From Alistipes sp. (lineage in GTDB: Bacteria > Bacteroidota > Bacteroidia > Bacteroidales > Rikenellaceae): a stretch of 64,000 bases of DNA. The first letter of the stretch is position 1. The number at the start of each line of letters is the position of its first letter. Where the stretch lies: positions 1-64,000 of the forward strand of contig JAFZFP010000018.1 of NCBI GenBank assembly GCA_017555905.1. Direction: 5' to 3'. This document shows, one piece after another, positions 1-64,000 of the stretch. The notes beneath the pieces were generated by a model, which was given only the letters and a program-made list of their open reading frames with translations, made no database searches and was not told the DNA's origin. Both the position numbers and the translations under genes were made by a program.

Positions 1-181
1 TCTACCAACTTTCCCTTCTATAAAAAGGCAACGGATAGGTAGCAATTCTTTCTCTAATACCCACCATATACGGCTATTTCTGCCGAAATTAGAAATATGG
101 CGGGCTAACACAAAAATGGTATAAGTACCAACCACTTATCATATTTTACCCTCATTCTGCCATTTTTACGCAAGTTCTTGC

Positions 182-189
182 TATATTTG
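182..189 (+). promoter_or_regulatory. Bacteroidota -7 promoter box for the thioesterase gene
   Basis: TATATTTG matches the TAnnTTTG -7 consensus of the primary sigma factor in this phylum. It lies 20 bases before the ATG at 210. The -33 element is weak (a T-rich stretch near 163). The 181 bases before it hold no ORF I would call. Confidence 0.7.
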
Positions 190-209
190 CATAAATAAAA
201 GCAACAAAT

Positions 210-932
210 ATGGCAACAATTTCCACTTATAATTTCACTATTCAGCCACAAGACGTAGACTTCTCATTGCGCGCTTCGGCATCGTCACTAATCAGTTATA
301 TGCTCAACGTAGCAGGCACTGATGCCCACCTCAAGGGCTTTGGTGTGGATGCCTTGCAGGGTCAATCCTTTACCTGGGTTTTGTCGCGTTTGGCAGTGGA
401 GATCTACCACCAGCCTAAGCAGTACGAGGATATCGACATCGACACCTGGGTCAATGATTTCAACCGCCTAAGTTCTACTCGTAACTTCCGTATGCGCAGT
501 GGAGATAGTGTCGCAGCCATAGGTTTCTCGCAGTGGTGTATGCTCAATATGGAGACGCGTCAGGTGGTGGATATGAACCTTCTAAAGGATGTTTACGAGC
601 GCGCTATGGTGGATGAGCCATCGCCAATCTCTGCACCCGCACGTCTGCGCGAAATAGAGCCAACAACCACCTACTCTCGCCCTGTACGCTACAGCGATAT
701 CGACTTTAATCGCCACGTGAATACTCTCAGATATATTGATATCATCTTCGACAACGTACCTCTTGAACTAATTGAGAAGAACAATGGTATGCGCTTAGAT
801 ATCAACTTTATAGCAGAGGCCCGTTACGGCGACACACTAACCATAGGAAGCGTTGCTGAGGATAATGTATGGAAGTTCGACATATCGGCCGAGGGCAAGA
901 GATTATGCAGTGCAAGATTGGAGTTTAAGTAG
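210..932 (+). CDS. acyl-ACP thioesterase (FatA/FatB-like, double hotdog)
   Basis: Cytosolic enzyme predicted to hydrolyse acyl-ACP and release free fatty acids, ending or diverting type II fatty acid synthesis. The 240 residues suit the bacterial acyl-ACP thioesterase family (PF01643), which has two hotdog folds. The second fold carries the family signature at about 160-175, with D165, N167 and H169 in the order seen in plant FatB catalytic residues. It is the first complete gene of the window and is followed within 10 bases by a glycosyltransferase, probably on the same transcript. Family assignment is strong; chain-length specificity cannot be read from the sequence. Confidence 0.9.
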   Translation: MATISTYNFTIQPQDVDFSLRASASSLISYMLNVAGTDAHLKGFGVDALQGQSFTWVLSRLAVEIYHQPKQYEDIDIDTWVNDFNRLSSTRNFRMRSGDSVAAIGFSQWCMLNMETRQVVDMNLLKDVYERAMVDEPSPISAPARLREIEPTTTYSRPVRYSDIDFNRHVNTLRYIDIIFDNVPLELIEKNNGMRLDINFIAEARYGDTLTIGSVAEDNVWKFDISAEGKRLCSARLEFK

Positions 933-939
933 GCGAACT

Positions 940-2076
940 ATGGAGATGAGAATTAAAATAGCCATCGTAGGCCCTGCGCACCCATATCGAGGAGGACTCG
1001 CCTCGATAATGGAGAGTATGGCTCGAGAGTTCCAATCTCGCGGTAGCGAGGTAGAGATTCTCACTTTCACCCTCCAATACCCCAAGATACTCTTTCCTGG
1101 CAAGAGCCAGACGGTAGATACCCCACCACCTTCGGATTTAAATATCCGTCGTAGGGTATCGACCGTAAACCCCGTCTCGTGGATTAGCGTAGGCCGCGAA
1201 CTAAAGCGTACGAAGCCCGACATCGTGCTAATGAAGTATTGGACCCCCTTTATGGCCCCTTGCTTCGGCACCATAGCGCGTATAGCGCGTAGCAACGGAC
1301 ATACTCGCGTGATTTGCCAGATAGACAACGTCGAGCCACACGAACACCACATCACCGACACACTTTTCAACCACTACTACCTCAATTCGGTAGATGGTTT
1401 TATCTATATGTCCGAGCAGGTGCATAGCGAACTTAAGAACTACACCTCTCGCCCTGCCCTATTCTCGCCCCACCCAATCTTCGACAACTTCGGGGAGCGT
1501 GTAAACCGCGAAGAGGCGTGCAAAAAGTTGGGACTTGACCCCGATGTGCGCTACACCCTATTCTTCGGTCTCATCCGTGACTACAAGGGTTTGGATACGT
1601 TGCTTGAGGCGTGGAGTAAGTTCCGTCGCGACGGCCATAAGTTGCTGATTGCTGGTGAGTTCTACACCTCGGCAGACAAATACCACAGGCTGATAGAGAG
1701 TCTCGGCATCAAGGAGGATATAATCCTTCACGACTTCTTCATCCCAGACAAGGATGTGCGCAACTACTTCTCGGTGGCCGATTGCGTAGTGTTGCCCTAC
1801 AAGAGTGCCACACAGAGCGGAGTGACGCAGATATGCTACAACTTCTGCACCCCCGTAATTGTTACCGACGTGGGAGGATTGAAAGAGATTGTCCCAGATG
1901 GTCGGGTCGGCTATGTATGCGCCCCCTCGGCCGAGGGTGTTCACGAGGCCTTAGAGAAGATATATAGCAGCGATAACATCGCACGTTTTGTCGAGGCTAT
2001 GCAAGAGGAGCGCAAGCGATTCACGTGGAAGGCTATGTGCGACAAAATCGAAGAGTTATACACGATGATACGATAA
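940..2076 (+). CDS. glycosyltransferase family 4 (GT-B fold)
   Basis: Predicted retaining GT-B glycosyltransferase of 378 residues, probably building a surface polysaccharide or glycolipid. The N-terminal domain opens with a strand and a glycine-rich loop (VGPAHPYRGGLAS). The C-terminal glycosyl transferases group 1 domain contains FFGLIRDYKGLDTLLEAW and an E-rich donor-binding region (VTDVGGLKEIV). The frame is open back to 853, but that start lies inside the thioesterase gene. ATG 940, 7 bases after the thioesterase stop, begins the conserved fold; ATG 946 is an alternative. The acceptor is unknown because no other glycan genes are adjacent. Confidence 0.87.
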   Translation: MEMRIKIAIVGPAHPYRGGLASIMESMAREFQSRGSEVEILTFTLQYPKILFPGKSQTVDTPPPSDLNIRRRVSTVNPVSWISVGRELKRTKPDIVLMKYWTPFMAPCFGTIARIARSNGHTRVICQIDNVEPHEHHITDTLFNHYYLNSVDGFIYMSEQVHSELKNYTSRPALFSPHPIFDNFGERVNREEACKKLGLDPDVRYTLFFGLIRDYKGLDTLLEAWSKFRRDGHKLLIAGEFYTSADKYHRLIESLGIKEDIILHDFFIPDKDVRNYFSVADCVVLPYKSATQSGVTQICYNFCTPVIVTDVGGLKEIVPDGRVGYVCAPSAEGVHEALEKIYSSDNIARFVEAMQEERKRFTWKAMCDKIEELYTMIR

Positions 2077-2081
2077 CAAAA

Positions 2082-2110
2082 TATGGGTGTTCAGCAGTTG
2101 AACACCCATA
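2082..2110. terminator. bidirectional hairpin terminator between glycosyltransferase and purB
   Basis: A perfect 12-bp stem (TATGGGTGTTCA and its complement) with a 5-base loop sits between two convergent genes, so it can end both the plus-strand glycosyltransferase transcript and the minus-strand purine operon. Confidence 0.8.
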
Positions 2111-2130
2111 CTTCTTAATAGCCTCAGGGA

Positions 2131-3426
2131 CTACTCAATACCTACACGGTCGAAGATGAAGTCTACATTCTTGAGATAGTACTCCAAAGTGAAGCAACCA
2201 TCCAACTCCTCACGGCTAAGGACTGCCATAACCTCTGGAGTCTCAGCCAAGAGTTCCTGATAGTCGGCACGCTCGCTCATAGCACGCATAGCAACAGGCT
2301 GAACGGTGTCGTAAGCCTGCTCACGAGAGAAGCCCTTCTCGATAAGAGCATTCATCACACGCTGAGCAAAGATAACCTTGCGAGTGCGGTAGATATTCTC
2401 CATCATCACATCCTTGAATACTACGAGGTTCTCCAAGATGCCACGGAAGCGGTTGAGCATATAATCCAACAACATTGTTGCGTCTGGGAGGATGATACGC
2501 TCAGTTGCTGAGTGCGAAATATCGCGCTCGTGCCACAAAGCGACGTTCTCGTAGAAGGTTGCCATATAGCCACGCATAACACGTGCGCAACCACACATAT
2601 TCTCGCTCGAAATTGGGTTACGCTTGTGAGGCATAGCAGATGAGCCCTTCTGACCCTTGCCGAATGACTCCTCTACCTCGTGTACCTCAGTACGCTGGAG
2701 GTTACGGATCTCCATAGCCATCTGCTCGATGCTCGATGCGATAACTGCAAGAGTAGCCATATAGTATGCGTGACGGTCGCGCTGGATAACCTGAGTAGAG
2801 ATATTTGCGCTCTCGATACCAAGTTTCTCACATACGTAATCCTGGATAAATGGAGGAATATTAGCGAAGTTACCCACAGCACCAGAAATCTTACCTACCT
2901 CTACACCACGTGCCGCAGTAACAAAACGGTTGAGGTTGCGCTTCATCTCCTCGTACCACAACGCCCACTTAAGACCGAAGCAAGTAATATCGGCGTGGAT
3001 ACCGTGAGTACGACCGATGCAAGGGGTCGCCTTAAACTCGATAGCGCGTGTACGCAACACCTCCAACATCTTCTCGATATCGTCGAGCAAGATAGCATTA
3101 GCCTGCTTGAGCAAGTAGCCATTAGCAGTATCAACAACGTCGGTACTTGTAAGACCATAGTGTACCCACTTACGCTCCTCACCGAGAGTCTCGCTCACGG
3201 CACGAGTGAAGGCTACGATATCGTGGCGAGTCTGCTGCTCAATCTCGTAGATACGGTTGATGTCGAATGACGCATCCTTCCACAACTTCTCAACATCCTC
3301 CTTAGGCACTACACCAAGCTGGCTCCAAGCCTCAGATGCCAAAATCTCAACACGTAGGTAGGCGTCGAACTTATTCTGCTCGGTCCACACCTTACGCATA
3401 ATCTCACGTGAATATCTTTCAATCAT
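2131..3426 (-). CDS. purB: adenylosuccinate lyase
   Basis: Cleaves SAICAR to AICAR plus fumarate (step 8 of IMP synthesis) and adenylosuccinate to AMP plus fumarate. The 431 residues match the short bacterial class of the aspartase/fumarase superfamily. Visible motifs are TSTDVVDT (about 93-100), GRTHGIHAD with H141, and the superfamily signature [17 protein letters not shown] at about 261-277. It is the last gene of the purine operon, 12 bases after folD, and is closed by the terminator at 2082-2110. Confidence 0.96.
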
Positions 3427-3438
3427 AATAGTTTGGAT

Positions 3439-4290
3439 TTATTTTGTTATCTTCTTTTCAAAACTCTCTACGGTATTCTCCATAAGGCAGGTGATGGTCA
3501 TAGGGCCTACACCACCTGGCACAGGGGTAATAGCCGAAGCAACCTGCTCTGCACCCTCGAAATCGACATCGCCACAGAGTTTACCGTTGCGAGTATCACG
3601 ATTAACACCAACGTCGATAACCACAGCACCTGGCTTAATCATATCGGCAGTAACAAAGCGCTCACGGCCAATGGCAACAACCAAGATATCGGCACGACGA
3701 GTAACCTCACCAAGGTTCTTGGTGCGTGAGTGAGCAATAGTAACAGTAGCATTTCTATCCAAAAGGAGTTTTGCCACAGGCAAACCCACGATATTGCTAC
3801 GACCAACAACTACAGCCTCCTTACCCTCAATTGTAACACCTGCCGAGTCCAAGAGTTTTATGATACCCTTAGGTGTACAAGGCTTGAAGCCTGGGAGTTT
3901 GAGCCAGAGGTTAGCAACATTCACTGGGTGGAACGAATCAACATCCTTCTCTGGCTTAATAGCCGAGATAACCTTCTGCTCGTCGATATGCTTAGGCAAT
4001 GGCAACTGAATTAGGATGCCATCAACATCATCATCGGCATTGAGTTTATCGACAAGAGCCAAGAGTTCAGCCTCGGTGATAGTCGCAGGATAGCGCAACG
4101 TAGAGTTGCGGATACCAACCTCAGTTGCAGCCTTGGCCTTACCCGTAACATACGACACACTACCTGGATCGTCACCCACCAATATCACCACAAGGTTTGG
4201 GGTTGTGCCATACTTTGCCTCGAGTTCAGCAACGTGGCACTTAAGACCCTCCTTGAGTGACTTAGATAAATCTTTACCACTAATTATCAT
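3439..4290 (-). CDS. folD: bifunctional methylenetetrahydrofolate dehydrogenase / methenyltetrahydrofolate cyclohydrolase
   Basis: Interconverts 5,10-methylene-THF, methenyl-THF and 10-formyl-THF in the cytosol. The 283 residues have the usual two-domain form. SYVTGK carries Y47 and K51, the expected catalytic pair. GRSNIVGLPVAKLL (about 163-176) is the Rossmann nucleotide-binding signature, and PVPGGVGPMT lies near the C-terminus. Placement between purD and purB makes sense because 10-formyl-THF is the formyl donor for PurN and PurH in the same operon. Confidence 0.96.
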   Translation of the reverse strand: MIISGKDLSKSLKEGLKCHVAELEAKYGTTPNLVVILVGDDPGSVSYVTGKAKAATEVGIRNSTLRYPATITEAELLALVDKLNADDDVDGILIQLPLPKHIDEQKVISAIKPEKDVDSFHPVNVANLWLKLPGFKPCTPKGIIKLLDSAGVTIEGKEAVVVGRSNIVGLPVAKLLLDRNATVTIAHSRTKNLGEVTRRADILVVAIGRERFVTADMIKPGAVVIDVGVNRDTRNGKLCGDVDFEGAEQVASAITPVPGGVGPMTITCLMENTVESFEKKITK

Positions 4291-4313
4291 AGCTTGTCCG
4301 AATATACAACAAA

Positions 4314-5558
4314 TTATTTAAACGCCTTATTTCCAATATCGCTACGATAGAAGAGGTTGTCGCACTCTATCTTTGCAATCTCCTGGCGAGCCTTCTGCTG
4401 AGCAGCCTCGAGGGTTGGAGCCGAAGCCACAACGATCATTACTCGACCACCTGCGGTTACCAACTCGCCATCCTTCATCGCAGTACCCATATGGTAGATC
4501 TTAGCATCCACACTCTCTGTGCCACGAATAGCAAAACCCTTCTGGTAGTCGCCAGGATAACCCTTCGATGCCATTACAATACCCAAGGTCGCCTCCTCGC
4601 TCCACTCCACTACAGGAGCCTCATTCTCAGCCACCGCCATAAATACATCGACAGCATCGCTTGTCAAACGTGGCAAAACCACCTCGGTCTCAGGGTCGCC
4701 AAAGCGAGCGTTGAACTCGATAACCTTGATACCCTGTGGGGTCTTCATCAAACCACCGTACAACACACCAGTAAATGGTACACCCTCCGCTACGAGCGCA
4801 TCAGCCACACGCTGCATAATGTTGGTCATAGCGTAGGCGTGATCCTCCTCGGTGATGAAAGGCAACTCGGTGTAAGCACCCATACCACCAGTATTAGGGC
4901 CCTCGTCGTTATCATAGGCGCGCTTATGATCCTGAGCCACAGGCATAGGAACAACCTTATTACCAGCCACGAAGCACATCAACGAGAACTCCTCGCCTGT
5001 GAGGAACTCCTCGATAACTACACGGCCCTCACCGAACTTAGTATCAAGAAGCATATCACGCAAAGTAGCCTCAGCCTCCTCCATAGTAGTAGCGATGACA
5101 ACACCCTTACCAGCAGCCAAGCCATCGTACTTCAACACGGTTGGTAACGAGCCCTTGCGTACATACTCCATAGCCTCATCAAATGATGAGAATGTAGCAT
5201 AGTCTGCCGTTGGAACGTCGTACTTCTTCATCAAGCGCTTAGCGAAATCCTTGCTCGCCTCAATCTCTGCGGCAGCCTTAGTAGGACCGAAAATTTTGAG
5301 TCCCTCCTCACGGAAGCGATCTACAACACCTACAGCAAGTGCCGCCTCAGGGCCTACGACGGTGAGTTCCACATTATTCGCCTTAGCGAACTCAACGAGT
5401 TTCTCGACCTCGGTATCCTTGATTGCTACACACTCAGCAAGGGCAGCGATACCTGCATTACCTGGTGCAGCATATATCTTTGGTGCCTTAGGTGAGCGTG
5501 ACAGAGCCTCGACAATGGCGTGTTCACGACCACCCGAACCAATAACTAATACATTCAT
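4314..5558 (-). CDS. purD: phosphoribosylamine-glycine ligase (GARS)
   Basis: Joins phosphoribosylamine and glycine with ATP to give GAR, step 2 of the pathway. The 414 residues are normal for a monofunctional GARS. The start MNVLVIGSGGREHAI is the family's N-terminal nucleotide-binding strand and loop. An ATP-grasp domain fills roughly 100-320, with the glycine-rich KYDGLAAGKGVV loop and EFNARFGDPETE near 290. It is 28 bases after purH. There is no fusion to purM or purN, which are separate genes here. Confidence 0.96.
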   Translation of the reverse strand: MNVLVIGSGGREHAIVEALSRSPKAPKIYAAPGNAGIAALAECVAIKDTEVEKLVEFAKANNVELTVVGPEAALAVGVVDRFREEGLKIFGPTKAAAEIEASKDFAKRLMKKYDVPTADYATFSSFDEAMEYVRKGSLPTVLKYDGLAAGKGVVIATTMEEAEATLRDMLLDTKFGEGRVVIEEFLTGEEFSLMCFVAGNKVVPMPVAQDHKRAYDNDEGPNTGGMGAYTELPFITEEDHAYAMTNIMQRVADALVAEGVPFTGVLYGGLMKTPQGIKVIEFNARFGDPETEVVLPRLTSDAVDVFMAVAENEAPVVEWSEEATLGIVMASKGYPGDYQKGFAIRGTESVDAKIYHMGTAMKDGELVTAGGRVMIVVASAPTLEAAQQKARQEIAKIECDNLFYRSDIGNKAFK

Positions 5559-5586
5559 ATAAAAAGTGTTTTATACCTTGTTAATC

Positions 5587-7116
5587 CTAATGCTTGAAGT
5601 GGCGCATACCAGTAACAAGCATTGTCATACCAAACTCGTTAGCCTTCTTCACAGAGTCCTCGTCACGCACTGAGCCACCTGGCTGAACAAGGGCTGTGAC
5701 GCCATACTGCTCTGCGAGGGTTACGGTATCGTCGAATGGGAAGAAACCATCCGAAGCCAATACAAGACCTTCGGTGAAGCCAGCAGCCTTAGCCTGCTTA
5801 AGGGCAATCTCTGCTGAGCCTACACGGTTCATCTGACCTGCACCAACACCTACGGTGTGACCATCCTTAACTGCCACGATAGCGTTAGACTTAACGTGCT
5901 TAACGATGCGCCAGCCGAAGTTCATATCCTCCAACTCAGTAGCCGATGGCTTACGCTCAGTAACACACATATCCGCTACAACCTCCTTGGTCTGGGTATC
6001 GAGTTGCTGAACGAGCAAACCACCATTAACAGATACATACTGAGTCTGTACGGCCTCAGTTGGGGTCATATCAACCTCCAAAAGGCGCAAGTTCTTCTTT
6101 GTGCAAAGAATCTCAAGAGCCTCAGGGCTGAACGATGGAGCCATAATAATCTCCAAGAAGATAGGCTTCATCAACTCGGCAACCTCCTTAGTAAGTTCGC
6201 GGTTTACCGCTACGATACCACCAAAGATGCTCACCTTATCAGCCTCGTAAGCCTTCTCCCACGCCTCACGGATATCCTTACCAATAGCCGCACCACAAGG
6301 GTTCATATGCTTGAGACCCACTGCGAAAGGCTCACTGAACTCACGCACTATGTTAAGTGCAGCATTAGCATCCTGGATATTGTTATACGACATCTCCTTG
6401 CCGTTAAGTTGCTTAGCATTTGCCAAAGAGAATGGCACACGCTCCTGTGCAGCATAGAACTTAGCCGACTGGTGTGGATTCTCACCATAGCGCAATGTCT
6501 GCACCAAGTCGAACGATGCGAACAACTTCTCGTTCAACTGAGCCTGCTGACGCATATAGGTTGCGATGCACATATCGTACTCAGCGGTGTGAGTATAAGC
6601 CTTAGCCGAGAGCTCAAGACGTGTTGCAACAGTAGTATTACCACCCTGCTCAATCTCAGCAATGATACGAGCATAATCCGAAGGGTCGCATACCACGGTT
6701 ACATCGCGGTAGTTCTTCGCTGCTGAACGCAACATAGATGGACCCCCGATATCGATATTCTCGATAGCGTCCTCCATCTTAACATCTGGCTTAGCAATGG
6801 TCTGGCGGAAAGGATAGAGGTTTACACAAACCATATCAATAAACTCGATCTGGTTATCCTTCAACGCCTTGAGGTGGCTTTCATCATCACGACGCGCCAA
6901 AAGGCCTCCGTGAACCTTAGGGTGGAGAGTCTTAACTCGGCCATCACAAATCTCTGGGAATCCTGTTACCTCGCTAATACCGATAGTCTCAACACCACTA
7001 TCCTCCAATAGTTTCTGAGTACCACCTGTAGCGATAATCTCCCAACCCAAACGACGTAGATCCTTACAGAAATCAACTACGCCACACTTGTCGCTTACAC
7101 TTACTAATGCTCGCAT
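5587..7116 (-). CDS. purH: bifunctional AICAR formyltransferase / IMP cyclohydrolase
   Basis: Performs the last two steps to IMP: formylation of AICAR with 10-formyl-THF, then ring closure. The 509 residues hold an N-terminal MGS-like cyclohydrolase domain (about 1-145, with ATGGTQKLL and DGRVKTLHPKVHGG) and a C-terminal transformylase domain. The catalytic Lys-His pair is K269-H270 in LKHMNPCGAA, and LRYGENPHQ marks the folate side. The start is 2 bases after the purN stop, so translation is probably coupled. Confidence 0.97.
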   Translation of the reverse strand: MRALVSVSDKCGVVDFCKDLRRLGWEIIATGGTQKLLEDSGVETIGISEVTGFPEICDGRVKTLHPKVHGGLLARRDDESHLKALKDNQIEFIDMVCVNLYPFRQTIAKPDVKMEDAIENIDIGGPSMLRSAAKNYRDVTVVCDPSDYARIIAEIEQGGNTTVATRLELSAKAYTHTAEYDMCIATYMRQQAQLNEKLFASFDLVQTLRYGENPHQSAKFYAAQERVPFSLANAKQLNGKEMSYNNIQDANAALNIVREFSEPFAVGLKHMNPCGAAIGKDIREAWEKAYEADKVSIFGGIVAVNRELTKEVAELMKPIFLEIIMAPSFSPEALEILCTKKNLRLLEVDMTPTEAVQTQYVSVNGGLLVQQLDTQTKEVVADMCVTERKPSATELEDMNFGWRIVKHVKSNAIVAVKDGHTVGVGAGQMNRVGSAEIALKQAKAAGFTEGLVLASDGFFPFDDTVTLAEQYGVTALVQPGGSVRDEDSVKKANEFGMTMLVTGMRHFKH

Positions 7117-7118
7117 AT

Positions 7119-7694
7119 CTAATACTTCTTATTTATCAGTTTGTTAATAGTCTTCACATAGAGGTTATGCTCTATGTTGTGAATGAGGTTAGTCAATTCA
7201 TCAATGTCGTTGCCCTCGTAAACGATAGCGCCCTGGTCGATAATGCGACCACCATCCAATGTCTCATCAACGAAGTGGGTGGTAACGCCAAAGATCTTGA
7301 CACCATAATCCACAGCATCCTGAATGGCGTGCGCCCCCTTGAATGCTGGCAACAACGAAGGGTGAATATTTACTATGCGCTGCTCGTAACGAGATAGTAG
7401 GACTTTACCCACGATGCGCATATAACCAGCAAGACAGATGTAATCTACACGGCGCTCATCAAGCATCGTAGCCAACATTGTCTCGTATGCCTCACGAGAA
7501 GCATAATCCTTAGGATTGAACGCAAAACTCTCAGTGCCATAGCGTTTTGCACGCTCAAGCACCTTTGCACCAGGCTTATCGCAAACGAGCAACACAACCT
7601 CCGCATCTATCCTACCATCGCAGCACGCCGAAACGATAGCCTCATAGTTGCTACCGCTACCACTTGCAAATACTGCTAATCTGGTTTTTCTCAT
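7119..7694 (-). CDS. purN: phosphoribosylglycinamide formyltransferase, folate-dependent
   Basis: Transfers a formyl group from 10-formyl-THF to GAR. The 191 residues match the GART family. SGSGSNYEAI (11-20) binds the phosphate, and NIHPSLLPAFKG contains the catalytic N109 and H111, with D147 in LDGGR downstream. No formate-dependent purT is in the window, so this step seems to rely on folate, consistent with folD in the operon. It lies 11 bases after purM. Confidence 0.95.
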   Translation of the reverse strand: MRKTRLAVFASGSGSNYEAIVSACCDGRIDAEVVLLVCDKPGAKVLERAKRYGTESFAFNPKDYASREAYETMLATMLDERRVDYICLAGYMRIVGKVLLSRYEQRIVNIHPSLLPAFKGAHAIQDAVDYGVKIFGVTTHFVDETLDGGRIIDQGAIVYEGNDIDELTNLIHNIEHNLYVKTINKLINKKY

Positions 7695-7705
7695 AACAAA
7701 GTCAA

Positions 7706-8734
7706 TTATAGGATTGTTACACCCTCGCCATCTACGACACGGCCGATAATTGAAGCACGCTCGCCCTCTGCCTCGAGAATCTCAATAGCACGCTGCGCAT
7801 CCTTCTCATCCAAAGCGATGACCATACCGATACCCATATTGAAGATGTTGAACATCTCTCTGTGGCCAACCTTACCGTACTTCTCCAAGAGGCGGAATAC
7901 TGGAAGAATCTCCCAACTACCCTCCTTAACCTCTACACCCTGGCCATCCTTCAAGATACGTGGAATATTCTCGTCGAAACCACCACCAGTGATGTGGCTG
8001 ATACCGTGAACGTCGCACTCAGCAATAACCTTCAACACCTGCTTAACGTAGATACGTGTAGGGGTAAGAAGTACCTCACCAAGTTTGCGACCCTCAATCT
8101 CAGGATAAGTAGCATTGAGGTCGAGACCGTTATCAGAGACAACCTTACGAACAAGGCTGAAACCGTTAGAGTGAACACCGCTTGAAGCGATACCTACCAA
8201 GACATCACCACTCTTAACACGCTCGCCAGCGTCGATAAGTTTTGAACGCTCAACAACACCTACGGTAAAACCAGCGATATCATACTCGCCATCCTGATAC
8301 ATACCTGGCATCTCGGCAGTCTCACCACCTACCAAGGCACAACCAGCCTGACGGCAACCCTCAGCAACACCTGCAACGATAGCCTCAACCTTTGCTGGCT
8401 CGTTGTGACCCACAGCAACATAGTCGAGGAATACCAATGGCTCAGCACCCTGTGCCAACACATCGTTTACGCACATAGCCACAGCATCGATACCGATAGT
8501 ATCGTGCTTATCCATCTCGAACGCAAGTTTAAGTTTTGTACCAACACCGTCAGTACCGCTAACCAATACAGGCTCCTTAATGTTGAGTTCTGCAAGGTTG
8601 AACATACCACCAAATGCGCCAATGTTACCCATTGAACCACGACGCTTGGTTGATGAAACGTGTGACTTAATTCGTCGTACTACTTCGTAGCCAGCCTCAA
8701 GGTTTACGCCAGCCTCTTCATAACTTTTTGCCAT
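7706..8734 (-). CDS. purM: phosphoribosylformylglycinamidine cyclo-ligase (AIR synthetase)
   Basis: Closes the imidazole ring of FGAM to give AIR using ATP. The 342 residues fit the PurM/AIRS family. Recognisable parts are the [14 protein letters not shown] metal/ATP segment (about 59-72), [11 protein letters not shown] (about 137-147) and [15 protein letters not shown] in the C-terminal AIRS domain. It lies 18 bases after purF. AIR is also the precursor of the thiamine pyrimidine, but no thiC is in this window. Confidence 0.96.
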
Positions 8735-8752
8735 ACCTATATATATTATTAT

Positions 8753-10153
8753 TTATTTATTCAACTTATTCTGATATAACGATGTTGGATAGCAACCGTT
8801 GAAGCACGCCATACACAACTCCGAACGATTACCAGCCTTCAAGAGCGACTCCTCAGAGAGGAACTCCAATGAATCGGCCTCGATAGCCTTGCAAGCCTCC
8901 TCCTTTGACATACGTGCGCACAACAACTCCTCGCGGGTAGACATATCGATACCATAGAAGCAAGGGTTGGTGATTGCAGGACTCGCAATACGAACGTGTA
9001 CCTCCTTCGCACCTGCCTCCTTAAGTAAGCGAACGATGCGCAACGATGTTGTACCACGAACGATAGAGTCGTCAATCAAGACAACTGACTTATCCTTAAC
9101 CAATGAGCGCACAGCCGAGAGTTTCATACGCACACCCTTCTCGCGCATCTCCTGAGATGGCTGGATGAAGGTACGAGCAATGTACTTATTCTTAATCAAG
9201 CCCATCTCGTATGGAATACCGCTCGCCTCAGAGTAGCCGATTGCGGCACTGATACTTGAGTCGGGTACACCAATAACAACATCAGCCTTGGTTGGACGCT
9301 GCTCATAAAGGTAGCGACCCGAGAGTTTACGGAATGTATGTACGTTGCAACCCTCGATATCGCTATCGGGACGTGCAAAGTAGATATACTCCATAGCACA
9401 CATCAAGTGACGCTGGTAGCGAGAGTAGTAGTTTGAGCGAATACCGTGGTGGTCGATAGTGACAACCTCACCTGGCTCGATATCACGGATATACTCTGCA
9501 CCTACGATATCCAAGGCACAAGTCTCAGAACTGATTACATAGCCATCACCGAGTTTACCGATGGCCAATGGGCGCAAGCCGTGCTTATCGCGACAAGCAT
9601 AGATGCGATTCTTGGTCATAATGAGGAAGGCGAAAGCACCCTCCAACATATTGAGAGCCTCGATGATATTGTCGATACGCTTATTCTCGCAGTTATCCTT
9701 CTTCACCAAGTGAGCAAGAAGTTCACTATCAGAAGATGAGTGGAAGAGGCTACCACGCACCTCAAGGTAGCGAGCCAACTCTCTTGAATTGACCAAGTTA
9801 CCATTGTGTGCAAGGGCAAAATCTCCCGTATGGTGGTTGAACGAGAATGGTTGTACGTTGTTTGCACCACCGCCACCCGTTGTCGAATAGCGAACGTGGC
9901 CAATAGCGATACGACCCTTCAACTTAGAGAGTTTCTGCTGGTTGAAAACCTCGGTAACAAGGCCTTCGCCCTTGACAGTATTTAGTTTGTCGTTGTCGAA
10001 TGCTGAAATACCGCAAGCCTCCTGACCACGGTGTTGCAAAGCGTGCAGACCATAGTAGGCAAGATTTGGGGCATCATCCACACCGAAGATACCAAACACA
10101 CCGCACTCCTCGTGCAGGTCGTCGCCATATATATCTAATGAATCTTTAAGCAT
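8753..10153 (-). CDS. purF: amidophosphoribosyltransferase
   Basis: First committed enzyme: PRPP plus glutamine to phosphoribosylamine. The N-terminal nucleophile glutaminase begins at C17 (CGVFGIFG), so a 16-residue propeptide must be removed. The PRTase domain has the PRPP loop VLIDDSIVRGTTS at about 358-370. C252, C398, C447 and C450 sit at the positions of the four ligands of the structural [4Fe-4S] cluster in the Bacillus subtilis type enzyme (CAMEYIYF, NPCFYGID, LCMACFNGC), so I infer an Fe-S, self-processing PurF rather than the E. coli type. It lies 8 bases after purC. Confidence 0.96.
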   Translation of the reverse strand: MLKDSLDIYGDDLHEECGVFGIFGVDDAPNLAYYGLHALQHRGQEACGISAFDNDKLNTVKGEGLVTEVFNQQKLSKLKGRIAIGHVRYSTTGGGGANNVQPFSFNHHTGDFALAHNGNLVNSRELARYLEVRGSLFHSSSDSELLAHLVKKDNCENKRIDNIIEALNMLEGAFAFLIMTKNRIYACRDKHGLRPLAIGKLGDGYVISSETCALDIVGAEYIRDIEPGEVVTIDHHGIRSNYYSRYQRHLMCAMEYIYFARPDSDIEGCNVHTFRKLSGRYLYEQRPTKADVVIGVPDSSISAAIGYSEASGIPYEMGLIKNKYIARTFIQPSQEMREKGVRMKLSAVRSLVKDKSVVLIDDSIVRGTTSLRIVRLLKEAGAKEVHVRIASPAITNPCFYGIDMSTREELLCARMSKEEACKAIEADSLEFLSEESLLKAGNRSELCMACFNGCYPTSLYQNKLNK

Positions 10154-10161
10154 ACCTATTT

Positions 10162-10878
10162 TTATTTAAGTGCGTTGTGTAGTCTTTTAGCAACCTCCTC
10201 GTAGGTCTCGCGCACAGAGCCGAGGTCTCGACGGAAGCGATCCTTATCCATACGCTCGCCAGTAGCCTTATCCCACAAACGGCAGGTGTCGGGTGAGAGT
10301 TCGTCAGCAAGAACCAAGGAGCCGTCAGTAGTACGACCAAACTCAATCTTGAAGTCTACAACCGTGATACCAGCCTTATCATAGAGATCTATAACGAGGT
10401 TATTAATTTTTGCCGACATCTCATACAACTCCGAAAGTTCCTCATAACTCAACAGACCCAAGGCAACGGCGTGGTGGTCATTAATGAGTGGATCACCAAG
10501 GTCGCTACGACGCAAGCATAGGTCGAAAATGGTATTTTCGGGAACGATACCCTCCTCCATACCAAGACGCTTAGCCATAGAGCCAGCCACAACATTGCGC
10601 ACGATAACCTCGACTGGAAAGTGCTCAACAACACGGCACAACTGACCATCGTCATCAACACGCTCAATGAAGTGCGTGTTGATGCCGTTGTCGTTGAGAT
10701 AGCCAAGCACCATAGATGAGATATCGCAGGTGAGGCGACCCTTATTCAAGATGTTTGCTCGCTTGATGCCATAGAACGCCGTAGTGTCGTCCTTGAAGCG
10801 CACAACAACATTATCGGGGTTGTCGGTCTTAAAAATCTGCTTACTCTTACCCTCGTAGAGTAGTTCCATTTGCTTCAT
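10162..10878 (-). CDS. purC: phosphoribosylaminoimidazole-succinocarboxamide synthase (SAICAR synthetase)
   Basis: Couples CAIR with aspartate using ATP. The 238 residues are typical. MELLYEGKSKQIF and FKDDTTAFYGIKR lie in the N-terminal ATP-binding lobe; VVDFKIEFGRTTDGSLVLAD and SPDTCRLW are the family's C-terminal signatures. It lies 5 bases after purL and 8 before purF, within the operon. Confidence 0.96.
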   Translation of the reverse strand: MKQMELLYEGKSKQIFKTDNPDNVVVRFKDDTTAFYGIKRANILNKGRLTCDISSMVLGYLNDNGINTHFIERVDDDGQLCRVVEHFPVEVIVRNVVAGSMAKRLGMEEGIVPENTIFDLCLRRSDLGDPLINDHHAVALGLLSYEELSELYEMSAKINNLVIDLYDKAGITVVDFKIEFGRTTDGSLVLADELSPDTCRLWDKATGERMDKDRFRRDLGSVRETYEEVAKRLHNALK

Positions 10879-10883
10879 AGTGG

Positions 10884-13800
10884 TTACTTTTTGAGGAAGT
10901 AATTTACTGCATTAGCAAAGATATCCTGAATCTTCTGACCGTGGATATTCTTCATAAGGTCACGCTCGTAACGCTCGGTGTGGCCCATCTTACCGAGGAT
11001 CTGACCGCTTGGGTCAATGATACCCTCGATAGCAAAGCTTGAACCGTTAGGGTTGTAAGGAGCGTCGGTAGTAGGACGATTCTCAGCATCAACATACTGG
11101 AAGGCTACCTGACCATTGCGGAACAACTGCTCTGCCAACTCATCCGATACAACGAACTTACCCTCACCGTGGCTCACTGCGATTGAGTGGATATCACCAA
11201 TAGCGAACGAACTCAACCAAGGTGATGCAACGGTACCTACACGAGTCGAAACAATCTGCGAGATGTGGCGATTGATATCGTTACGGAAGAGGGTTGGAGA
11301 GGCCTTAGTCACCTTGCCCAAGCGACCGTATGGCAACAAGCCCGACTTAACCAAAGCCTGGAAACCATTACAGATACCGAGCATCAAGCCACCTCTATCC
11401 AACAAGGCGTGGATAGCATCGGCAACATCCTTATTATTCAATACGTTTGCGATGAACTTACCGCTACCATCTGGCTCATCACCAGCAGAGAAACCACCAC
11501 TAAGAGCCATAATGTGGCAGTTAGCGATATTCTCGGTCATCTCCTTGATAGAGGCGATAACATCCTCACCCGTGAGGTTCTTAAATACCGACATCACAAC
11601 CTCTGCGCCAGCGCGCTCGAACGCACGTGCAGTGTCATAGTCGCAGTTAGTACCTGGGAATACTGGCAAGTAGACTCTTACCTTCTCTACTGTCTCGCCC
11701 TGGTACTCCTTAATATTGATACGGCCATCGCTGACACGTGTTGGCTCACCGCTCTTGCCACGGTCGGCATAGACCTTAGTATATTTCTCTGTGTTAGCCT
11801 CCAACAACTCCTCCAAAGGCAAGCGTGTACCATTTACGAAGATAGCCTCCTCGTTGAGAGTCTCACCAATGAGTTCTGCATTAGGGTGGTTCAATGTACG
11901 ACGGCTCTCAACAACGATAGAACCGTATGAGTAGTTGTACAACATCTCCTCGTCGCACTCCAACGAAGCACCTACGTTGTTACCGAACGACATCTTAGCG
12001 ACTGCCTCTGCAACACCACCGAAGCCTACTGCCCAACCAGAAACGATATCGCCCTGAGCAATCTTATCGCTTACGTAGTCGAAGTTAGACTTCAACTCAT
12101 CGGTATTAGGCATATAGTTAGCCAAAGGTGTGTGGCGGATGATATAGATCTTATTACCGCCAGTCTTGAACTCTGGGCTAATAACTGTGCGAGCATCTAC
12201 AGTGGTGATACCGAATGCCATAAGCATAGGAGGCACGTTGATATCACGGAAAGTTCCACTCATAGAGTCCTTACCTCCGATAGATGGAAGGCCCAACTCA
12301 ACCTGCATCTTCAAAGCACCAAGCAATGCCGAAAGTGGCTTACCCCAAGAGGTAGCATCTGTCATACGCTCGAAGTACTCCTGGTAAGAGAATCGCATAT
12401 TCTCGTATCGAGCACCAGCGGCAACAACCTTAGCACAAGCATCGACTACAGCGTATGCTGCACCGTGGTATGGACTCCACTTAGCGATATATGGGTTATA
12501 GCCATAAGCCATAATGCTGGCAGTATTGGTAAAGCCACGACCTACAGGAAGTTTCTGAACAGAGACCTGAGTCTCGGTAGATTGTGTCTTACCACCATAA
12601 GGCATCAACACGGTAGAAGCACCAATAGTAGAGTCGAACATCTCGATAAGACCCTTCTGTGATACTACGTTGTCATCCGAAAGGTTATTCTTCATACGCT
12701 TAGTGGTTGTAGCACCCTCGATCTTGCGCTCGAAAGGATTTACGTTCTCCACACCACCGATACGAATCTTTGTATAGTGCTTAGCACCTGCCGAATCAAT
12801 GAAGTCGCGTGAAAGATCAACCACTACGTCCTTGCCCCAGAACATACGCATACGGCGAGTGTCGGTAACATCAGCAACATAGGTTACCTCGACATTCTCC
12901 TGATGGCAGAGCGACATAAAGAGCTCCATATCCTTGCGCTCGATAACCACTGACATACGCTCCTGAGACTCGCTAATAGCAAGCTCCGAATAGTTGAGAC
13001 CCTTATACTTTGTAGGTACACGGTCGAGGTAGATGTCCAAGCCGTCGGTAAGCTCACCGATAGCAACGCTGACACCACCAGCACCGAAGTCGTTCGACTT
13101 CTTAATGAGACGTGTTACATCGCCACGACGGAACAGACGAGCCAACTTACGCTCCTCAGGAGCATTACCCTTCTGTACCTCTGAGCTACACTCCTCCAAA
13201 GAACTGAGTGTATGCTCCTTAGACGAACCAGTAGCACCACCAACACCATCACGGCCTGTGCGACCACCAAGCAACAACACTACGTCGCCAGGAGCTGGGC
13301 TCTCACGACGTACATTCTCTGCCTTAACAGCACCAACAACAGCACCTACCTCCAAACGCTTAGCAACATAATCAGGGTGGTAAACCTCACGAACGTGTGT
13401 AGTTGCCAAACCAATCTGGTTACCATAACTTGAATAACCTGCAGCAGCCTTAGTAGAGATAATGCGCTGTGGCAACTTACCAGCCATAGTCTCATCCACC
13501 GGTTTGTAGATATCACCAGCACCAGTCACACGCATAGCCTGATATACGTAGCTACGGCCTGACAATGGGTCACGGATAGCGCCACCAAGACAGGTTGATG
13601 CACCACCGAATGGCTCAATCTCTGTTGGGTGGTTATGTGTCTCGTTCTTGAACTGCAACAACCAACGCTCCATAACGCCATCAACATCGACATTCACGAA
13701 GATAGAGCAAGCGTTGTTCTCCTCGCTCTGCTCCATATCATCGAGTTTGCCGTGCTTCTTGAGGTAGCGTGCGCCAATGGTAGCAAGTTCCATCAAGCAG

Positions 13801-14591
13801 AGGCTCTTATTCTCACGACCAAGTTCCGAGCGAATCTTACGCATAAGGTCGAGAGACTCCTCGAACTCTGCCTTCATAAACGAATCATCGAGAGTAATCT
13901 CCTCAATCTCGGTAGTGAAGGTAGTGTGGCGGCAGTGGTCACTCCAATAGGTATCCAAGATACGCAACTCAGTCTCCACTGGGTCGCGACCCTCCTTCTG
14001 GAAGTAATTAACTACCTCGCGCAAGTCGTCAGCATTCATAGCCAAGCCATTCTCCTTGCAGTAAGGCGCCAAATCCTCCTCCTTCATATTACGGAAGCCC
14101 TCCAACACGGCAACAGGCTTCACCTCTGCACTCTCGTTATCGCTCAACACCTCAAGATTCTTCTTGCGAGACTCTACGGCGTTGATCAAATACTTCTCGA
14201 TACGTGCCATAGCCTCAGCATCGACGCTCTGGTCGAAAATATAGAGGCGAGACGACTTAATCTTAACCTCGGCATTAGGCTCGATAAGGTGTACGCAATC
14301 GACAGCCGATGCAGCACGCTGGTCGAACTGACCAGGCAAGAACTCAACAGCCAAGTATGGCATACCACACATATCACACTCATCGGTAACAGAGTCGGTA
14401 ACGACCTCACCAAATACCGAGTAGCGACTCTTCTCCAACAACTCATCCGAGAAGCCGAAGAGGTCATAAACATTTACAAAGCGAAGATGCTCGATATTCA
14501 AGCCCAAATTGGTATTCAACTCATGGCGTAGAGTATCGGCCTCCACCTGGAATCGAGAGTATTTCTCGACATATATGCGACGATTCTTCAT
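10884..14591 (-). CDS. purL: phosphoribosylformylglycinamidine synthase, large fused PurL-PurQ form
   Basis: Converts FGAR to FGAM with ATP and glutamine. At 1235 residues this is the single-chain long form: N-terminal PurS-like domain, linker, two AIRS-type synthetase halves, and a class I glutaminase domain at about 985-1235. The glutaminase nucleophile is C1074 in GICNGFQAL, preceded by PVFPGTNCDYDTA at the domain start. FKNETHNHPTEIEPFGGA and GGKDSMSGTF mark the catalytic halves. Because PurS and PurQ are built in, no separate purQ or purS is expected. It follows purE by 37 bases. Confidence 0.97.
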   Translation of the reverse strand: MKNRRIYVEKYSRFQVEADTLRHELNTNLGLNIEHLRFVNVYDLFGFSDELLEKSRYSVFGEVVTDSVTDECDMCGMPYLAVEFLPGQFDQRAASAVDCVHLIEPNAEVKIKSSRLYIFDQSVDAEAMARIEKYLINAVESRKKNLEVLSDNESAEVKPVAVLEGFRNMKEEDLAPYCKENGLAMNADDLREVVNYFQKEGRDPVETELRILDTYWSDHCRHTTFTTEIEEITLDDSFMKAEFEESLDLMRKIRSELGRENKSLCLMELATIGARYLKKHGKLDDMEQSEENNACSIFVNVDVDGVMERWLLQFKNETHNHPTEIEPFGGASTCLGGAIRDPLSGRSYVYQAMRVTGAGDIYKPVDETMAGKLPQRIISTKAAAGYSSYGNQIGLATTHVREVYHPDYVAKRLEVGAVVGAVKAENVRRESPAPGDVVLLLGGRTGRDGVGGATGSSKEHTLSSLEECSSEVQKGNAPEERKLARLFRRGDVTRLIKKSNDFGAGGVSVAIGELTDGLDIYLDRVPTKYKGLNYSELAISESQERMSVVIERKDMELFMSLCHQENVEVTYVADVTDTRRMRMFWGKDVVVDLSRDFIDSAGAKHYTKIRIGGVENVNPFERKIEGATTTKRMKNNLSDDNVVSQKGLIEMFDSTIGASTVLMPYGGKTQSTETQVSVQKLPVGRGFTNTASIMAYGYNPYIAKWSPYHGAAYAVVDACAKVVAAGARYENMRFSYQEYFERMTDATSWGKPLSALLGALKMQVELGLPSIGGKDSMSGTFRDINVPPMLMAFGITTVDARTVISPEFKTGGNKIYIIRHTPLANYMPNTDELKSNFDYVSDKIAQGDIVSGWAVGFGGVAEAVAKMSFGNNVGASLECDEEMLYNYSYGSIVVESRRTLNHPNAELIGETLNEEAIFVNGTRLPLEELLEANTEKYTKVYADRGKSGEPTRVSDGRINIKEYQGETVEKVRVYLPVFPGTNCDYDTARAFERAGAEVVMSVFKNLTGEDVIASIKEMTENIANCHIMALSGGFSAGDEPDGSGKFIANVLNNKDVADAIHALLDRGGLMLGICNGFQALVKSGLLPYGRLGKVTKASPTLFRNDINRHISQIVSTRVGTVASPWLSSFAIGDIHSIAVSHGEGKFVVSDELAEQLFRNGQVAFQYVDAENRPTTDAPYNPNGSSFAIEGIIDPSGQILGKMGHTERYERDLMKNIHGQKIQDIFANAVNYFLKK

Positions 14592-14628
14592 AATCGTTTG
14601 GTTTATTTTTTTTCGAGATTACAACTTA

Positions 14629-15096
14629 CTACAACTCTGCCTGCAACACCTTCTCGGTCTGAGCCTTGCGGAAGGCAATCAAACGCTCCTCCAAAGCCTT
14701 GTCGGTAAGAGCGAAGATAGAGGCTGCGATAAGTGCAGCATTCTTAGCACCATTGATGGCTGTAGTTGATACTGGAATACCACCAGGCATCTGAACAATT
14801 GAGAGCAAAGAGTCCATACCGCCCAAAGCCGAGGTCTTGATAGGCACACCAATAACCGGAACTGTAGTCAATGCTGCAGTAACACCTGCAACGTGCGCTG
14901 CACCACCTGCACCAGCAATGATAGCACCAATACCGCGCTCACGTGCTGACTCAGCATACTCAACCATAAGATGTGGGGTACGGTGTGCGCTAATAACTCG
15001 CTTCTCATACTCGATACCCAACTCCTCCAATGTCTCGACTGCGGCCTTCATTACATCCCAGTCGCTGGTAGAACCCATTATAACTGCTACTTTCAT
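14629..15096 (-). CDS. purE: 5-(carboxyamino)imidazole ribonucleotide mutase (PurE)
   Basis: Produces CAIR. The 155 residues contain [11 protein letters not shown] at the start, SAHRTP (about 40-45) and [11 protein letters not shown], then [10 protein letters not shown]. These look like class I PurE, which normally needs PurK to make N5-CAIR; no purK is in this window. It is the first recognised gene of the purine operon, preceded by a 270-base leader with a small ORF and a hairpin. Class II AIR carboxylase activity cannot be wholly excluded from sequence alone. Confidence 0.94.
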
Positions 15097-15163
15097 AACT
15101 TAAAATATTTTATATTTTCGAATTTAATTTTACTCTTAAAAACTACCCATTATCAAAAGGAAC

Positions 15164-15192
15164 GACCGCCAACACTCTAAGTATCAGCGGTC
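15164..15192 (-). promoter_or_regulatory. leader hairpin upstream of purE (possible attenuator or weak terminator)
   Basis: On the minus strand a 6-bp GACCGC/GCGGTC stem (extendable by a T-G pair) with a partly paired loop is followed by GTTCCTTTTG. It lies just after the stop of the 54-codon ORF and about 70 bases before the purE ATG. Position suggests control of read-through into the pur operon, but stem and U-tract are both modest. Confidence 0.35.
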
Positions 15193-15198
15193 TAACCT

Positions 15199-15363
15199 CT
15201 ATATATCGTATTTTTCACAGCACTGTTTACCCACACCATAAGCGCCCAACATCTGAATTGCTCGTCCGTTGTTGGCATCAAGCATCTCAACCGTCACAGT
15301 TGCTCTTGTATGTCGCGTATTACACAACGCCTTTGGGTTGGGAATTACAATACTATTATTCAT
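15199..15363 (-). CDS. putative 54-residue leader protein upstream of the purine operon
   Basis: An ATG-to-TAG ORF of 54 codons fills most of the gap between the -7 box at 15368-15375 and purE. The product starts MNNSIVIPNPK, has a central VTVEMLDANNGRAIQMLG stretch and ends GVGKQCCEKYDI with a Cys-Cys pair. I do not recognise a family. The ATG is only 4 bases after the -7 box, so the mRNA would be essentially leaderless. It could be a real small protein, a regulatory leader peptide for the purine genes, or chance. The sensible amino-acid mix (A/G/V/T-rich, with charged residues) and the snug fit between promoter and hairpin favour translation, but this is inference. Confidence 0.5.
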   Translation of the reverse strand: MNNSIVIPNPKALCNTRHTRATVTVEMLDANNGRAIQMLGAYGVGKQCCEKYDI

Positions 15364-15367
15364 ACGA

Positions 15368-15375
15368 CAAAGATA
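15368..15375 (-). promoter_or_regulatory. -7 promoter box for the purine operon and its leader ORF
   Basis: TATCTTTG on the minus strand matches TAnnTTTG exactly, with an A/T-rich stretch near 15391-15398 where -33 should be. It is the only good promoter I see upstream of purE, so the whole ten-gene operon probably starts here. Confidence 0.7.
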
Positions 15376-15433
15376 GTATTTATTTCCCGATTAAAAAATA
15401 GCCTATTCCACTTTTTTCAACTTTTTTTCAACA

Positions 15434-16000
15434 TTATTTTTGGACACATCGGCGCCATCTCATATAGCCCACTACTGCCAAGATGCAGTAAACTGCATAG
15501 AGCAAGGCTGTAAGCGGTATCTCTTTGTAGAGATATAGACCAACACTGATGAGATCCACCACAAGCCAAACAAGCCACTGTTCTACCAACTTACGTGAAA
15601 GCATCCACATAGCAACGACACTCAATGCAGTGGACATAGAGTCAAAAAATGGAACTCTACTATCGGTAAACTCTGTAAGGACAAAATATATGGCAACGTG
15701 CAACACGACATAGGTGGCAACAAGAGGTAATACCCACTTCGTTGGGGTATGCTGTATCTCGATCTCTACCCTATCGCCCTTTTTGCGCTTCCAGACCATC
15801 AAACCATAGAGACCAGCCAGCACATAATAGAGTTGCATTGCAGCATCGGCATATATTCCCGAATTGAGGTATAGCAAGCCGTGAACCATAGGCATAATAG
15901 CGCCCACAACCCAAACCCAAATATTGGCTTTATACTCCAACCACAAATAGAGAAATCCGAGCGTTGTACCTACGATTTGAAGCAACAATTTTAATTCCAT
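15434..16000 (-). CDS. pnuT: PnuC-family transporter, probable thiamine uptake (PnuT)
   Basis: A 188-residue inner-membrane protein with about six to seven hydrophobic helices, matching the PnuC/NMN transporter family (PF04973). It starts 18 bases after the TonB receptor gene under the same TPP riboswitch. In Bacteroidota such riboswitch-linked PnuC relatives have been assigned to thiamine (PnuT), so thiamine rather than nicotinamide riboside is the likely substrate. No thiamine pyrophosphokinase follows here, although one often completes this unit in relatives. Family assignment is firm; substrate is inferred from the riboswitch and the neighbour. Confidence 0.86.
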   Translation of the reverse strand: MELKLLLQIVGTTLGFLYLWLEYKANIWVWVVGAIMPMVHGLLYLNSGIYADAAMQLYYVLAGLYGLMVWKRKKGDRVEIEIQHTPTKWVLPLVATYVVLHVAIYFVLTEFTDSRVPFFDSMSTALSVVAMWMLSRKLVEQWLVWLVVDLISVGLYLYKEIPLTALLYAVYCILAVVGYMRWRRCVQK

Positions 16001-16018
16001 ATATTTTTGTCTATCGGT

Positions 16019-18262
16019 TTAAAAATTTATAGTGATATTCGTAAGCGCATTGATTGGGGCCTGAGGGAAATAGAAAGCCTCATCGTAGCGCTCACCATCC
16101 CACATATAAGAGTAGCCATAACCGTTTGACTCATACAATGTTGAGAACAGGTTATTCACCGCCACTCCAAAGCGCACAGAGCGATTATCCTTCAACATTA
16201 GCGTATATGCCACATCAAGATTAGTCACACAGTAAGCATCGAGCGACAAAGCCTCCACTTCGTTATTGGTAAAATATTGTTTACCAACATATTGAGTATG
16301 CCACAATAGAGAGAATCCCTTGAAGTGGAAATCGGCAATCAGCGACCATAGGACAGAGGGCGAATAGGAGATTGTTTTTGTACCGAGATTTTGACCATAG
16401 GTTGGACTATCCTTCAACTGGTCCACATAGTCCAAAATCTTATTCTGCGACAGGGTGGCATTGGCCGACAAAGTGAGCCACTTCGTACTCTTCCACGAGG
16501 CCATCAACTCCACTCCACGACGATAACTTCTATCGACATTTACATTGAGCGCATCATCACCATCGTTTACCATACCCGTAGCAACAAGTTGGTTACGGTA
16601 GTACATATAGTAGAGATTGACACCGAGGGTCAGACGTGGCGCAATATAGTTGTAGCCCAACTCGAAATCAACAAGTCGCTCGGGGCTTGGATAGCCATCA
16701 TCGGAGAACATATAGCGGTCCGTAAAGTCAGAGCGCGTAGGCTCGCGGTGGGCCATAGCAACCGACGCAAAAACATTATGGCGATGGTGTATATAACTGA
16801 TACCCAGACGGGGATTAAAGAACGGATACTTCACATCTACATCGATAGGTTGCATATATACCCCCTCATCGCCCCAAATCGAATTATCGTTTGTTCCCCA
16901 AGCCTTGTAGCCAACATAGCGGAACTGCAAGTCGCTAAAGAGGTGTAGTTCGTTATCCACAAAACCCTTGAATAGAGTCCAATCGGCACGTGCAAAGATA
17001 TTAGCATCGTGCTTCACAACATCGTTTTCGTACCACTTACCAGCAACGTCGTTCGCAGCAAGACCATCCACCCACGACAACGTACCCCAGTGTGGCGAAG
17101 TGTAGTAGCTCCACGAGCCACCAAACGTAAGGTCGAGGGAGCGAGTACGATAGTTAGCCGAGAGGTTCGCTCCGCCAATGTGGGTGCGCATAATCTTATG
17201 GCGAATCAAATCCGCCTGCTCCTTATCAGTAGTAAGATTGGTATAACCAGCCAACCACGCATCATCCTTGTACTGGTTGTAATAGCCATAGCCATAGGTG
17301 TAGAATAGCGTCGAATTTAACCTCCACTTAGAGTTGAATTGGTGGTCGATAACAAGTTGATTATTAATCTGAAGATAGTTATCGGTCTGGTCATCGTAAT
17401 AATCTACGTGAGTACCATCAGCCAAGACAAACGGACCATCCGAAGTAACATACTGACCTGAGTCGTGATAACGTCTGCCATAGAGTGCCATCGCCTCCTT
17501 CGACGCTCCGTTATAGGTGAGATAGGTCTTTGCCGAGCCACCAAACGAGAGCAACTTAACCTTGGTATTCGAGCCATAGTAACCCGCCTGAGCCATATAA
17601 CTCTTTAGGTCGGTAGCACCACGCTCGATATATCCATCTGAGCCGATATGTGTTATGCGAGCATCAACCACCCAGTGGTCACGCATAAGGCCTGACGAGA
17701 GGTGAAGAGCCTGCTTATTGGTGTTGTACGAGCCATAGGATAGCACGGCAGAACCCTTGAACTCAGGCGAGAGAGCATCAGTAGTCATCGACACTGCACC
17801 TCCAAAAGCACCAGAGCCATTGGTCGAAACACCTGCACCACGCTGCACCTGCACACTACCCACCGACGATATTAGGTCGGGGGTATCATACCAATACATC
17901 GAGTGCGAATCGGGGTTATTCATCGCCACGCCATTGATGGTAACATTTATTCGAGTAGCATCCGTGCCTCGAAGACGTATGGATGTAGCACCAATGCCTA
18001 TACCCGTCTCGTTAGTTGCTATGAGCGAGGGAGTTAAAGCAAGTGCTGAGGGTAGGTCATTACCATAACTCGAGCGCACGAGTTCTTCGCGCGAGAGGTT
18101 ATCCTGAGCCACAGGCGTAGTGCGCTTGGCATAGGTAGTAACAACCTCTACGGTCTCAACTTCGTAGACCTTAGTAGTATCAACTTTTGGATAATAATCT
18201 TGTGCTTCGACCGCAGTCATTGCCGCACAGAGCAACAGTGTAAAAATAAAAAACCTTTTCAT
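16019..18262 (-). CDS. TonB-dependent outer-membrane receptor, probable thiamine receptor
   Basis: Outer-membrane active-transport receptor of 747 residues. A signal peptide of about 20 residues (ending VEA before QDYY) is followed by a TonB-box-like VETVEVVTTY near 35-44, a plug domain at about 50-155 with IRLRGTDATRINVTINGV, and a long beta-barrel ending in a terminal aromatic (TNITINF). There is no N-terminal CarboxypepD_reg-like extension, so it is not a SusC-type receptor. The TPP riboswitch in its leader and the adjacent PnuT-like permease imply import of thiamine or its phosphates, repressed when TPP is plentiful. Confidence 0.92.
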   Translation of the reverse strand: MKRFFIFTLLLCAAMTAVEAQDYYPKVDTTKVYEVETVEVVTTYAKRTTPVAQDNLSREELVRSSYGNDLPSALALTPSLIATNETGIGIGATSIRLRGTDATRINVTINGVAMNNPDSHSMYWYDTPDLISSVGSVQVQRGAGVSTNGSGAFGGAVSMTTDALSPEFKGSAVLSYGSYNTNKQALHLSSGLMRDHWVVDARITHIGSDGYIERGATDLKSYMAQAGYYGSNTKVKLLSFGGSAKTYLTYNGASKEAMALYGRRYHDSGQYVTSDGPFVLADGTHVDYYDDQTDNYLQINNQLVIDHQFNSKWRLNSTLFYTYGYGYYNQYKDDAWLAGYTNLTTDKEQADLIRHKIMRTHIGGANLSANYRTRSLDLTFGGSWSYYTSPHWGTLSWVDGLAANDVAGKWYENDVVKHDANIFARADWTLFKGFVDNELHLFSDLQFRYVGYKAWGTNDNSIWGDEGVYMQPIDVDVKYPFFNPRLGISYIHHRHNVFASVAMAHREPTRSDFTDRYMFSDDGYPSPERLVDFELGYNYIAPRLTLGVNLYYMYYRNQLVATGMVNDGDDALNVNVDRSYRRGVELMASWKSTKWLTLSANATLSQNKILDYVDQLKDSPTYGQNLGTKTISYSPSVLWSLIADFHFKGFSLLWHTQYVGKQYFTNNEVEALSLDAYCVTNLDVAYTLMLKDNRSVRFGVAVNNLFSTLYESNGYGYSYMWDGERYDEAFYFPQAPINALTNITINF

Positions 18263-18302
18263 ACTTTTTTAAATTAAGTTGAAAAGGGGCTCTATAAGAT
18301 AT

Positions 18303-18422
18303 GTCCAATCCTGGTCTCGGCATTACCCGTATCCAGTACGATGGGTGTAATCTCAGCCAACTCAGGTTATAAACTTCACACCGCGCGCTTGTGTCGTCTG
18401 CTCCCCCTTGTCAGCACCCCTT
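18303..18422 (-). promoter_or_regulatory. TPP (THI-box) riboswitch
   Basis: Reading the minus strand, the conserved core appears in order: AAGGGGTGCT, a long P3 arm of about 55 bases, GGCTGAGATTACACCC, then CTGGATACGGGTAATGCC and CCAGGATTGG. GGGGT pairs with ACCC to form P2, and CTGAGA is the pyrimidine-sensing J3-2. It sits between a -7 box and the TonB receptor ATG at 18262, so it controls receptor plus PnuT. No strong intrinsic terminator follows, so control is probably at translation initiation. Confidence 0.92.
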
Positions 18423-18429
18423 GATGGTG

Positions 18430-18437
18430 CAAATATA
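18430..18437 (-). promoter_or_regulatory. -7 promoter box for the thiamine uptake operon
   Basis: Minus-strand TATATTTG lies directly upstream of the riboswitch. Transcription would begin around 18425, just before the first riboswitch helix, which fits well. Confidence 0.75.
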
Positions 18438-18476
18438 GTAAAAATTTTGCTTCCACACCCACATATTAATAAAAAA

Positions 18477-18507
18477 AATGCCGACAACACACTTTGTCAT
18501 CGGCATT
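18477..18507 (-). terminator. intrinsic terminator after rlmB
   Basis: Minus-strand stem AATGCCGA/TCGGCATT, extendable by partial pairing in the loop, is followed by a run of eight T. It ends the rpe-ABC-F-rlmB transcript just before the riboswitch promoter. Confidence 0.85.
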
Positions 18508-18528
18508 ATATATATAAGGTATAACCCA

Positions 18529-19266
18529 CTACTCGGCATCACCAATACGCTGGCGTACCACCTCGAATAGCATAATTGCTGCTGCGGCAGATACGTTCAA
18601 CGACTCGGTACGGCCAATCAATGGAATAGCAAGTTGCTCGTCACACATCTTCAAAACCTCCTTAGAGATACCCTTGTCCTCTGCACCCATAACGATAACC
18701 GTAGGTTTACGAAGGTCGGCATCGTAGAGCAACTTCGTACTCTTCTCCGTAGCAGCAACAACCTGAAATCCCTCGGTCTGAAGAGCCTTCAACGTATTGC
18801 GAATAGAGCCTACACGACACACAGGGATATTCTGCAACGCACCAGCCGACGAGCGGATGGCGTCACCATTCACTGGAGCAGAGTTCTTCAACGGAGTGAT
18901 GAGGCCGTGAGCGCCAGCACACTCAGCCGAGCGTGCAATACCACCGAAGTTACGCACATCGGTAACACCGTCGAAGACCACGATAAGTGGAGTCTCATCC
19001 TCGGGCACACGCTCCAAGATATCATTCAACTCGACATACTCAATAGCAGCAATCTGAGCCACTACGCCCTGGTGATTACCACGAGTAAGGCGGTTAAGTT
19101 TTTCGATAGGCACTTCCTGCCAACGCAAATGGTGGCGTGCCATAAGGTCCTTCAAGTCGTTCATCAACTGGCCATCAGCACCCTTCTTTACATATATTCG
19201 TTCAATCTGCTTGCGAGCCTCAATAGCCTCAGCAACGGGACGAATACCAAAAATAATGTTCTCCAT
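18529..19266 (-). CDS. rlmB: 23S rRNA (guanosine-2'-O)-methyltransferase, TrmH/SpoU family
   Basis: SPOUT-class 2'-O-methyltransferase of 245 residues, most like RlmB, which methylates G2251 of 23S rRNA. An N-terminal substrate-binding domain (about 1-75, IIFGIRPVAEAIEA) precedes the SpoU domain with VFDGVTDVRNFGGIARSA (about 98-115), VMGAEDKGIS and the C-terminal knot NVSAAAAIMLFEVVRQR. It is third in an operon with rpe and an ABC-F ATPase, 12 bases after the latter. The exact target nucleotide is assigned by family resemblance. Confidence 0.9.
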   Translation of the reverse strand: MENIIFGIRPVAEAIEARKQIERIYVKKGADGQLMNDLKDLMARHHLRWQEVPIEKLNRLTRGNHQGVVAQIAAIEYVELNDILERVPEDETPLIVVFDGVTDVRNFGGIARSAECAGAHGLITPLKNSAPVNGDAIRSSAGALQNIPVCRVGSIRNTLKALQTEGFQVVAATEKSTKLLYDADLRKPTVIVMGAEDKGISKEVLKMCDEQLAIPLIGRTESLNVSAAAAIMLFEVVRQRIGDAE

Positions 19267-19278
19267 ATTCTCTTTATT

Positions 19279-21216
19279 CTAACTCTGTTCCGTAATTTCA
19301 AGTTCGTAGGATGCCTTCTCCCACTCGTGCATAAGATGATCGTAACGCTCCTTCAGCGCATTATACTTAGCGTAATCCTCGGCATTATACTCCGTAGCCA
19401 CCGCAAAACGAGCATCGTAGTCGGCAATCTCTCTCTCCACCAAGGCCAACTCCTCCTCGACACTCTCCACAGCCTTACGCAACTTGCGCAACAACTTCTC
19501 CTGCTCCTTCTTCTGCTCGTAGGTCATCTTGCCAGCCGAAGGGGCTTCAACGCCCTTAACTGCTGTCGCACTACCCTTGTCGTGACGCTCGATATCTTGC
19601 AGTGACTCGACCTTACGCTTCTCAAGGAAGTACCAAATGTCACCTAAATACTCCCTGACGCCACCGTCGCGGAACTCGTATATGCGATCCACAAGGCCAT
19701 CAAGGAACTCTCTATCGTGCGACACAACAACCACCGTACCGTCGAACTTCTGGAGTGCGTCCTTCAAAATATCCTTCGAACGCATATCCATATGGTTGGT
19801 AGGCTCATCCAAGACGAGCAAATTATATGGCTCAAGCATCAAGCGGGCCATAGCCAAGCGAGAGCGCTCACCGCCCGACAACACCTTGACCTTCTTTTCG
19901 ATATCCTCGCCTCTGAACAAGAAGGCACCAAGGATATCTCTTAGGCGAGTACGCACATCTCCCACAGCGACCCTATCGAGTGTGTCGAAGACGGTGAATT
20001 CACCATCCATAAGGTCGTCTTGATTCTGTGCATAGTAGCCTATATTTACATTTGCTCCGAGTTTTATACTACCCTCGGTAGCCTCCAACTCACCAATGAG
20101 CATACGCGCAAACGTCGTCTTACCCTCACCATTGCGACCAACCAGAGCAATCTTCTGTCCGCGTTCGATGGTGAACTCAGCTCCCGCAAAGATGCGCTTA
20201 TCACCAAAGGCCTTACCCACCTCCTTAACATCGGCGACAATCTGTCCTGAGCGAGGGGCTGGTGGGAATTTAATATTTAGGCGCGACAAGTCCTCCTCAT
20301 CGACCTCTATACGTTCCAACTTCTCGAGTTGCTTAACGCGCGACTGCACCTGGTTGCTCTTAGTGGGCTTATACCTAAACTTCTCGATAAACTCCTCCGT
20401 CTTCTCGATGAGGCGTTGCTGATTCTCATAGGCCGCCATCTGCTGTTCGCGACGCTCAGCACGCAACACCACATACTTCGAATAGGGTACCTTATAGTCG
20501 TAGGCCTTACCCAACGATATCTCGATGGTGCGCGTAGTTACATTATCCAAGAAGGCACGGTCGTGCGAGATGAGCAAAACCGCACCGTTATAGTTCTTCA
20601 AATACTCCTCCAACCACTGAATACTCTCAATATCGAGGTGGTTGGTAGGCTCATCGAGCAAGAATATCGAGGGGCGCTTGAGCAACAGTTTAGCCAACTC
20701 AATACGCATACGCCAGCCACCCGAAAACTCTCGTGTGGGACGCTCGAAATCTGTGCGCTTGAATCCCAAGCCAAGCAACGTGCGCTCAATATCGGCATCA
20801 CGAGTATCGCCACCAAGGATGTGGTAGCGGTCGTTAGCCAAGTTGAGTTGGTGTATCAACTCCTCATACTCCGCACTCTCATAGTCGGTGCGCGACCCTA
20901 TCTCCGTCGTAAGGCGCTCGATATCGGCCTCGATCTTAAGCACCTCATCGAAGGCCTTAGCCGTCTCGGCGATAAGGGTCGTGGTATCTGCCACACGCAT
21001 CTGCTGTGGCAAATAGCCGATAGAACACTCTCCATTGACGGTAACAGCACCCTCGGTGGGTTGTTGTTCTCCCGTGATAACACGAAGCAACGTGGTCTTT
21101 CCCGCTCCATTCTTACCCACAAGACCGATACGATCCTTGGGGTTAATCATAAACGAGATACCATCGAAGAGGGTCCAACCTCCGTAACTTATAGATAGAT
21201 TATCTAACGATATCAT
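19279..21216 (-). CDS. ABC-F family ATPase (ribosome-associated, YheS/Uup-like)
   Basis: Soluble twin-ATPase protein of 645 residues with no membrane segment; ABC-F proteins act on the ribosome (translation factors or resistance proteins). The first cassette has GLVGKNGAGKTTLLRV, FSGGWRMRIELAKLL and LLDEPTNHLD. A linker rich in basic and aromatic residues follows (FRYKPTKSNQVQSRVK). The second cassette has LVGRNGEGKTT, LSGGERSRLAMARL and DEPTNHMD. A charged coiled coil ends the chain. The frame stays open upstream, but ATG 21216, one base after the rpe stop, starts the conserved MISLDNLSISYGG strand. Confidence 0.93.
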   Translation of the reverse strand: MISLDNLSISYGGWTLFDGISFMINPKDRIGLVGKNGAGKTTLLRVITGEQQPTEGAVTVNGECSIGYLPQQMRVADTTTLIAETAKAFDEVLKIEADIERLTTEIGSRTDYESAEYEELIHQLNLANDRYHILGGDTRDADIERTLLGLGFKRTDFERPTREFSGGWRMRIELAKLLLKRPSIFLLDEPTNHLDIESIQWLEEYLKNYNGAVLLISHDRAFLDNVTTRTIEISLGKAYDYKVPYSKYVVLRAERREQQMAAYENQQRLIEKTEEFIEKFRYKPTKSNQVQSRVKQLEKLERIEVDEEDLSRLNIKFPPAPRSGQIVADVKEVGKAFGDKRIFAGAEFTIERGQKIALVGRNGEGKTTFARMLIGELEATEGSIKLGANVNIGYYAQNQDDLMDGEFTVFDTLDRVAVGDVRTRLRDILGAFLFRGEDIEKKVKVLSGGERSRLAMARLMLEPYNLLVLDEPTNHMDMRSKDILKDALQKFDGTVVVVSHDREFLDGLVDRIYEFRDGGVREYLGDIWYFLEKRKVESLQDIERHDKGSATAVKGVEAPSAGKMTYEQKKEQEKLLRKLRKAVESVEEELALVEREIADYDARFAVATEYNAEDYAKYNALKERYDHLMHEWEKASYELEITEQS

Positions 21217-21217
21217 A

Positions 21218-21871
21218 CTATGAGTTGAGCATATCAATAATCGCCTGTTCAGGGTCTGTAGCACCAAACACCGAACTTCCTGCAACCAAAGCCTCAGCAC
21301 CCGCATCGAAGAGCAAACGAGAGTTCGAAGCCGAGATACCGCCATCTACCTCGATGATGAGTTCCGAAAGACCCAACTCAGCCTTCTTCTTCGACAAGTA
21401 CTCGCACTTAGCGATTGACGATGGCATAAACTTCTGGCCACCGAAGCCTGGCTCAACACTCATCACAAGAATAAGGTCGAGCTGGTCGAGCCACTTATCC
21501 AAAACCTCTGGCTCGGTACCTGGCTTAATAGAGATACCCACCTTTGCACCCGACTTGCGGATAAGGTCGATACACTCCTGGATATTCTCGGTTGCCTCAT
21601 AGTGGAAGGTAACATAGTCTGCTCCCGCCTCAACGAAACGTGCCACATACTTCTCAGGTGCTGTAATCATAAGATGCACGTCGAGAACCTTCTCTGTAGC
21701 CTTACGCATAGGCTTCATCAACGGAAAACCAAACGAGATGTTTGGCACAAATACGCCATCCATAACATCAACGTGTACCCACTCTGCCTGAGAGCGATTG
21801 AGCATCTCCATATCGCGGTTAAGGTTTCCGAAATCGGCAGAAAGCACCGAAGGGGCAATAATTCGTTTCAT
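21218..21871 (-). CDS. rpe: ribulose-phosphate 3-epimerase
   Basis: Interconverts ribulose-5-phosphate and xylulose-5-phosphate in the pentose phosphate pathway. The 217-residue TIM barrel shows the family signatures VHVDVMDGVFVPNISFG (about 32-48), VEPGFGGQKF (about 137-146) and EVDGGIS (about 173-179). First gene of its transcript; the next gene begins one base after its stop codon, suggesting translational coupling. Confidence 0.96.
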   Translation of the reverse strand: MKRIIAPSVLSADFGNLNRDMEMLNRSQAEWVHVDVMDGVFVPNISFGFPLMKPMRKATEKVLDVHLMITAPEKYVARFVEAGADYVTFHYEATENIQECIDLIRKSGAKVGISIKPGTEPEVLDKWLDQLDLILVMSVEPGFGGQKFMPSSIAKCEYLSKKKAELGLSELIIEVDGGISASNSRLLFDAGAEALVAGSSVFGATDPEQAIIDMLNS

Positions 21872-21910
21872 AGTATATGTAGTTTTTTATAGTTATATCA
21901 TTCACGTATT

Positions 21911-21937
21911 ACGTGCGTACGCACACGTACGCATATA
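21911..21937. repeat. 27-bp alternating purine-pyrimidine tract with nested palindromes
   Basis: Every step from 21911 to 21937 alternates purine and pyrimidine, mainly CG, GT and AC steps, which favours Z-DNA. It contains the perfect palindrome GTGCGTACGCAC (21913-21924) and an inverted GCGTACG/CGTACGC pair. It lies in the predicted 5' leader of rpe, between the -7 box and the ATG. Confidence 0.8.
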
Positions 21938-21944
21938 ATTCATA

Positions 21945-21952
21945 CAAAGGTA
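21945..21952 (-). promoter_or_regulatory. -7 promoter box for rpe
   Basis: Minus-strand TACCTTTG with a TTTG -33 element at 21973-21976 and a 20-base spacer. It drives the rpe-ABC-F-rlmB operon with a leader of about 70 bases. Confidence 0.75.
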
Positions 21953-22014
21953 TAAATTATTTTCTATAGGTGCAAAAGTATAACGCAAGGATTTTGGACT
22001 TATAGAACAAAAAA

Positions 22015-22050
22015 GTTAATACCCCAACCATTGCTGGCTGGAGTATTAAC
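22015..22050 (-). terminator. intrinsic terminator after the zinc-ribbon gene
   Basis: A 16-bp minus-strand stem beginning GTTAATACTCCAGCCA, with a GCAA tetraloop and a few G-T pairs, is followed by six T. It closes the trkA-to-zinc-ribbon transcript. Confidence 0.9.
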
Positions 22051-22080
22051 ATTCGAGCGTATCGCTACCCTACCTACAGA

Positions 22081-22821
22081 CTATTCTGCAACGAGGATAC
22101 GACCGCAATACTCACAAACGATAAGCTTCTTACCCTGACGGATATCCACCTGACGCTGAGGAGGGATGCGGTTGAAGCAACCACCACAAGCATCACGAGT
22201 AACAGTAACTACTGCAAGACCGTTGCGCACGTTGCTACGGATACGGTTGTAAGCAGAAAGAAGACGCTCGTCGATAGGCTGCTTAGCAACCTCTGCCTTA
22301 GCCATAAGGTCGGCAACCTGCTGTGCTGTCTCTGCCTCGATAGAATCCAACTCCTCACGCTTAGCCTTGTAGTCGATATTACGCTCCTCGATAAGCGAAT
22401 TAGTCTCGTCGATGATAGCCTTCTTGTTCTTAATCTGTGCAGAGTACTCCTTGAGGCGCTTCTCAGCCAACTCAATCTCCAACTCTTGGTACTCTATCTC
22501 CTTGGTGATGGCATCAAACTCACGGTTGTTACGCACATTGTTCTGCTGCTCCTTGTAGTTGCCAATCATAATACGAGCCTGATCAACCTCACGCTTACGC
22601 TGGCGTGTGAGAGAGTTAAGCTCCTCAATCTCGGCATTGATATTCTCAATACGAGTAGTGAGACCTGCAAGTTCATCCTCGAGATCCTGAACCTCAAGAG
22701 GCAACTCACCCTTTACCTTGTTAATCTCATCGATAGCCGAATCAACCTTCTGCAACTCGTAGAGGGCCATAATCTTCTCCTGCATCGAGTAATCAACATC
22801 GTTTGTCTTCTTCTGTGCCAT
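22081..22821 (-). CDS. coiled-coil protein with C-terminal C4 zinc ribbon (PF02591 type)
   Basis: A 246-residue cytosolic protein: a long charged coiled coil (about 15-175, E/K/R/L-rich) followed by a C4 zinc ribbon made of CGGC and CEYC near 210-240. This is the zf-RING_7 / C4-type zinc ribbon architecture common beside nif3 in many bacteria, proposed to bind nucleic acid or ribosomes, though no reaction is established. It follows nif3 by 28 bases, the pairing seen widely in other phyla. Family is clear; function is not. Confidence 0.85.
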   Translation of the reverse strand: MAQKKTNDVDYSMQEKIMALYELQKVDSAIDEINKVKGELPLEVQDLEDELAGLTTRIENINAEIEELNSLTRQRKREVDQARIMIGNYKEQQNNVRNNREFDAITKEIEYQELEIELAEKRLKEYSAQIKNKKAIIDETNSLIEERNIDYKAKREELDSIEAETAQQVADLMAKAEVAKQPIDERLLSAYNRIRSNVRNGLAVVTVTRDACGGCFNRIPPQRQVDIRQGKKLIVCEYCGRILVAE

Positions 22822-22849
22822 ATATTTTTTCTATTAGTTATAATCCTTG

Positions 22850-23641
22850 TTAGAATAAATAGTGTACTGGGTTGCAAGAGCATTGACTCTTGCGAACTGC
22901 AAAGTTACACATTTTTTTTGATAAAACATCAAATAAAATGCGAATTGCACAAAATTCACTCTCAAAATGTCCAATATCTGCCAAAATCATACGTTTTTCG
23001 CCCATCATAAAGTCGTTATAACGTAGATCGGCCGTGATATAGAGGTCTGCTCCAGCCGAGAGTGCCTCACCAATTAGCGAACGACCAGCGCCCGTACATA
23101 TAGCAACTCGGCGCACCATCATATCCTCCGACGGTATTTCACTATGGCGAATAGCACCAACCTCGAAGATGCTCTTAACCCTACTCAACAGAGCCTTTGC
23201 ATTCTCCGCACGTGGCAACACACCGACAACGCCAAAGCCAACACTGCTATCACCCTTGCGAGGTTCAAGCACCGACATACCTTCAAGGCCAATCATAGTA
23301 CCCACCTGCCAACTCATTCCGTTGGGTGCGCTATCGAGATTGGTATGGCAAGCATACAAGGCAATGCCGTGGCGAATAGCACGCTCGACACAACGCTCGA
23401 CGTATGTCGCAGAGTTTAGACGCTTGATCGGGGCAAAGATAATTGGGTGGTGAGTAATGATAATATCACACCCCTCACGAATAGCCTCATCGATAACCTC
23501 CTCGGTAACATCCACTGCCAACAGAGCCGAGTGTACCTCATCGTCCAAGCGACCGACAACAAGGCCCGAATTGTCGTAATCCTCCTGCAACGAGAGTGGT
23601 GCGAACTCCTCTATAGCATTTGCTATTTCCCTAATTGTCAT
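22850..23641 (-). CDS. Nif3-like dinuclear metal centre protein (GTP cyclohydrolase I type 2 / NIF3 family)
   Basis: A 263-residue NIF3-family protein. ITHHPIIFAPIKR and CHTNLDSAPNGM supply metal-ligand histidines and aspartate, and HFESEFC near the C-terminus supplies the last ligands. This is the short form, without the inserted PII-like domain of the longer YqfO type. The name GTP cyclohydrolase I type 2 in databases is weakly supported, and this organism also has a true folE at 31.5 kb. Neighbours: merR-like gene 12 bases upstream, zinc ribbon gene downstream. Confidence 0.88.
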   Translation of the reverse strand: MTIREIANAIEEFAPLSLQEDYDNSGLVVGRLDDEVHSALLAVDVTEEVIDEAIREGCDIIITHHPIIFAPIKRLNSATYVERCVERAIRHGIALYACHTNLDSAPNGMSWQVGTMIGLEGMSVLEPRKGDSSVGFGVVGVLPRAENAKALLSRVKSIFEVGAIRHSEIPSEDMMVRRVAICTGAGRSLIGEALSAGADLYITADLRYNDFMMGEKRMILADIGHFESEFCAIRILFDVLSKKMCNFAVRKSQCSCNPVHYLF

Positions 23642-23653
23642 ACGTTTAAGATG

Positions 23654-24265
23654 TTAAAATAGAGACTGCTCGTAGAATGGGAACAACTCCTTGCTCTCCT
23701 CACCCTTCTTGCTCTTTGCTCGACGACGGGTAACGCTCTGTGAATCCTCCTGAGCGCCCTCATTCTTGCGTGGACGACCACGACGACGAGGCTTAGTCTC
23801 CTCCGCAGGAGTCTCCTCCACACTCTCTTCAACCACAGACTCTGGATCAGTGACAGCCGACACCACCTGGCTCTTGGTCTCGCTCTCTACATCGGCAATA
23901 AGCTCCGAAACCGCCTCGATAGGCGCTTCGTACTCCACGGGGCTATTATCACCCAACGACTCGCGCACCTCGACGAGCATAGCGCGAATATGTTGCAGAC
24001 GCTCCAAAACCGAAACGTCGTGCTTGATACTCTTACCTCGACGCTTCATAGCCATATTTGCACCCTCAAGCGTCATACCCTTCTCCTTGACGAGGTGGTA
24101 GATGAGTTTCAAATTCTCGACATCCGAAGGGGTAAACATTCTATTACCCTTCTTGTTCTTATGAGGTCGTATGCAGTCGAACTTCGACTCCCAATAGCGA
24201 ATGAGCGATGCGTTTACATCGAACATATCGGTAACCTCGCCCATAGAATAAAGCAACTTTGCCAT
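23654..24265 (-). CDS. MerR-family transcriptional regulator with long charged tail
   Basis: DNA-binding protein of 203 residues. The N-terminal MerR winged helix (about 1-75) reads YSMGEVTDMFDVNASLIRYW and KGNRMFTPSDVENLKLI. A short helix follows, then from about 110 a low-complexity acidic region and a basic tail containing KPRRRGRPRKN, an AT-hook-like RGRP core. The effector-binding domain of classic MerR regulators is missing, so it may act as a constitutive or nucleoid-like DNA binder. It lies within the trkA-nif3 operon. Confidence 0.85.
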   Translation of the reverse strand: MAKLLYSMGEVTDMFDVNASLIRYWESKFDCIRPHKNKKGNRMFTPSDVENLKLIYHLVKEKGMTLEGANMAMKRRGKSIKHDVSVLERLQHIRAMLVEVRESLGDNSPVEYEAPIEAVSELIADVESETKSQVVSAVTDPESVVEESVEETPAEETKPRRRGRPRKNEGAQEDSQSVTRRRAKSKKGEESKELFPFYEQSLF

Positions 24266-24277
24266 ATATCTTATTTT

Positions 24278-25639
24278 TTATAATTTCTGAATTCTTAAAT
24301 CCTTGGGGTACATATTGTTGCAACGAGCGCCAATGCGTTTCACAAAGCCTATTGCCACACCCTTATATGTAACCACGTTTATTCCCTCGTCGAATTGCGA
24401 GGCGTTGATATCCGCCCTACGCAAGTAGTTCTGAGCATCCTCCAACGAAAGTTCCACAGCAGGCACAACATCAGAATCTCTGCCGACGAAGAGTGCTAAG
24501 GGGTGTTCGGGTTTCAAACGTCCCTTGAAGATTTGGCCCATAGCAACTCCCGAATAGACCACCGAGAGTGATTCACCAAGGCGTACAACATCCTCAACTA
24601 CAGCACTATCGTAGCCATAAATAGTATCGCCCACGACTCTAAACGCCATACGCTTGGGGTCATCAACCCAACGAGAGACCTCACCGAGGTCTGCCTTCTG
24701 CAACGGAGCAAAGACCTTGCGACGAGGCTTAGGCATACTACGCTTAATAGCACCTTCGCGCTTGCGAGCCACAGCCACAAAGAAGCCCTCGCCCTTGACC
24801 CTGTGAGGGTAGAAGTGGAAGCACTGGAACGCGCCAATATCGCTACGCACGACGCCCCACTCTTCATCTAAAGCGACCCTATCCACAGCAACTATATCGT
24901 CGCCATACTCCTCCATTAGCCAGCGCACAACGCCCTCATCCTCCGAAGGGTTAAAGGTACAAGTGCTATAGAGCAACTTACCCCCTGGGCGCAACGCCAG
25001 CCACGCATTTTGAAGTATCTCCTTCTGACGCACAACACACTGCTCCACAGCCTGTGGGGACCACTCGCTACGCGCCTCGTCCATCTTGCGAAACATACCC
25101 TCGCCCGAACAAGGGGCATCCACAGCAACGACATCAAACCACTCTTCGAAGGCCGAGATATGGGATGGCTCATTGCACGTAACCACCACATTACCCATAC
25201 CCCAACGCTGTACATTATCCGCCAAGGCGAGCGTACGGCTACGGTTGATATCGTTCGCCACGACAAGGCCACTACGGCCTACCAACGAGGAGTAGATAGT
25301 GGTCTTGCCACCTGGGGCAGCACACATATCCAATACACGACACCCCTCCAACTCATCATCCTTGAGTAGGTAGCCAACAAATTGCGAAGAGGCCTCCTGA
25401 ACATAGTATGCGCCACCGTGAAGAAGTGGGTCGAGTGTAAATTGTGGGCGCTCATCGAGGTAGACTCCATTCGGAGACCATCCCACACCATCGCCACAGA
25501 AGTTCGCCCCCTCCTTAGCGGGATTGAGCCTTATGGTAGTAGATGGCTCGGTATCAAGACCCGCAAAGAGCGCCTCAGCCTCCTGGCCCATAGCCTCACG
25601 CATAATACGTACAAATGCCTCTGGAAGTGGTGTTGCCAT
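24278..25639 (-). CDS. 16S rRNA m5C methyltransferase, RsmF/NOL1-NOP2-sun family
   Basis: SAM-dependent RNA cytosine-5 methyltransferase of 453 residues. The Rossmann domain contains VLDMCAAPGGKTT (SAM loop, about 105-117), VDAPCSGEGMFRK with the release cysteine and YSTCTFNPSEDEGVV with the nucleophilic cysteine. The region after about 300 resembles the RsmF C-terminal RNA-binding (PUA-like) extension, so RsmF (16S C1407) is the nearest known match rather than RsmB, but I do not assign the symbol with certainty. Confidence 0.88.
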   Translation of the reverse strand: MATPLPEAFVRIMREAMGQEAEALFAGLDTEPSTTIRLNPAKEGANFCGDGVGWSPNGVYLDERPQFTLDPLLHGGAYYVQEASSQFVGYLLKDDELEGCRVLDMCAAPGGKTTIYSSLVGRSGLVVANDINRSRTLALADNVQRWGMGNVVVTCNEPSHISAFEEWFDVVAVDAPCSGEGMFRKMDEARSEWSPQAVEQCVVRQKEILQNAWLALRPGGKLLYSTCTFNPSEDEGVVRWLMEEYGDDIVAVDRVALDEEWGVVRSDIGAFQCFHFYPHRVKGEGFFVAVARKREGAIKRSMPKPRRKVFAPLQKADLGEVSRWVDDPKRMAFRVVGDTIYGYDSAVVEDVVRLGESLSVVYSGVAMGQIFKGRLKPEHPLALFVGRDSDVVPAVELSLEDAQNYLRRADINASQFDEGINVVTYKGVAIGFVKRIGARCNNMYPKDLRIQKL

Positions 25640-25671
25640 TACACTATATATAATTAATAGGTTAAGCCTAA

Positions 25672-26307
25672 CTATTTCTCTACCTCAGTAAGTTGGCGCT
25701 TTCCATTGCACATCTCCTCGACCGAGGCACAGATGCGGTCGATAATCGAGGCATCGGCAACGAAATCATCAACATCCTTATCTACGACCAAAACACGACC
25801 CTCATATATATTATCAATCCAGTGGTTGTACTTTTGGTTTAGACGGCTGAGATACTCCTCGTCGATATTCTGCTCATACTCCCTGCCTCGCATCTTGATC
25901 TGTGAGATAAGAGTAGGGACACTCGCCTTGAGATAGATCAACACATCGGGGCGAGGCAATAGCGACTTCTCGATATTAAACATCTTCATATAGGTCTCGT
26001 AGTCGCGACTCGTCATAAGCCCCATAGTGTGGAGGTTGTCGGCAAAGATGTGGGCATCCTCATAAATCGTTCTATCCTGAATGACATTGTCCGAGCCATC
26101 GGCAAGCATCGTCAATGTCTGCTGGATGCGACTACCAAGAAACCACAACTGAAGATGGAACGACCAGCGACCCATATCTTCGTAGAAGTCGTTGATATAG
26201 GGGTTGGAGACATCCTCGTAATAGGCTTTTGCGCCATAACGCTTGGTTAGAATCTCGGTAAGCGTAGTCTTTCCGCTACCAATATTTCCTGCAATTGCTA
26301 TGTACAT
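25672..26307 (-). CDS. deoxynucleoside kinase (dNK/dGK family)
   Basis: Salvage enzyme phosphorylating deoxyribonucleosides with ATP. The 211 residues open with the P-loop GNIGSGKTT (about 7-15). QDRTIYEDAH holds the DR(T/S) base/sugar motif, and the lid region has KMRGREYEQNIDEEYL. This matches bacterial deoxyadenosine/deoxyguanosine kinases. It lies between trkA and the RNA methyltransferase on one minus-strand operon; no functional link is evident. Confidence 0.88.
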   Translation of the reverse strand: MYIAIAGNIGSGKTTLTEILTKRYGAKAYYEDVSNPYINDFYEDMGRWSFHLQLWFLGSRIQQTLTMLADGSDNVIQDRTIYEDAHIFADNLHTMGLMTSRDYETYMKMFNIEKSLLPRPDVLIYLKASVPTLISQIKMRGREYEQNIDEEYLSRLNQKYNHWIDNIYEGRVLVVDKDVDDFVADASIIDRICASVEEMCNGKRQLTEVEK

Positions 26308-26352
26308 ATAGTTTAGAGTTAGTGTTTTATATCGTTTATTTCAATTTCGAGT

Positions 26353-27693
26353 TTAGTTGAAGAACTCCGCCACTCGCATCACCACATCTGGCATTGCGAA
26401 TACCACAACGCGGTCGTAGGCGTTAATCTGTGTGTCGTCCACAGCAATAAAGACTCTATCGCCACGAACTACACCACCGATAATCGAATCATCGGGCAGA
26501 CCAAGGTCTCGGATAGGCTCCTTGGTCGCTGGGGAGTTTGGCTTAACGATAAACTCCATAACCTCTGCCTGGCTTCCTGTGAGACACTTAATCGTCTGCA
26601 CCTCGGTTGTCATCGTAAAGCGGAAAATATTTGAGGCCGTGACGAGTTTCTTGTTGATAATCGTATCGACACCGATGCTCTCTGCCAACGAGATATAGTT
26701 GATGTTCTCAACCTCCGCTATAACCTTCTTCACACCCATACGCTTGGCCAACATAGCGGCAAGGATATTGGTCTCGCTACGACCCGTAACCGCTACAAAG
26801 GCATCCATATTCGACAAGTCCTCCTCCATCATAGCCTCCGTATCTCGGCCATCCTCGTTGATGATAAGCGTCTTGTCGAGCATCTCCGCCAAACGATAGG
26901 CCTTGTCGGCATCGTAATCCACAAGTTTCACATTCACCTCATTCTGCAACTCATTGGCGATACGCACACCGATACGAGAGCCACCGAGAATCATCATATT
27001 GCGAATCTCAACCTCCTTACGGCCAGAGAGTTCCACAACCTTATGTGTAGCATTGTGGCGGGTAATGGCGTAGACCATATCCTCCTCCTCGAAACGCTCG
27101 TCACCGCTCGGAATGATCGTCTTTGAGCCACGCACGATGGCCACTACGCGATACTCCAAATCGTCGTCGCTATACTCCACGTGCTGGACATTGCGACCAA
27201 GAAGTGGCGAGGTTAGTTCCAGACGGAAGGCGACCATAGAGAGTTTGCCCGCAGCGAAATCGACATACTCCGTCGAAGAGGTGTGGCCCAAGAGGTTGAT
27301 AACCTCACGCGCTGCAATCTGCTCAGGATAGAAGATATAGTCGATACCCATATCGATAAATATCTCCTTACTATTTGGCTCAAGGTACTCGTTGCTATCG
27401 ACACGAGCAATCGCCTTCTTGGCACCAAGATTCTTAGCCATCACCGCCGAAAGGATATTGTCGTTCTCCACTGAGCGTACTGCGATAAAGAGGTCACACT
27501 TACGGACTCCAGCCTTGCGCAATACCGAGAATTGGGTGGTATCACCCTCAACCGTTACCACATCTACAAGGTTTCCTACCTCTACCAATGCTTTAGAATC
27601 GACATCCACAACGGTAAGGTCGTGACCATTACCACTGAGCATCTTGGCAAGGTGTGTACCCATATCTCCTGCACCAGCAATGACTATCTTCAT
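26353..27693 (-). CDS. trkA: Trk potassium uptake regulatory subunit (twin RCK)
   Basis: Cytosolic NAD-binding gating subunit of the Trk K+ system, 446 residues with two TrkA_N/TrkA_C repeats. MKIVIAGAGDMGTHLAKML is the first Rossmann glycine motif; MMILGGSRIGVRIANEL (about 233-249) is the second. Each half ends with an RCK-C domain. The membrane partner trkH is not adjacent: the downstream gene is a deoxynucleoside kinase. First gene of a six-gene operon with its own promoter at 27773-27780. Confidence 0.93.
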   Translation of the reverse strand: MKIVIAGAGDMGTHLAKMLSGNGHDLTVVDVDSKALVEVGNLVDVVTVEGDTTQFSVLRKAGVRKCDLFIAVRSVENDNILSAVMAKNLGAKKAIARVDSNEYLEPNSKEIFIDMGIDYIFYPEQIAAREVINLLGHTSSTEYVDFAAGKLSMVAFRLELTSPLLGRNVQHVEYSDDDLEYRVVAIVRGSKTIIPSGDERFEEEDMVYAITRHNATHKVVELSGRKEVEIRNMMILGGSRIGVRIANELQNEVNVKLVDYDADKAYRLAEMLDKTLIINEDGRDTEAMMEEDLSNMDAFVAVTGRSETNILAAMLAKRMGVKKVIAEVENINYISLAESIGVDTIINKKLVTASNIFRFTMTTEVQTIKCLTGSQAEVMEFIVKPNSPATKEPIRDLGLPDDSIIGGVVRGDRVFIAVDDTQINAYDRVVVFAMPDVVMRVAEFFN

Positions 27694-27772
27694 AAACTAA
27701 ATAAGTGAATATAAAACAATTATATAGGGTCATTCATCTAATGACGAACTATAACATTTGCAAATTACTCTG

Positions 27773-27788
27773 CAAATATATAAATTTG
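27773..27788. promoter_or_regulatory. head-to-head abutting -7 boxes of divergent promoters
   Basis: Positions 27773-27780 read TATATTTG on the minus strand (for trkA), and the next eight bases, 27781-27788, read TAAATTTG on the plus strand (for the 86-residue protein). The plus promoter has TTTG at 27757-27760, a 20-base spacer. The minus one has only TTG at the matching distance (27801-27803). Confidence 0.75.
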
Positions 27789-27842
27789 CACCGATTTAAG
27801 CAATAAAAACAGGGTTTTTAGCATTAACTAAACAAAAAACTT

Positions 27843-28103
27843 ATGTCTACACTTCTCGTTACAATCGTTGCCGCCATCGGCGTTGTGGGATTTTTCGCTC
27901 TCGCAATGTCGCTGACATATATCTTCAAGGGCCACCATATCCAGTCTGAAATATCGACTAACCCTACGATGCAGAAGATGGGTATCAAGTGTGCCGTTCA
28001 GGAGACTCGCGAGGATATGGGTCTCAACGACTGCGACTCAGATAGCCTCTGTTCGGGCAACTGCGCAGGTTGCGATATCGACCACTCAGAGGCACAAAAA
28101 TAG
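27843..28103 (+). CDS. small cysteine-rich single-pass membrane protein
   Basis: An 86-residue protein with one N-terminal membrane helix (about 4-27) and a cytosolic or periplasmic tail with five cysteines, including CSGNCAGC near the end (about 70-77). The plan of one helix plus a small Cys cluster recalls NqrM/DUF539, the factor that delivers iron to Na+-NQR, but the Cys spacing differs and no nqr genes are nearby, so I leave it unnamed. It is probably a metal or Fe-S binding membrane protein. It overlaps promoters with trkA and is followed after 11 bases by another small membrane protein. Confidence 0.8.
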   Translation: MSTLLVTIVAAIGVVGFFALAMSLTYIFKGHHIQSEISTNPTMQKMGIKCAVQETREDMGLNDCDSDSLCSGNCAGCDIDHSEAQK

Positions 28104-28114
28104 GAGGTTAATCT

Positions 28115-28543
28115 ATGGAGACAAATCAGACGAATGTATGGCTCTGCCGTAACTGCAACACCCTCATAAGCAACGATATAACAATATGTCCTAAGTGCGC
28201 TACAGAGCGTGGTGACGAGGAGATTCACAACGAGCCTATCCCCGAGGAGATTAGCGAGGTTGTGGAGCGCAAAGAGTATGGCAACCCCAAGCCTCAAAAG
28301 TCGAAGTATATCTTTAGAGAGGCGGTATTGGTGAACATCGCAGACATCACCCTTATCATCGGTATTTTCTGCACATTTGGCTCACTCGTTGCCCCCTACA
28401 TCGTCGAGTTAAACCTCACCGCCCCTATGATGTGGGCAATCGTGGTGGCTGTAATAATCTTTGCCACATCGCTACTCTCGTGGGCACTGCTTCGCACCCT
28501 TGCTGAGATATCGCGTATGCTAAGAGCGAGGAACGACTTGTAG
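28115..28543 (+). CDS. zinc-ribbon membrane protein, function unknown
   Basis: A 142-residue protein with an N-terminal zinc ribbon (WLCRNCNTLISNDITICPKC, C-x2-C...C-x2-C, about 9-28), a charged linker, then two hydrophobic helices (about 74-97 and 104-125). Topology suggests a membrane-anchored metal-binding domain on the cytosolic side. It shares a transcript with the preceding Cys-rich protein, so the two may work together. No named family recognised. Confidence 0.78.
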   Translation: METNQTNVWLCRNCNTLISNDITICPKCATERGDEEIHNEPIPEEISEVVERKEYGNPKPQKSKYIFREAVLVNIADITLIIGIFCTFGSLVAPYIVELNLTAPMMWAIVVAVIIFATSLLSWALLRTLAEISRMLRARNDL

Positions 28544-28626
28544 TCGCAATCCCTCCACAGCGTCGGCTCCATCACCCACCTCGGCAGTCATTATCGTACG
28601 GTTTCGGGACAGGGCGTTCGGTTGTT

Positions 28627-28666
28627 CGTTCGTTCGTTTTCCTGTTGTTCCGAACGAACGAACACT
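28627..28666 (+). repeat. left 40-bp inverted repeat arm, itself a hairpin
   Basis: Perfect inverted copy of 28923-28962. With three more bases on its left it folds on itself: GTTCGTTCGTTCG at 28624-28636 pairs with CGAACGAACGAAC at 28651-28663 around a 14-base loop. The GTTC tetranucleotide is repeated within each stem strand. Confidence 0.95.
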
Positions 28667-28692
28667 ATAATTATTAAAAAATTTATCTCAGT

Positions 28693-28794
28693 ATGAATAG
28701 TGAATATAGATATCAGTTGGAGAGATACCGAGGTCGTGGTACTCGATACAACTACCCTCAGTGTGGTAGGAAATATATGTCAATGAGAGAGTAG
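28693..28794 (+). pseudogene. 33-codon remnant resembling the N-terminus of DUF6371-type proteins
   Basis: The ORF from ATG 28693 to TAG 28794 encodes MNSEYRYQLERYRGRGTR, then a YPQCGRK patch. From memory this follows the start of DUF6371-containing proteins of Bacteroidota mobile elements (YR-x-LE-x-Y-x-G...TR...CPxCG). The first zinc-finger cysteine is replaced by Tyr here and the frame stops ten residues later, so it is either a dead fragment or a tiny derived peptide. It lies wholly between the two 40-bp arms. Confidence 0.5.
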
Positions 28795-28830
28795 ATACTA
28801 TCTGTTACCATACTCTCTCTACATATATCT
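28771..28830. repeat. interrupted hairpin inside the 28.6-29.0 kb element
   Basis: ATATATGT...AGAGAGTA on the left pairs with TACTCTCT...ACATATAT on the right around a loop of about 17 bases. Just downstream, near 28862-28886, TGTGGGTAT pairs with ATACCCCACA in a second hairpin. Confidence 0.6.
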
Positions 28831-28922
28831 TACTGATATAGATATCAATAGTATTATTGAGTGTGGGTATCACTATACCCCACATCAATACTTTGAGAAT
28901 AACCCTTGGTTGAGAGATAACA

Positions 28923-28962
28923 AGTGTTCGTTCGTTCGGAACAACAGGAAAACGAACGAACG
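28923..28962 (-). repeat. right 40-bp inverted repeat arm
   Basis: Exact reverse complement of 28627-28666. Its self-hairpin is slightly shorter (10 bp, 28929-28938 with 28953-28962) because the outer flank differs. Homology with the left arm stops abruptly on both sides, and no target-site duplication is visible. Confidence 0.95.
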
Positions 28963-28964
28963 CT

Positions 28965-29075
28965 CTACTGCTCTGCCTTCCTAATTAAATCAAATACTGC
29001 CGACCTGCTCTTATAGCCTAACTCGTCGGCAATCTGCTGAAGGGTCTTGCCACTATTCGAGCCACTCAGCATCAT
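28965..29075 (-). CDS. possible 36-residue HTH-like small ORF or gene remnant
   Basis: Minus-strand ORF whose product contains GKTLQQIADELGYKSRSAVF, a convincing helix-turn-helix pattern. It overlaps the last 23 bases of the YjbR-like gene in another frame, and its stop lies 3 bases from the right 40-bp arm. An in-frame stop just upstream means it cannot be longer. It is probably the C-terminal end of a lost mobile-element gene and may not be expressed. Confidence 0.3.
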   Translation of the reverse strand: MMLSGSNSGKTLQQIADELGYKSRSAVFDLIRKAEQ

Positions 29076-29454
29076 CAACGAGGCCTGCGTCTAAGGCCAT
29101 AGCGAGTATCGCTTCACGACTCTGGCGCGGAGTTACATTTTGTCGGACCACAGCAAAATAGGAGTGGCGAATCTCCGCCTTAAGAAAACTATCAGGCAAC
29201 TCTCCTACGATGCTCACATCGTTCCAATGACGCTTATTGAGATGGTAGGCCGAGGTAATCTCTTGGTATCTATCACGCAAGAGTAGGGCCCTATCGGGGT
29301 GGCACTTTACCGCAAAGTGGTCGGGATGACTCATAGTTATCATCGCAAACATACGCCCCGACACCTTATACACAAGCGTATCATCATCAAAGGGTAGAGT
29401 CTCCTGCACTTCGGGCAACGATAGGCAGTATTCACGAAATGTTGCTATATCCAT
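29053..29454 (-). CDS. MmcQ/YjbR family protein
   Basis: A 133-residue protein with the YjbR/CyaY-like fold of PF04237. Typical features: SLPEVQETLPFDDDTLVYKVSGRMFAM split by short loops, the FAVKCHP strand, AYHLNKRHWNDV and the C-terminal SREAILAMALDAG helix. The family is called DNA-binding by structural analogy; no physiological role is established. It has its own promoter at 29476-29483, and its 3' end borders the decayed element region. Confidence 0.88.
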   Translation of the reverse strand: MDIATFREYCLSLPEVQETLPFDDDTLVYKVSGRMFAMITMSHPDHFAVKCHPDRALLLRDRYQEITSAYHLNKRHWNDVSIVGELPDSFLKAEIRHSYFAVVRQNVTPRQSREAILAMALDAGLVDDAEWLE

Positions 29455-29475
29455 TGTTCTAAGGTTATATCTCCC

Positions 29476-29483
29476 ACAAAGAT
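29476..29483 (-). promoter_or_regulatory. -7 promoter box for the YjbR-like gene
   Basis: Minus-strand TATCTTTG, 21 bases before the ATG at 29454. Confidence 0.7.
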
Positions 29484-29537
29484 AGCACTTATTCCTAAAA
29501 AAACGATACTACCCCACCTGTGTACATATAATATTAA

Positions 29538-29566
29538 GGGTGCGCCCAATTGTTATGGACACACCC
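29538..29566 (-). terminator. hairpin terminator after hsp20
   Basis: Minus-strand GGGTGTGTCC pairs with GGGCGCACCC (two G-T pairs) around a 9-base loop, followed by TTAATATTAT. It separates hsp20 from the YjbR-like gene. Confidence 0.7.
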
Positions 29567-29613
29567 ACCCATCCCGAAAGAGAGGCATCGAGTATAATCT
29601 CGCTTAAGAGCCT

Positions 29614-30087
29614 CTACTCAATGGCAATCATCTTCATCTCAGGCTGTTTCACGTCGCTATCGCGCTTTGGAAGTTTGATGCACAAAACGCCGTGCTTCAT
29701 CTTAGCCGTAATCTTGTCTCTATCAATATTTTCGGGAAGATTGAAGATTTGGCGGAATGAGGTGTAGGTGAACTCTCTGCGCAGATAGTGATGCTTCTCA
29801 TCATTGTCGCAGTCGCATCCCTTTTCGCCACAACAATCCTTACCACCATCGCCCCTCTCCGACTCCTTCTCCAAGCAGACGATAAGTTGATTGTCCCCAT
29901 TAAGTTCAATCTTCATATCATCCTTGGTCATACCCGGAGCCGCTATCTCGATTTTGAACTTTTTGTCCGTCTCGATCACGTTGATCTGAGGCGAAGAGTT
30001 TCGCTTAGGAAGATAGTCGGGCCACTGCTCATAGAAGAGGTCACCAAACATACCAGGAAGACGATTCAATTTCTTTACAGGCATCAT
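29614..30087 (-). CDS. small heat-shock protein, Hsp20/alpha-crystallin family
   Basis: ATP-independent holdase chaperone of about 157 residues. The alpha-crystallin domain (about 35-145) includes FKIEIAAPGMTKDDMKIEL and, near the end, the family signature MKHGVLCIKLPK. An unusual insert between beta strands is Cys- and Asp-rich (CCGEKGCDCDNDEKHH), which could bind metal. The frame extends to 30120, but the tandem ATGs at 30087/30084 start the conserved MPVKKLNRLPGMFGDLF helix and are the better start. No clear -7 box precedes it, which would fit stress-sigma or repressor control. Confidence 0.9.
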   Translation of the reverse strand: MMPVKKLNRLPGMFGDLFYEQWPDYLPKRNSSPQINVIETDKKFKIEIAAPGMTKDDMKIELNGDNQLIVCLEKESERGDGGKDCCGEKGCDCDNDEKHHYLRREFTYTSFRQIFNLPENIDRDKITAKMKHGVLCIKLPKRDSDVKQPEMKMIAIE

Positions 30088-30211
30088 AGAATAGTTAATT
30101 TTTATGGTTAAACACACCACTCTTTTGCAAAATGTGAGCCAATAATTGGTTAAATCAAGGGTTTAAGTTGCTCTTTTTCAAAAAAAATTTGGTGGGAAGA
30201 AAAAAACGATA

Positions 30212-30219
30212 TATATTTG
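30212..30219 (+). promoter_or_regulatory. promoter for rpsP-rimM
   Basis: TATATTTG with TTTG at 30188-30191 (20-base spacer), 62 bases before the rpsP ATG. Confidence 0.8.
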
Positions 30220-30281
30220 CGCGCTGAAAACCCCAATGGGTTATGCGTATTTATTTATTAACCAATAAAATTTTATAGCAA

Positions 30282-30815
30282 ATGGCTGTTAAAATTCGTT
30301 TGGCACGTCACGGTAAGAAGGGTTACGCTTTCTACCACATCGTTGCCGCAGATAGCAGAGCGCCACGTGATGGTAAGTTCATCGAGAAGTTGGGTACTTA
30401 CAACCCTAACACGAATCCTGCTACAATCGATTTGAAGTTCGACCGAGCTTTGAATTGGTTACTTAAGGGCGCACAACCTACTGACACTTGTCGAGCAATT
30501 CTCTCGTACAAGGGTGTAATGTATATGAAGCACCTTTTGGGTGGCGTTGCTAAGGGCGCATTCACTGAGGCTGAGGCTGAGGCTCGCTTCAACAAGTGGA
30601 TGGAGGAGAAGCAGTCTAAGATTGACGCTAAGGCTAACAAGCTCTCTTCTGACGCTAACGCTGCTAAGAAGGCTCAGCTCGCTGCTGAGACTAAGATTAA
30701 GGAGGAGCGCGCTGCTGCCATCGCTGAGAAGAAGGCTGCAGAGGCTGCTGCTGCCGCTGAGGCTGCTGCTGAGGCAACCGCTGAGGAGGCTACCGAGGAG
30801 GCTACTGAGGCTTAA
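30282..30815 (+). CDS. rpsP: 30S ribosomal protein S16 with long C-terminal extension
   Basis: Core small-subunit protein. Residues 1-85 are the S16 fold ([40 protein letters not shown]). At 177 residues it is twice the usual bacterial length; the tail from about 100 is a Lys-, Ala- and Glu-rich helix ending in [11 protein letters not shown]. Such long tails are common in Bacteroidota S16. It is followed after 10 bases by rimM. Confidence 0.97.
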
Positions 30816-30825
30816 TCAAGGTGCT

Positions 30826-31317
30826 ATGATCGCCGTGGGACGCATAGGCCGAATCTTCGGCAATGACGGTGGTGTAATGGTAACTCTTTATACCAATTTC
30901 CCTGACGATTTCCAAAACAAGGAACCGCTGTTTGTCATCATCGACAAACTCGCGGTTCCTATTTTTTCATCATCCTTCGAGCGTCGTGGTCAGTCGGGCG
31001 CTATAATTCTCTTCGACGACATCGACACCCCACGTCGTGCCGAGGAGTTCCTCGTAGGTCGCGAGATATTCATCGAGAGCGAGGAGGAGGCAGATGATGA
31101 GTTCTATATGGAGGATTTGATTGGCTTTACCGCCATCATCGGCAAGCGTCGTGGCACGGTGAGCGACTACTACGACAGCGAGGCCAACCCTCTCTTCGGC
31201 ATCACCCTCGAGGAGAAGGAGCATCTAATCCCTGCACAAGAGGAGTTTATAGCAAGTATTGACTTCGATGGCCGAAAGATAAAATTCGTTCTGCCAGATG
31301 GTCTGCTCGACCTATAG
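30826..31317 (+). CDS. rimM: 16S rRNA processing protein RimM
   Basis: Assembly factor for the 30S head. The 163 residues contain the N-terminal RimM domain (MIAVGRIGRIFGNDGGVMVT) and a C-terminal PRC-barrel (LIGFTAIIGKRRGTVSDY, LIPAQEEFIASID). The frame is open from 30541 inside rpsP, but ATG 30826 begins the conserved fold and follows the rpsP stop by 10 bases. Classical rpsP-rimM pairing supports the assignment; trmD is not next to it here. Confidence 0.93.
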   Translation: MIAVGRIGRIFGNDGGVMVTLYTNFPDDFQNKEPLFVIIDKLAVPIFSSSFERRGQSGAIILFDDIDTPRRAEEFLVGREIFIESEEEADDEFYMEDLIGFTAIIGKRRGTVSDYYDSEANPLFGITLEEKEHLIPAQEEFIASIDFDGRKIKFVLPDGLLDL

Positions 31318-31330
31318 ATATTTGTTATAG

Positions 31331-31353
31331 AGGAGGCGTGCCTCCTTTTTTTT
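31331..31353 (+). terminator. intrinsic terminator after rimM
   Basis: AGGAGG/CCTCCT stem with a 4-base loop and a run of eight T. Confidence 0.85.
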
Positions 31354-31439
31354 ATTTTATAACTACAGCGCAAGTGGTCGGTAGTGAAGTTTTAGCGAGG
31401 CTATCAATTCACAAATTTGCACATTTGTATTTATTTACA

Positions 31440-31447
31440 TACTTTTG
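31440..31447 (+). promoter_or_regulatory. promoter for folE-mnmA
   Basis: TACTTTTG with TTTG at 31416-31419 and a 20-base spacer; the folE ATG follows 21 bases later. Confidence 0.8.
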
Positions 31448-31468
31448 CTACATAATATTATATATAGT

Positions 31469-32071
31469 ATGAGCGAACTTATTTCAAACTACAAAAGAGA
31501 GGATATATACAACCAAGAGAAGATTGACGAGTTGATGGTCCACTACCGCGAGATTCTTCGTCTTTTGGGCGAAGACCCCTACCGTGAGGGATTACTCAAG
31601 ACCCCAGAGCGTGTGGCTAAGGCTATGTCGTTCATCACCAAGGGATATGCTCAGGACCCTATCGCCATCCTTCGCTCGGCAATGTTCAAGGAGGAGTATC
31701 AGCAGATGGTACTTGTGAAGGATATCGAGCTCTTCTCGGTATGCGAGCACCATATGTTGCCATTCATCGGCAAGGCCCACGTGGCATACATTCCTAATGG
31801 CCACATCACTGGCCTATCGAAGATTGCGCGTGTAGTAGAGTGCTTTGCTCGCCGTCTCCAGGTTCAGGAGCGTCTTACCGTGCAGATTCGCGACTGCATC
31901 CAGCAGGCCCTCAACCCCATAGGTGTTGCAGTTGTTATCGAGGCAAGCCATACCTGTATGCAGATGCGTGGTGTGGAGAAACAGCGCTCTATAACTACCA
32001 CCTCGGCCTTCACCGGCATCTTCCTCTCGGACCCTCGTACTCGTGACGAGTTTATGCAGTTGATTCGATAA
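31469..32071 (+). CDS. folE: GTP cyclohydrolase I
   Basis: First step of tetrahydrofolate (and queuosine) synthesis: GTP to dihydroneopterin triphosphate. The 200 residues include the zinc and active-site segment [20 protein letters not shown] (about 90-109), [20 protein letters not shown] and the C-terminal [12 protein letters not shown] with the second zinc cysteine. ATG 31469 (MSELISNYK) is preferred over the in-frame 31445, which lies immediately after the -7 box. It is followed by mnmA after 12 bases. Confidence 0.95.
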
Positions 32072-32083
32072 GGAGGAGCGAAA

Positions 32084-33259
32084 ATGCGAGTAGTAGTTGG
32101 TCTTTCGGGAGGAGTTGATTCATCTGTGGCTGCGCTCTTGCTCAAGGAGCAGGGTCACGAGGTGATAGGACTCTTTATGCGCAATTGGCACGACACCACG
32201 GGAACTCTCGAGGGTGACTGCCCCTGGTACGACGACCAACTTTTTGCGGAACTCGTAGCCAAACGCCTCGACATAGAGTTCCACTACGTAGATCTCTCGG
32301 AGCAGTATCGTACACGAGTGGTGGACTATATGTTTTCGGAGTACGAAAAGGGTCGCACACCAAACCCCGACGTTCTCTGCAACAGAGAGATAAAATTCGA
32401 CGTTTTCCTCAAAGAGGCTCTAAAACTCGGAGCCGAGCGTGTCGCTACAGGCCACTACTGCAGACGCGAGGAATGGATTGATAGTCAGGGCCAAACACAT
32501 TATCGTCTATTGGCTGGAAGTGATCCAAACAAGGATCAAAGTTACTTCCTCTGCCAACTCACCCAGGAGCAACTCTCCTATGCTATGTTCCCCATCGGCG
32601 ACCTTCTAAAGCCCGAGGTTAGACGCATAGCCGAAGAGAATAAATTGGCTACCGCAAAACGCAAAGATTCGCAAGGTATCTGCTTCGTGGGAAAGGTCGA
32701 TCTTCCTGTTTTCCTACAGCAAAAACTCGCGGCCAAGGAGGGTAATGTTCACGAGATTCTACCCCACTCACCACGCTTCCAGCGCACGGCCGAGGCAAAC
32801 GACCACAAGACACTTTCAGAACCATACCGCCTAACTATACGTGATGGCAAGAAGATCGGCACCCATCAGGGCGCACACTTCTACACCATAGGCCAGCGTA
32901 AGGGTTTAGGCATCGGTGGACGCAAGGAGTCACTCTTTGTGATTGGCACTGATATTGAGCATAATGCCGTCTTTGTGGGCGAGGGCGACAACCACCCAGG
33001 ACTCTACCGCAAGGCACTGCGTATCGCACCTTGTGAGGTACATTGGGTCGATGGAGTAGATGCTATGAAAATTGGCGAGCGCAGAGCCTACGATGTACGC
33101 ATACGCTATCGCCAACCACTGCAACGAGCAGAACTCATAATGGAAGAGGATGGTCTATATATACTCTTCGACGAAGCCCAGCGTGGCATCACCGCGGGTC
33201 AGTTTGCTGCGTGGTATGATGGCGAGCGACTCCTTGGCAGTGGCGTGATTGAGCGATAA
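32084..33259 (+). CDS. mnmA: tRNA-specific 2-thiouridylase
   Basis: Makes s2U at the wobble position 34 of Lys, Glu and Gln tRNAs; the tRNA-Gln(UUG) at 46.8 kb is a likely substrate. The 391 residues start with the PP-loop VVVGLSGGVDSSVAALLL (about 3-20). Catalytic cysteines are in NPDVLCNREIKF and SQGICFVG, and the C-terminal beta-barrel contains GQRKGLGIGG. An AGGAGG lies 7 bases before the ATG, one of the few strong Shine-Dalgarno sequences in the window. Confidence 0.95.
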   Translation: MRVVVGLSGGVDSSVAALLLKEQGHEVIGLFMRNWHDTTGTLEGDCPWYDDQLFAELVAKRLDIEFHYVDLSEQYRTRVVDYMFSEYEKGRTPNPDVLCNREIKFDVFLKEALKLGAERVATGHYCRREEWIDSQGQTHYRLLAGSDPNKDQSYFLCQLTQEQLSYAMFPIGDLLKPEVRRIAEENKLATAKRKDSQGICFVGKVDLPVFLQQKLAAKEGNVHEILPHSPRFQRTAEANDHKTLSEPYRLTIRDGKKIGTHQGAHFYTIGQRKGLGIGGRKESLFVIGTDIEHNAVFVGEGDNHPGLYRKALRIAPCEVHWVDGVDAMKIGERRAYDVRIRYRQPLQRAELIMEEDGLYILFDEAQRGITAGQFAAWYDGERLLGSGVIER

Positions 33260-33288
33260 CATATTCCGAAAAACGATATTACCATTTA

Positions 33289-33321
33289 ACAGAAAAGGCC
33301 GTACAATACAGTCTTTTCTGT
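33289..33321 (+). terminator. hairpin after mnmA
   Basis: Perfect ACAGAAAAG/CTTTTCTGT stem with a 15-base loop and an A/T-rich tail. Low GC content makes it a moderate terminator. Confidence 0.6.
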
Positions 33322-33365
33322 TATTTATTTCAGGCATTTGTATTGCATTTTCAAAAAAATTTACT

Positions 33366-33373
33366 TACTTTTG
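33366..33373 (+). promoter_or_regulatory. -7 promoter box for ppdK
   Basis: TACTTTTG, 83 bases before the ppdK ATG, so the mRNA has an unusually long leader of about 80 bases in which I see no clear riboswitch. Confidence 0.7.
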
Positions 33374-33456
33374 TAAGCTATTCGCAGTAAATCCCCTTAT
33401 TGCGGACTGGTCTTATATGAAATTTTAACTTTTAACTAATTATAAACTAAACGATT

Positions 33457-36183
33457 ATGGCTGATGTAAAACGTGTCTACACCTTCGGTAACAAAGAGGC
33501 TGAGGGTAATGGCAAGATGCGCGAGTTGCTTGGTGGTAAGGGTGCTAACCTCGCTGAGATGAACTTGATCGGTATTCCTGTACCTCCAGGATTCACTATC
33601 ACAACTGATGTATGTTCTGAGTACTACGCTCAGGGAAAAGAGAAGGTTATCGAGATGTTGCGCCCAGAGGTTGAGGCTGCTATTAAGAACATCGAGAACC
33701 TCACAGGTCGTAAGTTCAACGACACTACCCTCCCACTTTTGGTTTCTGTACGCTCTGGTGCACGTGCATCAATGCCAGGTATGATGGATACCATCCTTAA
33801 CCTCGGTATGAACGACGAGGCTGTAGAGGCTATGGCTAAGCTTTCAGGCAACCCACGTTTCGCTTGGGACTCATACCGTCGTTTCGTACAGATGTATGGT
33901 GACGTAGTTCTCGATATGAAGCCTGCTTCAAAGGAGGATCACGATCCATTCGAGGTAATCATCGACGCTCAGAAGGAGAAGCGCGGTGTTAAGAACGATA
34001 CAGACCTCACAACTGAGGATTTGAAGGAGTTGGTAGTAGAGTTCAAGAAGGCTATCAAGGCTCAGACAGGCAAGGAGTTCCCAACAAGCGCTTGGGATCA
34101 GCTCTGGGGTGCTATCTGCGCAGTGTTCGGCTCTTGGATGAACGAGCGTGCTATCCTCTACCGTAAACTCAACAACATCCCTGAGGCTTGGGGTACTGCA
34201 GTATCTGTTCAGGCGATGGTATTCGGTAATATGGGTGAGAACTCTGCAACTGGTGTAGCATTCTCTCGTGATGCTGCAACTGGTGAGAATATCTTCAATG
34301 GTGAGTATCTTATCAATGCTCAGGGTGAGGACGTAGTAGCAGGTATCCGTACTCCAAAGCAGATTACTATCGAGGGTTCTAAGCGTTGGGCTGCTGCTCA
34401 GAATATCTCTGAGGAGGAGCGTAAGAGCAAGTACCCATCTTTGGAGGAGGTTATGCCTGAGGTATATGCTGAGTTGGACGGCATCCAGCGCCACTTGGAG
34501 CAGTACTTTACAGATATGCAGGATATCGAGTTCACTATCCAGGACGGTAAGTTGTGGATGTTGCAGTGCCGTAACGGTAAGCGTACAGGTGCTGCGATGG
34601 TGAAGATCGCTATGGATATGCTTCGCGAGGGTCTTATCGACGAGAAGACTGCAGTTTTGCGTTGCGAGCCTGAGAAGCTCGACGAGCTCTTGCACCCAGT
34701 ATTCGACAAGAAGGCTATCAAGAACGCTAAGGTTATCGTTAAGGGTCTTCCAGCATCTCCAGGTGCTGCTACAGGTCCTGTAGTATTCTTCGCTGACGAC
34801 GCTGAGAAGGTTCTCAACGAGACTGGCCAGAAGGCTATCCTCGTTCGTATCGAGACATCTCCAGAGGACTTGAAGGGTATGTTGGATGCAGCTGGTATCC
34901 TCACCGCTCGTGGTGGTATGACATCTCACGCTGCCGTTGTTGCACGTGGTATGGGTAAGTGCTGTGTATCGGGTGCTGGTGAGTTGGAGATCGACTACAA
35001 GGCTCGCACTATCAAGGTTAATGGCTTCGAGATTAAGGAGGGTGACTGGATCTCATTGAACGGTTCTACTGGTGAGGTTTACTTGGGTCAGGTTGCTACT
35101 CAGGCTGCTAACCTCGATGGCGACTTCGGTCAGCTTATGGAGCTCGCAGGCAAGTACTCAAAGATGAATGTTCGTGCTAACGCTGATACTCCACGTGATG
35201 CTGAGCAGGCATTTGCTTTCGGTGCTCAGGGTATCGGTCTTTGCCGTACAGAGCATATGTTCTTCGAGGGTGACCGTATCAAGGCTATCCGCGAGATGAT
35301 TCTCTCTGACGACGAGGCTGGTCGCCGTGTGGCTCTTGCTAAGTTGTTGCCTATGCAGCGTGGCGACTTCGAGGGTCTCTTCAAGGTTATGAATGGCTAC
35401 CCAGTTATCGTTCGTTTGCTCGATCCACCATTGCACGAGTTCGCTCCTAACACTGAGAAGGATCAGCGCGATATGGCTGAGGCTATGGGCATTCCATTCG
35501 AGAAGGTTGTTGCTAAGGTTGAGGCTTTGCACGAGGTGAACCCAATGCTTGGTCACCGTGGTTGCCGTCTCGGTAACACATACCCAGAGATTACTGAGAT
35601 GCAGGCTCGCGCTATCATCGAGGCTGCTATGAACGTAAAGGCTTCAGGTACCCCTGTTAAGGTAGAGATTATGGTTCCATTGGTAGGTAACCACAAGGAG
35701 CTTCGCTACCAGAAGAACATCATCGACAAGACTGCTGAGGCAGTATTCGCTGAGCGCAACGACCGCATCGACTACTTGGTAGGTACTATGATTGAGGTTC
35801 CACGTGCCGCAGTTACTGCTAACCAGATTGCTGAGGTTGCTGAGTTCTTCTCATTCGGTACTAACGACCTTACTCAGATGACTCTCGGTTTCTCTCGTGA
35901 CGATATCGCTAAGTTCTTGCCTGTTTACCTCGAGAAGAACATTCTTAAGAATGACCCATTCAAGGTATTGGATCGCAATGGCGTAGGTCAGCTCGTTCGT
36001 GAGGCTGTATTCAAGGGTCGCACAACACGTCCAGACTTGAAGTGCGGTATCTGTGGTGAGCACGGTGGTGAGCCTTCATCAGTTGAGTTCTGCCACTACG
36101 CTGGTTTGAACTACGTAAGCTGCTCTCCATTCCGTGTGCCTATCGCACGCCTCGCAGCAGCTCACGCAGCTCTCAACGAGTAA
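33457..36183 (+). CDS. ppdK: pyruvate, phosphate dikinase
   Basis: Reversibly converts pyruvate, ATP and Pi to PEP, AMP and PPi; in anaerobes it works in glycolysis or gluconeogenesis. The 908 residues hold an N-terminal ATP-grasp domain (about 1-380), the phosphohistidine domain with the swivelling H491 in [18 protein letters not shown], and the C-terminal PEP-binding TIM barrel with the conserved [17 protein letters not shown] cysteine region. Codon use is strongly biased to highly expressed forms (GCT, GGT, AAG), suggesting abundant protein. It is a single-gene unit with its own promoter and terminator. Confidence 0.97.
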
Positions 36184-36207
36184 TCGAGATATTTCTAAAT
36201 ATCCAAT

Positions 36208-36245
36208 GGGGGTGTCCACAGATGTTGGACACCCTCACTTTTTAC
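36208..36245 (+). terminator. intrinsic terminator after ppdK
   Basis: GGGTGTCC/GGACACCC stem with a 9-base loop, followed by TCACTTTTTAC. Confidence 0.8.
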
Positions 36246-36358
36246 TATATAGACCAACCGTACCATTTGTCCGATTTGGCACATTGGTCGAATAGAGATA
36301 AAATTGAGCTTTCTAAAAAAATAATTGTAAATCTTTTGGTCGTTTCAAAAAAAAGCAT

Positions 36359-36366
36359 TAATTTAG
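36359..36366 (+). promoter_or_regulatory. near-consensus -7 box for the small HTH gene
   Basis: TAATTTAG (one mismatch to TAnnTTTG) with TTTTG at 36334-36338 and a 20-base spacer, 43 bases before the ATG. Confidence 0.5.
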
Positions 36367-36408
36367 TAGTGCGAAACAAAATTACATTAATCTTAATACC
36401 TTAAAATT

Positions 36409-36654
36409 ATGATTATCACATTTAACGAATTGCGCCGCATCAAGGACAAGTTGCCCAGTGGTAGCTCGCAGCGCATAGCAGACGAATTGGGTATCGACGT
36501 TGATACTGTACGTAACTACTTCGGTGGAAAGCATTTTGATGCTAAGGATGGTATCGGTATTCACATTGAGCAGGGCCCTGATGGTGGCGTAGTAACTCTT
36601 GACGATACAACTATTTTCGACGCTGCAATGCGCATTCTTAACGAGCAAAAATAA
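36409..36654 (+). CDS. small HTH DNA-binding protein
   Basis: An 81-residue protein with an N-terminal helix (FNELRRIKDKLP) and a clear helix-turn-helix, SSQRIADELGIDVDTVRNYF (about 19-38), then a short beta region with GGVVTLDDTTIFDAAMRIL. I do not know a named family, but compact HTH proteins of this type are common in Bacteroidales. It stands alone with its own promoter and terminator. Codon use suggests good expression. Possible role: regulator or nucleoid-associated protein. Confidence 0.82.
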   Translation: MIITFNELRRIKDKLPSGSSQRIADELGIDVDTVRNYFGGKHFDAKDGIGIHIEQGPDGGVVTLDDTTIFDAAMRILNEQK

Positions 36655-36685
36655 GGGTCGATATTTCGATTATAGACTTTGTTAC

Positions 36686-36718
36686 GGAGACTGCTAACTT
36701 AATGGTTATGCGGTCTCC
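36686..36718 (+). terminator. hairpin terminator after the small HTH gene
   Basis: GGAGACTGC pairs with GCGGTCTCC across a 15-base loop, followed by TTCTATTAT. Confidence 0.65.
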
Positions 36719-36797
36719 TTCTATTATATATATAGGTGGACAAGGAGCGTAGAAAATATTTTTGGCAAAAGTGAATTGTCATTTATGAATTGTTTTG

Positions 36798-36805
36798 TAT
36801 CTTTG
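36798..36805 (+). promoter_or_regulatory. promoter that defines the start of the HU-CCDC81 gene
   Basis: TATCTTTG lies inside the apparent upstream extension of the next ORF, so an ATG at 36790 cannot be the start. The GTG at 36829, about 23 bases downstream, is. Confidence 0.75.
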
Positions 36806-36828
36806 CACGTTATATATATAATAAGCAC

Positions 36829-37782
36829 GTGGAGTTAATAGCCAACATACTCACTGAATATCTCAAGCACAACAAGCGTATTGTGGTGCCTAACCTCGGT
36901 GTGTTTATCGTCAAACCAACCGCAAACATCATCCGCTTCTCGGAACTTATGCGTAACGACGATGGCATACTTCGCTCACTCCTTATCGCCTATGGTATGA
37001 GCGAGATTGAGGCGAGTGGCAAAATCGACCGCTTTGTCTTCGAGATACGCCACGCTATCAAGCAGGGCAAGGAGTATAGTATTGAAGGACTTGGCATATT
37101 CTCTTCGGGCGAGAACAACACCATTGTTTTCAAACATACCAACGAACCCTCGGTCTATGGCGGAAACATAAAGCCACCTATCGAGACCTTGGAGGTGGAG
37201 AAGCAGAGACTCTACCACGCCGAGCGACGCACACGCCCACAGCATAACACGGCACCCTCGCCTACCCCACCCCCTAAGGTTGAGCAGAGCAAGGATCTAA
37301 AACACGTGAAGCGCGACAAGAAAGATGGCAAAAAGAGGCGCAACAAACGTAATGAGATAATCGACGACAACACCATTTCGTTGGGCAGACCTGATGCCTA
37401 TTTGCGTGGCTTGAACTACGATAAGAGCAAGAAGAAGCAACGCGATGATCGCTCGGACTCACGTCGCAGACGAGGACTTCATCCAATAATCATAGTGCTA
37501 TTGATAGCACTAATGACCATTGGCGCACTATGGCTTGCTTGGCGCATCTTCGGTGGCGAGCCTATCAAGTTCGACATCGACAGTCTACGTCCAACTAAGG
37601 TAGAGGCTGTCAAGCAAGAGAGTTATGAGGCAGTTGTGGATAGCACTCTTAGGGTGAGTGAGCCTCGCGAGGTATGGGTTATCGACGGCTCTACGAGCAA
37701 GGATAGAGCAATAGAGGGTGTTGTTAGCGAGAGGGATACAACCTCCACAACCAAAGGTGGTTATAACATTGTAACAGAGTAG
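36829..37782 (+). CDS. HU-CCDC81-domain membrane protein
   Basis: Predicted 317-residue protein. The N-terminal HU-like domains typical of Bacteroidota (VELIANILTEYLKHNKRIVV, LGVFIVKP) occupy about 1-120. A basic Lys/Arg-rich linker follows (about 145-215), then one membrane helix (LHPIIIVLLIALMTIGALWL, about 217-240) and a 75-residue outer segment. Relatives usually end in a peptidoglycan-binding SPOR domain; I see none here. It might link DNA or nucleoid to the envelope. The start is GTG, chosen because the only upstream ATG lies before the promoter. It begins the cluster ending at secG. Confidence 0.8.
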   Translation: MELIANILTEYLKHNKRIVVPNLGVFIVKPTANIIRFSELMRNDDGILRSLLIAYGMSEIEASGKIDRFVFEIRHAIKQGKEYSIEGLGIFSSGENNTIVFKHTNEPSVYGGNIKPPIETLEVEKQRLYHAERRTRPQHNTAPSPTPPPKVEQSKDLKHVKRDKKDGKKRRNKRNEIIDDNTISLGRPDAYLRGLNYDKSKKKQRDDRSDSRRRRGLHPIIIVLLIALMTIGALWLAWRIFGGEPIKFDIDSLRPTKVEAVKQESYEAVVDSTLRVSEPREVWVIDGSTSKDRAIEGVVSERDTTSTTKGGYNIVTE

Positions 37783-37786
37783 CAAG

Positions 37787-39010
37787 ATGACAGCGAACGA
37801 ACTTCTAACGGTAAAACAGCGTTTCGGTATTATTGGTAATACCGAGGCCCTCAATACGGCCATAGAGGTAGCAATGCGTGTAGCGACTACCGACCTATCG
37901 GTATTGGTAACTGGAGAGAGTGGTGTGGGTAAGGAGTTCTTCCCACAGATTATCCACTCCTATTCGGCTCGTAAACATAAGAAATATATCCCCGTAAACT
38001 GCGGTGCGATTCCCGAAGGCACCATCGACTCGGAACTCTTCGGCCACGAGAAGGGCTCATTTACAGGCGCTATAGATAGTCGCAAAGGATACTTCGAGGA
38101 GGCTGACGGAGGCACCATATTCCTCGACGAGGTGGGTGAACTTCCAATATCTACCCAGGTACGTCTGTTACGTGTTTTGCAGACAGGAGAGTTTATGCGC
38201 GTAGGTTCAACCAAGGTGCAGAAGACTAATGTCCGAGTGGTTGCAGCGACTAACAACGACCTACTCAAGGCCATCAGTGAGGGTCGCTTCCGCGAGGATC
38301 TCTACTATCGTCTAAACACTATACCTATCAACGTGCCACCACTTCGTGAGCGCAAGGGCGACATACACCTACTCTTCCGCAAGTTCTGTAGCGATGTTGC
38401 TGTGCAGTACAATATGCCAGCCATCGTCCTCGACGAGTCGGCACGCATACTTTTGGAGAACTACCACTGGCGAGGTAACATCCGCCAACTCAAGAACGTA
38501 GCAGAGCAAATATCGGCCGTGGAACAGAGTCGCAACATCACTGCCGACATCCTTCGTCGCTACCTTCCACAAGAGGACTTCTCGGTACGCACAATACAGG
38601 GTGCTAATAGCCGTTATGAGGATATGGCCACTGAGCGAGAGTTGCTATACAAGATATTGTTCGATATGCGCAACGATATCAACGAACTCAAGCGTATGAT
38701 GTCCGAGGCTCTGCATGGCACTACCCCACAGCCTCAGCCCCCAACACCTCAGCACGAGGTGGCAGGACTCCTGCCCGCCATCCCTGAGAGTACAAACCCC
38801 AACTACGACTACGACGATATAGTGGAGGTTATGGATGACGACACCCCAGCACGCGAGGTGACAAAAGACGATGTTCAGCGCGAACTAATTATACAGGCCC
38901 TCAAGCGACATAACTACCGTCGCAAGGAGGCAGCCAAGGAGTTATTTATCTCGGAGCGCACACTCTACCGCAGAATGAAGGCCTTGGGTATTGACGACAA
39001 CACAAAATAG
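37787..39010 (+). CDS. sigma-54-dependent AAA+ transcription activator without receiver domain
   Basis: 407-residue enhancer-binding protein. The AAA+ domain (about 14-245) has Walker A GESGVGKEFF, the sigma-54 contact loop as GSFTGA, Walker B GGTIFLDEVGEL and arginine-finger region FREDLYYRLNTIPI. A Fis-type HTH (KRHNYRRKEAAKELFISERT) closes the chain. No REC, GAF or PAS domain precedes the ATPase, so activity must be controlled by level or by a partner. It precedes lptE by 5 bases, an order conserved in Bacteroidota, hinting at envelope-stress regulation. Confidence 0.93.
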   Translation: MTANELLTVKQRFGIIGNTEALNTAIEVAMRVATTDLSVLVTGESGVGKEFFPQIIHSYSARKHKKYIPVNCGAIPEGTIDSELFGHEKGSFTGAIDSRKGYFEEADGGTIFLDEVGELPISTQVRLLRVLQTGEFMRVGSTKVQKTNVRVVAATNNDLLKAISEGRFREDLYYRLNTIPINVPPLRERKGDIHLLFRKFCSDVAVQYNMPAIVLDESARILLENYHWRGNIRQLKNVAEQISAVEQSRNITADILRRYLPQEDFSVRTIQGANSRYEDMATERELLYKILFDMRNDINELKRMMSEALHGTTPQPQPPTPQHEVAGLLPAIPESTNPNYDYDDIVEVMDDDTPAREVTKDDVQRELIIQALKRHNYRRKEAAKELFISERTLYRRMKALGIDDNTK

Positions 39011-39015
39011 TAGAT

Positions 39016-39546
39016 ATGAAAGGGTTACGACACAAAATAGTTGCCTTAGTGGCTATGATTACAATCGCCTTGCTCAGCACAAGTTGCGGTTATAAGGTTA
39101 CCTACAACCTCTCGGGAGGTTCCATTCCACCAGAGGCTACAACATTCTCGGTAGCGTACTTTCCAAACAACGCACCTATGGTTGCACCTACGCTAAGTAA
39201 CGTGCTAACGGAGCAGTTGCGCGAGAAGTTCTCTCGCCAGACACGTCTCCAGCAGGTCGAGGAGGGTGGCGACTTCGCATTCGAGGGCGAGATTACCAAC
39301 TACACCTCTACAACATCGTCTGTGTCGAGTGGTGACTACGCACTTCAGAACCGCCTCACCATCACCGTCAAGGTGAACTTCCAGAATGCCGTAGACCAGA
39401 CTACGTCGTTCAACAACAAGACCTTCTCAGCCTATTCCGACTACGACGCTTCGCAGTTGCTCGTAGATATTCAGGATCAGCTTATCGAGGAGATCGTTAG
39501 TGACTTGGTCAATGATATCTATATGGCCGCAGCGGGTAACTGGTAG
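39016..39546 (+). CDS. lptE: LptE-family LPS assembly lipoprotein
   Basis: Outer-membrane lipoprotein of 176 residues that plugs LptD during LPS insertion. A signal peptide with lipobox LSTSC puts the lipidated cysteine at C24. The rest has the LptE (PF04390) features: SVAYFPNNAPMVAPTLSN, LTEQLREKF and a C-terminal helix VSDLVNDIYMAA. lptD is not in the window. It sits between the AAA+ activator and a TPR-like protein, as is usual in the phylum. Confidence 0.88.
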   Translation: MKGLRHKIVALVAMITIALLSTSCGYKVTYNLSGGSIPPEATTFSVAYFPNNAPMVAPTLSNVLTEQLREKFSRQTRLQQVEEGGDFAFEGEITNYTSTTSSVSSGDYALQNRLTITVKVNFQNAVDQTTSFNNKTFSAYSDYDASQLLVDIQDQLIEEIVSDLVNDIYMAAAGNW

Positions 39547-39547
39547 T

Positions 39548-40027
39548 ATGGCACAGCAGATAAGTTTCTTGGATAGATACACCATCGAAGATCTCGAAAG
39601 GGTCATCGAGCGATACCCCTGGTGGAGTGGCGCAAGGGTGGCACTCCTGCGCATCAAGGGTAGCGAACACTACAACAACAAGGAGTCCCAACTCCTGGCT
39701 ACGTTACACCCTATGGCCAGCATCAAGACCCAAAGCATCGACATCGCTCGACTAACCCACGTCTCTACCGACGACCTCATCGACCGCTTCCTTAAGCGCG
39801 ACGACTACCGCATCGTGGCGGAAGAGGGAAGTGCCGAAGACCTCTCAGAGGTAGAAATCGAGGAGGAAGAGGATATGGTGAGCGAAGAATTGGCAGAAAT
39901 TTACCTTAAACAGGGATTATATAGCGAAGCGATTGACACTTATCGCAAATTAAGTTTGGTTAATTCAGAAAAAAGTATTTACTTTGCAGGACTTATTGCG
40001 GAAATAGAGAGTAAGATAACAAAATAA
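39548..40027 (+). CDS. hypothetical protein between lptE and secG (TPR-like C-terminus)
   Basis: 159 residues, ATG 39548 one base after the lptE stop. The N-terminal part (ISFLDRYTIEDLERVIERYP) is helical, the middle is acidic, and the last 35 residues (LAEIYLKQGLYSEAIDTYRK) look like a single tetratricopeptide repeat. No catalytic motif. The position between lptE and secG is conserved in Bacteroidota, suggesting an envelope or secretion role, but none is known to me. Confidence 0.8.
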   Translation: MAQQISFLDRYTIEDLERVIERYPWWSGARVALLRIKGSEHYNNKESQLLATLHPMASIKTQSIDIARLTHVSTDDLIDRFLKRDDYRIVAEEGSAEDLSEVEIEEEEDMVSEELAEIYLKQGLYSEAIDTYRKLSLVNSEKSIYFAGLIAEIESKITK

Positions 40028-40056
40028 CAAAACAGAATAATTAAATTCTAAACCTT

Positions 40057-40443
40057 ATGTATACATTTAGTATTGTTATGATCGTAATTGCAAGTATTCT
40101 ATTGATACTTGCAGTATTGGTACAGAGCCCTAAGAGCGGTATGGCTGCTAACTTCGGTGCTGCAAACCAGACAATGGGTGTTCGCCAGACTACTAACTTC
40201 CTTGAGAAGTTCACTTGGGCAATGATTGCTTGTATCGTTTTCTTCGCACTTCTTTCAGTGGTTTCTATGCCTAAGAAGGCTACTGAGCAGGCAGTAATCG
40301 GCACTGAGGAGATCTCTGCAGCTTTGGCTGAGGGTGAGGCAGTTGTTGAGGAGGTTGTTGCAGGCGAGGATGATATCGTTGTAGAGGCTGACGCTGAGGC
40401 AGCAGTTGCTACTGAGGAGGTTACCGAGGAGGTTGCTGAGTAA
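40057..40443 (+). CDS. secG: preprotein translocase subunit SecG
   Basis: Small membrane subunit of the SecYEG channel. 128 residues: membrane helix 1 (about 3-23), the conserved loop VQSPKSGMAANFGAANQTMG, helix 2 (about 53-72), then a 50-residue acidic tail (E/V/A-rich) not found in E. coli SecG. Its partner SecA is at 62 kb of the same window. It is last in its cluster and followed by a strong terminator. Confidence 0.93.
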   Translation: MYTFSIVMIVIASILLILAVLVQSPKSGMAANFGAANQTMGVRQTTNFLEKFTWAMIACIVFFALLSVVSMPKKATEQAVIGTEEISAALAEGEAVVEEVVAGEDDIVVEADAEAAVATEEVTEEVAE

Positions 40444-40467
40444 TCAAGTACCACACAACTGATTATG

Positions 40468-40505
40468 AGGGTGTGTTCCAAACGGAACGCACCCTATTTT
40501 TTTTG
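40468..40505 (+). terminator. intrinsic terminator after secG
   Basis: 12-bp stem AGGGTGTGTTCC/GGAACGCACCCT (one G-T pair), AAAC loop, and a long T run. Confidence 0.95.
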
Positions 40506-40567
40506 AGGGTAGGCACAGATTTTGCAGTTGTCGAAAGAACTAATTTTCAACTAATAGTTTTTGAAAG

Positions 40568-41023
40568 ATGAAACGCCTAAGTCTCTACCTACTACCTATT
40601 ATGCTATGCTTCATCACGGGCTGGTTGTCGATGATTATGCAGAGTAATGCTCTTGTCGAGTGGTATCCACAACTCAATAAGCCAAGCATAACTCCCTCGA
40701 ACTCGGTCTTTCCTATCGCGTGGGGTATAATATATATATGTATGGGACTCTCGCTCGGTAGACTGCTCGATATCGGAGAGCGACGATTCATAGGACTATG
40801 GTTTATAATCCTCTTTCTTGTCCTACTCTGGACTCCTATGTTCTTCGTTATGGAGTCGCCTATTTCGGGATTTGCCATTATTCTCATCTTAGACATCGCC
40901 ACACTGAGTTACATAGTATTCACCTGGTTAGCAAGTCGTTTCGCATCGCTAATAATGGTTCCACTACTAATCTGGTTACTCTTTGCAACATACCTAAATT
41001 TCTACATCTGGCTATTCAATTAA
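40568..41023 (+). CDS. TspO/MBR family tryptophan-rich membrane protein
   Basis: 151-residue inner-membrane protein with five predicted helices. Family features: P-x-L-NKPSITPSNSVFPIAWG, the WGIIYICMGLSLGRL segment and aromatic-rich later helices. Bacterial TspO binds porphyrins and other tetrapyrroles and is linked to stress. It is alone apart from the rubredoxin gene 15 bases downstream, probably on the same mRNA. Confidence 0.9.
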   Translation: MKRLSLYLLPIMLCFITGWLSMIMQSNALVEWYPQLNKPSITPSNSVFPIAWGIIYICMGLSLGRLLDIGERRFIGLWFIILFLVLLWTPMFFVMESPISGFAIILILDIATLSYIVFTWLASRFASLIMVPLLIWLLFATYLNFYIWLFN

Positions 41024-41038
41024 TAAAAGTATATCGCT

Positions 41039-41200
41039 ATGAAAAAGTATCGTTGCACCGCTTGTGACTATATTTACGACCCTGTGAAGGGTGATCCTGA
41101 AAATGGCATCCCTGCAGGTACTCCATTCGAGAAATTACCCGAAGATTGGGCCTGTCCGATATGTGGTTTAGGCAAGGAGGTCTTCGAGATTGAGGAGTAG
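41039..41200 (+). CDS. rubredoxin
   Basis: A 53-residue electron carrier with one Fe(Cys)4 site: C6, C9, C39, C42 in [18 protein letters not shown] and WACPICG. Size and spacing are classical. In anaerobes it passes electrons to oxygen- or peroxide-reducing enzymes. It lies 15 bases after tspO, close enough for one transcript. Confidence 0.95.
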
Positions 41201-41219
41201 AACTACCCTTTCAATGAGT

Positions 41220-41247
41220 GCCAACGGTCGAACTTTGAGCCGTTGGC
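41220..41247 (+). terminator. hairpin terminator after rubredoxin
   Basis: Perfect GCCAACGG/CCGTTGGC stem with a 12-base loop; the tail is only moderately T-rich (GCAACTATTTTATT). Confidence 0.7.
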
Positions 41248-41322
41248 GCAACTATTTTATTGGAAATAGCACTCTTTAACACAAATATTTACGGGAAGTA
41301 TTGGAGATTTAAAAAAAAGTAG

Positions 41323-41330
41323 TATCTTTG
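41323..41330 (+). promoter_or_regulatory. promoter for the rpsF-rpsR-rplI operon
   Basis: TATCTTTG with TTG at 41301 and a spacer near 19 bases; 40 bases before rpsF. Confidence 0.8.
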
Positions 41331-41370
41331 CACCGCATTATGCAAAAAACTAATTAATTTTTTTAAACGT

Positions 41371-41718
41371 ATGAACAATTACGACACCGATTTCATTGTC
41401 ACTCCTGTCCTTACAGACGCACAGGTAAAGGAGGTTGCTGACAAATTCCAGGGCGTAATCACCGAGAACGGCGGTCAGATTGTGAATGTGGAGAACTGGG
41501 GCTTGAAGAAGCTTGCTTATCCTATTCAGAAGAAGACTACCGGTTTCTACTTCCTCGTAGAGTTCACCGGTGAGGGCTCAATCATCAACACTCTCGAGAC
41601 TCAGTATCGTCGTGACGAGCGTGTTATCCGTTTCTTAACTTTCAAGCAGGACAAGTTCGCTGTTGAGTACTCTCAGAAGCGTCGCGCTAAGCTTGCTAAC
41701 AAATCACAGGAGGAGTAA
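41371..41718 (+). CDS. rpsF: 30S ribosomal protein S6
   Basis: 115-residue S6 with the ferredoxin-like fold ([53 protein letters not shown]). It begins the three-gene ribosomal operon, 3 bases before rpsR. Unlike many bacteria there is no ssb between S6 and S18. Confidence 0.97.
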
Positions 41719-41721
41719 ACT

Positions 41722-42003
41722 ATGGCAGAGAACACACAGCAGGGTGCATCTGAGATCCGCTATCTCAACCCAGTATCAGTTGATGTTAAGAAGAAGAAGT
41801 ACTGTCGCTTTAAGAAGCTCGGTATTAAGTATGTAGACTATAAGGACGGTGAGTTCTTGAAGAAGTTCCTTAACGAGCAGGGTAAGATCCTTCCACGTCG
41901 CCTTACAGGTACTTCACAGAAGTTCCAGAAGAAGGTAGCTCAGGCAGTTAAGCGTGCTCGCCACTTGGCTATTCTTCCGTTCGTAACCGATAATATGAAA
42001 TAA
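41722..42003 (+). CDS. rpsR: 30S ribosomal protein S18
   Basis: 93 residues with a short N-terminal extension before the conserved core [40 protein letters not shown] and [12 protein letters not shown]. Binds S6 on the 30S platform. Confidence 0.97.
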
Positions 42004-42021
42004 TAAAGAGGAGGAGAGACT

Positions 42022-42459
42022 ATGGAAGTAATTCTTATCAAAGACGTAGAGAACTTGGGCTACGCAAACGACATCGTTAACGTACGTCCTGGCTATGCTA
42101 ACAACTACTTGATTCCTCAGGGTTTCGCTAAGGCTGCTACCGCTTCTGCAAAGAAGGTATTGGCTGAGAACCTTCGCCAGCGCGCTCACAAGGACGCTAA
42201 GATCCTTGCTGACGCTCAGGCATTGGCTGAGACCATCAACAACCTTCACCTCACTCTTACTGCTAAGGCTGAGGAGGAGAAGATCTTCGGTGCTATCACC
42301 TCTGCAGACCTTGCTGCTGCTTTGCAGGAGAAGGGTATCGAGGTTGATCGCAAGAACATCACCGTTGATTCTGTAAAGACTCTTGGTGAGTTCGAGGCTG
42401 TTGCTAAGCTTCACCGCGAGGTTAAGGCTACTATCAAGTTTGCCGTTGTTGCTGAGTAA
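42022..42459 (+). CDS. rplI: 50S ribosomal protein L9
   Basis: 145 residues. The N-terminal rRNA-binding domain carries MEVILIKDVENLGYANDIVN and VRPGYANNYLIPQGFA. The long connecting helix and C-terminal domain follow. Preceded by GAGGAGGAGAG, a strong Shine-Dalgarno for this phylum. Confidence 0.97.
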   Translation: MEVILIKDVENLGYANDIVNVRPGYANNYLIPQGFAKAATASAKKVLAENLRQRAHKDAKILADAQALAETINNLHLTLTAKAEEEKIFGAITSADLAAALQEKGIEVDRKNITVDSVKTLGEFEAVAKLHREVKATIKFAVVAE

Positions 42460-42492
42460 TCACGACATTTAGGACTTCGGCCCAACATATAG

Positions 42493-42526
42493 GACATCGT
42501 AGGTTTAGGCCTACGATGTCTTTTTA
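42493..42526 (+). terminator. intrinsic terminator after rplI
   Basis: 11-bp perfect stem GACATCGTAGG with a 6-base loop, then TTTTT. Confidence 0.95.
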
Positions 42527-42626
42527 CGTATAACTTACCTCGCACTACTATCGGTTCATATAGCCAATATGCACCTATTAACAAACAATAATTTGCAACA
42601 TTGTTCGTTAATTCAAAAAATATGTG

Positions 42627-42634
42627 TAACTTTG
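42627..42634 (+). promoter_or_regulatory. -7 promoter box for bamD
   Basis: TAACTTTG, 38 bases before the bamD ATG, probably for bamD-rpoZ-coaBC-recN. Confidence 0.7.
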
Positions 42635-42672
42635 TACGCTTATGTACATAAGCGAGAAAAAAATTAGTAGCA

Positions 42673-43494
42673 ATGAGGTCTGTTTTTGGATATATAGCAA
42701 CGGTAGTGATGATTGCCATCACTATAGCGTCGTGTAGCGTGGTAAACAACGCTCTCAAGTCGGGCGACCCCAACTTTGCATACAACCAGGCTTTGGACCT
42801 CTACGCACAAGAGAAATGGGATAAGGCATCAACACTCTTCGAGGCGTGTCGCCATATCTACGTGGGAACACAGCGCGAGGACTCGCTTAACTTCTACAAC
42901 GCTCGTTGCAAGTTCAAGACCCATAGTTGGGACGAGGCCTCTACCCTACTCAACGAGTACCGACGCAAGTTCAGCCGCAGTCCATTCATCGAGGAGGCTG
43001 AGGGTATGTATGCGCTTTGCTACTACTATATGTCACCACCGCCCGAGCGTGATCAGACAATAACCACCCAGGCCATCATCGCCATCACGGAGTTTATGTC
43101 GCGCTATCCCGACTCGGAATACATCCCTGAGTTCAACGATATGCTCGAGGAACTTACCGAGCGACTTATGGAGAAGAGTTATATCAACGCCTTCACCTAC
43201 TACAAGATTGGTCGCTACAAGTCGGCTATCGTGGCATTCAAGAACGCTATGAAGCGCTACCCCGACTCTCACCGAACAGAGGAGATGATGTACTACTCGA
43301 CGGTATCGGCCTATAAGTTGGCTGCAAACTCGGTGGAGTCGAAACAGTTGGATCGATATATTGCGATGCTCGACCACTACTACACATTCCTTGCGGAATA
43401 CCCAGAGTCGAAATACCTCAAGGAGCTTGAGCGTATGGCAAAGGAGGCTCGAAACTTTATCGACAAGAATCGCAAAACCGAAGAGACTATTTAG
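42673..43494 (+). CDS. bamD: outer-membrane assembly lipoprotein BamD
   Basis: Lipoprotein of the BAM complex that inserts beta-barrels. 273 residues; lipobox TIASC with C21. Five TPR-like helical hairpins follow (AYNQALDLYAQEKWDKASTL; AFTYYKIGRYKSAIVAFKNA; FLAEYPESKYLKELERMA). It heads the conserved Bacteroidota cluster bamD-rpoZ-coaBC-recN. Confidence 0.92.
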   Translation: MRSVFGYIATVVMIAITIASCSVVNNALKSGDPNFAYNQALDLYAQEKWDKASTLFEACRHIYVGTQREDSLNFYNARCKFKTHSWDEASTLLNEYRRKFSRSPFIEEAEGMYALCYYYMSPPPERDQTITTQAIIAITEFMSRYPDSEYIPEFNDMLEELTERLMEKSYINAFTYYKIGRYKSAIVAFKNAMKRYPDSHRTEEMMYYSTVSAYKLAANSVESKQLDRYIAMLDHYYTFLAEYPESKYLKELERMAKEARNFIDKNRKTEETI

Positions 43495-43522
43495 AGGATA
43501 ACAAATAAACACAATATAAGTT

Positions 43523-43843
43523 ATGGAGATTAAGAAGACCGTTCCCAGCAACACTGTAACTCGCAAGTTGGTAGATCTCGACACGCCTACAGGCAACATC
43601 TATGAGAGCATCAACATCATCGCTCGTCGCGCTAACCAGATCGCTACAGAGCTTAAGATCGAACTCAACCGCAAGCTCGCAGACTTCTCTGCACCAACAG
43701 ATAGCGCTGTGGAGGAGACTTTCGAGAACCGCGAGCAGATCGAGATTTCTCGCCACTATGAGCGACTCCCTAAGCCAGCACTTATCGCTACTGAGGAGTT
43801 CCTCGATGGTGACATCTACTTCCGCCACGGCTCAGAGAAGTAA
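43523..43843 (+). CDS. rpoZ: RNA polymerase omega subunit, Rpb6-like Bacteroidota form
   Basis: 106 residues. The omega/Rpb6 core is TGNIYESINIIARRANQIAT (about 23-42), and the ending PALIATEEFLDGDIYFRH is typical of the phylum's divergent omega. It stabilises the beta' subunit. It lies between bamD and coaBC, 28 and 39 bases from each. Confidence 0.88.
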   Translation: MEIKKTVPSNTVTRKLVDLDTPTGNIYESINIIARRANQIATELKIELNRKLADFSAPTDSAVEETFENREQIEISRHYERLPKPALIATEEFLDGDIYFRHGSEK

Positions 43844-43882
43844 ACCCCTTGTGGGCATTTGTGTACATAACAGAGTAACGAT

Positions 43883-45079
43883 ATGCTTAACGGAAAGCAC
43901 ATAATACTCGGTATAACAGGCAGCATAGCAGCATATAAGGCCGCTATGCTGTGCCGTCTTTTAGTGAAAGAGGGTGCCGAGGTGAGGGTGATTATGACAC
44001 CTCTTGCAAAGCAGTTTATCACACCACTTACTATGGCGACGCTCTCGAAGCACCCCATTCTCGTAGAATTTTTCAACCCCGAGAATGGCGAGTGGAACTC
44101 TCACGTTTCGTTGGGTGAGTGGGCTGATATGTTGCTTATCGCTCCTGCTACGGCAAATACTTTGGCTAAGATGACTACGGGTGTAGCAGATAACCTCTTG
44201 CTTACAACCTATCTCTCTGCACGTTCGAAGGTAGCCATTGCCCCTGCAATGGACTTGGATATGTACGCGCATATCACCACCCAGAACAACCTTCGCACGC
44301 TTGCCGAGCGCGGTGTTGCTATCATCGAGCCTGAGGCTGGTGAGTTAGCAAGTGGCTTGGTGGGCAAGGGCCGTATGGCTGAGCCTGAGGAGATTGTTAA
44401 GCAGGTGAAGGCGATCTTTGCTAAGGAGAGTGTACAGACCCTTGCGGGTAAGCACTATATCGTAACCGCTGGCGCTACTATCGAGCCTATCGACCCTGTG
44501 CGCTACATCACCAACCACTCTACTGGTAAGATGGGTTATGCCATTGCCGAGGAGTTGGCACAGCGTGGTGCAAAGGTGACTTTGGTAAGCGGTCGTACCG
44601 CACTCCAGACTCCTAAGGGTGTTGAGCGTGTAGATGTCGTTACGGCAGAGGATATGTACAACGCTACCACCGAGGCTTGGAAAGAGGCTGATGGTGCAGT
44701 TATGTGTGCCGCCGTTGCGGACTATACCCCTAAGTGCGTTGCCGACCAAAAACTCAAGAAGTCGGACGACGATATGTCTATCGAACTAAAGCGCACGAAG
44801 GATATAGCAAAGGAGTTGGGCGCTACAAAGGGTGACCGCATATTGGTAGGTTTTGCTCTTGAGACCAACGACGAAGAGGCTAATGCCGAGGGTAAGTTGA
44901 AGCGCAAGAACTTAGACTTCATCGTGCTTAACTCATTGCGAGACAAGGGTGCAGGCTTTGGTGTCGACACCAACAAGATTACCCTTATCGATGCGAATGG
45001 TAGTCAGGAGCATCCGCTTATGTCGAAGCGAGAGGTTGCCTCGATTATTGTGGATAAAATTGAGAGTATCAAGAGATAA
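43883..45079 (+). CDS. coaBC: bifunctional phosphopantothenoylcysteine decarboxylase / phosphopantothenate-cysteine ligase
   Basis: Two successive steps of coenzyme A synthesis. 398 residues: an N-terminal flavin-dependent decarboxylase (about 1-185; ILGITGSIAAYKAAMLCRLL, catalytic His in NSHVSLGEWADMLLIAPATA) and a C-terminal CTP-dependent synthetase (about 190-398; VTAGATIEPIDPVRYITNHS, KMGYAIAEELAQRGAKVTLV). It ends 6 bases before recN. Confidence 0.96.
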   Translation: MLNGKHIILGITGSIAAYKAAMLCRLLVKEGAEVRVIMTPLAKQFITPLTMATLSKHPILVEFFNPENGEWNSHVSLGEWADMLLIAPATANTLAKMTTGVADNLLLTTYLSARSKVAIAPAMDLDMYAHITTQNNLRTLAERGVAIIEPEAGELASGLVGKGRMAEPEEIVKQVKAIFAKESVQTLAGKHYIVTAGATIEPIDPVRYITNHSTGKMGYAIAEELAQRGAKVTLVSGRTALQTPKGVERVDVVTAEDMYNATTEAWKEADGAVMCAAVADYTPKCVADQKLKKSDDDMSIELKRTKDIAKELGATKGDRILVGFALETNDEEANAEGKLKRKNLDFIVLNSLRDKGAGFGVDTNKITLIDANGSQEHPLMSKREVASIIVDKIESIKR

Positions 45080-45085
45080 AAGACT

Positions 45086-46726
45086 ATGCTTAAAAGCCTT
45101 ACGATAGAGAATTATGCTCTGATTGAGAGCCTTCGTGTGGAGTGGGACGAGCATCTTAACCTCATCACTGGTGAGACGGGTGCCGGAAAGTCCATACTCT
45201 TAGGCGCGTTAGGTCTGTTGCTCGGTGCTAAGAACGAGGGCCAAGCAACTAAGGACCTTGAGCGTAACTGTGTCATAGAGGCTACTTTCGATATTAAAGG
45301 GCTCGATCTCAAGGAGTTATTCGAGGAGAACGACCTCGACTATGAAGATGAGATTGTAGTTCGACGAATAATTACCCCAGCAGGCAAGAGTCGCTCGTTT
45401 GTGGGCGATATGCCCGTGCAACTAAGTGTGTTGAAGGAGTTTGGATCACACCTCGTAGATATCCACTCTCAGCACCAAAATCTAATACTTTCGTCGGAGG
45501 AATTCCGCACAACCACCATCGACACCATTGCCGAAATTGTCGATTTACGTGAAGCATATAACCAGAGACTTAACGCGCTACACACGCTCCGCAAGGAGTA
45601 TCAGCGTATGGTCGAGGAGATGGAGACAGCACGTCGAGACGAGGAGTGGTTGCGATATACTGTAGAGGAGTTTAGGGTGGCTAAACTTAAGAGTAACGAG
45701 CAGGCTGAGACCGAGCAGAAATTGGCAATTTTGGAGAGTGCTGACAACATCAACGAAGCGCTTACCACATTGCGCAATATGCTTGACGATGAGGAGATTG
45801 GAGCAATCATATCACTCAGTCGTTCAGAACGAGAACTCACCTCATTAGGTGACAAATACCCCGAGGGTGTAGCACTGGCGCAGAGACTAAAATCTGTCGT
45901 TGCAGAACTCAAGGATATAAGCGCAACGGCAGCCAACGAGGTGGAGCATATCGACGCTGACCCCGAGACTTTGCAACGCCTAAGCGACAGGCTCAACACC
46001 ATCTACTCGTTACAGATGAAGCATCGTGCAGAGTCATACGACGACCTTCTAAACAAGGCTAATGAGTTTGAGGAGCGACTCCGCACAATAGATAACAGCG
46101 ACAGCCACCTCAAGGAGTTTAAGCAGAGGATGGATGAGGTTGAGAGTGAGTGTCGAGCAATGGCCGACGACCTACACAACCGTCGCAAGGAGGTGTGCAA
46201 GAGTATCGAAGAGCGAGTGGTTGAGACCCTCAAGATGCTCGGTATGGAGGATGCTCAGTTCATAATTTCCATAGAGCCAACGGGCGAATTAACACCGCTC
46301 GGAAGTGACTCTATAAAGTACCTCTTCACAGCAAATCGAACAACAAAACCTATGGAGGTTGAGCGTGTTGCCTCGGGTGGTGAGCTATCGCGTATTATGC
46401 TATCACTCAAGGCAATGATTGCCGAGAAGAGGATGCTTCCTACACTTATCTTCGACGAGATTGACACAGGTGTTTCGGGTCGCATTGCCGATGCTATGGG
46501 CCAAATTATTTCACACCTCTCGACCACCATGCAGATTATCGACATCACCCATCTACCACAGGTTGCAGCCAAGTCGGGCGCACACTTCGTGGTATACAAG
46601 GAGGAGGGTCGCACAAACATTCGCCGTCTATCTAAGACCGAGCGTGTAGACGAGATTGCCAAGATGCTCTCGGGAAGTCAGATTACAGAGGCTGCACGCA
46701 AGCAAGCACGTATTCTTCTGGGATAA
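45086..46726 (+). CDS. recN: DNA repair protein RecN
   Basis: SMC-like ATPase for double-strand break repair. 546 residues: N-terminal Walker A in ITGETGAGKSILLGALGLLL, a central coiled coil (about 150-370), a signature VASGGELSRIMLSLKAMIAE and C-terminal Walker B FDEIDTGVSGRIADAMG. The Q-loop/H-loop segment DITHLPQVAAKSGAHFVVYK follows. Last gene of the bamD cluster. Confidence 0.96.
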   Translation: MLKSLTIENYALIESLRVEWDEHLNLITGETGAGKSILLGALGLLLGAKNEGQATKDLERNCVIEATFDIKGLDLKELFEENDLDYEDEIVVRRIITPAGKSRSFVGDMPVQLSVLKEFGSHLVDIHSQHQNLILSSEEFRTTTIDTIAEIVDLREAYNQRLNALHTLRKEYQRMVEEMETARRDEEWLRYTVEEFRVAKLKSNEQAETEQKLAILESADNINEALTTLRNMLDDEEIGAIISLSRSERELTSLGDKYPEGVALAQRLKSVVAELKDISATAANEVEHIDADPETLQRLSDRLNTIYSLQMKHRAESYDDLLNKANEFEERLRTIDNSDSHLKEFKQRMDEVESECRAMADDLHNRRKEVCKSIEERVVETLKMLGMEDAQFIISIEPTGELTPLGSDSIKYLFTANRTTKPMEVERVASGGELSRIMLSLKAMIAEKRMLPTLIFDEIDTGVSGRIADAMGQIISHLSTTMQIIDITHLPQVAAKSGAHFVVYKEEGRTNIRRLSKTERVDEIAKMLSGSQITEAARKQARILLG

Positions 46727-46785
46727 AGTCCCACACTCTATTTCAAGGTGGAATAAAAAGAGTGAGGAACATAGGTGTATAAAAC

Positions 46786-46819
46786 AAAAAAGCAGGAGCG
46801 TTAAGCATCCTGCTTTTTT
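46786..46819. terminator. bidirectional intrinsic terminator between recN and tRNA-Gln
   Basis: 12-bp perfect stem AAAAAAGCAGGA/TCCTGCTTTTTT with a 10-base loop; a T run is present on each strand, so it serves both recN (plus) and the tRNA (minus). Confidence 0.95.
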
Positions 46820-46823
46820 GTGG

Positions 46824-46894
46824 TTGAGCTACCGAGATTCGAACTCAGAATAACAGAACCAAAATCTGCTGTGTTACCGTTACACCATAGCTCA
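46824..46894 (-). tRNA. tRNA-Gln (anticodon UUG)
   Basis: Minus-strand 71-base cloverleaf: acceptor TGAGCTA/TAGCTCA with discriminator A, anticodon stem CAGA/TCTG around loop TTTTGGT (anticodon TTG), and T loop GTTCGAATC. CCA is not encoded. Own promoter at 46915-46922. Confidence 0.93.
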
Positions 46895-46914
46895 ATCGTT
46901 GCTCGTAAGCGGTG

Positions 46915-46922
46915 CAAAGATA
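46915..46922 (-). promoter_or_regulatory. promoter for tRNA-Gln
   Basis: Minus-strand TATCTTTG with TTTG at 46942-46945 (19-base spacer), 20 bases before the tRNA 5' end. Confidence 0.8.
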
Positions 46923-47004
46923 GTGTAAAGTTTTGAAATAGCAAAATTTTAGTTGGCTATTCTTACATCCGAACTACAGTAAGTCGTACAACTTTTTGGT
47001 CAAA

Positions 47005-47376
47005 CTACAACTTACACAAGAATTTCTCGCGATTTACAATAAAGCGAATGTGTTCGCCCTCACCAATGAGAGTATCACCGTCGTATGCCGAAATAGCAAA
47101 GGTTAGTTTGCGACCCTCAATAGCCTTAAGTTCAGCAATCGCACTAATCGAATTGCCTACCTTTGAGGGCTTTAGGTGTGAGGTCGATATCATTGAGCCT
47201 ACGGTTGTCTCACCCTCCTCGAGGTGTAGAGCAACGGCCAACATAGCGGCATTCTCCATAAGGGCAACCATCGCTGGTGTAGCAAGAACTGCCATATCGC
47301 CTGATCCAATATACTCTGCTGTGTTACCATCCATAACACGCATCACGCTCTGATGTTTTAGTCCAATTTCCAACAT
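47005..47376 (-). CDS. hotdog-fold thioesterase (FlK-like)
   Basis: 123-residue single hotdog domain resembling fluoroacetyl-CoA thioesterase-like proteins: VLATPAMVALMENAAMLAVA contains a Thr/Glu pair as in the FlK active site, and GSMISTSHLKPSKVG supplies the conserved His. Substrate unknown; general acyl-CoA housekeeping is more likely than fluoroacetate defence. A near-consensus -7 box (TATCTTCG, 47397-47404) precedes it. Convergent with recN and separated from it by the tRNA. Confidence 0.85.
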   Translation of the reverse strand: MLEIGLKHQSVMRVMDGNTAEYIGSGDMAVLATPAMVALMENAAMLAVALHLEEGETTVGSMISTSHLKPSKVGNSISAIAELKAIEGRKLTFAISAYDGDTLIGEGEHIRFIVNREKFLCKL

Positions 47377-47396
47377 AGTTTTCTAATTTTATAATG

Positions 47397-47404
47397 CGAA
47401 GATA
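47397..47404 (-). promoter_or_regulatory. near-consensus -7 box for the thioesterase
   Basis: Minus-strand TATCTTCG, one mismatch, 20 bases before the ATG at 47376. Confidence 0.5.
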
Positions 47405-47449
47405 GTAATAAATTTGGTATCGCACACCATAATCGAGACAAAATTTCGT

Positions 47450-47457
47450 TATATTTG
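47450..47457 (+). promoter_or_regulatory. -7 promoter box four bases before a start codon
   Basis: TATATTTG ends 4 bases before the ATG of the DUF4294 gene, implying a leaderless transcript. Confidence 0.75.
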
Positions 47458-47461
47458 TAGT

Positions 47462-48049
47462 ATGAAACGACTATGCCTCATAATCCTACTACTTTTATCG
47501 CTCCTCACAAGCGTAGATAGTGTTATTGCACAACGCTACAAGAGCGGTATTCGCAAGGCACATTGGGGCGTAGACTCTAAGGGCGACTCCACCCTATACA
47601 TCACTCTTTCCGAGATTCGTATCTACCACCGCAAGCGCGACCTCAGAAACCACCAACGAATGGTACGTGCCGTAAAAAAGGTCTATCCATTGGCTATCGA
47701 GGCGGCAAAACGTATGGAGGGATTAGACCAGAAACTTGCTGAGTTTGAGCGACGTAAGGATAAGAGGGCATACACTGCAACAATTGAGGATGCACTCAAG
47801 GAGGAGATATCGCCAATGCTTTGGAAGATGACTCGTTACGAGGGCAAGATACTTCTTAAACTTATCGACCGAGAGACCAATCACACGGTCTTTGGTATCA
47901 TCAAGGATTTCCGTTCAGGTTTCACAGCGGGCTTCTATCAAGCCTTAGCAAAACTCTTTGGCAACGACCTAAAATTGGAATACGACCCCGAGGGTGAGGA
48001 TGAGATTTTGGAGTATATTGTAAAATATTATCAAGCGGGACTCCTATAA
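47462..48049 (+). CDS. DUF4294 exported protein
   Basis: 195 residues with a signal peptide (LCLIILLLLSLLTS..., cleavage after about A23). The mature part matches DUF4294: YITLSEIRIYHRKRDLRNHQ, KKVYPLAIEAAKRMEGLD, and ILLKLIDRETNHTVFGIIKD. Members are restricted largely to Bacteroidota; the function is unknown, probably periplasmic. ATG 47462 is chosen because the upstream in-frame ATG (47414) lies before the -7 box. Confidence 0.85.
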   Translation: MKRLCLIILLLLSLLTSVDSVIAQRYKSGIRKAHWGVDSKGDSTLYITLSEIRIYHRKRDLRNHQRMVRAVKKVYPLAIEAAKRMEGLDQKLAEFERRKDKRAYTATIEDALKEEISPMLWKMTRYEGKILLKLIDRETNHTVFGIIKDFRSGFTAGFYQALAKLFGNDLKLEYDPEGEDEILEYIVKYYQAGLL

Positions 48050-48192
48050 CTATCCCCACGAAGAATGCCGAAACGTCGTCGAATTAGCAATTATTGACCA
48101 ATAATTCCTTTTCGGCTATACCCTACACACCATATTCGTAGTCGAATAGAATAAAAAAGAGGGAAACTCTTCCTTTTTTAATAGGCTTTTCG

Positions 48193-48200
48193 TATATTTG
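48193..48200 (+). promoter_or_regulatory. -7 promoter box four bases before the dnaG start
   Basis: TATATTTG, then CACG, then ATG. Transcription would begin at or within about two bases of the start codon. Confidence 0.7.
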
Positions 48201-48204
48201 CACG

Positions 48205-50193
48205 ATGATCGATCGCGAAACCATAGACCGAATTTATGCAGCCGTCAATATCGTAGATATTGTTGGCGATTATGTCACGCTCAAACGTAAGGGTGCGAAC
48301 TACGAGGCGTGCTGCCCATTCCACCAGGAGAAGACCCCATCGTTCAAGGTCTCTCCAGCACGTGGTATCTACAAATGTTTCGGCTGTGGAAAGTCTGGTA
48401 ACGCCATAAACTTCATTATGGAGAGCGAGAGTGCCACCTTCCCAGAGGCACTACGCATCTTGGCCAAACGCTATGGCATCGAGGTACGCGAGGAAGCGAT
48501 GACCGACGAGGATATCGCTCGCAATAACAACCGCGAGAGTATGTTTGCACTCAATGCCTGGGCTGCCGACTACTTCCAACGATATATGCATTACGAGGAT
48601 GAGGGTCGCAGTGTGGGACTCTCCTACTTCTCGTCGTTACGAGGCTTCTCCGACGCTACAATCAAGAAGTTTGGACTCGGTTTCTGCCCCTCTCAAGGAG
48701 GTAGATTCTCCGATGATGCTCGTGGGGCTGGTTACCAGAGGGAGTTTCTCCTTTCGACGGGTCTCTCCATAGAGCGCGAGAGCGATGGAGCATTACGCGA
48801 TAGGTTCTACGACAGAGTCATCTTCCCTATACACAATATCTCGGGACGTGTCGTAGGCTTCGGTGGTCGCACCTTAAGAACCGACAAGAAGGTTGCCAAA
48901 TACCAGAACTCCCCTGAGAGCGACATCTACAACAAACGCCGCGAATTGTATGGTCTCTTCTTCGCAAAGAAGGAGATTCAGCGAGCCGACTACGCCATCT
49001 TGGTAGAGGGTTATGCCGACGTTATTTCGATGCACCAGGCGGGTGTGGAAAATGTGGTGGCGTCATCGGGAACTTCGCTCACGGAGGATCAGGTGCGCCT
49101 ACTCAACCGCTTCACTAACAACATTACCCTTATGTTCGATGGTGATGCTGCGGGTGTCAAGGCGGCTCTACGTGGCGTGGACATCATCCTCAAGGAGGGT
49201 CTCAATGTGCGCATCGTACTACTCCCAGAGGAACACGACCCCGACACTTTTGCTCGTGAGAATAGTTCAGAAGAGTTGGTAAAATATATCAACGACAACG
49301 CTCAGGATTTTCTCACTTTCAAGGCGCGTCTCCTCTTGGGTGAGGCTACAAATGACCCACTCAAGCGCACCGAGGCGATAAACGATATGGTACACTCCAT
49401 CTCGCTCATCCCCGACCAGATTAAGAGGTCGGAGTATGTGCGCCACTGTGCCGAGGTTATGTCGGTGGACCAGCAGACCCTTGCCGTTGCCGTAGCACGA
49501 GAGTTGGATGGTATAAAGGGCAACCGCGAGGCTCAGGACTTCCTTCAGCGCCAGCAACTACGCGAACACCAGCAAGCAACCCCATCGTCGCTCTACGTGG
49601 CCAAGCCAGAGACCAACGATCCACAACCAACAACAACGACACCTGGCGGAACAACAGCCGAGACCTTGGAGCGAGAACTAACAAAGTATCTGCTAAAGTA
49701 CGGACACCTCAATTGTTCGACCTTGGAGGATGGCGTAGAGTTCAACTTCAACGTCGCAGAACTCATCTTCTCGGAGTTGGATAGCGACGAATTGGAGTTC
49801 GAGATAGAGGTTTATCGCAACATACTGAACTGCTACCGCAAGGAGTGGGAAGTCAAGGGTATCGGTGCGGAGATTCCGACGCATATATTCATCAACAACA
49901 CAGACCCAAACATTAGCCGAGTGAGCATCGACCTTCTCACCTCCGACGACAACTATGTGATAAGCAAGATTTGGCAACAGAAGGATGTACACATCGAGAG
50001 TGCCGAGGAGCAACTTGCTGAGGGTGTACCCAAGGCGATGACCGTCTATAAGTGGCGAACTTTGGATAAGCGCATCAAGGAGTTGCAGGCTCGCTTCGCT
50101 GCGGGAGAGGAGGACTCAGCGATAGTCGCACTCTTGACAAAGTACCACGCAGCCCGTGTGGCTATTGCGAAATCTGTTGGTAGACTGATTTAG
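48205..50193 (+). CDS. dnaG: DNA primase
   Basis: Synthesises RNA primers for replication. 662 residues: CHC2 zinc ribbon with C37, H40, C58, C61 (CCPFH...CFGCGKSG), RNA polymerase core, Toprim domain with E268 in ILVEGYADVISM and D312/D314 in FDGDAAGVKAA, then a linker rich in Q/P/T (about 455-495) and a C-terminal helicase-binding region. Apparently leaderless. Confidence 0.97.
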   Translation: MIDRETIDRIYAAVNIVDIVGDYVTLKRKGANYEACCPFHQEKTPSFKVSPARGIYKCFGCGKSGNAINFIMESESATFPEALRILAKRYGIEVREEAMTDEDIARNNNRESMFALNAWAADYFQRYMHYEDEGRSVGLSYFSSLRGFSDATIKKFGLGFCPSQGGRFSDDARGAGYQREFLLSTGLSIERESDGALRDRFYDRVIFPIHNISGRVVGFGGRTLRTDKKVAKYQNSPESDIYNKRRELYGLFFAKKEIQRADYAILVEGYADVISMHQAGVENVVASSGTSLTEDQVRLLNRFTNNITLMFDGDAAGVKAALRGVDIILKEGLNVRIVLLPEEHDPDTFARENSSEELVKYINDNAQDFLTFKARLLLGEATNDPLKRTEAINDMVHSISLIPDQIKRSEYVRHCAEVMSVDQQTLAVAVARELDGIKGNREAQDFLQRQQLREHQQATPSSLYVAKPETNDPQPTTTTPGGTTAETLERELTKYLLKYGHLNCSTLEDGVEFNFNVAELIFSELDSDELEFEIEVYRNILNCYRKEWEVKGIGAEIPTHIFINNTDPNISRVSIDLLTSDDNYVISKIWQQKDVHIESAEEQLAEGVPKAMTVYKWRTLDKRIKELQARFAAGEEDSAIVALLTKYHAARVAIAKSVGRLI

Positions 50194-50233
50194 TGGTGTG
50201 GAAGAGTCCCGAACACCAAGCATACAAAAAAGA

Positions 50234-50352
50234 GGTGGGCTCGGGGCGTCGACGTATCACTACGCCAACAGTGTGCAAACAGAAAATAAACTTAAAAGAT
50301 GTGTAAAACATATCAAAGATAAAAGAATTAGTTACCTTTAACCGAGTCCACC
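50234..50352 (+). ncRNA. possible structured RNA (or untranslated structure) between dnaG and smpB
   Basis: The outer ends pair: GGTGGGCTCGG at 50234-50244 with CCGAGTCCACC at 50342-50352, 11 bp with one G-T. Inside lie GGCGT/ACGCC (50245-50249 and 50262-50266) and ATGT/ACAT near 50300-50310, with a long A-rich unpaired stretch. The G-T pair would be an A-C mismatch on the other strand, favouring plus-strand transcription. Against this, a clean -7 box (TATCTTTG, 50314-50321) lies on the minus strand inside it. I could not match it to tmRNA, RNase P or SRP RNA; a 6S-like RNA is conceivable. Confidence 0.35.
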
Positions 50353-50459
50353 CAACCCCACTCGTGGCAAAAGGCGTGCCGTAACGGAGAGATATTTGCT
50401 TAAGCAGGATAAAAGTGCGGTAAGTGAGACAGGGATTAAGGGTTTAGATTATAAGAAAT

Positions 50460-50924
50460 ATGTCAGACTACAGAAATATAAACATACGCAACAAACGTGC
50501 GACCTTCGACTACGAGATTATCGAGGAGTATATCGCAGGCATAGTCTTGGTAGGAACCGAGATTAAGTCGCTACGCTTGGGCAAGGCCTCACTTGTAGAT
50601 TCGTACTGCTACTTCGAGCGTGGCGAGTTGTGGATTCGCAACGTCAATATTGCCGAGTACACGTGGGGTACGTGCAACAACCACGTGCCTAAGCGCAACC
50701 GCAAGTTGTTGCTCAACCGTAAGGAGTTGGATAAGTTACAGCGCTCCCTCCAAGATAGAGGTCTTACGGTGGTAGGCCTACGCCTCTTTATCAACGAGCG
50801 AGGTTTGGCAAAGGTGGCTATTGGCTTGGCTCGTGGTCGCAAGGCCTACGACAAGCGCGAGTATATCAAAGAGAACGACGCTAAACGCGAAATGGATAAG
50901 GCGATGAAGAGCCATCGCGGATAA
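50460..50924 (+). CDS. smpB: SsrA-binding protein
   Basis: Partner of tmRNA in ribosome rescue. 154 residues with the OB-fold motifs [59 protein letters not shown] and the basic tail [20 protein letters not shown]. tmRNA itself was not identified in this window. Confidence 0.96.
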
Positions 50925-50939
50925 TAACAATCTAAGAAT

Positions 50940-51650
50940 ATGGCACTTATACTATCAATAGAGACTGGCACGGACATCTGCTCCGTAGCACTTGCAAACG
51001 ATGGCGAACTTATGGCTCTTCGCGAGAGCGATGAGGGTCGTGACCACGCAAAGAAGGTGGCGCTCTTCGTCGATGAACTCCTCAAGGAGACTGGCGTTCA
51101 ACCCGATGACATCGACGCTATTGCCGTAGGCAAAGGCCCTGGCTCATACACAGGCTTACGTATCGGAGTCTCCTTTGCTAAGGGCCTCTGCTACGCACTA
51201 AATATTCCACTTATCGCCATCGGCTCACTCGATGCCCTAACCGAGGTAGCCCGTGAGGACTACGACGCTGGCATCCTCGACATCGAAGAGGATGAGTGGG
51301 CCCAAGCACGTCTTTGCCCTATGGTCGATGCTCGCCGTATGGAGGTATATGCTCAAATCTTCGACAACCAAGGAGAGGCACTCTCTGAGGTGGTTGCCGA
51401 GGTGGTCGAGGAGGAGAGTTTTAAGCAGTGGCGCGAGGAGGGCAAACTTGTCATTTTCGGCAATGGCGCAAAGAAGTGTTGCGAGACTCTCAGCGATGCT
51501 ATCTATATCAACGTAGCCCCATCGGCACGAGGCATCGTGGCACTTGCTGAGGAGGCCTTCAAGGCCGAGAAGTTCGAGGATTTGGCATATTTCGAGCCAT
51601 TCTACCTCAAGGACTTCATCGTCATCCCATCAAAAAAGAGACTACTCTAA
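50940..51650 (+). CDS. tsaB: tRNA threonylcarbamoyladenosine biosynthesis protein TsaB
   Basis: Inactive kinase-like partner of TsaD in t6A37 synthesis. 236 residues: ILSIETGTDICSVALANDGE, GKGPGSYTGLRIGVSFAKGL and MVDARRMEVYAQIFD. It starts 15 bases after smpB. TsaD and TsaE are elsewhere. Confidence 0.93.
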   Translation: MALILSIETGTDICSVALANDGELMALRESDEGRDHAKKVALFVDELLKETGVQPDDIDAIAVGKGPGSYTGLRIGVSFAKGLCYALNIPLIAIGSLDALTEVAREDYDAGILDIEEDEWAQARLCPMVDARRMEVYAQIFDNQGEALSEVVAEVVEEESFKQWREEGKLVIFGNGAKKCCETLSDAIYINVAPSARGIVALAEEAFKAEKFEDLAYFEPFYLKDFIVIPSKKRLL

Positions 51651-51661
51651 ACATATAAAAT

Positions 51662-52579
51662 ATGGCATTTCCAATCGAGAATAAACTCGTTGTTGCAGTG
51701 TCGTCGTCGGCACTGTTCGACCTTTCGGAATCGGACAAGGTATATAACGAGCGAGGCTTAGCGGAGTATCGTCGCTATCAGGAAGAAAACATCGACTCAC
51801 CATTGGGTAAGGGTGTTGCATTCCCATTCGTCAAGCGACTTCTTAGTTTTAACGAACTCTTCCCTGAGGAGCAACCTGTGGAGGTAGTACTTCTCTCGCG
51901 CAACTCTCCTGAGACGGGTCTCCGTGTATTCCGCACCATAAAGCACTATGGCTTGGATATCACTCGTGCCTCATTCTTCTCGGGCGAATCGCCATATAAG
52001 TACCTCCCAGCATTCAACGCATCGCTCTTCCTTTCGGCTTCTGAGCGAGACGTTAAGTGTGCTTGCAATGCTGGTTATGCTGCGGGTCGTGTCTTGGATA
52101 GCGAGGTTATGGACGACGTTTACGATGACCAACTGCGCATAGCCTTCGATTTCGATGGTGTAATTGCTGACGACGACAGCGAGAAGATATATCAGGAGCA
52201 GGGTCTCAAGGCCTTCCACAAGCACGAGGCTGCGACACTAACTCCGTTAGACCCAGGCCCTTTGGCAGACCTCTTGATAAAGATTTCGAACTTGCAGAAG
52301 CTTGAGATTGAGCGTATGGCGCAACAGGCCGACTACCAGCGAAAACTCAAGATCTCCATCGTCACAGCACGAAATGCACCTGCACACGAGCGCGTAGTGA
52401 ACACCCTAAAGAGTTGGGGTGTGGAGGTGAACGAGGCCTTCTTCCTCGGCGGTATCTCGAAGGATCGTGTTTTGGAGATTATGCGCCCACACATCTTCTT
52501 CGATGACCAGATGTCACACCTCGACCATCTGCGTAACGTACCAGCAGTACATATCCCTATGGGTATAGCCAACGAGTAG
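51662..52579 (+). CDS. 5'-nucleotidase (NT5C1/PF06189 family)
   Basis: Cytosolic nucleotidase of 305 residues. The HAD-like motifs are visible: NKLVVAVSSSALFDLSE, the DFDGVIADDDSEK nucleophile loop (about 161-173) and FFDDQMSHLDHLRNVPAVHI near the end. This family hydrolyses nucleoside monophosphates (AMP/IMP-type in eukaryotes). Its start is 11 bases after tsaB, so the two are co-transcribed. Confidence 0.9.
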   Translation: MAFPIENKLVVAVSSSALFDLSESDKVYNERGLAEYRRYQEENIDSPLGKGVAFPFVKRLLSFNELFPEEQPVEVVLLSRNSPETGLRVFRTIKHYGLDITRASFFSGESPYKYLPAFNASLFLSASERDVKCACNAGYAAGRVLDSEVMDDVYDDQLRIAFDFDGVIADDDSEKIYQEQGLKAFHKHEAATLTPLDPGPLADLLIKISNLQKLEIERMAQQADYQRKLKISIVTARNAPAHERVVNTLKSWGVEVNEAFFLGGISKDRVLEIMRPHIFFDDQMSHLDHLRNVPAVHIPMGIANE

Positions 52580-52582
52580 TAG

Positions 52583-52852
52583 ATGAGAGAGTGGTTTAGG
52601 TCTGTGGGAGAGAGAATTAAGGCGTTGCTCGCTCGTCTCTCATTTCGCACGGGTGTTATAATTTTAGCGCTCTGCATCCCCTTCTATATCCTCTCGTTTG
52701 CTCAAGCACTCCTTCCAATCTCCAACACCGCAAAAGGTGTATTGTGGTTTATACTCTTCGGAATGGCTAAGACCACACAATATACAGGCCTTACGATCAT
52801 AGGCGTTGATGGATGGAAGCGAGTTAAAAAGTGGTTTAAACACTATAAATAA
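52583..52852 (+). CDS. small two-helix membrane protein, unknown
   Basis: 89 residues, starting 3 bases after the nucleotidase stop. Basic N-terminus, two hydrophobic stretches (about 24-45 and 51-74), and a Lys-rich end WKRVKKWFKHYK. I recognise no family. It is likely an inner-membrane protein translated with the nucleotidase. Confidence 0.78.
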   Translation: MREWFRSVGERIKALLARLSFRTGVIILALCIPFYILSFAQALLPISNTAKGVLWFILFGMAKTTQYTGLTIIGVDGWKRVKKWFKHYK

Positions 52853-52858
52853 CAAATA

Positions 52859-54910
52859 ATGAAGCACTTAGGCACCGTAATTTTAGCAGTATTAGCGACA
52901 ATTTTTATTTCGTTTCTGCTTACATCGTGCGAATTTACCGTTGAGGATACTCCCATCAACACCGAGCAACAGCCCGACGACCCTTCAGACACCTCAAGTG
53001 AGGAGAATGGCTCACAGAACGGTGATGAAAATGAGGAGAATGGAGAGAACGGAGAGACTCCAGGCGAGGACAACCCCGAGACTCCTGGCGGTGAGACACC
53101 CGAGGAGCCTGAGACTCCGGAGAATCCTACTCCCGAAAATCCAGATACTCCTGCGGTAGACAACACTATTGAGGTGTGGAATGGTCTCTGGGCCGACGAC
53201 AGAAGTATTGACGTAGTGGGTAGCAACAACGACTACTTCCACGAACTCTGTTCTTTCCCCAATAAAGTGGTTGTCCGTTTCGAGGGAGATGGTGCGATAG
53301 TGGAGACTTATAATAGTTCGGTCACTCCTCATACTAGCGGTGCTTACGTTGGTCTCGACCTTACGTCTGTAAGTGGCGTGGAGGTCATCGTTTCGGGAAA
53401 GACTCAGAATGGCGGTCTAAAGATTTACAGCGACAACAAATATAAACTCACCCTAAGCGGTGTGGACATCACCTCTCAGCAAGGTCCCGCTATCAACTCG
53501 CAGTCGAAGAAGCGCGTATATATCGACTTAGCAGATGGCTCAACAAACCGTCTAAAGGACTGCTCATCATACTCGGCAGATAGTTATACCCTTCCAGGTT
53601 CGGTGAACGAGGATCGCAAGGGAGCGCTCTTCACCGAAGGCAACATCATCCTCAGCGGATATGGTGCGTTGGTGGTAACGGGCTTATATAAACACGCCAT
53701 CGTGACCGATGGTTGCTACTATCAACGTCCAGGTGCAACGGTGGCGGTAACCTCTTCAGTAAAGAATGGTATTCACGCTAAGGGCGACAGCGACGACAAC
53801 ACGGGAATTTACATCGGCGGTGGCGCTATAACCGCCTCGGTATCAGGCACTGCGGCAAAGGGCCTTAAGTGCGATATGGATGTGGTAATTGATGGTGGTC
53901 GTCTCAACCTAACCACCTCTGGAGATGCCACTTACGACAGCGAGAGTCAGGACACATCTTCGGCCTCAGGCATAAAGAGCGACGGCAAGATAGAGATTAT
54001 CAACGGCTCTATCGAGATTAAGTCGAGTGGCTCGGGAGGTAAAGGCCTTAGTTCGGATGGAGACCTTATTGTAGATGGTGGAAGCATCAAAATCACAACT
54101 ACAGGCAGACAGTATAAATACTCGTCACAACAGACCTCTTCACCCAAGGGTATTCGAGCAGATGGCAACATCACAATTAATGGTGGTAGCATCGACATCT
54201 CCGTTACAGGAGCAAGCGAAGGCTCAGAGGGATTAGAGAGTAAGAATACCCTGACGGTAAATGGTGGAGAGACGGTAATCAAAGCCTACGACGACGCCAT
54301 TAACGCAAGTAAGAGCATCGTTATAAATGGTGGCAAAGTATATGCCGAGGCGACAAATAACGACGGTGTCGACTCAAATGGTACGCTGACACTAAACGAT
54401 GGTTTGCTCATAGGTATCGGTTCGGGACAACCCGAGGGTGGTATCGACGTGGATAACAGCACCTCGCTAATTATTAATGGTGGCTACGCCTTTGGCGTTG
54501 GTGGTACTATGATGGGTACTCCATCAACTTCGAGCAAGCAGTATTCGGTGGTTTATGGTGGCGTAAACACATCTGTTAATCAGGCCATTGGCGTTGTCGA
54601 TGCGTCGAACAATATGTTGTTTAGTTTCGTATTGCCATTGACGATGAATAACTCAACCATATTTTTCTCGACACCGGACATTAAGAGTAGCAACACATAT
54701 ACTATCTACTCAGGTGGCACAATAGACGGATACTCAGAGTATTGGAAGGGTTGGTACTACGACGGTCTATGGTCGGGCGGTACGACACTCACAACCTTCA
54801 CCCCCTCAAGCGTCGTGACCCAAATCGGCAATACGGGCGGAGGTCCTGGCGGAGGTGGCCCTGGCGGAGGCGGGCCAGGTGGCGGAGGCGGTGGTGGTCG
54901 CCCTTGGTAG
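52859..54910 (+). CDS. lipoprotein with carbohydrate-binding beta-helix repeats (Cthe_2159-like)
   Basis: Surface or periplasmic lipoprotein of 683 residues; lipobox LLTSC with C24. A Pro/Glu/Asn-rich spacer (about 30-100) leads to a domain of the PF14262 carbohydrate-binding type: parallel beta-helix rungs repeating I-x-x-x-x-G-x-I-x-I-x-x-x-G...KGI-x-x-DG (for example GGSIKITTTG, INGGSIDISVTG, DDAINASKSIVINGGKVYA). It ends in a Gly-rich run of GPGGG repeats and RPW. It may bind acidic polysaccharide. It is translated with the preceding small membrane protein (6-base gap). Confidence 0.85.
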   Translation: MKHLGTVILAVLATIFISFLLTSCEFTVEDTPINTEQQPDDPSDTSSEENGSQNGDENEENGENGETPGEDNPETPGGETPEEPETPENPTPENPDTPAVDNTIEVWNGLWADDRSIDVVGSNNDYFHELCSFPNKVVVRFEGDGAIVETYNSSVTPHTSGAYVGLDLTSVSGVEVIVSGKTQNGGLKIYSDNKYKLTLSGVDITSQQGPAINSQSKKRVYIDLADGSTNRLKDCSSYSADSYTLPGSVNEDRKGALFTEGNIILSGYGALVVTGLYKHAIVTDGCYYQRPGATVAVTSSVKNGIHAKGDSDDNTGIYIGGGAITASVSGTAAKGLKCDMDVVIDGGRLNLTTSGDATYDSESQDTSSASGIKSDGKIEIINGSIEIKSSGSGGKGLSSDGDLIVDGGSIKITTTGRQYKYSSQQTSSPKGIRADGNITINGGSIDISVTGASEGSEGLESKNTLTVNGGETVIKAYDDAINASKSIVINGGKVYAEATNNDGVDSNGTLTLNDGLLIGIGSGQPEGGIDVDNSTSLIINGGYAFGVGGTMMGTPSTSSKQYSVVYGGVNTSVNQAIGVVDASNNMLFSFVLPLTMNNSTIFFSTPDIKSSNTYTIYSGGTIDGYSEYWKGWYYDGLWSGGTTLTTFTPSSVVTQIGNTGGGPGGGGPGGGGPGGGGGGGRPW

Positions 54911-54931
54911 CGACAACGAAGGCCTTAGAGC

Positions 54932-55004
54932 AGTGGAAAGGATAACTAGACCTAAATATTATTATAATCAGGTAAATATCGTTTGTCCTTTCCACTTTTT
55001 TTTT
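54932..55004 (+). terminator. long-loop terminator overlapping the pheT -33 element
   Basis: 11-bp stem AGTGGAAAGGA/TCCTTTCCACT closes a 43-base loop with its own small hairpin; a run of nine T follows. The pheT -33 TTTG (54982-54985) adjoins the 3' arm of the stem. Confidence 0.75.
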
Positions 55005-55005
55005 A

Positions 55006-55013
55006 TATCTTTG
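55006..55013 (+). promoter_or_regulatory. promoter for pheT
   Basis: TATCTTTG with TTTG at 54982-54985 and a 20-base spacer. The leader to the ATG is about 80 bases and can form an ATCGCTA/TAGCGAT stem. Confidence 0.8.
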
Positions 55014-55095
55014 TGCGATTATCGCTATATCGGCGTATTGAACTCTTTTTTAAGTGCGTAGCGATACAAAACGACAATAATTAAAAAGATATACT

Positions 55096-57561
55096 ATGAA
55101 CATTTCGTACAATTGGCTAAAGCGCTATCTTGACGCAGACCTTTCTGCAGAGCGTATGGCAGAGATTTTAACCGAACTCGGTCTTGAGGTAGAGGAGTTC
55201 GAGAAGATAGAGACCATCAAGGGTGGCCTTAAGGGTGTTGTAGTTGGAGAGGTTCTCACTTGCGAGGATCACCCAGATTCTGACCACCTCCACATCACTA
55301 CCGTAGATGTTGGTGCCGAGGCTCCACTCCCAATCGTTTGTGGTGCTGCTAACTGCCGTAAGGGCTTGAAGGTTATGTGTGCTACCGTTGGTGCAGTCCT
55401 TTACCCTATCGACTCTGATGAGGAGTTCAAAATCAAGCGTAGCAAGATCCGTGGCGTAGAGTCATTGGGTATGCTCTGCGCAGAGGATGAGTTGGGTATC
55501 GGTCGCAACCACGAGGGTATTATGGAGTTGCCTGAGGATGCCGTAGTGGGAACACCTGCAAAGGAGTACCTCCACATCGCTGACGACTACCTAATCGGTA
55601 TCGGTCTTACTCCAAACCGCGTAGATGCTGCGTCACACATTGGCGTTGCTCGCGACTTGGCTGCATACCTCAAGAGCCGTGGCGAGCGTGTAGAGTTCCG
55701 CCTCCCATCGGTTGAGGAGTTCAAAGTAGATGATACATCACGCACCATCGAAGTTGAGGTTATCAACAGCGAGGCAGCACCACGATATGCTGGTATCACC
55801 GTGAGTGGTTGCAAAATCGCACCATCTCCAGAGTGGATGCAGAATGAGTTGCGTGCTGCAGGCATCAACCCAAAGAATAACCTCGTAGATATCACGAACT
55901 ATGTTTTGTTTGAGTTGGGTCAGCCACTCCACGCCTTCGACGCTGATAAGATTGAGGGCAACAAGGTGGTTGTACGCTCTGCTGTCGAGGGCGAGAAGTT
56001 CGTTACGTTGGATGGCGTAGAGCGCACCCTTACCGCAAACGACCTTATGATTTGCTCTGCCGAGAGACCTATGTGTATCGCAGGTGTTTATGGCGGTCAG
56101 GACTCTGGTATCTCGGATGAGACGGTGAACGTATTTATCGAGAGTGCCTACTTCCATCCAGTATGGGTACGCAAGACTGCTAAGCGCTTCGGTCTCAACA
56201 CCGACGCATCATTCCGTTTCGAGCGTGGCGTAGACCCTAACATTCAGGTTTATGCCCTTAAGCGCGCAGCAATGCTTATGCAGGAGTTGGCAGGTGGTCG
56301 CATCACTTCGGAGATTATCGACATCAACCCTACCCCAGCAAAGCACTTCGAATTCGACTTCTCATTGGAGCGCGCTCGTAAACTCATTGGCAAGAATATC
56401 GCAGAGGAGACATTTATGACTATCCTCGACTCGTTGGATGTTGAGGTACGTGGTCGCGAGGGCGAGGTATTGCACGTTGCAGTGCCACCATACCGTGTAG
56501 ATGTACAGCGCGAGGCCGACCTCATCGAGGATGTATTGCGTGTCTATGGCTATAACAACATCGAGATTTCAGACCACGTGAACTCGACCTTGTCGTATGC
56601 ACCAAAGCCAGACAAGAGCCGACTCCAGAATATCGCTTCTGACTACCTATCGGCAAATGGATATACCGAGATTATGTCGAACTCTCTCACAAAGTCATCG
56701 TACTATGAGGGTTGCACAACATATCCTGTGGAGCGTTGCGTAAAGATTCTAAACCCTCTCTCACAGGACTTGAACGTAATGCGTCAGACATTGATGTTCA
56801 ATGCTTTGGAGGCAGTGGAACTCAACGTAAACCGTCGTAACGGCAACCTCAAGATGTATGAGGTGGGTAACTGTTACTCTTTCGCCGAGGAGAAGGCTTC
56901 GGAGGAGAACGCATTGGCTAAGTATGAGGAGACCTACCGCATCGGTATCACCGTAACGGGCCTTGCAACTCAGTTGTCGTGGAACTCTAAGGCTGAGCCA
57001 TCATCGTTCTTCACACTTCGTGCTATGGTCGAGAAGTTGCTCAAGCGTTTCGGCATCGACATCTACGCCTTGCAGTGTGAGGGTCTTGAGTCAGACCTCT
57101 ATGCTGATGCCATCGTGCTTAAGCAGGGTCCTAAGGAGGTATTGCGTATGGGCGCTGTATCACCTATCGTTCGCAAGAAGTTCGATATCAAGCAGGAGGT
57201 TTACTTCGCAGAGATCGACTTCGACCAACTTATCAAGATGACCAAGAAGTCGAAGGTACAGTTCAAGGAACTCTCTAAGTTCCCAGAGGTTAAGCGCGAC
57301 CTTGCACTCCTCGTTGATAAGGGTGTCACATTCTCTCAGTTGCGCTCTATAGCATTTGCTACCGAGAAGAAACTCCTCAAGTCTGTATCGTTGTTCGACG
57401 TTTATGAGGGCGACAAACTCCCTGAGGGCAAGAAGTCGTACGCCTTGAGTTTCATCCTCGAGGATAAGAACCAGACCCTTACCGACAAGCAGATTGAGCG
57501 CACTATGGCAAATATCCAGGCTCAATTGGAGCAGAAGACTGGTGCAGAGATTCGTAAGTAG
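55096..57561 (+). CDS. pheT: phenylalanine-tRNA ligase beta subunit
   Basis: 821-residue subunit of the (alpha-beta)2 enzyme. Order: N-terminal MNISYNWLKRYLDADLSAER, EMAPII-like tRNA-binding domain (about 40-155; CEDHPDSDHLHITTVDVG), B3/B4 editing domain with NLVDITNYVLFELGQPLHAF, B5, a catalytic-like core and the C-terminal FDX-ACB domain (KFPEVKRDLALLVDKGVTFS). pheS is not adjacent, as is common in this phylum. Confidence 0.97.
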   Translation: MNISYNWLKRYLDADLSAERMAEILTELGLEVEEFEKIETIKGGLKGVVVGEVLTCEDHPDSDHLHITTVDVGAEAPLPIVCGAANCRKGLKVMCATVGAVLYPIDSDEEFKIKRSKIRGVESLGMLCAEDELGIGRNHEGIMELPEDAVVGTPAKEYLHIADDYLIGIGLTPNRVDAASHIGVARDLAAYLKSRGERVEFRLPSVEEFKVDDTSRTIEVEVINSEAAPRYAGITVSGCKIAPSPEWMQNELRAAGINPKNNLVDITNYVLFELGQPLHAFDADKIEGNKVVVRSAVEGEKFVTLDGVERTLTANDLMICSAERPMCIAGVYGGQDSGISDETVNVFIESAYFHPVWVRKTAKRFGLNTDASFRFERGVDPNIQVYALKRAAMLMQELAGGRITSEIIDINPTPAKHFEFDFSLERARKLIGKNIAEETFMTILDSLDVEVRGREGEVLHVAVPPYRVDVQREADLIEDVLRVYGYNNIEISDHVNSTLSYAPKPDKSRLQNIASDYLSANGYTEIMSNSLTKSSYYEGCTTYPVERCVKILNPLSQDLNVMRQTLMFNALEAVELNVNRRNGNLKMYEVGNCYSFAEEKASEENALAKYEETYRIGITVTGLATQLSWNSKAEPSSFFTLRAMVEKLLKRFGIDIYALQCEGLESDLYADAIVLKQGPKEVLRMGAVSPIVRKKFDIKQEVYFAEIDFDQLIKMTKKSKVQFKELSKFPEVKRDLALLVDKGVTFSQLRSIAFATEKKLLKSVSLFDVYEGDKLPEGKKSYALSFILEDKNQTLTDKQIERTMANIQAQLEQKTGAEIRK

Positions 57562-57580
57562 TCTTGCACTATAACCAAAC

Positions 57581-57617
57581 AAAGTAAAGGGGTGTCATTA
57601 CGACACCCCTTTACTTT
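57581..57617. terminator. bidirectional terminator between pheT and the phosphate transporter
   Basis: 16-bp perfect stem AAAGTAAAGGGGTGTC with a 5-base loop between convergent genes. Confidence 0.9.
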
Positions 57618-57674
57618 ACATATCAATCAGCCGTAATCCACGCCCCCAAAGATAAGGGGGCAAAGATAGGACTA

Positions 57675-59882
57675 TTAATGTACGAAATGCTCCAAAGACT
57701 TCATAATATTTCGTGAGTGAAGCACCATAGTCTTTGTCTCAGTCAAGATGTTGAAGAACAACATATTAGCCGACGATGAACCACCCGTATCACGCAAACG
57801 ACGCAACTGATTCTGCATAACCTCGTCGATAAGGTCGAACATCTCATCGCGCATATTAAGAATCTTATCCATAGTGTCGAAACTACGTGTGCGAAGCATA
57901 TTATTAATCTCTCCAAAGATCTCCTCCACACGGTCGTTGATGCGCTTAAGGTCGTAAACCTGCTCCTTGGTAAGACCAGTGTGGTTGTTATCTACGTGCT
58001 TATAGCAAGGGCGCGTGATATGCAACAACGCCTTACTTGTCTCAGAGATATAGTCCACAACCTGAACGTAGTAGTGTCCCGTATTCACGTCGCTATCCTC
58101 GAGGTTGCGCAACAATGGCAACAACTCATACTTCTGCTGGCGTGTAGAGTGATAGAACTCCTCGGCCTCCTTGACCATATCGCGAAGCACCTTGCGGTTC
58201 TCCTTGAACACAGCGACAATCGTGCGGTCATAGATCATTGTCACCTTCTCCATAGAAGAGCATACGTGTTCGGTATAGGTGATAAGTGCCTCCTCAGGGC
58301 TCTGCTTAAGAGCATCGCCAATCTTAGCAACGGCAGACTCCTCAACCTTATTCTCTTGCTTTTTTGAGATATTACTCTTGATGATAAGGCCCACGCAAAC
58401 CAAAGTAACACAGATAATAGCAATAGTACCGCCATAGACCAAGATAAGTGTTACGGCAAGGGCAATAACGAAACCACCCACGGCTGTAACAAACCAGCCC
58501 ATAATAACGGTAGTAACACCCGTAATACGATAAACGGCACTCTCTCTACCCCACGCTCTATCGGCCAATGACGAACCCATAGAGACCATAAAGACTACGT
58601 ATGTGGTAGATAGTGGCAACTTAAGTTGTGTACCTATAGAAATAAGTATGGCAGCCGCAGTAAGGTTTACCGTAGCACGAATAAGGTCGTAATTGACATC
58701 TCCGCGCTCATCCTCTGGAAGTGGCTCGAAGCGGCTGTCGATAGCCTCTATAACAGACTTTGGTGTTAGTCGTGTAATGAAGTCGTTGAACATACGCACT
58801 GCACGCACGATGCCACGAGACATCACAGTTGCCTCGCTGTTGGTTGGTGCCTCCTCGCTCTGCGACGACAACTTACGCTCGGTCTCAATCACTCGCATAG
58901 CCTTCTTTGAGGTAAAGAGCGTGATGACCATAACCAGACCCGCAGCACACATAATCCAGAAGTTAGCCTGTGTAGGCTGGCTGAGAGCCTCCATCGAAGT
59001 TGGCTCAACACCCGAATTATGGGCAATCATATATGAGTCGTAACCCGCATAAGGCACACCGATAAAGTTCACAAGGTCGTTACCAGCAAATGCCAAGGCC
59101 AACGAGAAGGTACCTGCAAGAATTGATACTCGCAATATATTTACGTTGAAACGCTGCAAGAGCCACAAAACTACCGAACAAACTACCCAAAGGATAAGCA
59201 ACGACAGACTGGTATTGTTATTCACAAAGTCGAGCAAGACCACAGGGATAAAGCCCGAATTCTTAAGACCCTTGAACACCGTGAAATATACGATACCCGC
59301 CAAGGTAATGCCACACCATAAGGCTCCGAAACGGTTGAAAACCTTATGGTAGCGGAACGAAAAGATAAGACGTGAGATATACATCAGAAGGTGACCCGTA
59401 ACAAAGGCCAAGAGGACCGAAAGCAGGATACCCGACACGATACCTAAGGCGTTACCCGAGTTGATATACTCTCCAAGACTCGCCGTAGTGGTATCGCTCC
59501 ATATATTATATAGTGCCAAGGCCATAGCCGAGCCGAGCAAACCGAATACCAACGAAACGGTAGTAGACGTAGGCAGACCCAACGAGTTATAGATATCCAA
59601 GAGAATGATATTCGAGAGCATCATACCGAGGAAGAGTATCATAATCTCCTGGTAAGAGAACATCGCAGGATAGAAGACTCCACTACGCGCAACATCCATC
59701 ATACCACTCGACGTCATAACTCCGACCATAACACCAACTCCTGCCACAGTAAGAATCACATTCTTCTTGGCCACCTTAGAGCCAAACGCCGAATTAAGGA
59801 AATTAACTGCATCGTTGGAGACTCCGACGATGATACCCATAACTGCGAGAATTGCAAGGGTAATAACGATAAATAAATCCAT
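57675..59882 (-). CDS. PiT-family inorganic phosphate transporter fused to a PhoU-like (DUF47) domain
   Basis: 735 residues. The first 500 are the PiT (PF01384) transporter with about 11-12 membrane helices, including GVSNDAVNFLNSAFGSKVAK and GNDLVNFIGVPYAGYDSYMI (the family's paired GxNDxxN signatures) and LGLPTSTTVSLVFGLLGSAM. The last 220 residues form a soluble helical DUF47/PhoU-like domain. Predicted low-affinity phosphate:cation symport with built-in regulation. The promoter has tandem 11-bp repeats, and the divergent neighbour is a PhoB/PhoR-like pair. Confidence 0.93.
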   Translation of the reverse strand: MDLFIVITLAILAVMGIIVGVSNDAVNFLNSAFGSKVAKKNVILTVAGVGVMVGVMTSSGMMDVARSGVFYPAMFSYQEIMILFLGMMLSNIILLDIYNSLGLPTSTTVSLVFGLLGSAMALALYNIWSDTTTASLGEYINSGNALGIVSGILLSVLLAFVTGHLLMYISRLIFSFRYHKVFNRFGALWCGITLAGIVYFTVFKGLKNSGFIPVVLLDFVNNNTSLSLLILWVVCSVVLWLLQRFNVNILRVSILAGTFSLALAFAGNDLVNFIGVPYAGYDSYMIAHNSGVEPTSMEALSQPTQANFWIMCAAGLVMVITLFTSKKAMRVIETERKLSSQSEEAPTNSEATVMSRGIVRAVRMFNDFITRLTPKSVIEAIDSRFEPLPEDERGDVNYDLIRATVNLTAAAILISIGTQLKLPLSTTYVVFMVSMGSSLADRAWGRESAVYRITGVTTVIMGWFVTAVGGFVIALAVTLILVYGGTIAIICVTLVCVGLIIKSNISKKQENKVEESAVAKIGDALKQSPEEALITYTEHVCSSMEKVTMIYDRTIVAVFKENRKVLRDMVKEAEEFYHSTRQQKYELLPLLRNLEDSDVNTGHYYVQVVDYISETSKALLHITRPCYKHVDNNHTGLTKEQVYDLKRINDRVEEIFGEINNMLRTRSFDTMDKILNMRDEMFDLIDEVMQNQLRRLRDTGGSSSANMLFFNILTETKTMVLHSRNIMKSLEHFVH

Positions 59883-59901
59883 AGGTTTCTAAATATTTTT
59901 A

Positions 59902-59909
59902 CAAAATTA
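59902..59909 (-). promoter_or_regulatory. -7 promoter box for the phosphate transporter
   Basis: Minus-strand TAATTTTG, 19 bases before the ATG. No TTTG occurs at the usual -33 distance; tandem 11-bp repeats occupy that place instead, as expected of an activator-dependent promoter. Confidence 0.65.
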
Positions 59910-59917
59910 AGAAATAA

Positions 59918-59939
59918 TTGTTACAAAATTGTTACAAAA
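59918..59939. promoter_or_regulatory. tandem 11-bp repeat, candidate PhoB-type operator
   Basis: TTGTTACAAAA occurs twice with no gap. An 11-base direct repeat is the normal spacing of half-sites for OmpR/PhoB-family regulators. It begins 8 bases upstream of the transporter's -7 box. Confidence 0.6.
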
Positions 59940-60030
59940 CGATTAAGAGAATGTAACACGTGGCCGATTATTTGCCATTATTATCAATAAAAAAGTAATA
60001 AGCAAGTTTGCTACATTGGGAAATAGTTAT

Positions 60031-60038
60031 TAATTTTG
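60031..60038 (+). promoter_or_regulatory. promoter for the two-component system
   Basis: TAATTTTG with TTTG at 60007-60010 and a 20-base spacer. Transcription would start near 60041. Confidence 0.75.
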
Positions 60039-60078
60039 TATCAGTTGAATATATAAAATAGTGGGCATCGAACATCGT

Positions 60079-60783
60079 ATGAGTGATAATAACCGATATA
60101 GGATCTTGGTTGTAGATGACGAAGAGTCGCTGTGCGAGATTCTGAAATTCAACCTAACAAAAGAGGGGTACGACGTAGTTACGGCCTATAGTGCCGAAGA
60201 GGCTTTGGCCCTAAAACTTACGAACATAGACCTCATAATTTTGGATATTATGATGGGAGAACTTAGTGGTTTTAGTTTCGCTAAGATTCTAAAAACCAGA
60301 GAGGAGACCTCTCATATCCCAATTATCTTCTGTTCGGCATTGGACAACGAGAGCGACAAAATCAAGGGACTGGATATGGGCGCTGACGACTACATATCGA
60401 AACCCTACTCCTTAGCCGAAGTTATGGCTCGTGTGCGTAGTGTTCTACGTCGCACATCGCGTCCCGAACGAGAGGTGGAGCATAACACCGAGAGCGTTAT
60501 ACGATTTAATACGTTGGAGGTTAATATCCTGAATAAGCGTTGTTTCATCGACAACCAAGAGATACAACTCACTCGCAAAGAGTTTGACATCTTGGAATTG
60601 TTGCTATCGAACAAAGGTAAGATTCTTTCGCGCGAGCAGATAATGAAACACGTGTGGAGAGAGGAGGTCATCGTCTTGGACCGCACCATAGATGTAAATA
60701 TTACACGTATGCGCAAGAAGTTAAAAGAGTATGGTAACCATATAATAACAAGAACAGGATATGGATATGGATTCGAAGGCTAA
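60079..60783 (+). CDS. OmpR/PhoB-family response regulator
   Basis: Two-domain regulator, 234 residues from ATG 60079 (240 if GTG 60061 is used). Receiver domain: acidic pair D13/D14, phospho-acceptor D56 in LIILDIMMGE, and the conserved Lys in DYISKPYS. The C-terminal winged helix contains IQLTRKEFDILELLLSNKG and RTIDVNITRMRKKL, the PhoB-type DNA-binding domain. It overlaps the kinase gene by 23 bases. Its divergent neighbour is a phosphate transporter, so a phosphate role is likely but unproven. Confidence 0.92.
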   Translation: MSDNNRYRILVVDDEESLCEILKFNLTKEGYDVVTAYSAEEALALKLTNIDLIILDIMMGELSGFSFAKILKTREETSHIPIIFCSALDNESDKIKGLDMGADDYISKPYSLAEVMARVRSVLRRTSRPEREVEHNTESVIRFNTLEVNILNKRCFIDNQEIQLTRKEFDILELLLSNKGKILSREQIMKHVWREEVIVLDRTIDVNITRMRKKLKEYGNHIITRTGYGYGFEG

Positions 60784-61867
60784 ATTATTCAGTTATCGCG
60801 GGGGAATGTACCTACTTTTAGCCCTGCTCACAATCTTGCTTATCGGAGGTTTTATCATCTACCGATTCTCGTTACTGAGCCACCAAAATATCGTTAATAC
60901 GCTCGACGAGGGTATCTTCTTTGGTATCATCGGTGTAGCCATCGCAACGGTGGTTATTGCCCTACTGCTTGCCGTACGCCTCAATCGTAATCTACAAAGC
61001 CTTCAGCGCGCTGCGATGACTATGGAGAGTGGCGCCGACATAGGCTCAATTCCAGAGTTCGCAAACGACGAACTCGGTGACGTTTCACGCCATATTATCG
61101 ACCTCTATCAGCGTCTGCATCAGGCAAATAAGGAGGTTCAGATAGAGCACGACAGAGCTTTGCACGAGCAGCAGGAGAAGTTGCGTATCAAGCGCCAACT
61201 TACCAACAATATCAACCACGAGATTAAGACCCCCGTGGCAGCTATTCAGGGTTATTTAGAGACGCTCATAAACTCGAATGACATAAGCGAGGAGGAGCGT
61301 AACGCCTTCATCGAGAAGTGCTATACCCACTGCTTACGTCTGACTCAACTCCTCCACGACGTATCAACAATTACCCGTTTGGAGGATGGCAGTTCGCGTA
61401 TCGTCTGCGAGAGTATCGACCTCAGGGCAATCATCGACGAGATCGCTTCGGAGGTGGCACTCTTGCCCGACGACAAGCGTATGCGTATGAACATTTCTCT
61501 TCCTGAAAAGGTGGTTATCAACGGCAACTCAACCTTGCTGATGTCTATATTTAAAAACCTAACAGACAATGCCTTAGCATACTCTGGAGGCCGAGACATA
61601 TACATTAAGTTAGTCAATGAGACTGCCGATGCCTACACCCTCACATTTGCCGACAATGGTATCGGTGTAGATGAGGAGCATATCTGTCATATTTTCGAGC
61701 GTTTCTACCGCATCGACAAAGGTCGCTCTCGCAAGTTGGGAGGCACTGGTTTGGGTCTCTCAATCGTGAAAAACTCGATACTCTTCCACGGTGGCGACAT
61801 CTCGGTTTGCAACCGTAAGATGGGTGGTTTGGAGTTCACCATTACCCTACCTAAAAGTTTGGCATAG
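60761..61867 (+). CDS. sensor histidine kinase, PhoR-like
   Basis: 368 residues. Two membrane helices (about 16-37 and 51-73) are joined by a very short outer loop of about 13 residues, so there is no periplasmic sensor domain. A HAMP-like segment and coiled coil lead to HisKA with H153 in NNINHEIKTPVAAIQGYLET, then HATPase motifs NLTDNALAYSGG, FADNGIGVDEEH and GGTGLGLSIVKNS. Sensing must be in the membrane or through a partner, such as the transporter's PhoU-like domain. Alternative ATG at 60767. Confidence 0.92.
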   Translation: MDMDSKAKLFSYRGGMYLLLALLTILLIGGFIIYRFSLLSHQNIVNTLDEGIFFGIIGVAIATVVIALLLAVRLNRNLQSLQRAAMTMESGADIGSIPEFANDELGDVSRHIIDLYQRLHQANKEVQIEHDRALHEQQEKLRIKRQLTNNINHEIKTPVAAIQGYLETLINSNDISEEERNAFIEKCYTHCLRLTQLLHDVSTITRLEDGSSRIVCESIDLRAIIDEIASEVALLPDDKRMRMNISLPEKVVINGNSTLLMSIFKNLTDNALAYSGGRDIYIKLVNETADAYTLTFADNGIGVDEEHICHIFERFYRIDKGRSRKLGGTGLGLSIVKNSILFHGGDISVCNRKMGGLEFTITLPKSLA

Positions 61868-61905
61868 GCCTACGGAGCGCTGAAAGCAGTCCAAATCGTA
61901 TAGTT

Positions 61906-61965
61906 GTGGTTGTGATTTTGTGAAATTCGAGAGGATTTTGCGAAAATCACAACCACTTCTTTTTG
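61906..61965 (+). terminator. terminator after the histidine kinase
   Basis: 14-bp perfect stem GTGGTTGTGATTTT with a 23-base loop, then TTCTTTTTG. The last four bases (61962-61965) double as the TTTG of the secA promoter. Confidence 0.8.
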
Positions 61966-61984
61966 ATTATTCCCAATAAATTCC

Positions 61985-61992
61985 TATCTTTG
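61985..61992 (+). promoter_or_regulatory. promoter for secA
   Basis: TATCTTTG with TTTG at 61962-61965 (19-base spacer), giving a leader of about 70 bases. Confidence 0.8.
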
Positions 61993-62066
61993 CGCGTTAT
62001 GTATTACTACATAAGTATCACTTTGGGAGTACGTAACACTTAAGAGGTAAAAACAAAAACGCGAAT

Positions 62067-64000
62067 ATGGATATTTTATCAAAGATTATCAAACTCTTTT
62101 TCGGCACTAAAGCCGATAACGACTACAAGGAGATTGCTCCTTACGTAGAGAAGATTAAGGCGGTATATCCAACAATTATGAAACTTAGCAACGACGAACT
62201 TCGTGCTCGTTCGGCTGAGTTGAGTAAGATGATTACAGACTTTATCGCCAAGGATGAGGAGGAGATTGTAAAGAACAATAACCGTTTGGAGGATCCCAAC
62301 ACGTCGATCAAAGAGAAGGAGCAGATCTCTAAGGCTATCGATGTTTTGGAGAAGCAGATTGATGCTAAAATCGAAGATAAGCTCAAGGAGATCCTTCCTG
62401 AGGCCTTCGCCATTATGAAGGATACAGCTCGTCGTTTCGCTGAGAACGAGACCGTGGTGGTTACTGCTAATGACTTCGACCGCAACCTCGCAGCTGAGCG
62501 TCAGGACTTGGTAACTATCGAGGACGACAAGGCTATCTACTCAAGCCAGTGGACCGCTGGTGGTAACACCATCAAGTGGGATATGGTACACTACGACTCA
62601 CAGCTCTTTGGTGGTGTTGTTCTTCACCTCGGCCGTATCGCCGAGATGGCAACGGGTGAGGGTAAGACCCTTGTGGCTACACTCCCTGTTTTCCTAAATG
62701 CTTTGGCACATAAGGGCGTACACGTGGTTACTGTGAATGACTACCTCGCTCGTCGTGATGCCGAGTGGATGGGCCCTATGTATCAGTTCCACGGACTCTC
62801 GGTGGCTTGCATCGACAACACCCGTCCTAACTCTCCTGAGCGTCGCAAGGCCTACAACGCAGATATCACCTTCGGTACTAACAACGAGTTCGGCTTCGAC
62901 TACTTGCGTGATAATATGGCCTCTGCACCTAAGGACCTCGTTCAGCGTAAGCACCACTTCGCAATTGTCGATGAGGTCGATTCAGTACTCATCGACGATG
63001 CTCGTACACCACTTATCATCTCTGGTCCTGTACCACGTGGTGGCGACCAACTCTTTGCTGAGTATCAGCCTGCAGCACGCTATATCTATGACCTTCAGAG
63101 CAAGATGTCAGCATCGGATGTTGCCGAGGCTAAGCGTCTCTATGCTGAGGGTAACCACGATGAGGCAGGTAAACTCCTCTTGCGTGCGCATAAGGCAATG
63201 CCAAAATATAAGGCACTCATCAAGTTCCTCTCTGAGCCAGGTGTTAAGGTATTGATGCAGAAGATTGAGAATATCTATATGCAGGATAACGAGCGCCGTA
63301 TGCCTGAGATTACCGACGAGAACTTCGTTGTTCACGACGAGAAGATGAACACCTTGATTCTTACGGATAAGGGTCACGAGGTGGCATCTAAGCGTTTCAA
63401 CGAGGAGGGCTTCTTCGTACTTCCTGATATTGGTGCTGGTATTGCAGAGATCGAGCACGACACATCGCTTGACGCTATGGAGCGTACACAGAAGAAGGAT
63501 GAACTTATCTCTGAGTACGCTATCAAGGCAGAGCGTGTACACACTATGAACCAACTTCTCAAGGCATACTTTATGTTCGAGAAGGAGGTTGAGTACGTGA
63601 TTATCGACGACAAGGTGAAGATCGTAGACGAGCAGACGGGCCGTATTATGGAGGGTCGTCGCTACTCAGACGGTTTGCACCAGGCTATCGAGGCTAAGGA
63701 GGGTGTAAAGGTCGAGGATGCTACACAGACCTTCGCTACCGTAACCTTGCAGAACTACTTCCGTATGTACCACAAGTTGGCAGGTATGACCGGTACCGCA
63801 GAGACCGAGTCTACGGAGTTCTGGAACATCTATAAATTGGATGTTGTGGTTATCCCAACCAATAAGCCTGTAATTCGTGACGACCGTGAGGACTTGGTTT
63901 ACAAGACCGAGCGCGAGAAGTATAATGCCGTTATCGCAGAGATTGCCAACCTCGTAAATGAGGGTCGCCCAGTATTGGTGGGTACTACCTCTGTCGAGAT
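62067..64000 (+). CDS. secA: preprotein translocase ATPase SecA (5' part, runs off the window)
   Basis: Motor that drives proteins through SecYEG. The first 644 codons are present; Bacteroidota SecA is usually about 1100 residues. It starts [20 protein letters not shown]. The DEAD motor has Walker A in [40 protein letters not shown], and Walker [21 protein letters not shown]. The preprotein cross-linking region and [20 protein letters not shown] follow, then [16 protein letters not shown]. As in relatives, there is an insertion near residues 70-130 not found in E. coli. The 3' end is not in the window. Confidence 0.95.

Follow-up and report, generated by a model that had tools for sequence, protein, structure and literature searches.

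The 336-bp unit bounded by inverted hairpin arms in the stretch of Alistipes DNA analysed here (64,000 nucleotides, the window) is the core of a relic of approximately 515 bp (28537-29051) left by a two-gene element, and not a stand-alone MITE. It is probably a decayed, non-autonomous copy of a selfish replicon of the helicase-primase type with an origin-like pair of arms. In this Alistipes lineage, the replicon sits among chromosomal genes, with no integrase seen beside it.

A repeat search recovered two perfect inverted arms of 40 bp, 100% complementary (arm 1, 28627-28666, plus strand; arm 2, 28923-28962, minus strand), around 256 bp, in agreement with the initial annotation. From the base composition, the number of perfect 40-bp inverted pairs at most 1 kb apart expected in the window is approximately 5e-17, so that the pair is not due to chance. 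Each arm is also, as previously described, a hairpin with a 14-nt loop, the 14-bp stems being 28623-28636/28651-28664 (100%; hairpin 28623-28664, with GTTC/GAAC words) and 28923-28936/28951-28964 (93%; hairpin 28923-28964). With the family evidence discussed below, arm 1 is proposed to be a putative initiator-binding repeat set. The interior (28667-28922, plus strand) contains 66.4% A+T versus 51.9% for the whole window and, by tblastn and blastn, holds the broken Zn_ribbon_16 start of a DUF6371 gene (ATG at 28693). Codons 1-32 (88%) and 49-85 (58%) of the intact protein correspond to 28693-28788 and 28841-28948 on the plus strand, confirming the DUF6371-like start recognized initially; a profile search of the genome with PF21957 did not list this broken fragment.

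The statement that homology stops sharply at the arm ends turned out to be wrong. On comparison by blastn with the intact element of the same genome (G000:C15, see below), minus-strand matches were found on both outer sides (28537-28589, 96%, E 6e-22; 29006-29051, 87%, E 1e-12), with a plus-strand match for the interior (E 4e-49). The left outer piece (28537-28626, minus strand; blastn and tblastn) is a remnant of the DUF6371 linker, approximately codons 92-124 of the intact copy; it includes a second sub-match at 28596-28620 (88%, E 1e-4), and its outer end shares 7 bases with the end of the neighbouring gene (28115-28543). The right outer piece (28965-29051, minus strand; tblastn, blastn and translation) is the 3' remnant of an ATPase gene, namely its last 28 codons, encoding a C-terminal helix-turn-helix (HTH) with the recognition helix (stop codon, 28965-28967; residues 306-330 matched at 60% by tblastn). 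Thus, read on the minus strand, the order is ATPase gene end, arm, middle, arm and DUF6371 linker and, since the outer pieces lie on the minus strand and the middle on the plus strand with respect to the intact copy, the middle of the window unit is inverted. In this copy the arms do not mark the ends of the unit, element sequence extending beyond each of them.

The full-length copy with a DUF6371 gene that had been anticipated was found at G000:C15 by searching the genome itself. Its ATPase (330 aa; best Pfam match, PF13481 AAA_25, E 6e-22) ends with a C-terminal HTH, and its second protein (323 aa) consists of an N-terminal Zn_ribbon_16 (PF21957, E 1e-24, 86.4 bits) and DUF6371 (PF19898, E 7e-46, 156.2 bits), both profile matches being above the cut-off. 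We take the AAA_25 ATPase to be RecA-like and DUF6371 to be TOPRIM-like. The left arm directly follows the ATPase stop, as in the relatives, and the right arm lies in frame inside the DUF6371 protein, between the Zn ribbon and the DUF6371 domain; the arms of intact relatives thus bracket the Zn-ribbon exon. The element is flanked by an arginyl-tRNA synthetase gene on one side and a dihydrouridine synthase gene on the other, and none of 8 neighbour genes is an integrase. Every DUF6371 match in this genome falls in the window, in C15 or in the C6/C24 copy described below, and the only full ATPase found has a recognition helix unlike that of the window. No convincing match was obtained by sequence in the PDB (best E, 0.068 and 0.015), PHROGs contained no family for DUF6371, and no report of this element was among the papers listed by a literature search; the word DUF6371 occurs in one paper of the library searched. 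DUF6371 relatives were found in a Bacteroides plasmid, within an ATPase-DUF6371-mobilization cluster, and in a phage, near DnaB and among replication genes, with a zinc-binding domain and the annotation 'DNA primase/helicase'.

Upstream of the ATPase start of C15 (L004:12-426), an array of approximately 22-bp direct repeats (TTTGACCCGAAATTGATATA-like) was observed, and many other full copies carry different low-complexity word arrays at about the same place. A common block, recognized by eye upstream of the ATPase (L007:6758-6859 and the equivalent place in other full copies), holds TTGACA, a TATATTTG-like box and a GTTCA-n-TTGAAC palindrome, a possible operator.

A second copy in the same genome, split across contigs C6 and C24, has a derived interior in common with the window: identities between the two are 191/209 and 145/155, versus 182/246 between the window and the intact copy. 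The rearrangement that broke the Zn-ribbon frame of the window is derived and common to the C6/C24 copy, which differs from the window in both arm words and recognition helix. A 401-bp query (28600-29000) gave no other match to the 40-bp arm in this genome (86.85% complete), which does hold arms of the same build with different words. The ATPase and Zn pieces lie on the same strand in all 26 other loci having both (tblastn; 22 of L085-L114, L116, L120, C15 and C6). The middle of the window unit was plausibly flipped by recombination between the identical inverted arms and, with its Zn-ribbon frame broken as well, the window copy is an orphan relic.

An empty site exists, as had been envisaged, in a related species (G025), where the two flanking genes are adjacent: the YjbR match extends to 1269, immediately followed by the stop codon, and that of the convergent zinc-ribbon membrane gene starts at 1277. 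In the window, the same two neighbours (83% and 61% protein identity) are separated by approximately 515 bp of element. In line with the initial annotation, no target duplication is visible around the unit, as judged at this single empty site, where the distance between the species allows the insertion ends to be placed only to a few bases. A second empty site was sought for the C6/C24 copy through its sigma-factor neighbour, and the epimerase of the C6 side was within reach at none of 10 loci (10 genomes).

For the family survey, one genome for each of 84,980 species was scanned for Zn-ribbon relatives and the best 80 of 375 loci were taken; a scan of viral contigs added 11, for a total of 91. 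Of the closest 30 among the loci taken (L085-L114), 27 come from Alistipes MAGs labelled as ruminant gut and 3 from a single Rikenellaceae MAG. A simple score for an inverted arm pair bracketing the Zn exon, with the left arm on its upstream side and the right arm on its downstream side, was calculated for 88 loci, 3 having been dropped for too little flank. An arm pair scoring at least 21 was found in 28 of them (highest shuffle, 14; best other locus, 15, L158), which comprise 25 of the 27 scored among L085-L114, two Xanthocytophaga elements and one viral contig. The two exceptions within L085-L114 are L095, which is weak, and L108, with both arms upstream of the exon; outside this group, 58 of 61 scored loci are without arms around the Zn exon. 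The Xanthocytophaga elements that share the arm layout have an integrase, a D5-type helicase and a small terminase (TerS), and the viral contig has an integrase and an AAA_25-HTH ATPase. The layout of L116 and L120 differs, the gene order being reversed (DUF6371, then ATPase); their arms precede DUF6371 and immediately follow the ATPase, such as would result from cutting a circle between its two arms. As a separate observation, in L114 (5150-5350), L105 and L106 the right arm is multiplied in frame, in 72- or 78-bp steps, and the protein linker thus carries repeated arm-coded peptides.

The arms are built of word repeats on the 5' side, a centre near CCCTATG (absent from the window arm loop) and the reverse complement of the words. 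Covariation in the stems of 20 arms was 0.622 versus 0.186 when shuffled (0/500) and 0.13-0.30 when slid, all 12 stem pairs having changed on both sides and 82.1% of the cells pairing. Within an element the two arms carry almost identical words; from one element to another, the words diverge widely. A repeated 4-mer is present in 30 of 30 arms, a weak test given that shuffles yield a mean of 24.8 and a maximum of 29. Near the arms, Rfam gave a single chance-level match (E 0.84), far below threshold. The proposed likeness to REP hairpins did not hold, as the stem words vary so widely between elements and a search for the Y1 (RAYT-type) transposase family found none in 18 genomes (controls positive, 5/14).

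In arm-flanked genes, the Zn exon is richer in A+T at third codon positions than the remainder of the gene. The A+T content of third codon positions in the Zn exon minus that in the rest of the gene was compared for 52 full-length genes (51 of the 56 found, near-duplicates being left out, plus C15): the median difference was +41.8 points in the 17 genes counted as arm-flanked and −1.1 in the 35 others (p 5.5e-9). Among the former are 15 Alistipes/Rikenellaceae genes, ranging from 30.7 to 61.2 and including L091, counted as flanked with a contig that ends after showing the right arm only, and the two Xanthocytophaga genes, with just +10.2 and +12.2. The highest unflanked gene (L154) reaches +25.1. 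Three Rikenellaceae relatives with arms elsewhere (L108, L116 and L120) gave +8.1, −4.7 and −3.3, and an Alistipes gene without arms (L132) gave −5.9. As controls, the start regions of 15 ATPase genes and of 67 other ORFs had medians of +2.1 and +4.7, with 1 of the 67 at 30 or more. In five copies in which the Zn exon is lost or broken, the interiors are still 66-84% A+T, and the intergenic interior of L108 is 62.6% A+T. The simplest reading of this compositional step is selection for an easily melted stretch between two binding sites.

In the ATPase, the core is strongly conserved and the recognition helix is hypervariable. With helices and arms trimmed by hand, helix distance was found to correlate with word distance (Mantel r 0.38-0.39, n=26), also when Zn-ribbon distance was taken into account (partial r 0.43-0.44, n=24), after removal of three near-duplicates (r 0.34-0.40, partial 0.36-0.41, n=21) and with the right arm in place of the left (r 0.37-0.40, n=25). 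Removal of both T-rich arms and near-duplicates left r at 0.27-0.33 (n=17, p 0.001-0.014). For the 14 full copies r was 0.50-0.52, with a partial value given the ATPase core of 0.51-0.53 (0.42-0.47 without L110); the core itself showed no positive correlation with the words (r −0.15 to −0.21). Mere linkage does not explain the correlation of helix and words, as the Zn ribbon shows hardly any correlation with the words (r 0.05-0.10, n=24) despite being encoded between the arms. Among the 26, GTAC words go with helices ending in Y[MI]LNK (3/3) and GGTTGG words with VIEALK (3/3). There are exceptions: the helices of L101 and L107 are almost identical, the words being GTTCG in the former and GTTCATTC in the latter; L093 and L097, also similar in their helices, differ in their words (GTTCG and TTTC, respectively); the window has GTTCG words like L093 and L101 with a different helix; and the YVLNK helix of L112 is found with TTTTC rather than GTAC words. 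Overall, the arm words covary with the recognition helix, which, on the evidence of sequence comparison, points to the ATPase as their reader.

These properties favour paired initiator-binding sites of a replication origin over transposase ends. The arrangement, which resembles that of PICI origins, and the position of DUF6371 relatives beside replication or mobilization genes led us to propose that the ATPase binds and opens the DNA and that DUF6371 primes. We infer a path in which the C-terminal HTH of the ATPase encoded by the element would bind the two arms as inverted sets of short repeats, the DNA between them being an AT-rich melting zone within the Zn-ribbon exon of the partner gene. 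Bound to both arms, the ATPase, as initiator or helicase, would open the AT-rich middle and load onto it; priming would then fall to DUF6371, TOPRIM-like and a probable primase. Stripped copies would keep the origin core (often HTH tail, arms and AT-rich middle) and lose the genes. Against this origin reading stand the palindromic form of the arms and their conserved CCCTATG-like centre, neither of which is required of plain iterons, and the cost to the host of a chromosomal origin that fires.

Stripped copies for which a contig end gives no explanation account for 12 of the 30 loci L085-L114 (L086, L090, L092, L093, L095, L096, L101, L102, L104, L105, L107 and L114). All 12 keep the Zn piece at least in part and have lost most of DUF6371. 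An ATPase tail of 21-55 residues lies outside the left arm in 7 of the 12 (tblastn); none was detected by tblastn in the other 5, two of which (L096 and L107) have a partial tail legible by eye. Loci fetched through the Zn ribbon cannot by themselves establish retention of the core. With the ATPase as the query, 22 chosen genomes, of which 11 had a Zn-ribbon match and 11 had none, yielded 8 full or nearly full matches, 3 tail-only matches and no front fragments, the tail in the window not being listed. The retained piece of the stripped copies is the core, on small numbers. In fetched stretches, solo arms (L217, L221, L232 and L234) and copies without the Zn ribbon (L231 and L233) were recognized by eye. 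L233 lies upstream of argS, where C15, L087 and L088 have full copies (argS being named by profile in C15 and by eye in the other three), so that some stripped copies probably arose by deletion in place. In two species, L092 and L095 are stripped copies apparently at the same site, after a gene that is presumably phosphoglycerate mutase-like, with quite different arm words; arms can change while the site stays. In L231 and L232 (G022), repeated blocks like GAGTATCTATGAGTTTCGATGGGTTAATATAGAAACCCATTCTAACTCATAG adjoin the arms.

An arm model gave 46 matches in 6 of the 22 genomes (G011, 25; G025, 7; G017, G022 and G035, 4 each; G000, 2), numbers that are lower bounds because the model is insensitive (it missed 4 of 6 known arms of G000 and those of G028/G029 and G004) and 150 candidates per genome were scored. 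The ATPase was matched in 8 of the 22, including all six with arm matches (tail only in G035), and the model found no arm in the 14 genomes without an ATPase match. With G004, where arms are present without an ATPase match, the link between arms and ATPase across genomes is strong, not absolute. Many of the 25 matches of G011, with its single full ATPase match, are near contig ends, as expected of dispersed near-identical copies. In the same genome, 41 matches of GGGCGCTTCGCTT word arrays with inverted halves were seen beside many stripped copies and elsewhere. These arrays were considered as terminal inverted repeats of the unit and rejected, as they also occur where no arm was found; they are another dispersed word-repeat palindrome. 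No integrase-like tblastn match was obtained in any of 17 full loci (control loci positive, 6/6), and one was found among the 12 stripped loci, somewhere within the 10 kb of L107.

The dispersal of such copies bears on the initial reading of the unit as MITE-like, in which a trans-acting transposase cuts at the arms, as hairpin ends, and the Zn-ribbon piece between them is carried as cargo. Much of that description stood, namely a non-autonomous copy of a larger element with a full-length DUF6371 relative, an empty site and dispersed copies of the same build; the position of the arms at the ends of the unit did not. Transposition of this kind would agree with the empty site in G025, with the ratio of arms to ATPase in G011, with the derived interior found at two sites (the window and C6/C24) and with L102, a stripped copy in which element sequence stops at both arms (by eye) and whose words are those of a full copy 26 kb away. 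We nevertheless regard it as unlikely: element sequence extends beyond the arms in the window, and 7 of 12 stripped copies have an ATPase tail beyond the left one; the one empty site shows no target duplication; the Y1 family, the one searched, was absent from 18 genomes; the arm words track the ATPase recognition helix; and cutting at hairpin ends gives no reason for an AT-rich exon.

A further proposal retains the origin and differs only in who reads the arms: folded as single strands, they would be initiation sites recognized by the primase DUF6371, like ssiA/ssiB of RSF1010. An inverted pair of approximately 40-nt hairpins with a conserved centre, beside genes of the helicase-primase type, would agree with such sites. 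However, it is the ATPase helix that the stem words follow, with hardly any covariation with the Zn ribbon, and direct word repeats within each half-arm suit duplex binding (by the weak 4-mer test, 30/30 versus a shuffle maximum of 29), which makes DUF6371 an improbable reader.

It is much less probable that the arms act as RNA, as mRNA hairpins or paired with each other, to control translation of DUF6371. If the genes are co-transcribed, the mRNA would contain both arms, one immediately ahead of the start codon and the other in frame, and their stems do covary; such control, however, predicts neither the covariation with the ATPase helix nor the AT enrichment between the arms, nor solo arms or gene-less copies, and Rfam offered only the chance-level match. 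An invertible switch, in which a recombinase flips the arm-bounded segment to turn DUF6371 on or off, would fit the flipped window copy and its perfect inverted arms and is the least credible of all, given that the pieces are co-oriented in all 26 other loci, that none of the 17 full copies has an integrase-like gene beside it and that the flipped copy is dead.

Returning to the origin reading, a more speculative extension, which we put forward only tentatively and consider doubtful, is a class of origin-only chromosomal DNA that spreads through the helicase-primase of one intact copy, with neither transposase nor integrase, by replication-linked insertion, and whose specificity drifts fast as helix and words co-evolve. 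If the origin reading is correct, it gives a meaning to a widespread, little-studied gene pair of Bacteroidota (AAA_25 ATPase with HTH and DUF6371), with an origin melting zone written into a protein-coding exon through codon choice. It would also offer a set of naturally matched pairs, initiator helix with DNA word, as a basis for deducing a recognition code, and chromosomal entry of integrase-free replicons and their origin-only copies would become directly testable.

Among known systems, PICI Rep proteins are of the SF3/AAA+ type and the best Pfam match of the element ATPase is, instead, AAA_25. RSF1010 combines the RepA helicase, the RepB' primase and the paired inverted ssiA-ssiB hairpins of approximately 40 nt. 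The Alistipes element is alike in its RecA-like putative helicase, its probable primase and its paired inverted hairpin sites of that length, and differs in that its ATPase carries an HTH of its own, whose helix the arm words follow. In Bacteroides mobilizable elements and gut phages, DUF6371 likewise adjoins an ATPase, within integrase/mobilization or phage replication clusters, whereas the Alistipes elements carry only two genes.

With REPINs and MITEs (PMC3116915), the units share their short, non-autonomous and dispersed nature and the paired inverted hairpins; they differ in that the stem sequence is not common between elements, Y1 transposase and target duplication were not found, and the arms lie internally, both in the window unit and in 7 of 12 stripped copies. 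The features of a MITE seen here are thus non-autonomy, multiple copies and one empty site, and those not seen are terminal inverted repeats at the unit ends, with L102 as a possible exception, and target duplication. Satellite plasmids of the IncQ group are derivatives without replication genes that depend on them in trans (PMC6925257); they are extrachromosomal and the Alistipes stripped copies are chromosomal.

The closest likeness is to the pri-rep-ori module of PICIs (SaPI and Gram-negative ones). PICI origins lie 3' of rep and consist of two iteron sets around an AT-rich region (PMC6092414), and the origin is recognized by the C-terminal domain of the initiator helicase in SaPI Rep and SCCmec Cch2 (PMC7581432). 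The Alistipes element has in common a candidate origin just 3' of the initiator-like gene and two sets of short element-specific repeats flanking an AT-rich zone; specificity in the C-terminus may be a further parallel, the words covarying, with exceptions, with the HTH helix. It differs in having an AAA_25 ATPase with a small HTH as the initiator-like protein, in repeat sets that are palindromes with a conserved centre, in an AT-rich zone placed inside a coding exon and in the lack of an integrase beside the elements (17/17 full loci), whereas the Xanthocytophaga relatives have both integrase and TerS. The element does not qualify as a PICI, a REPIN or a classical MITE, and is best seen as the relic of an integrase-free replicon with a PICI-like origin layout.
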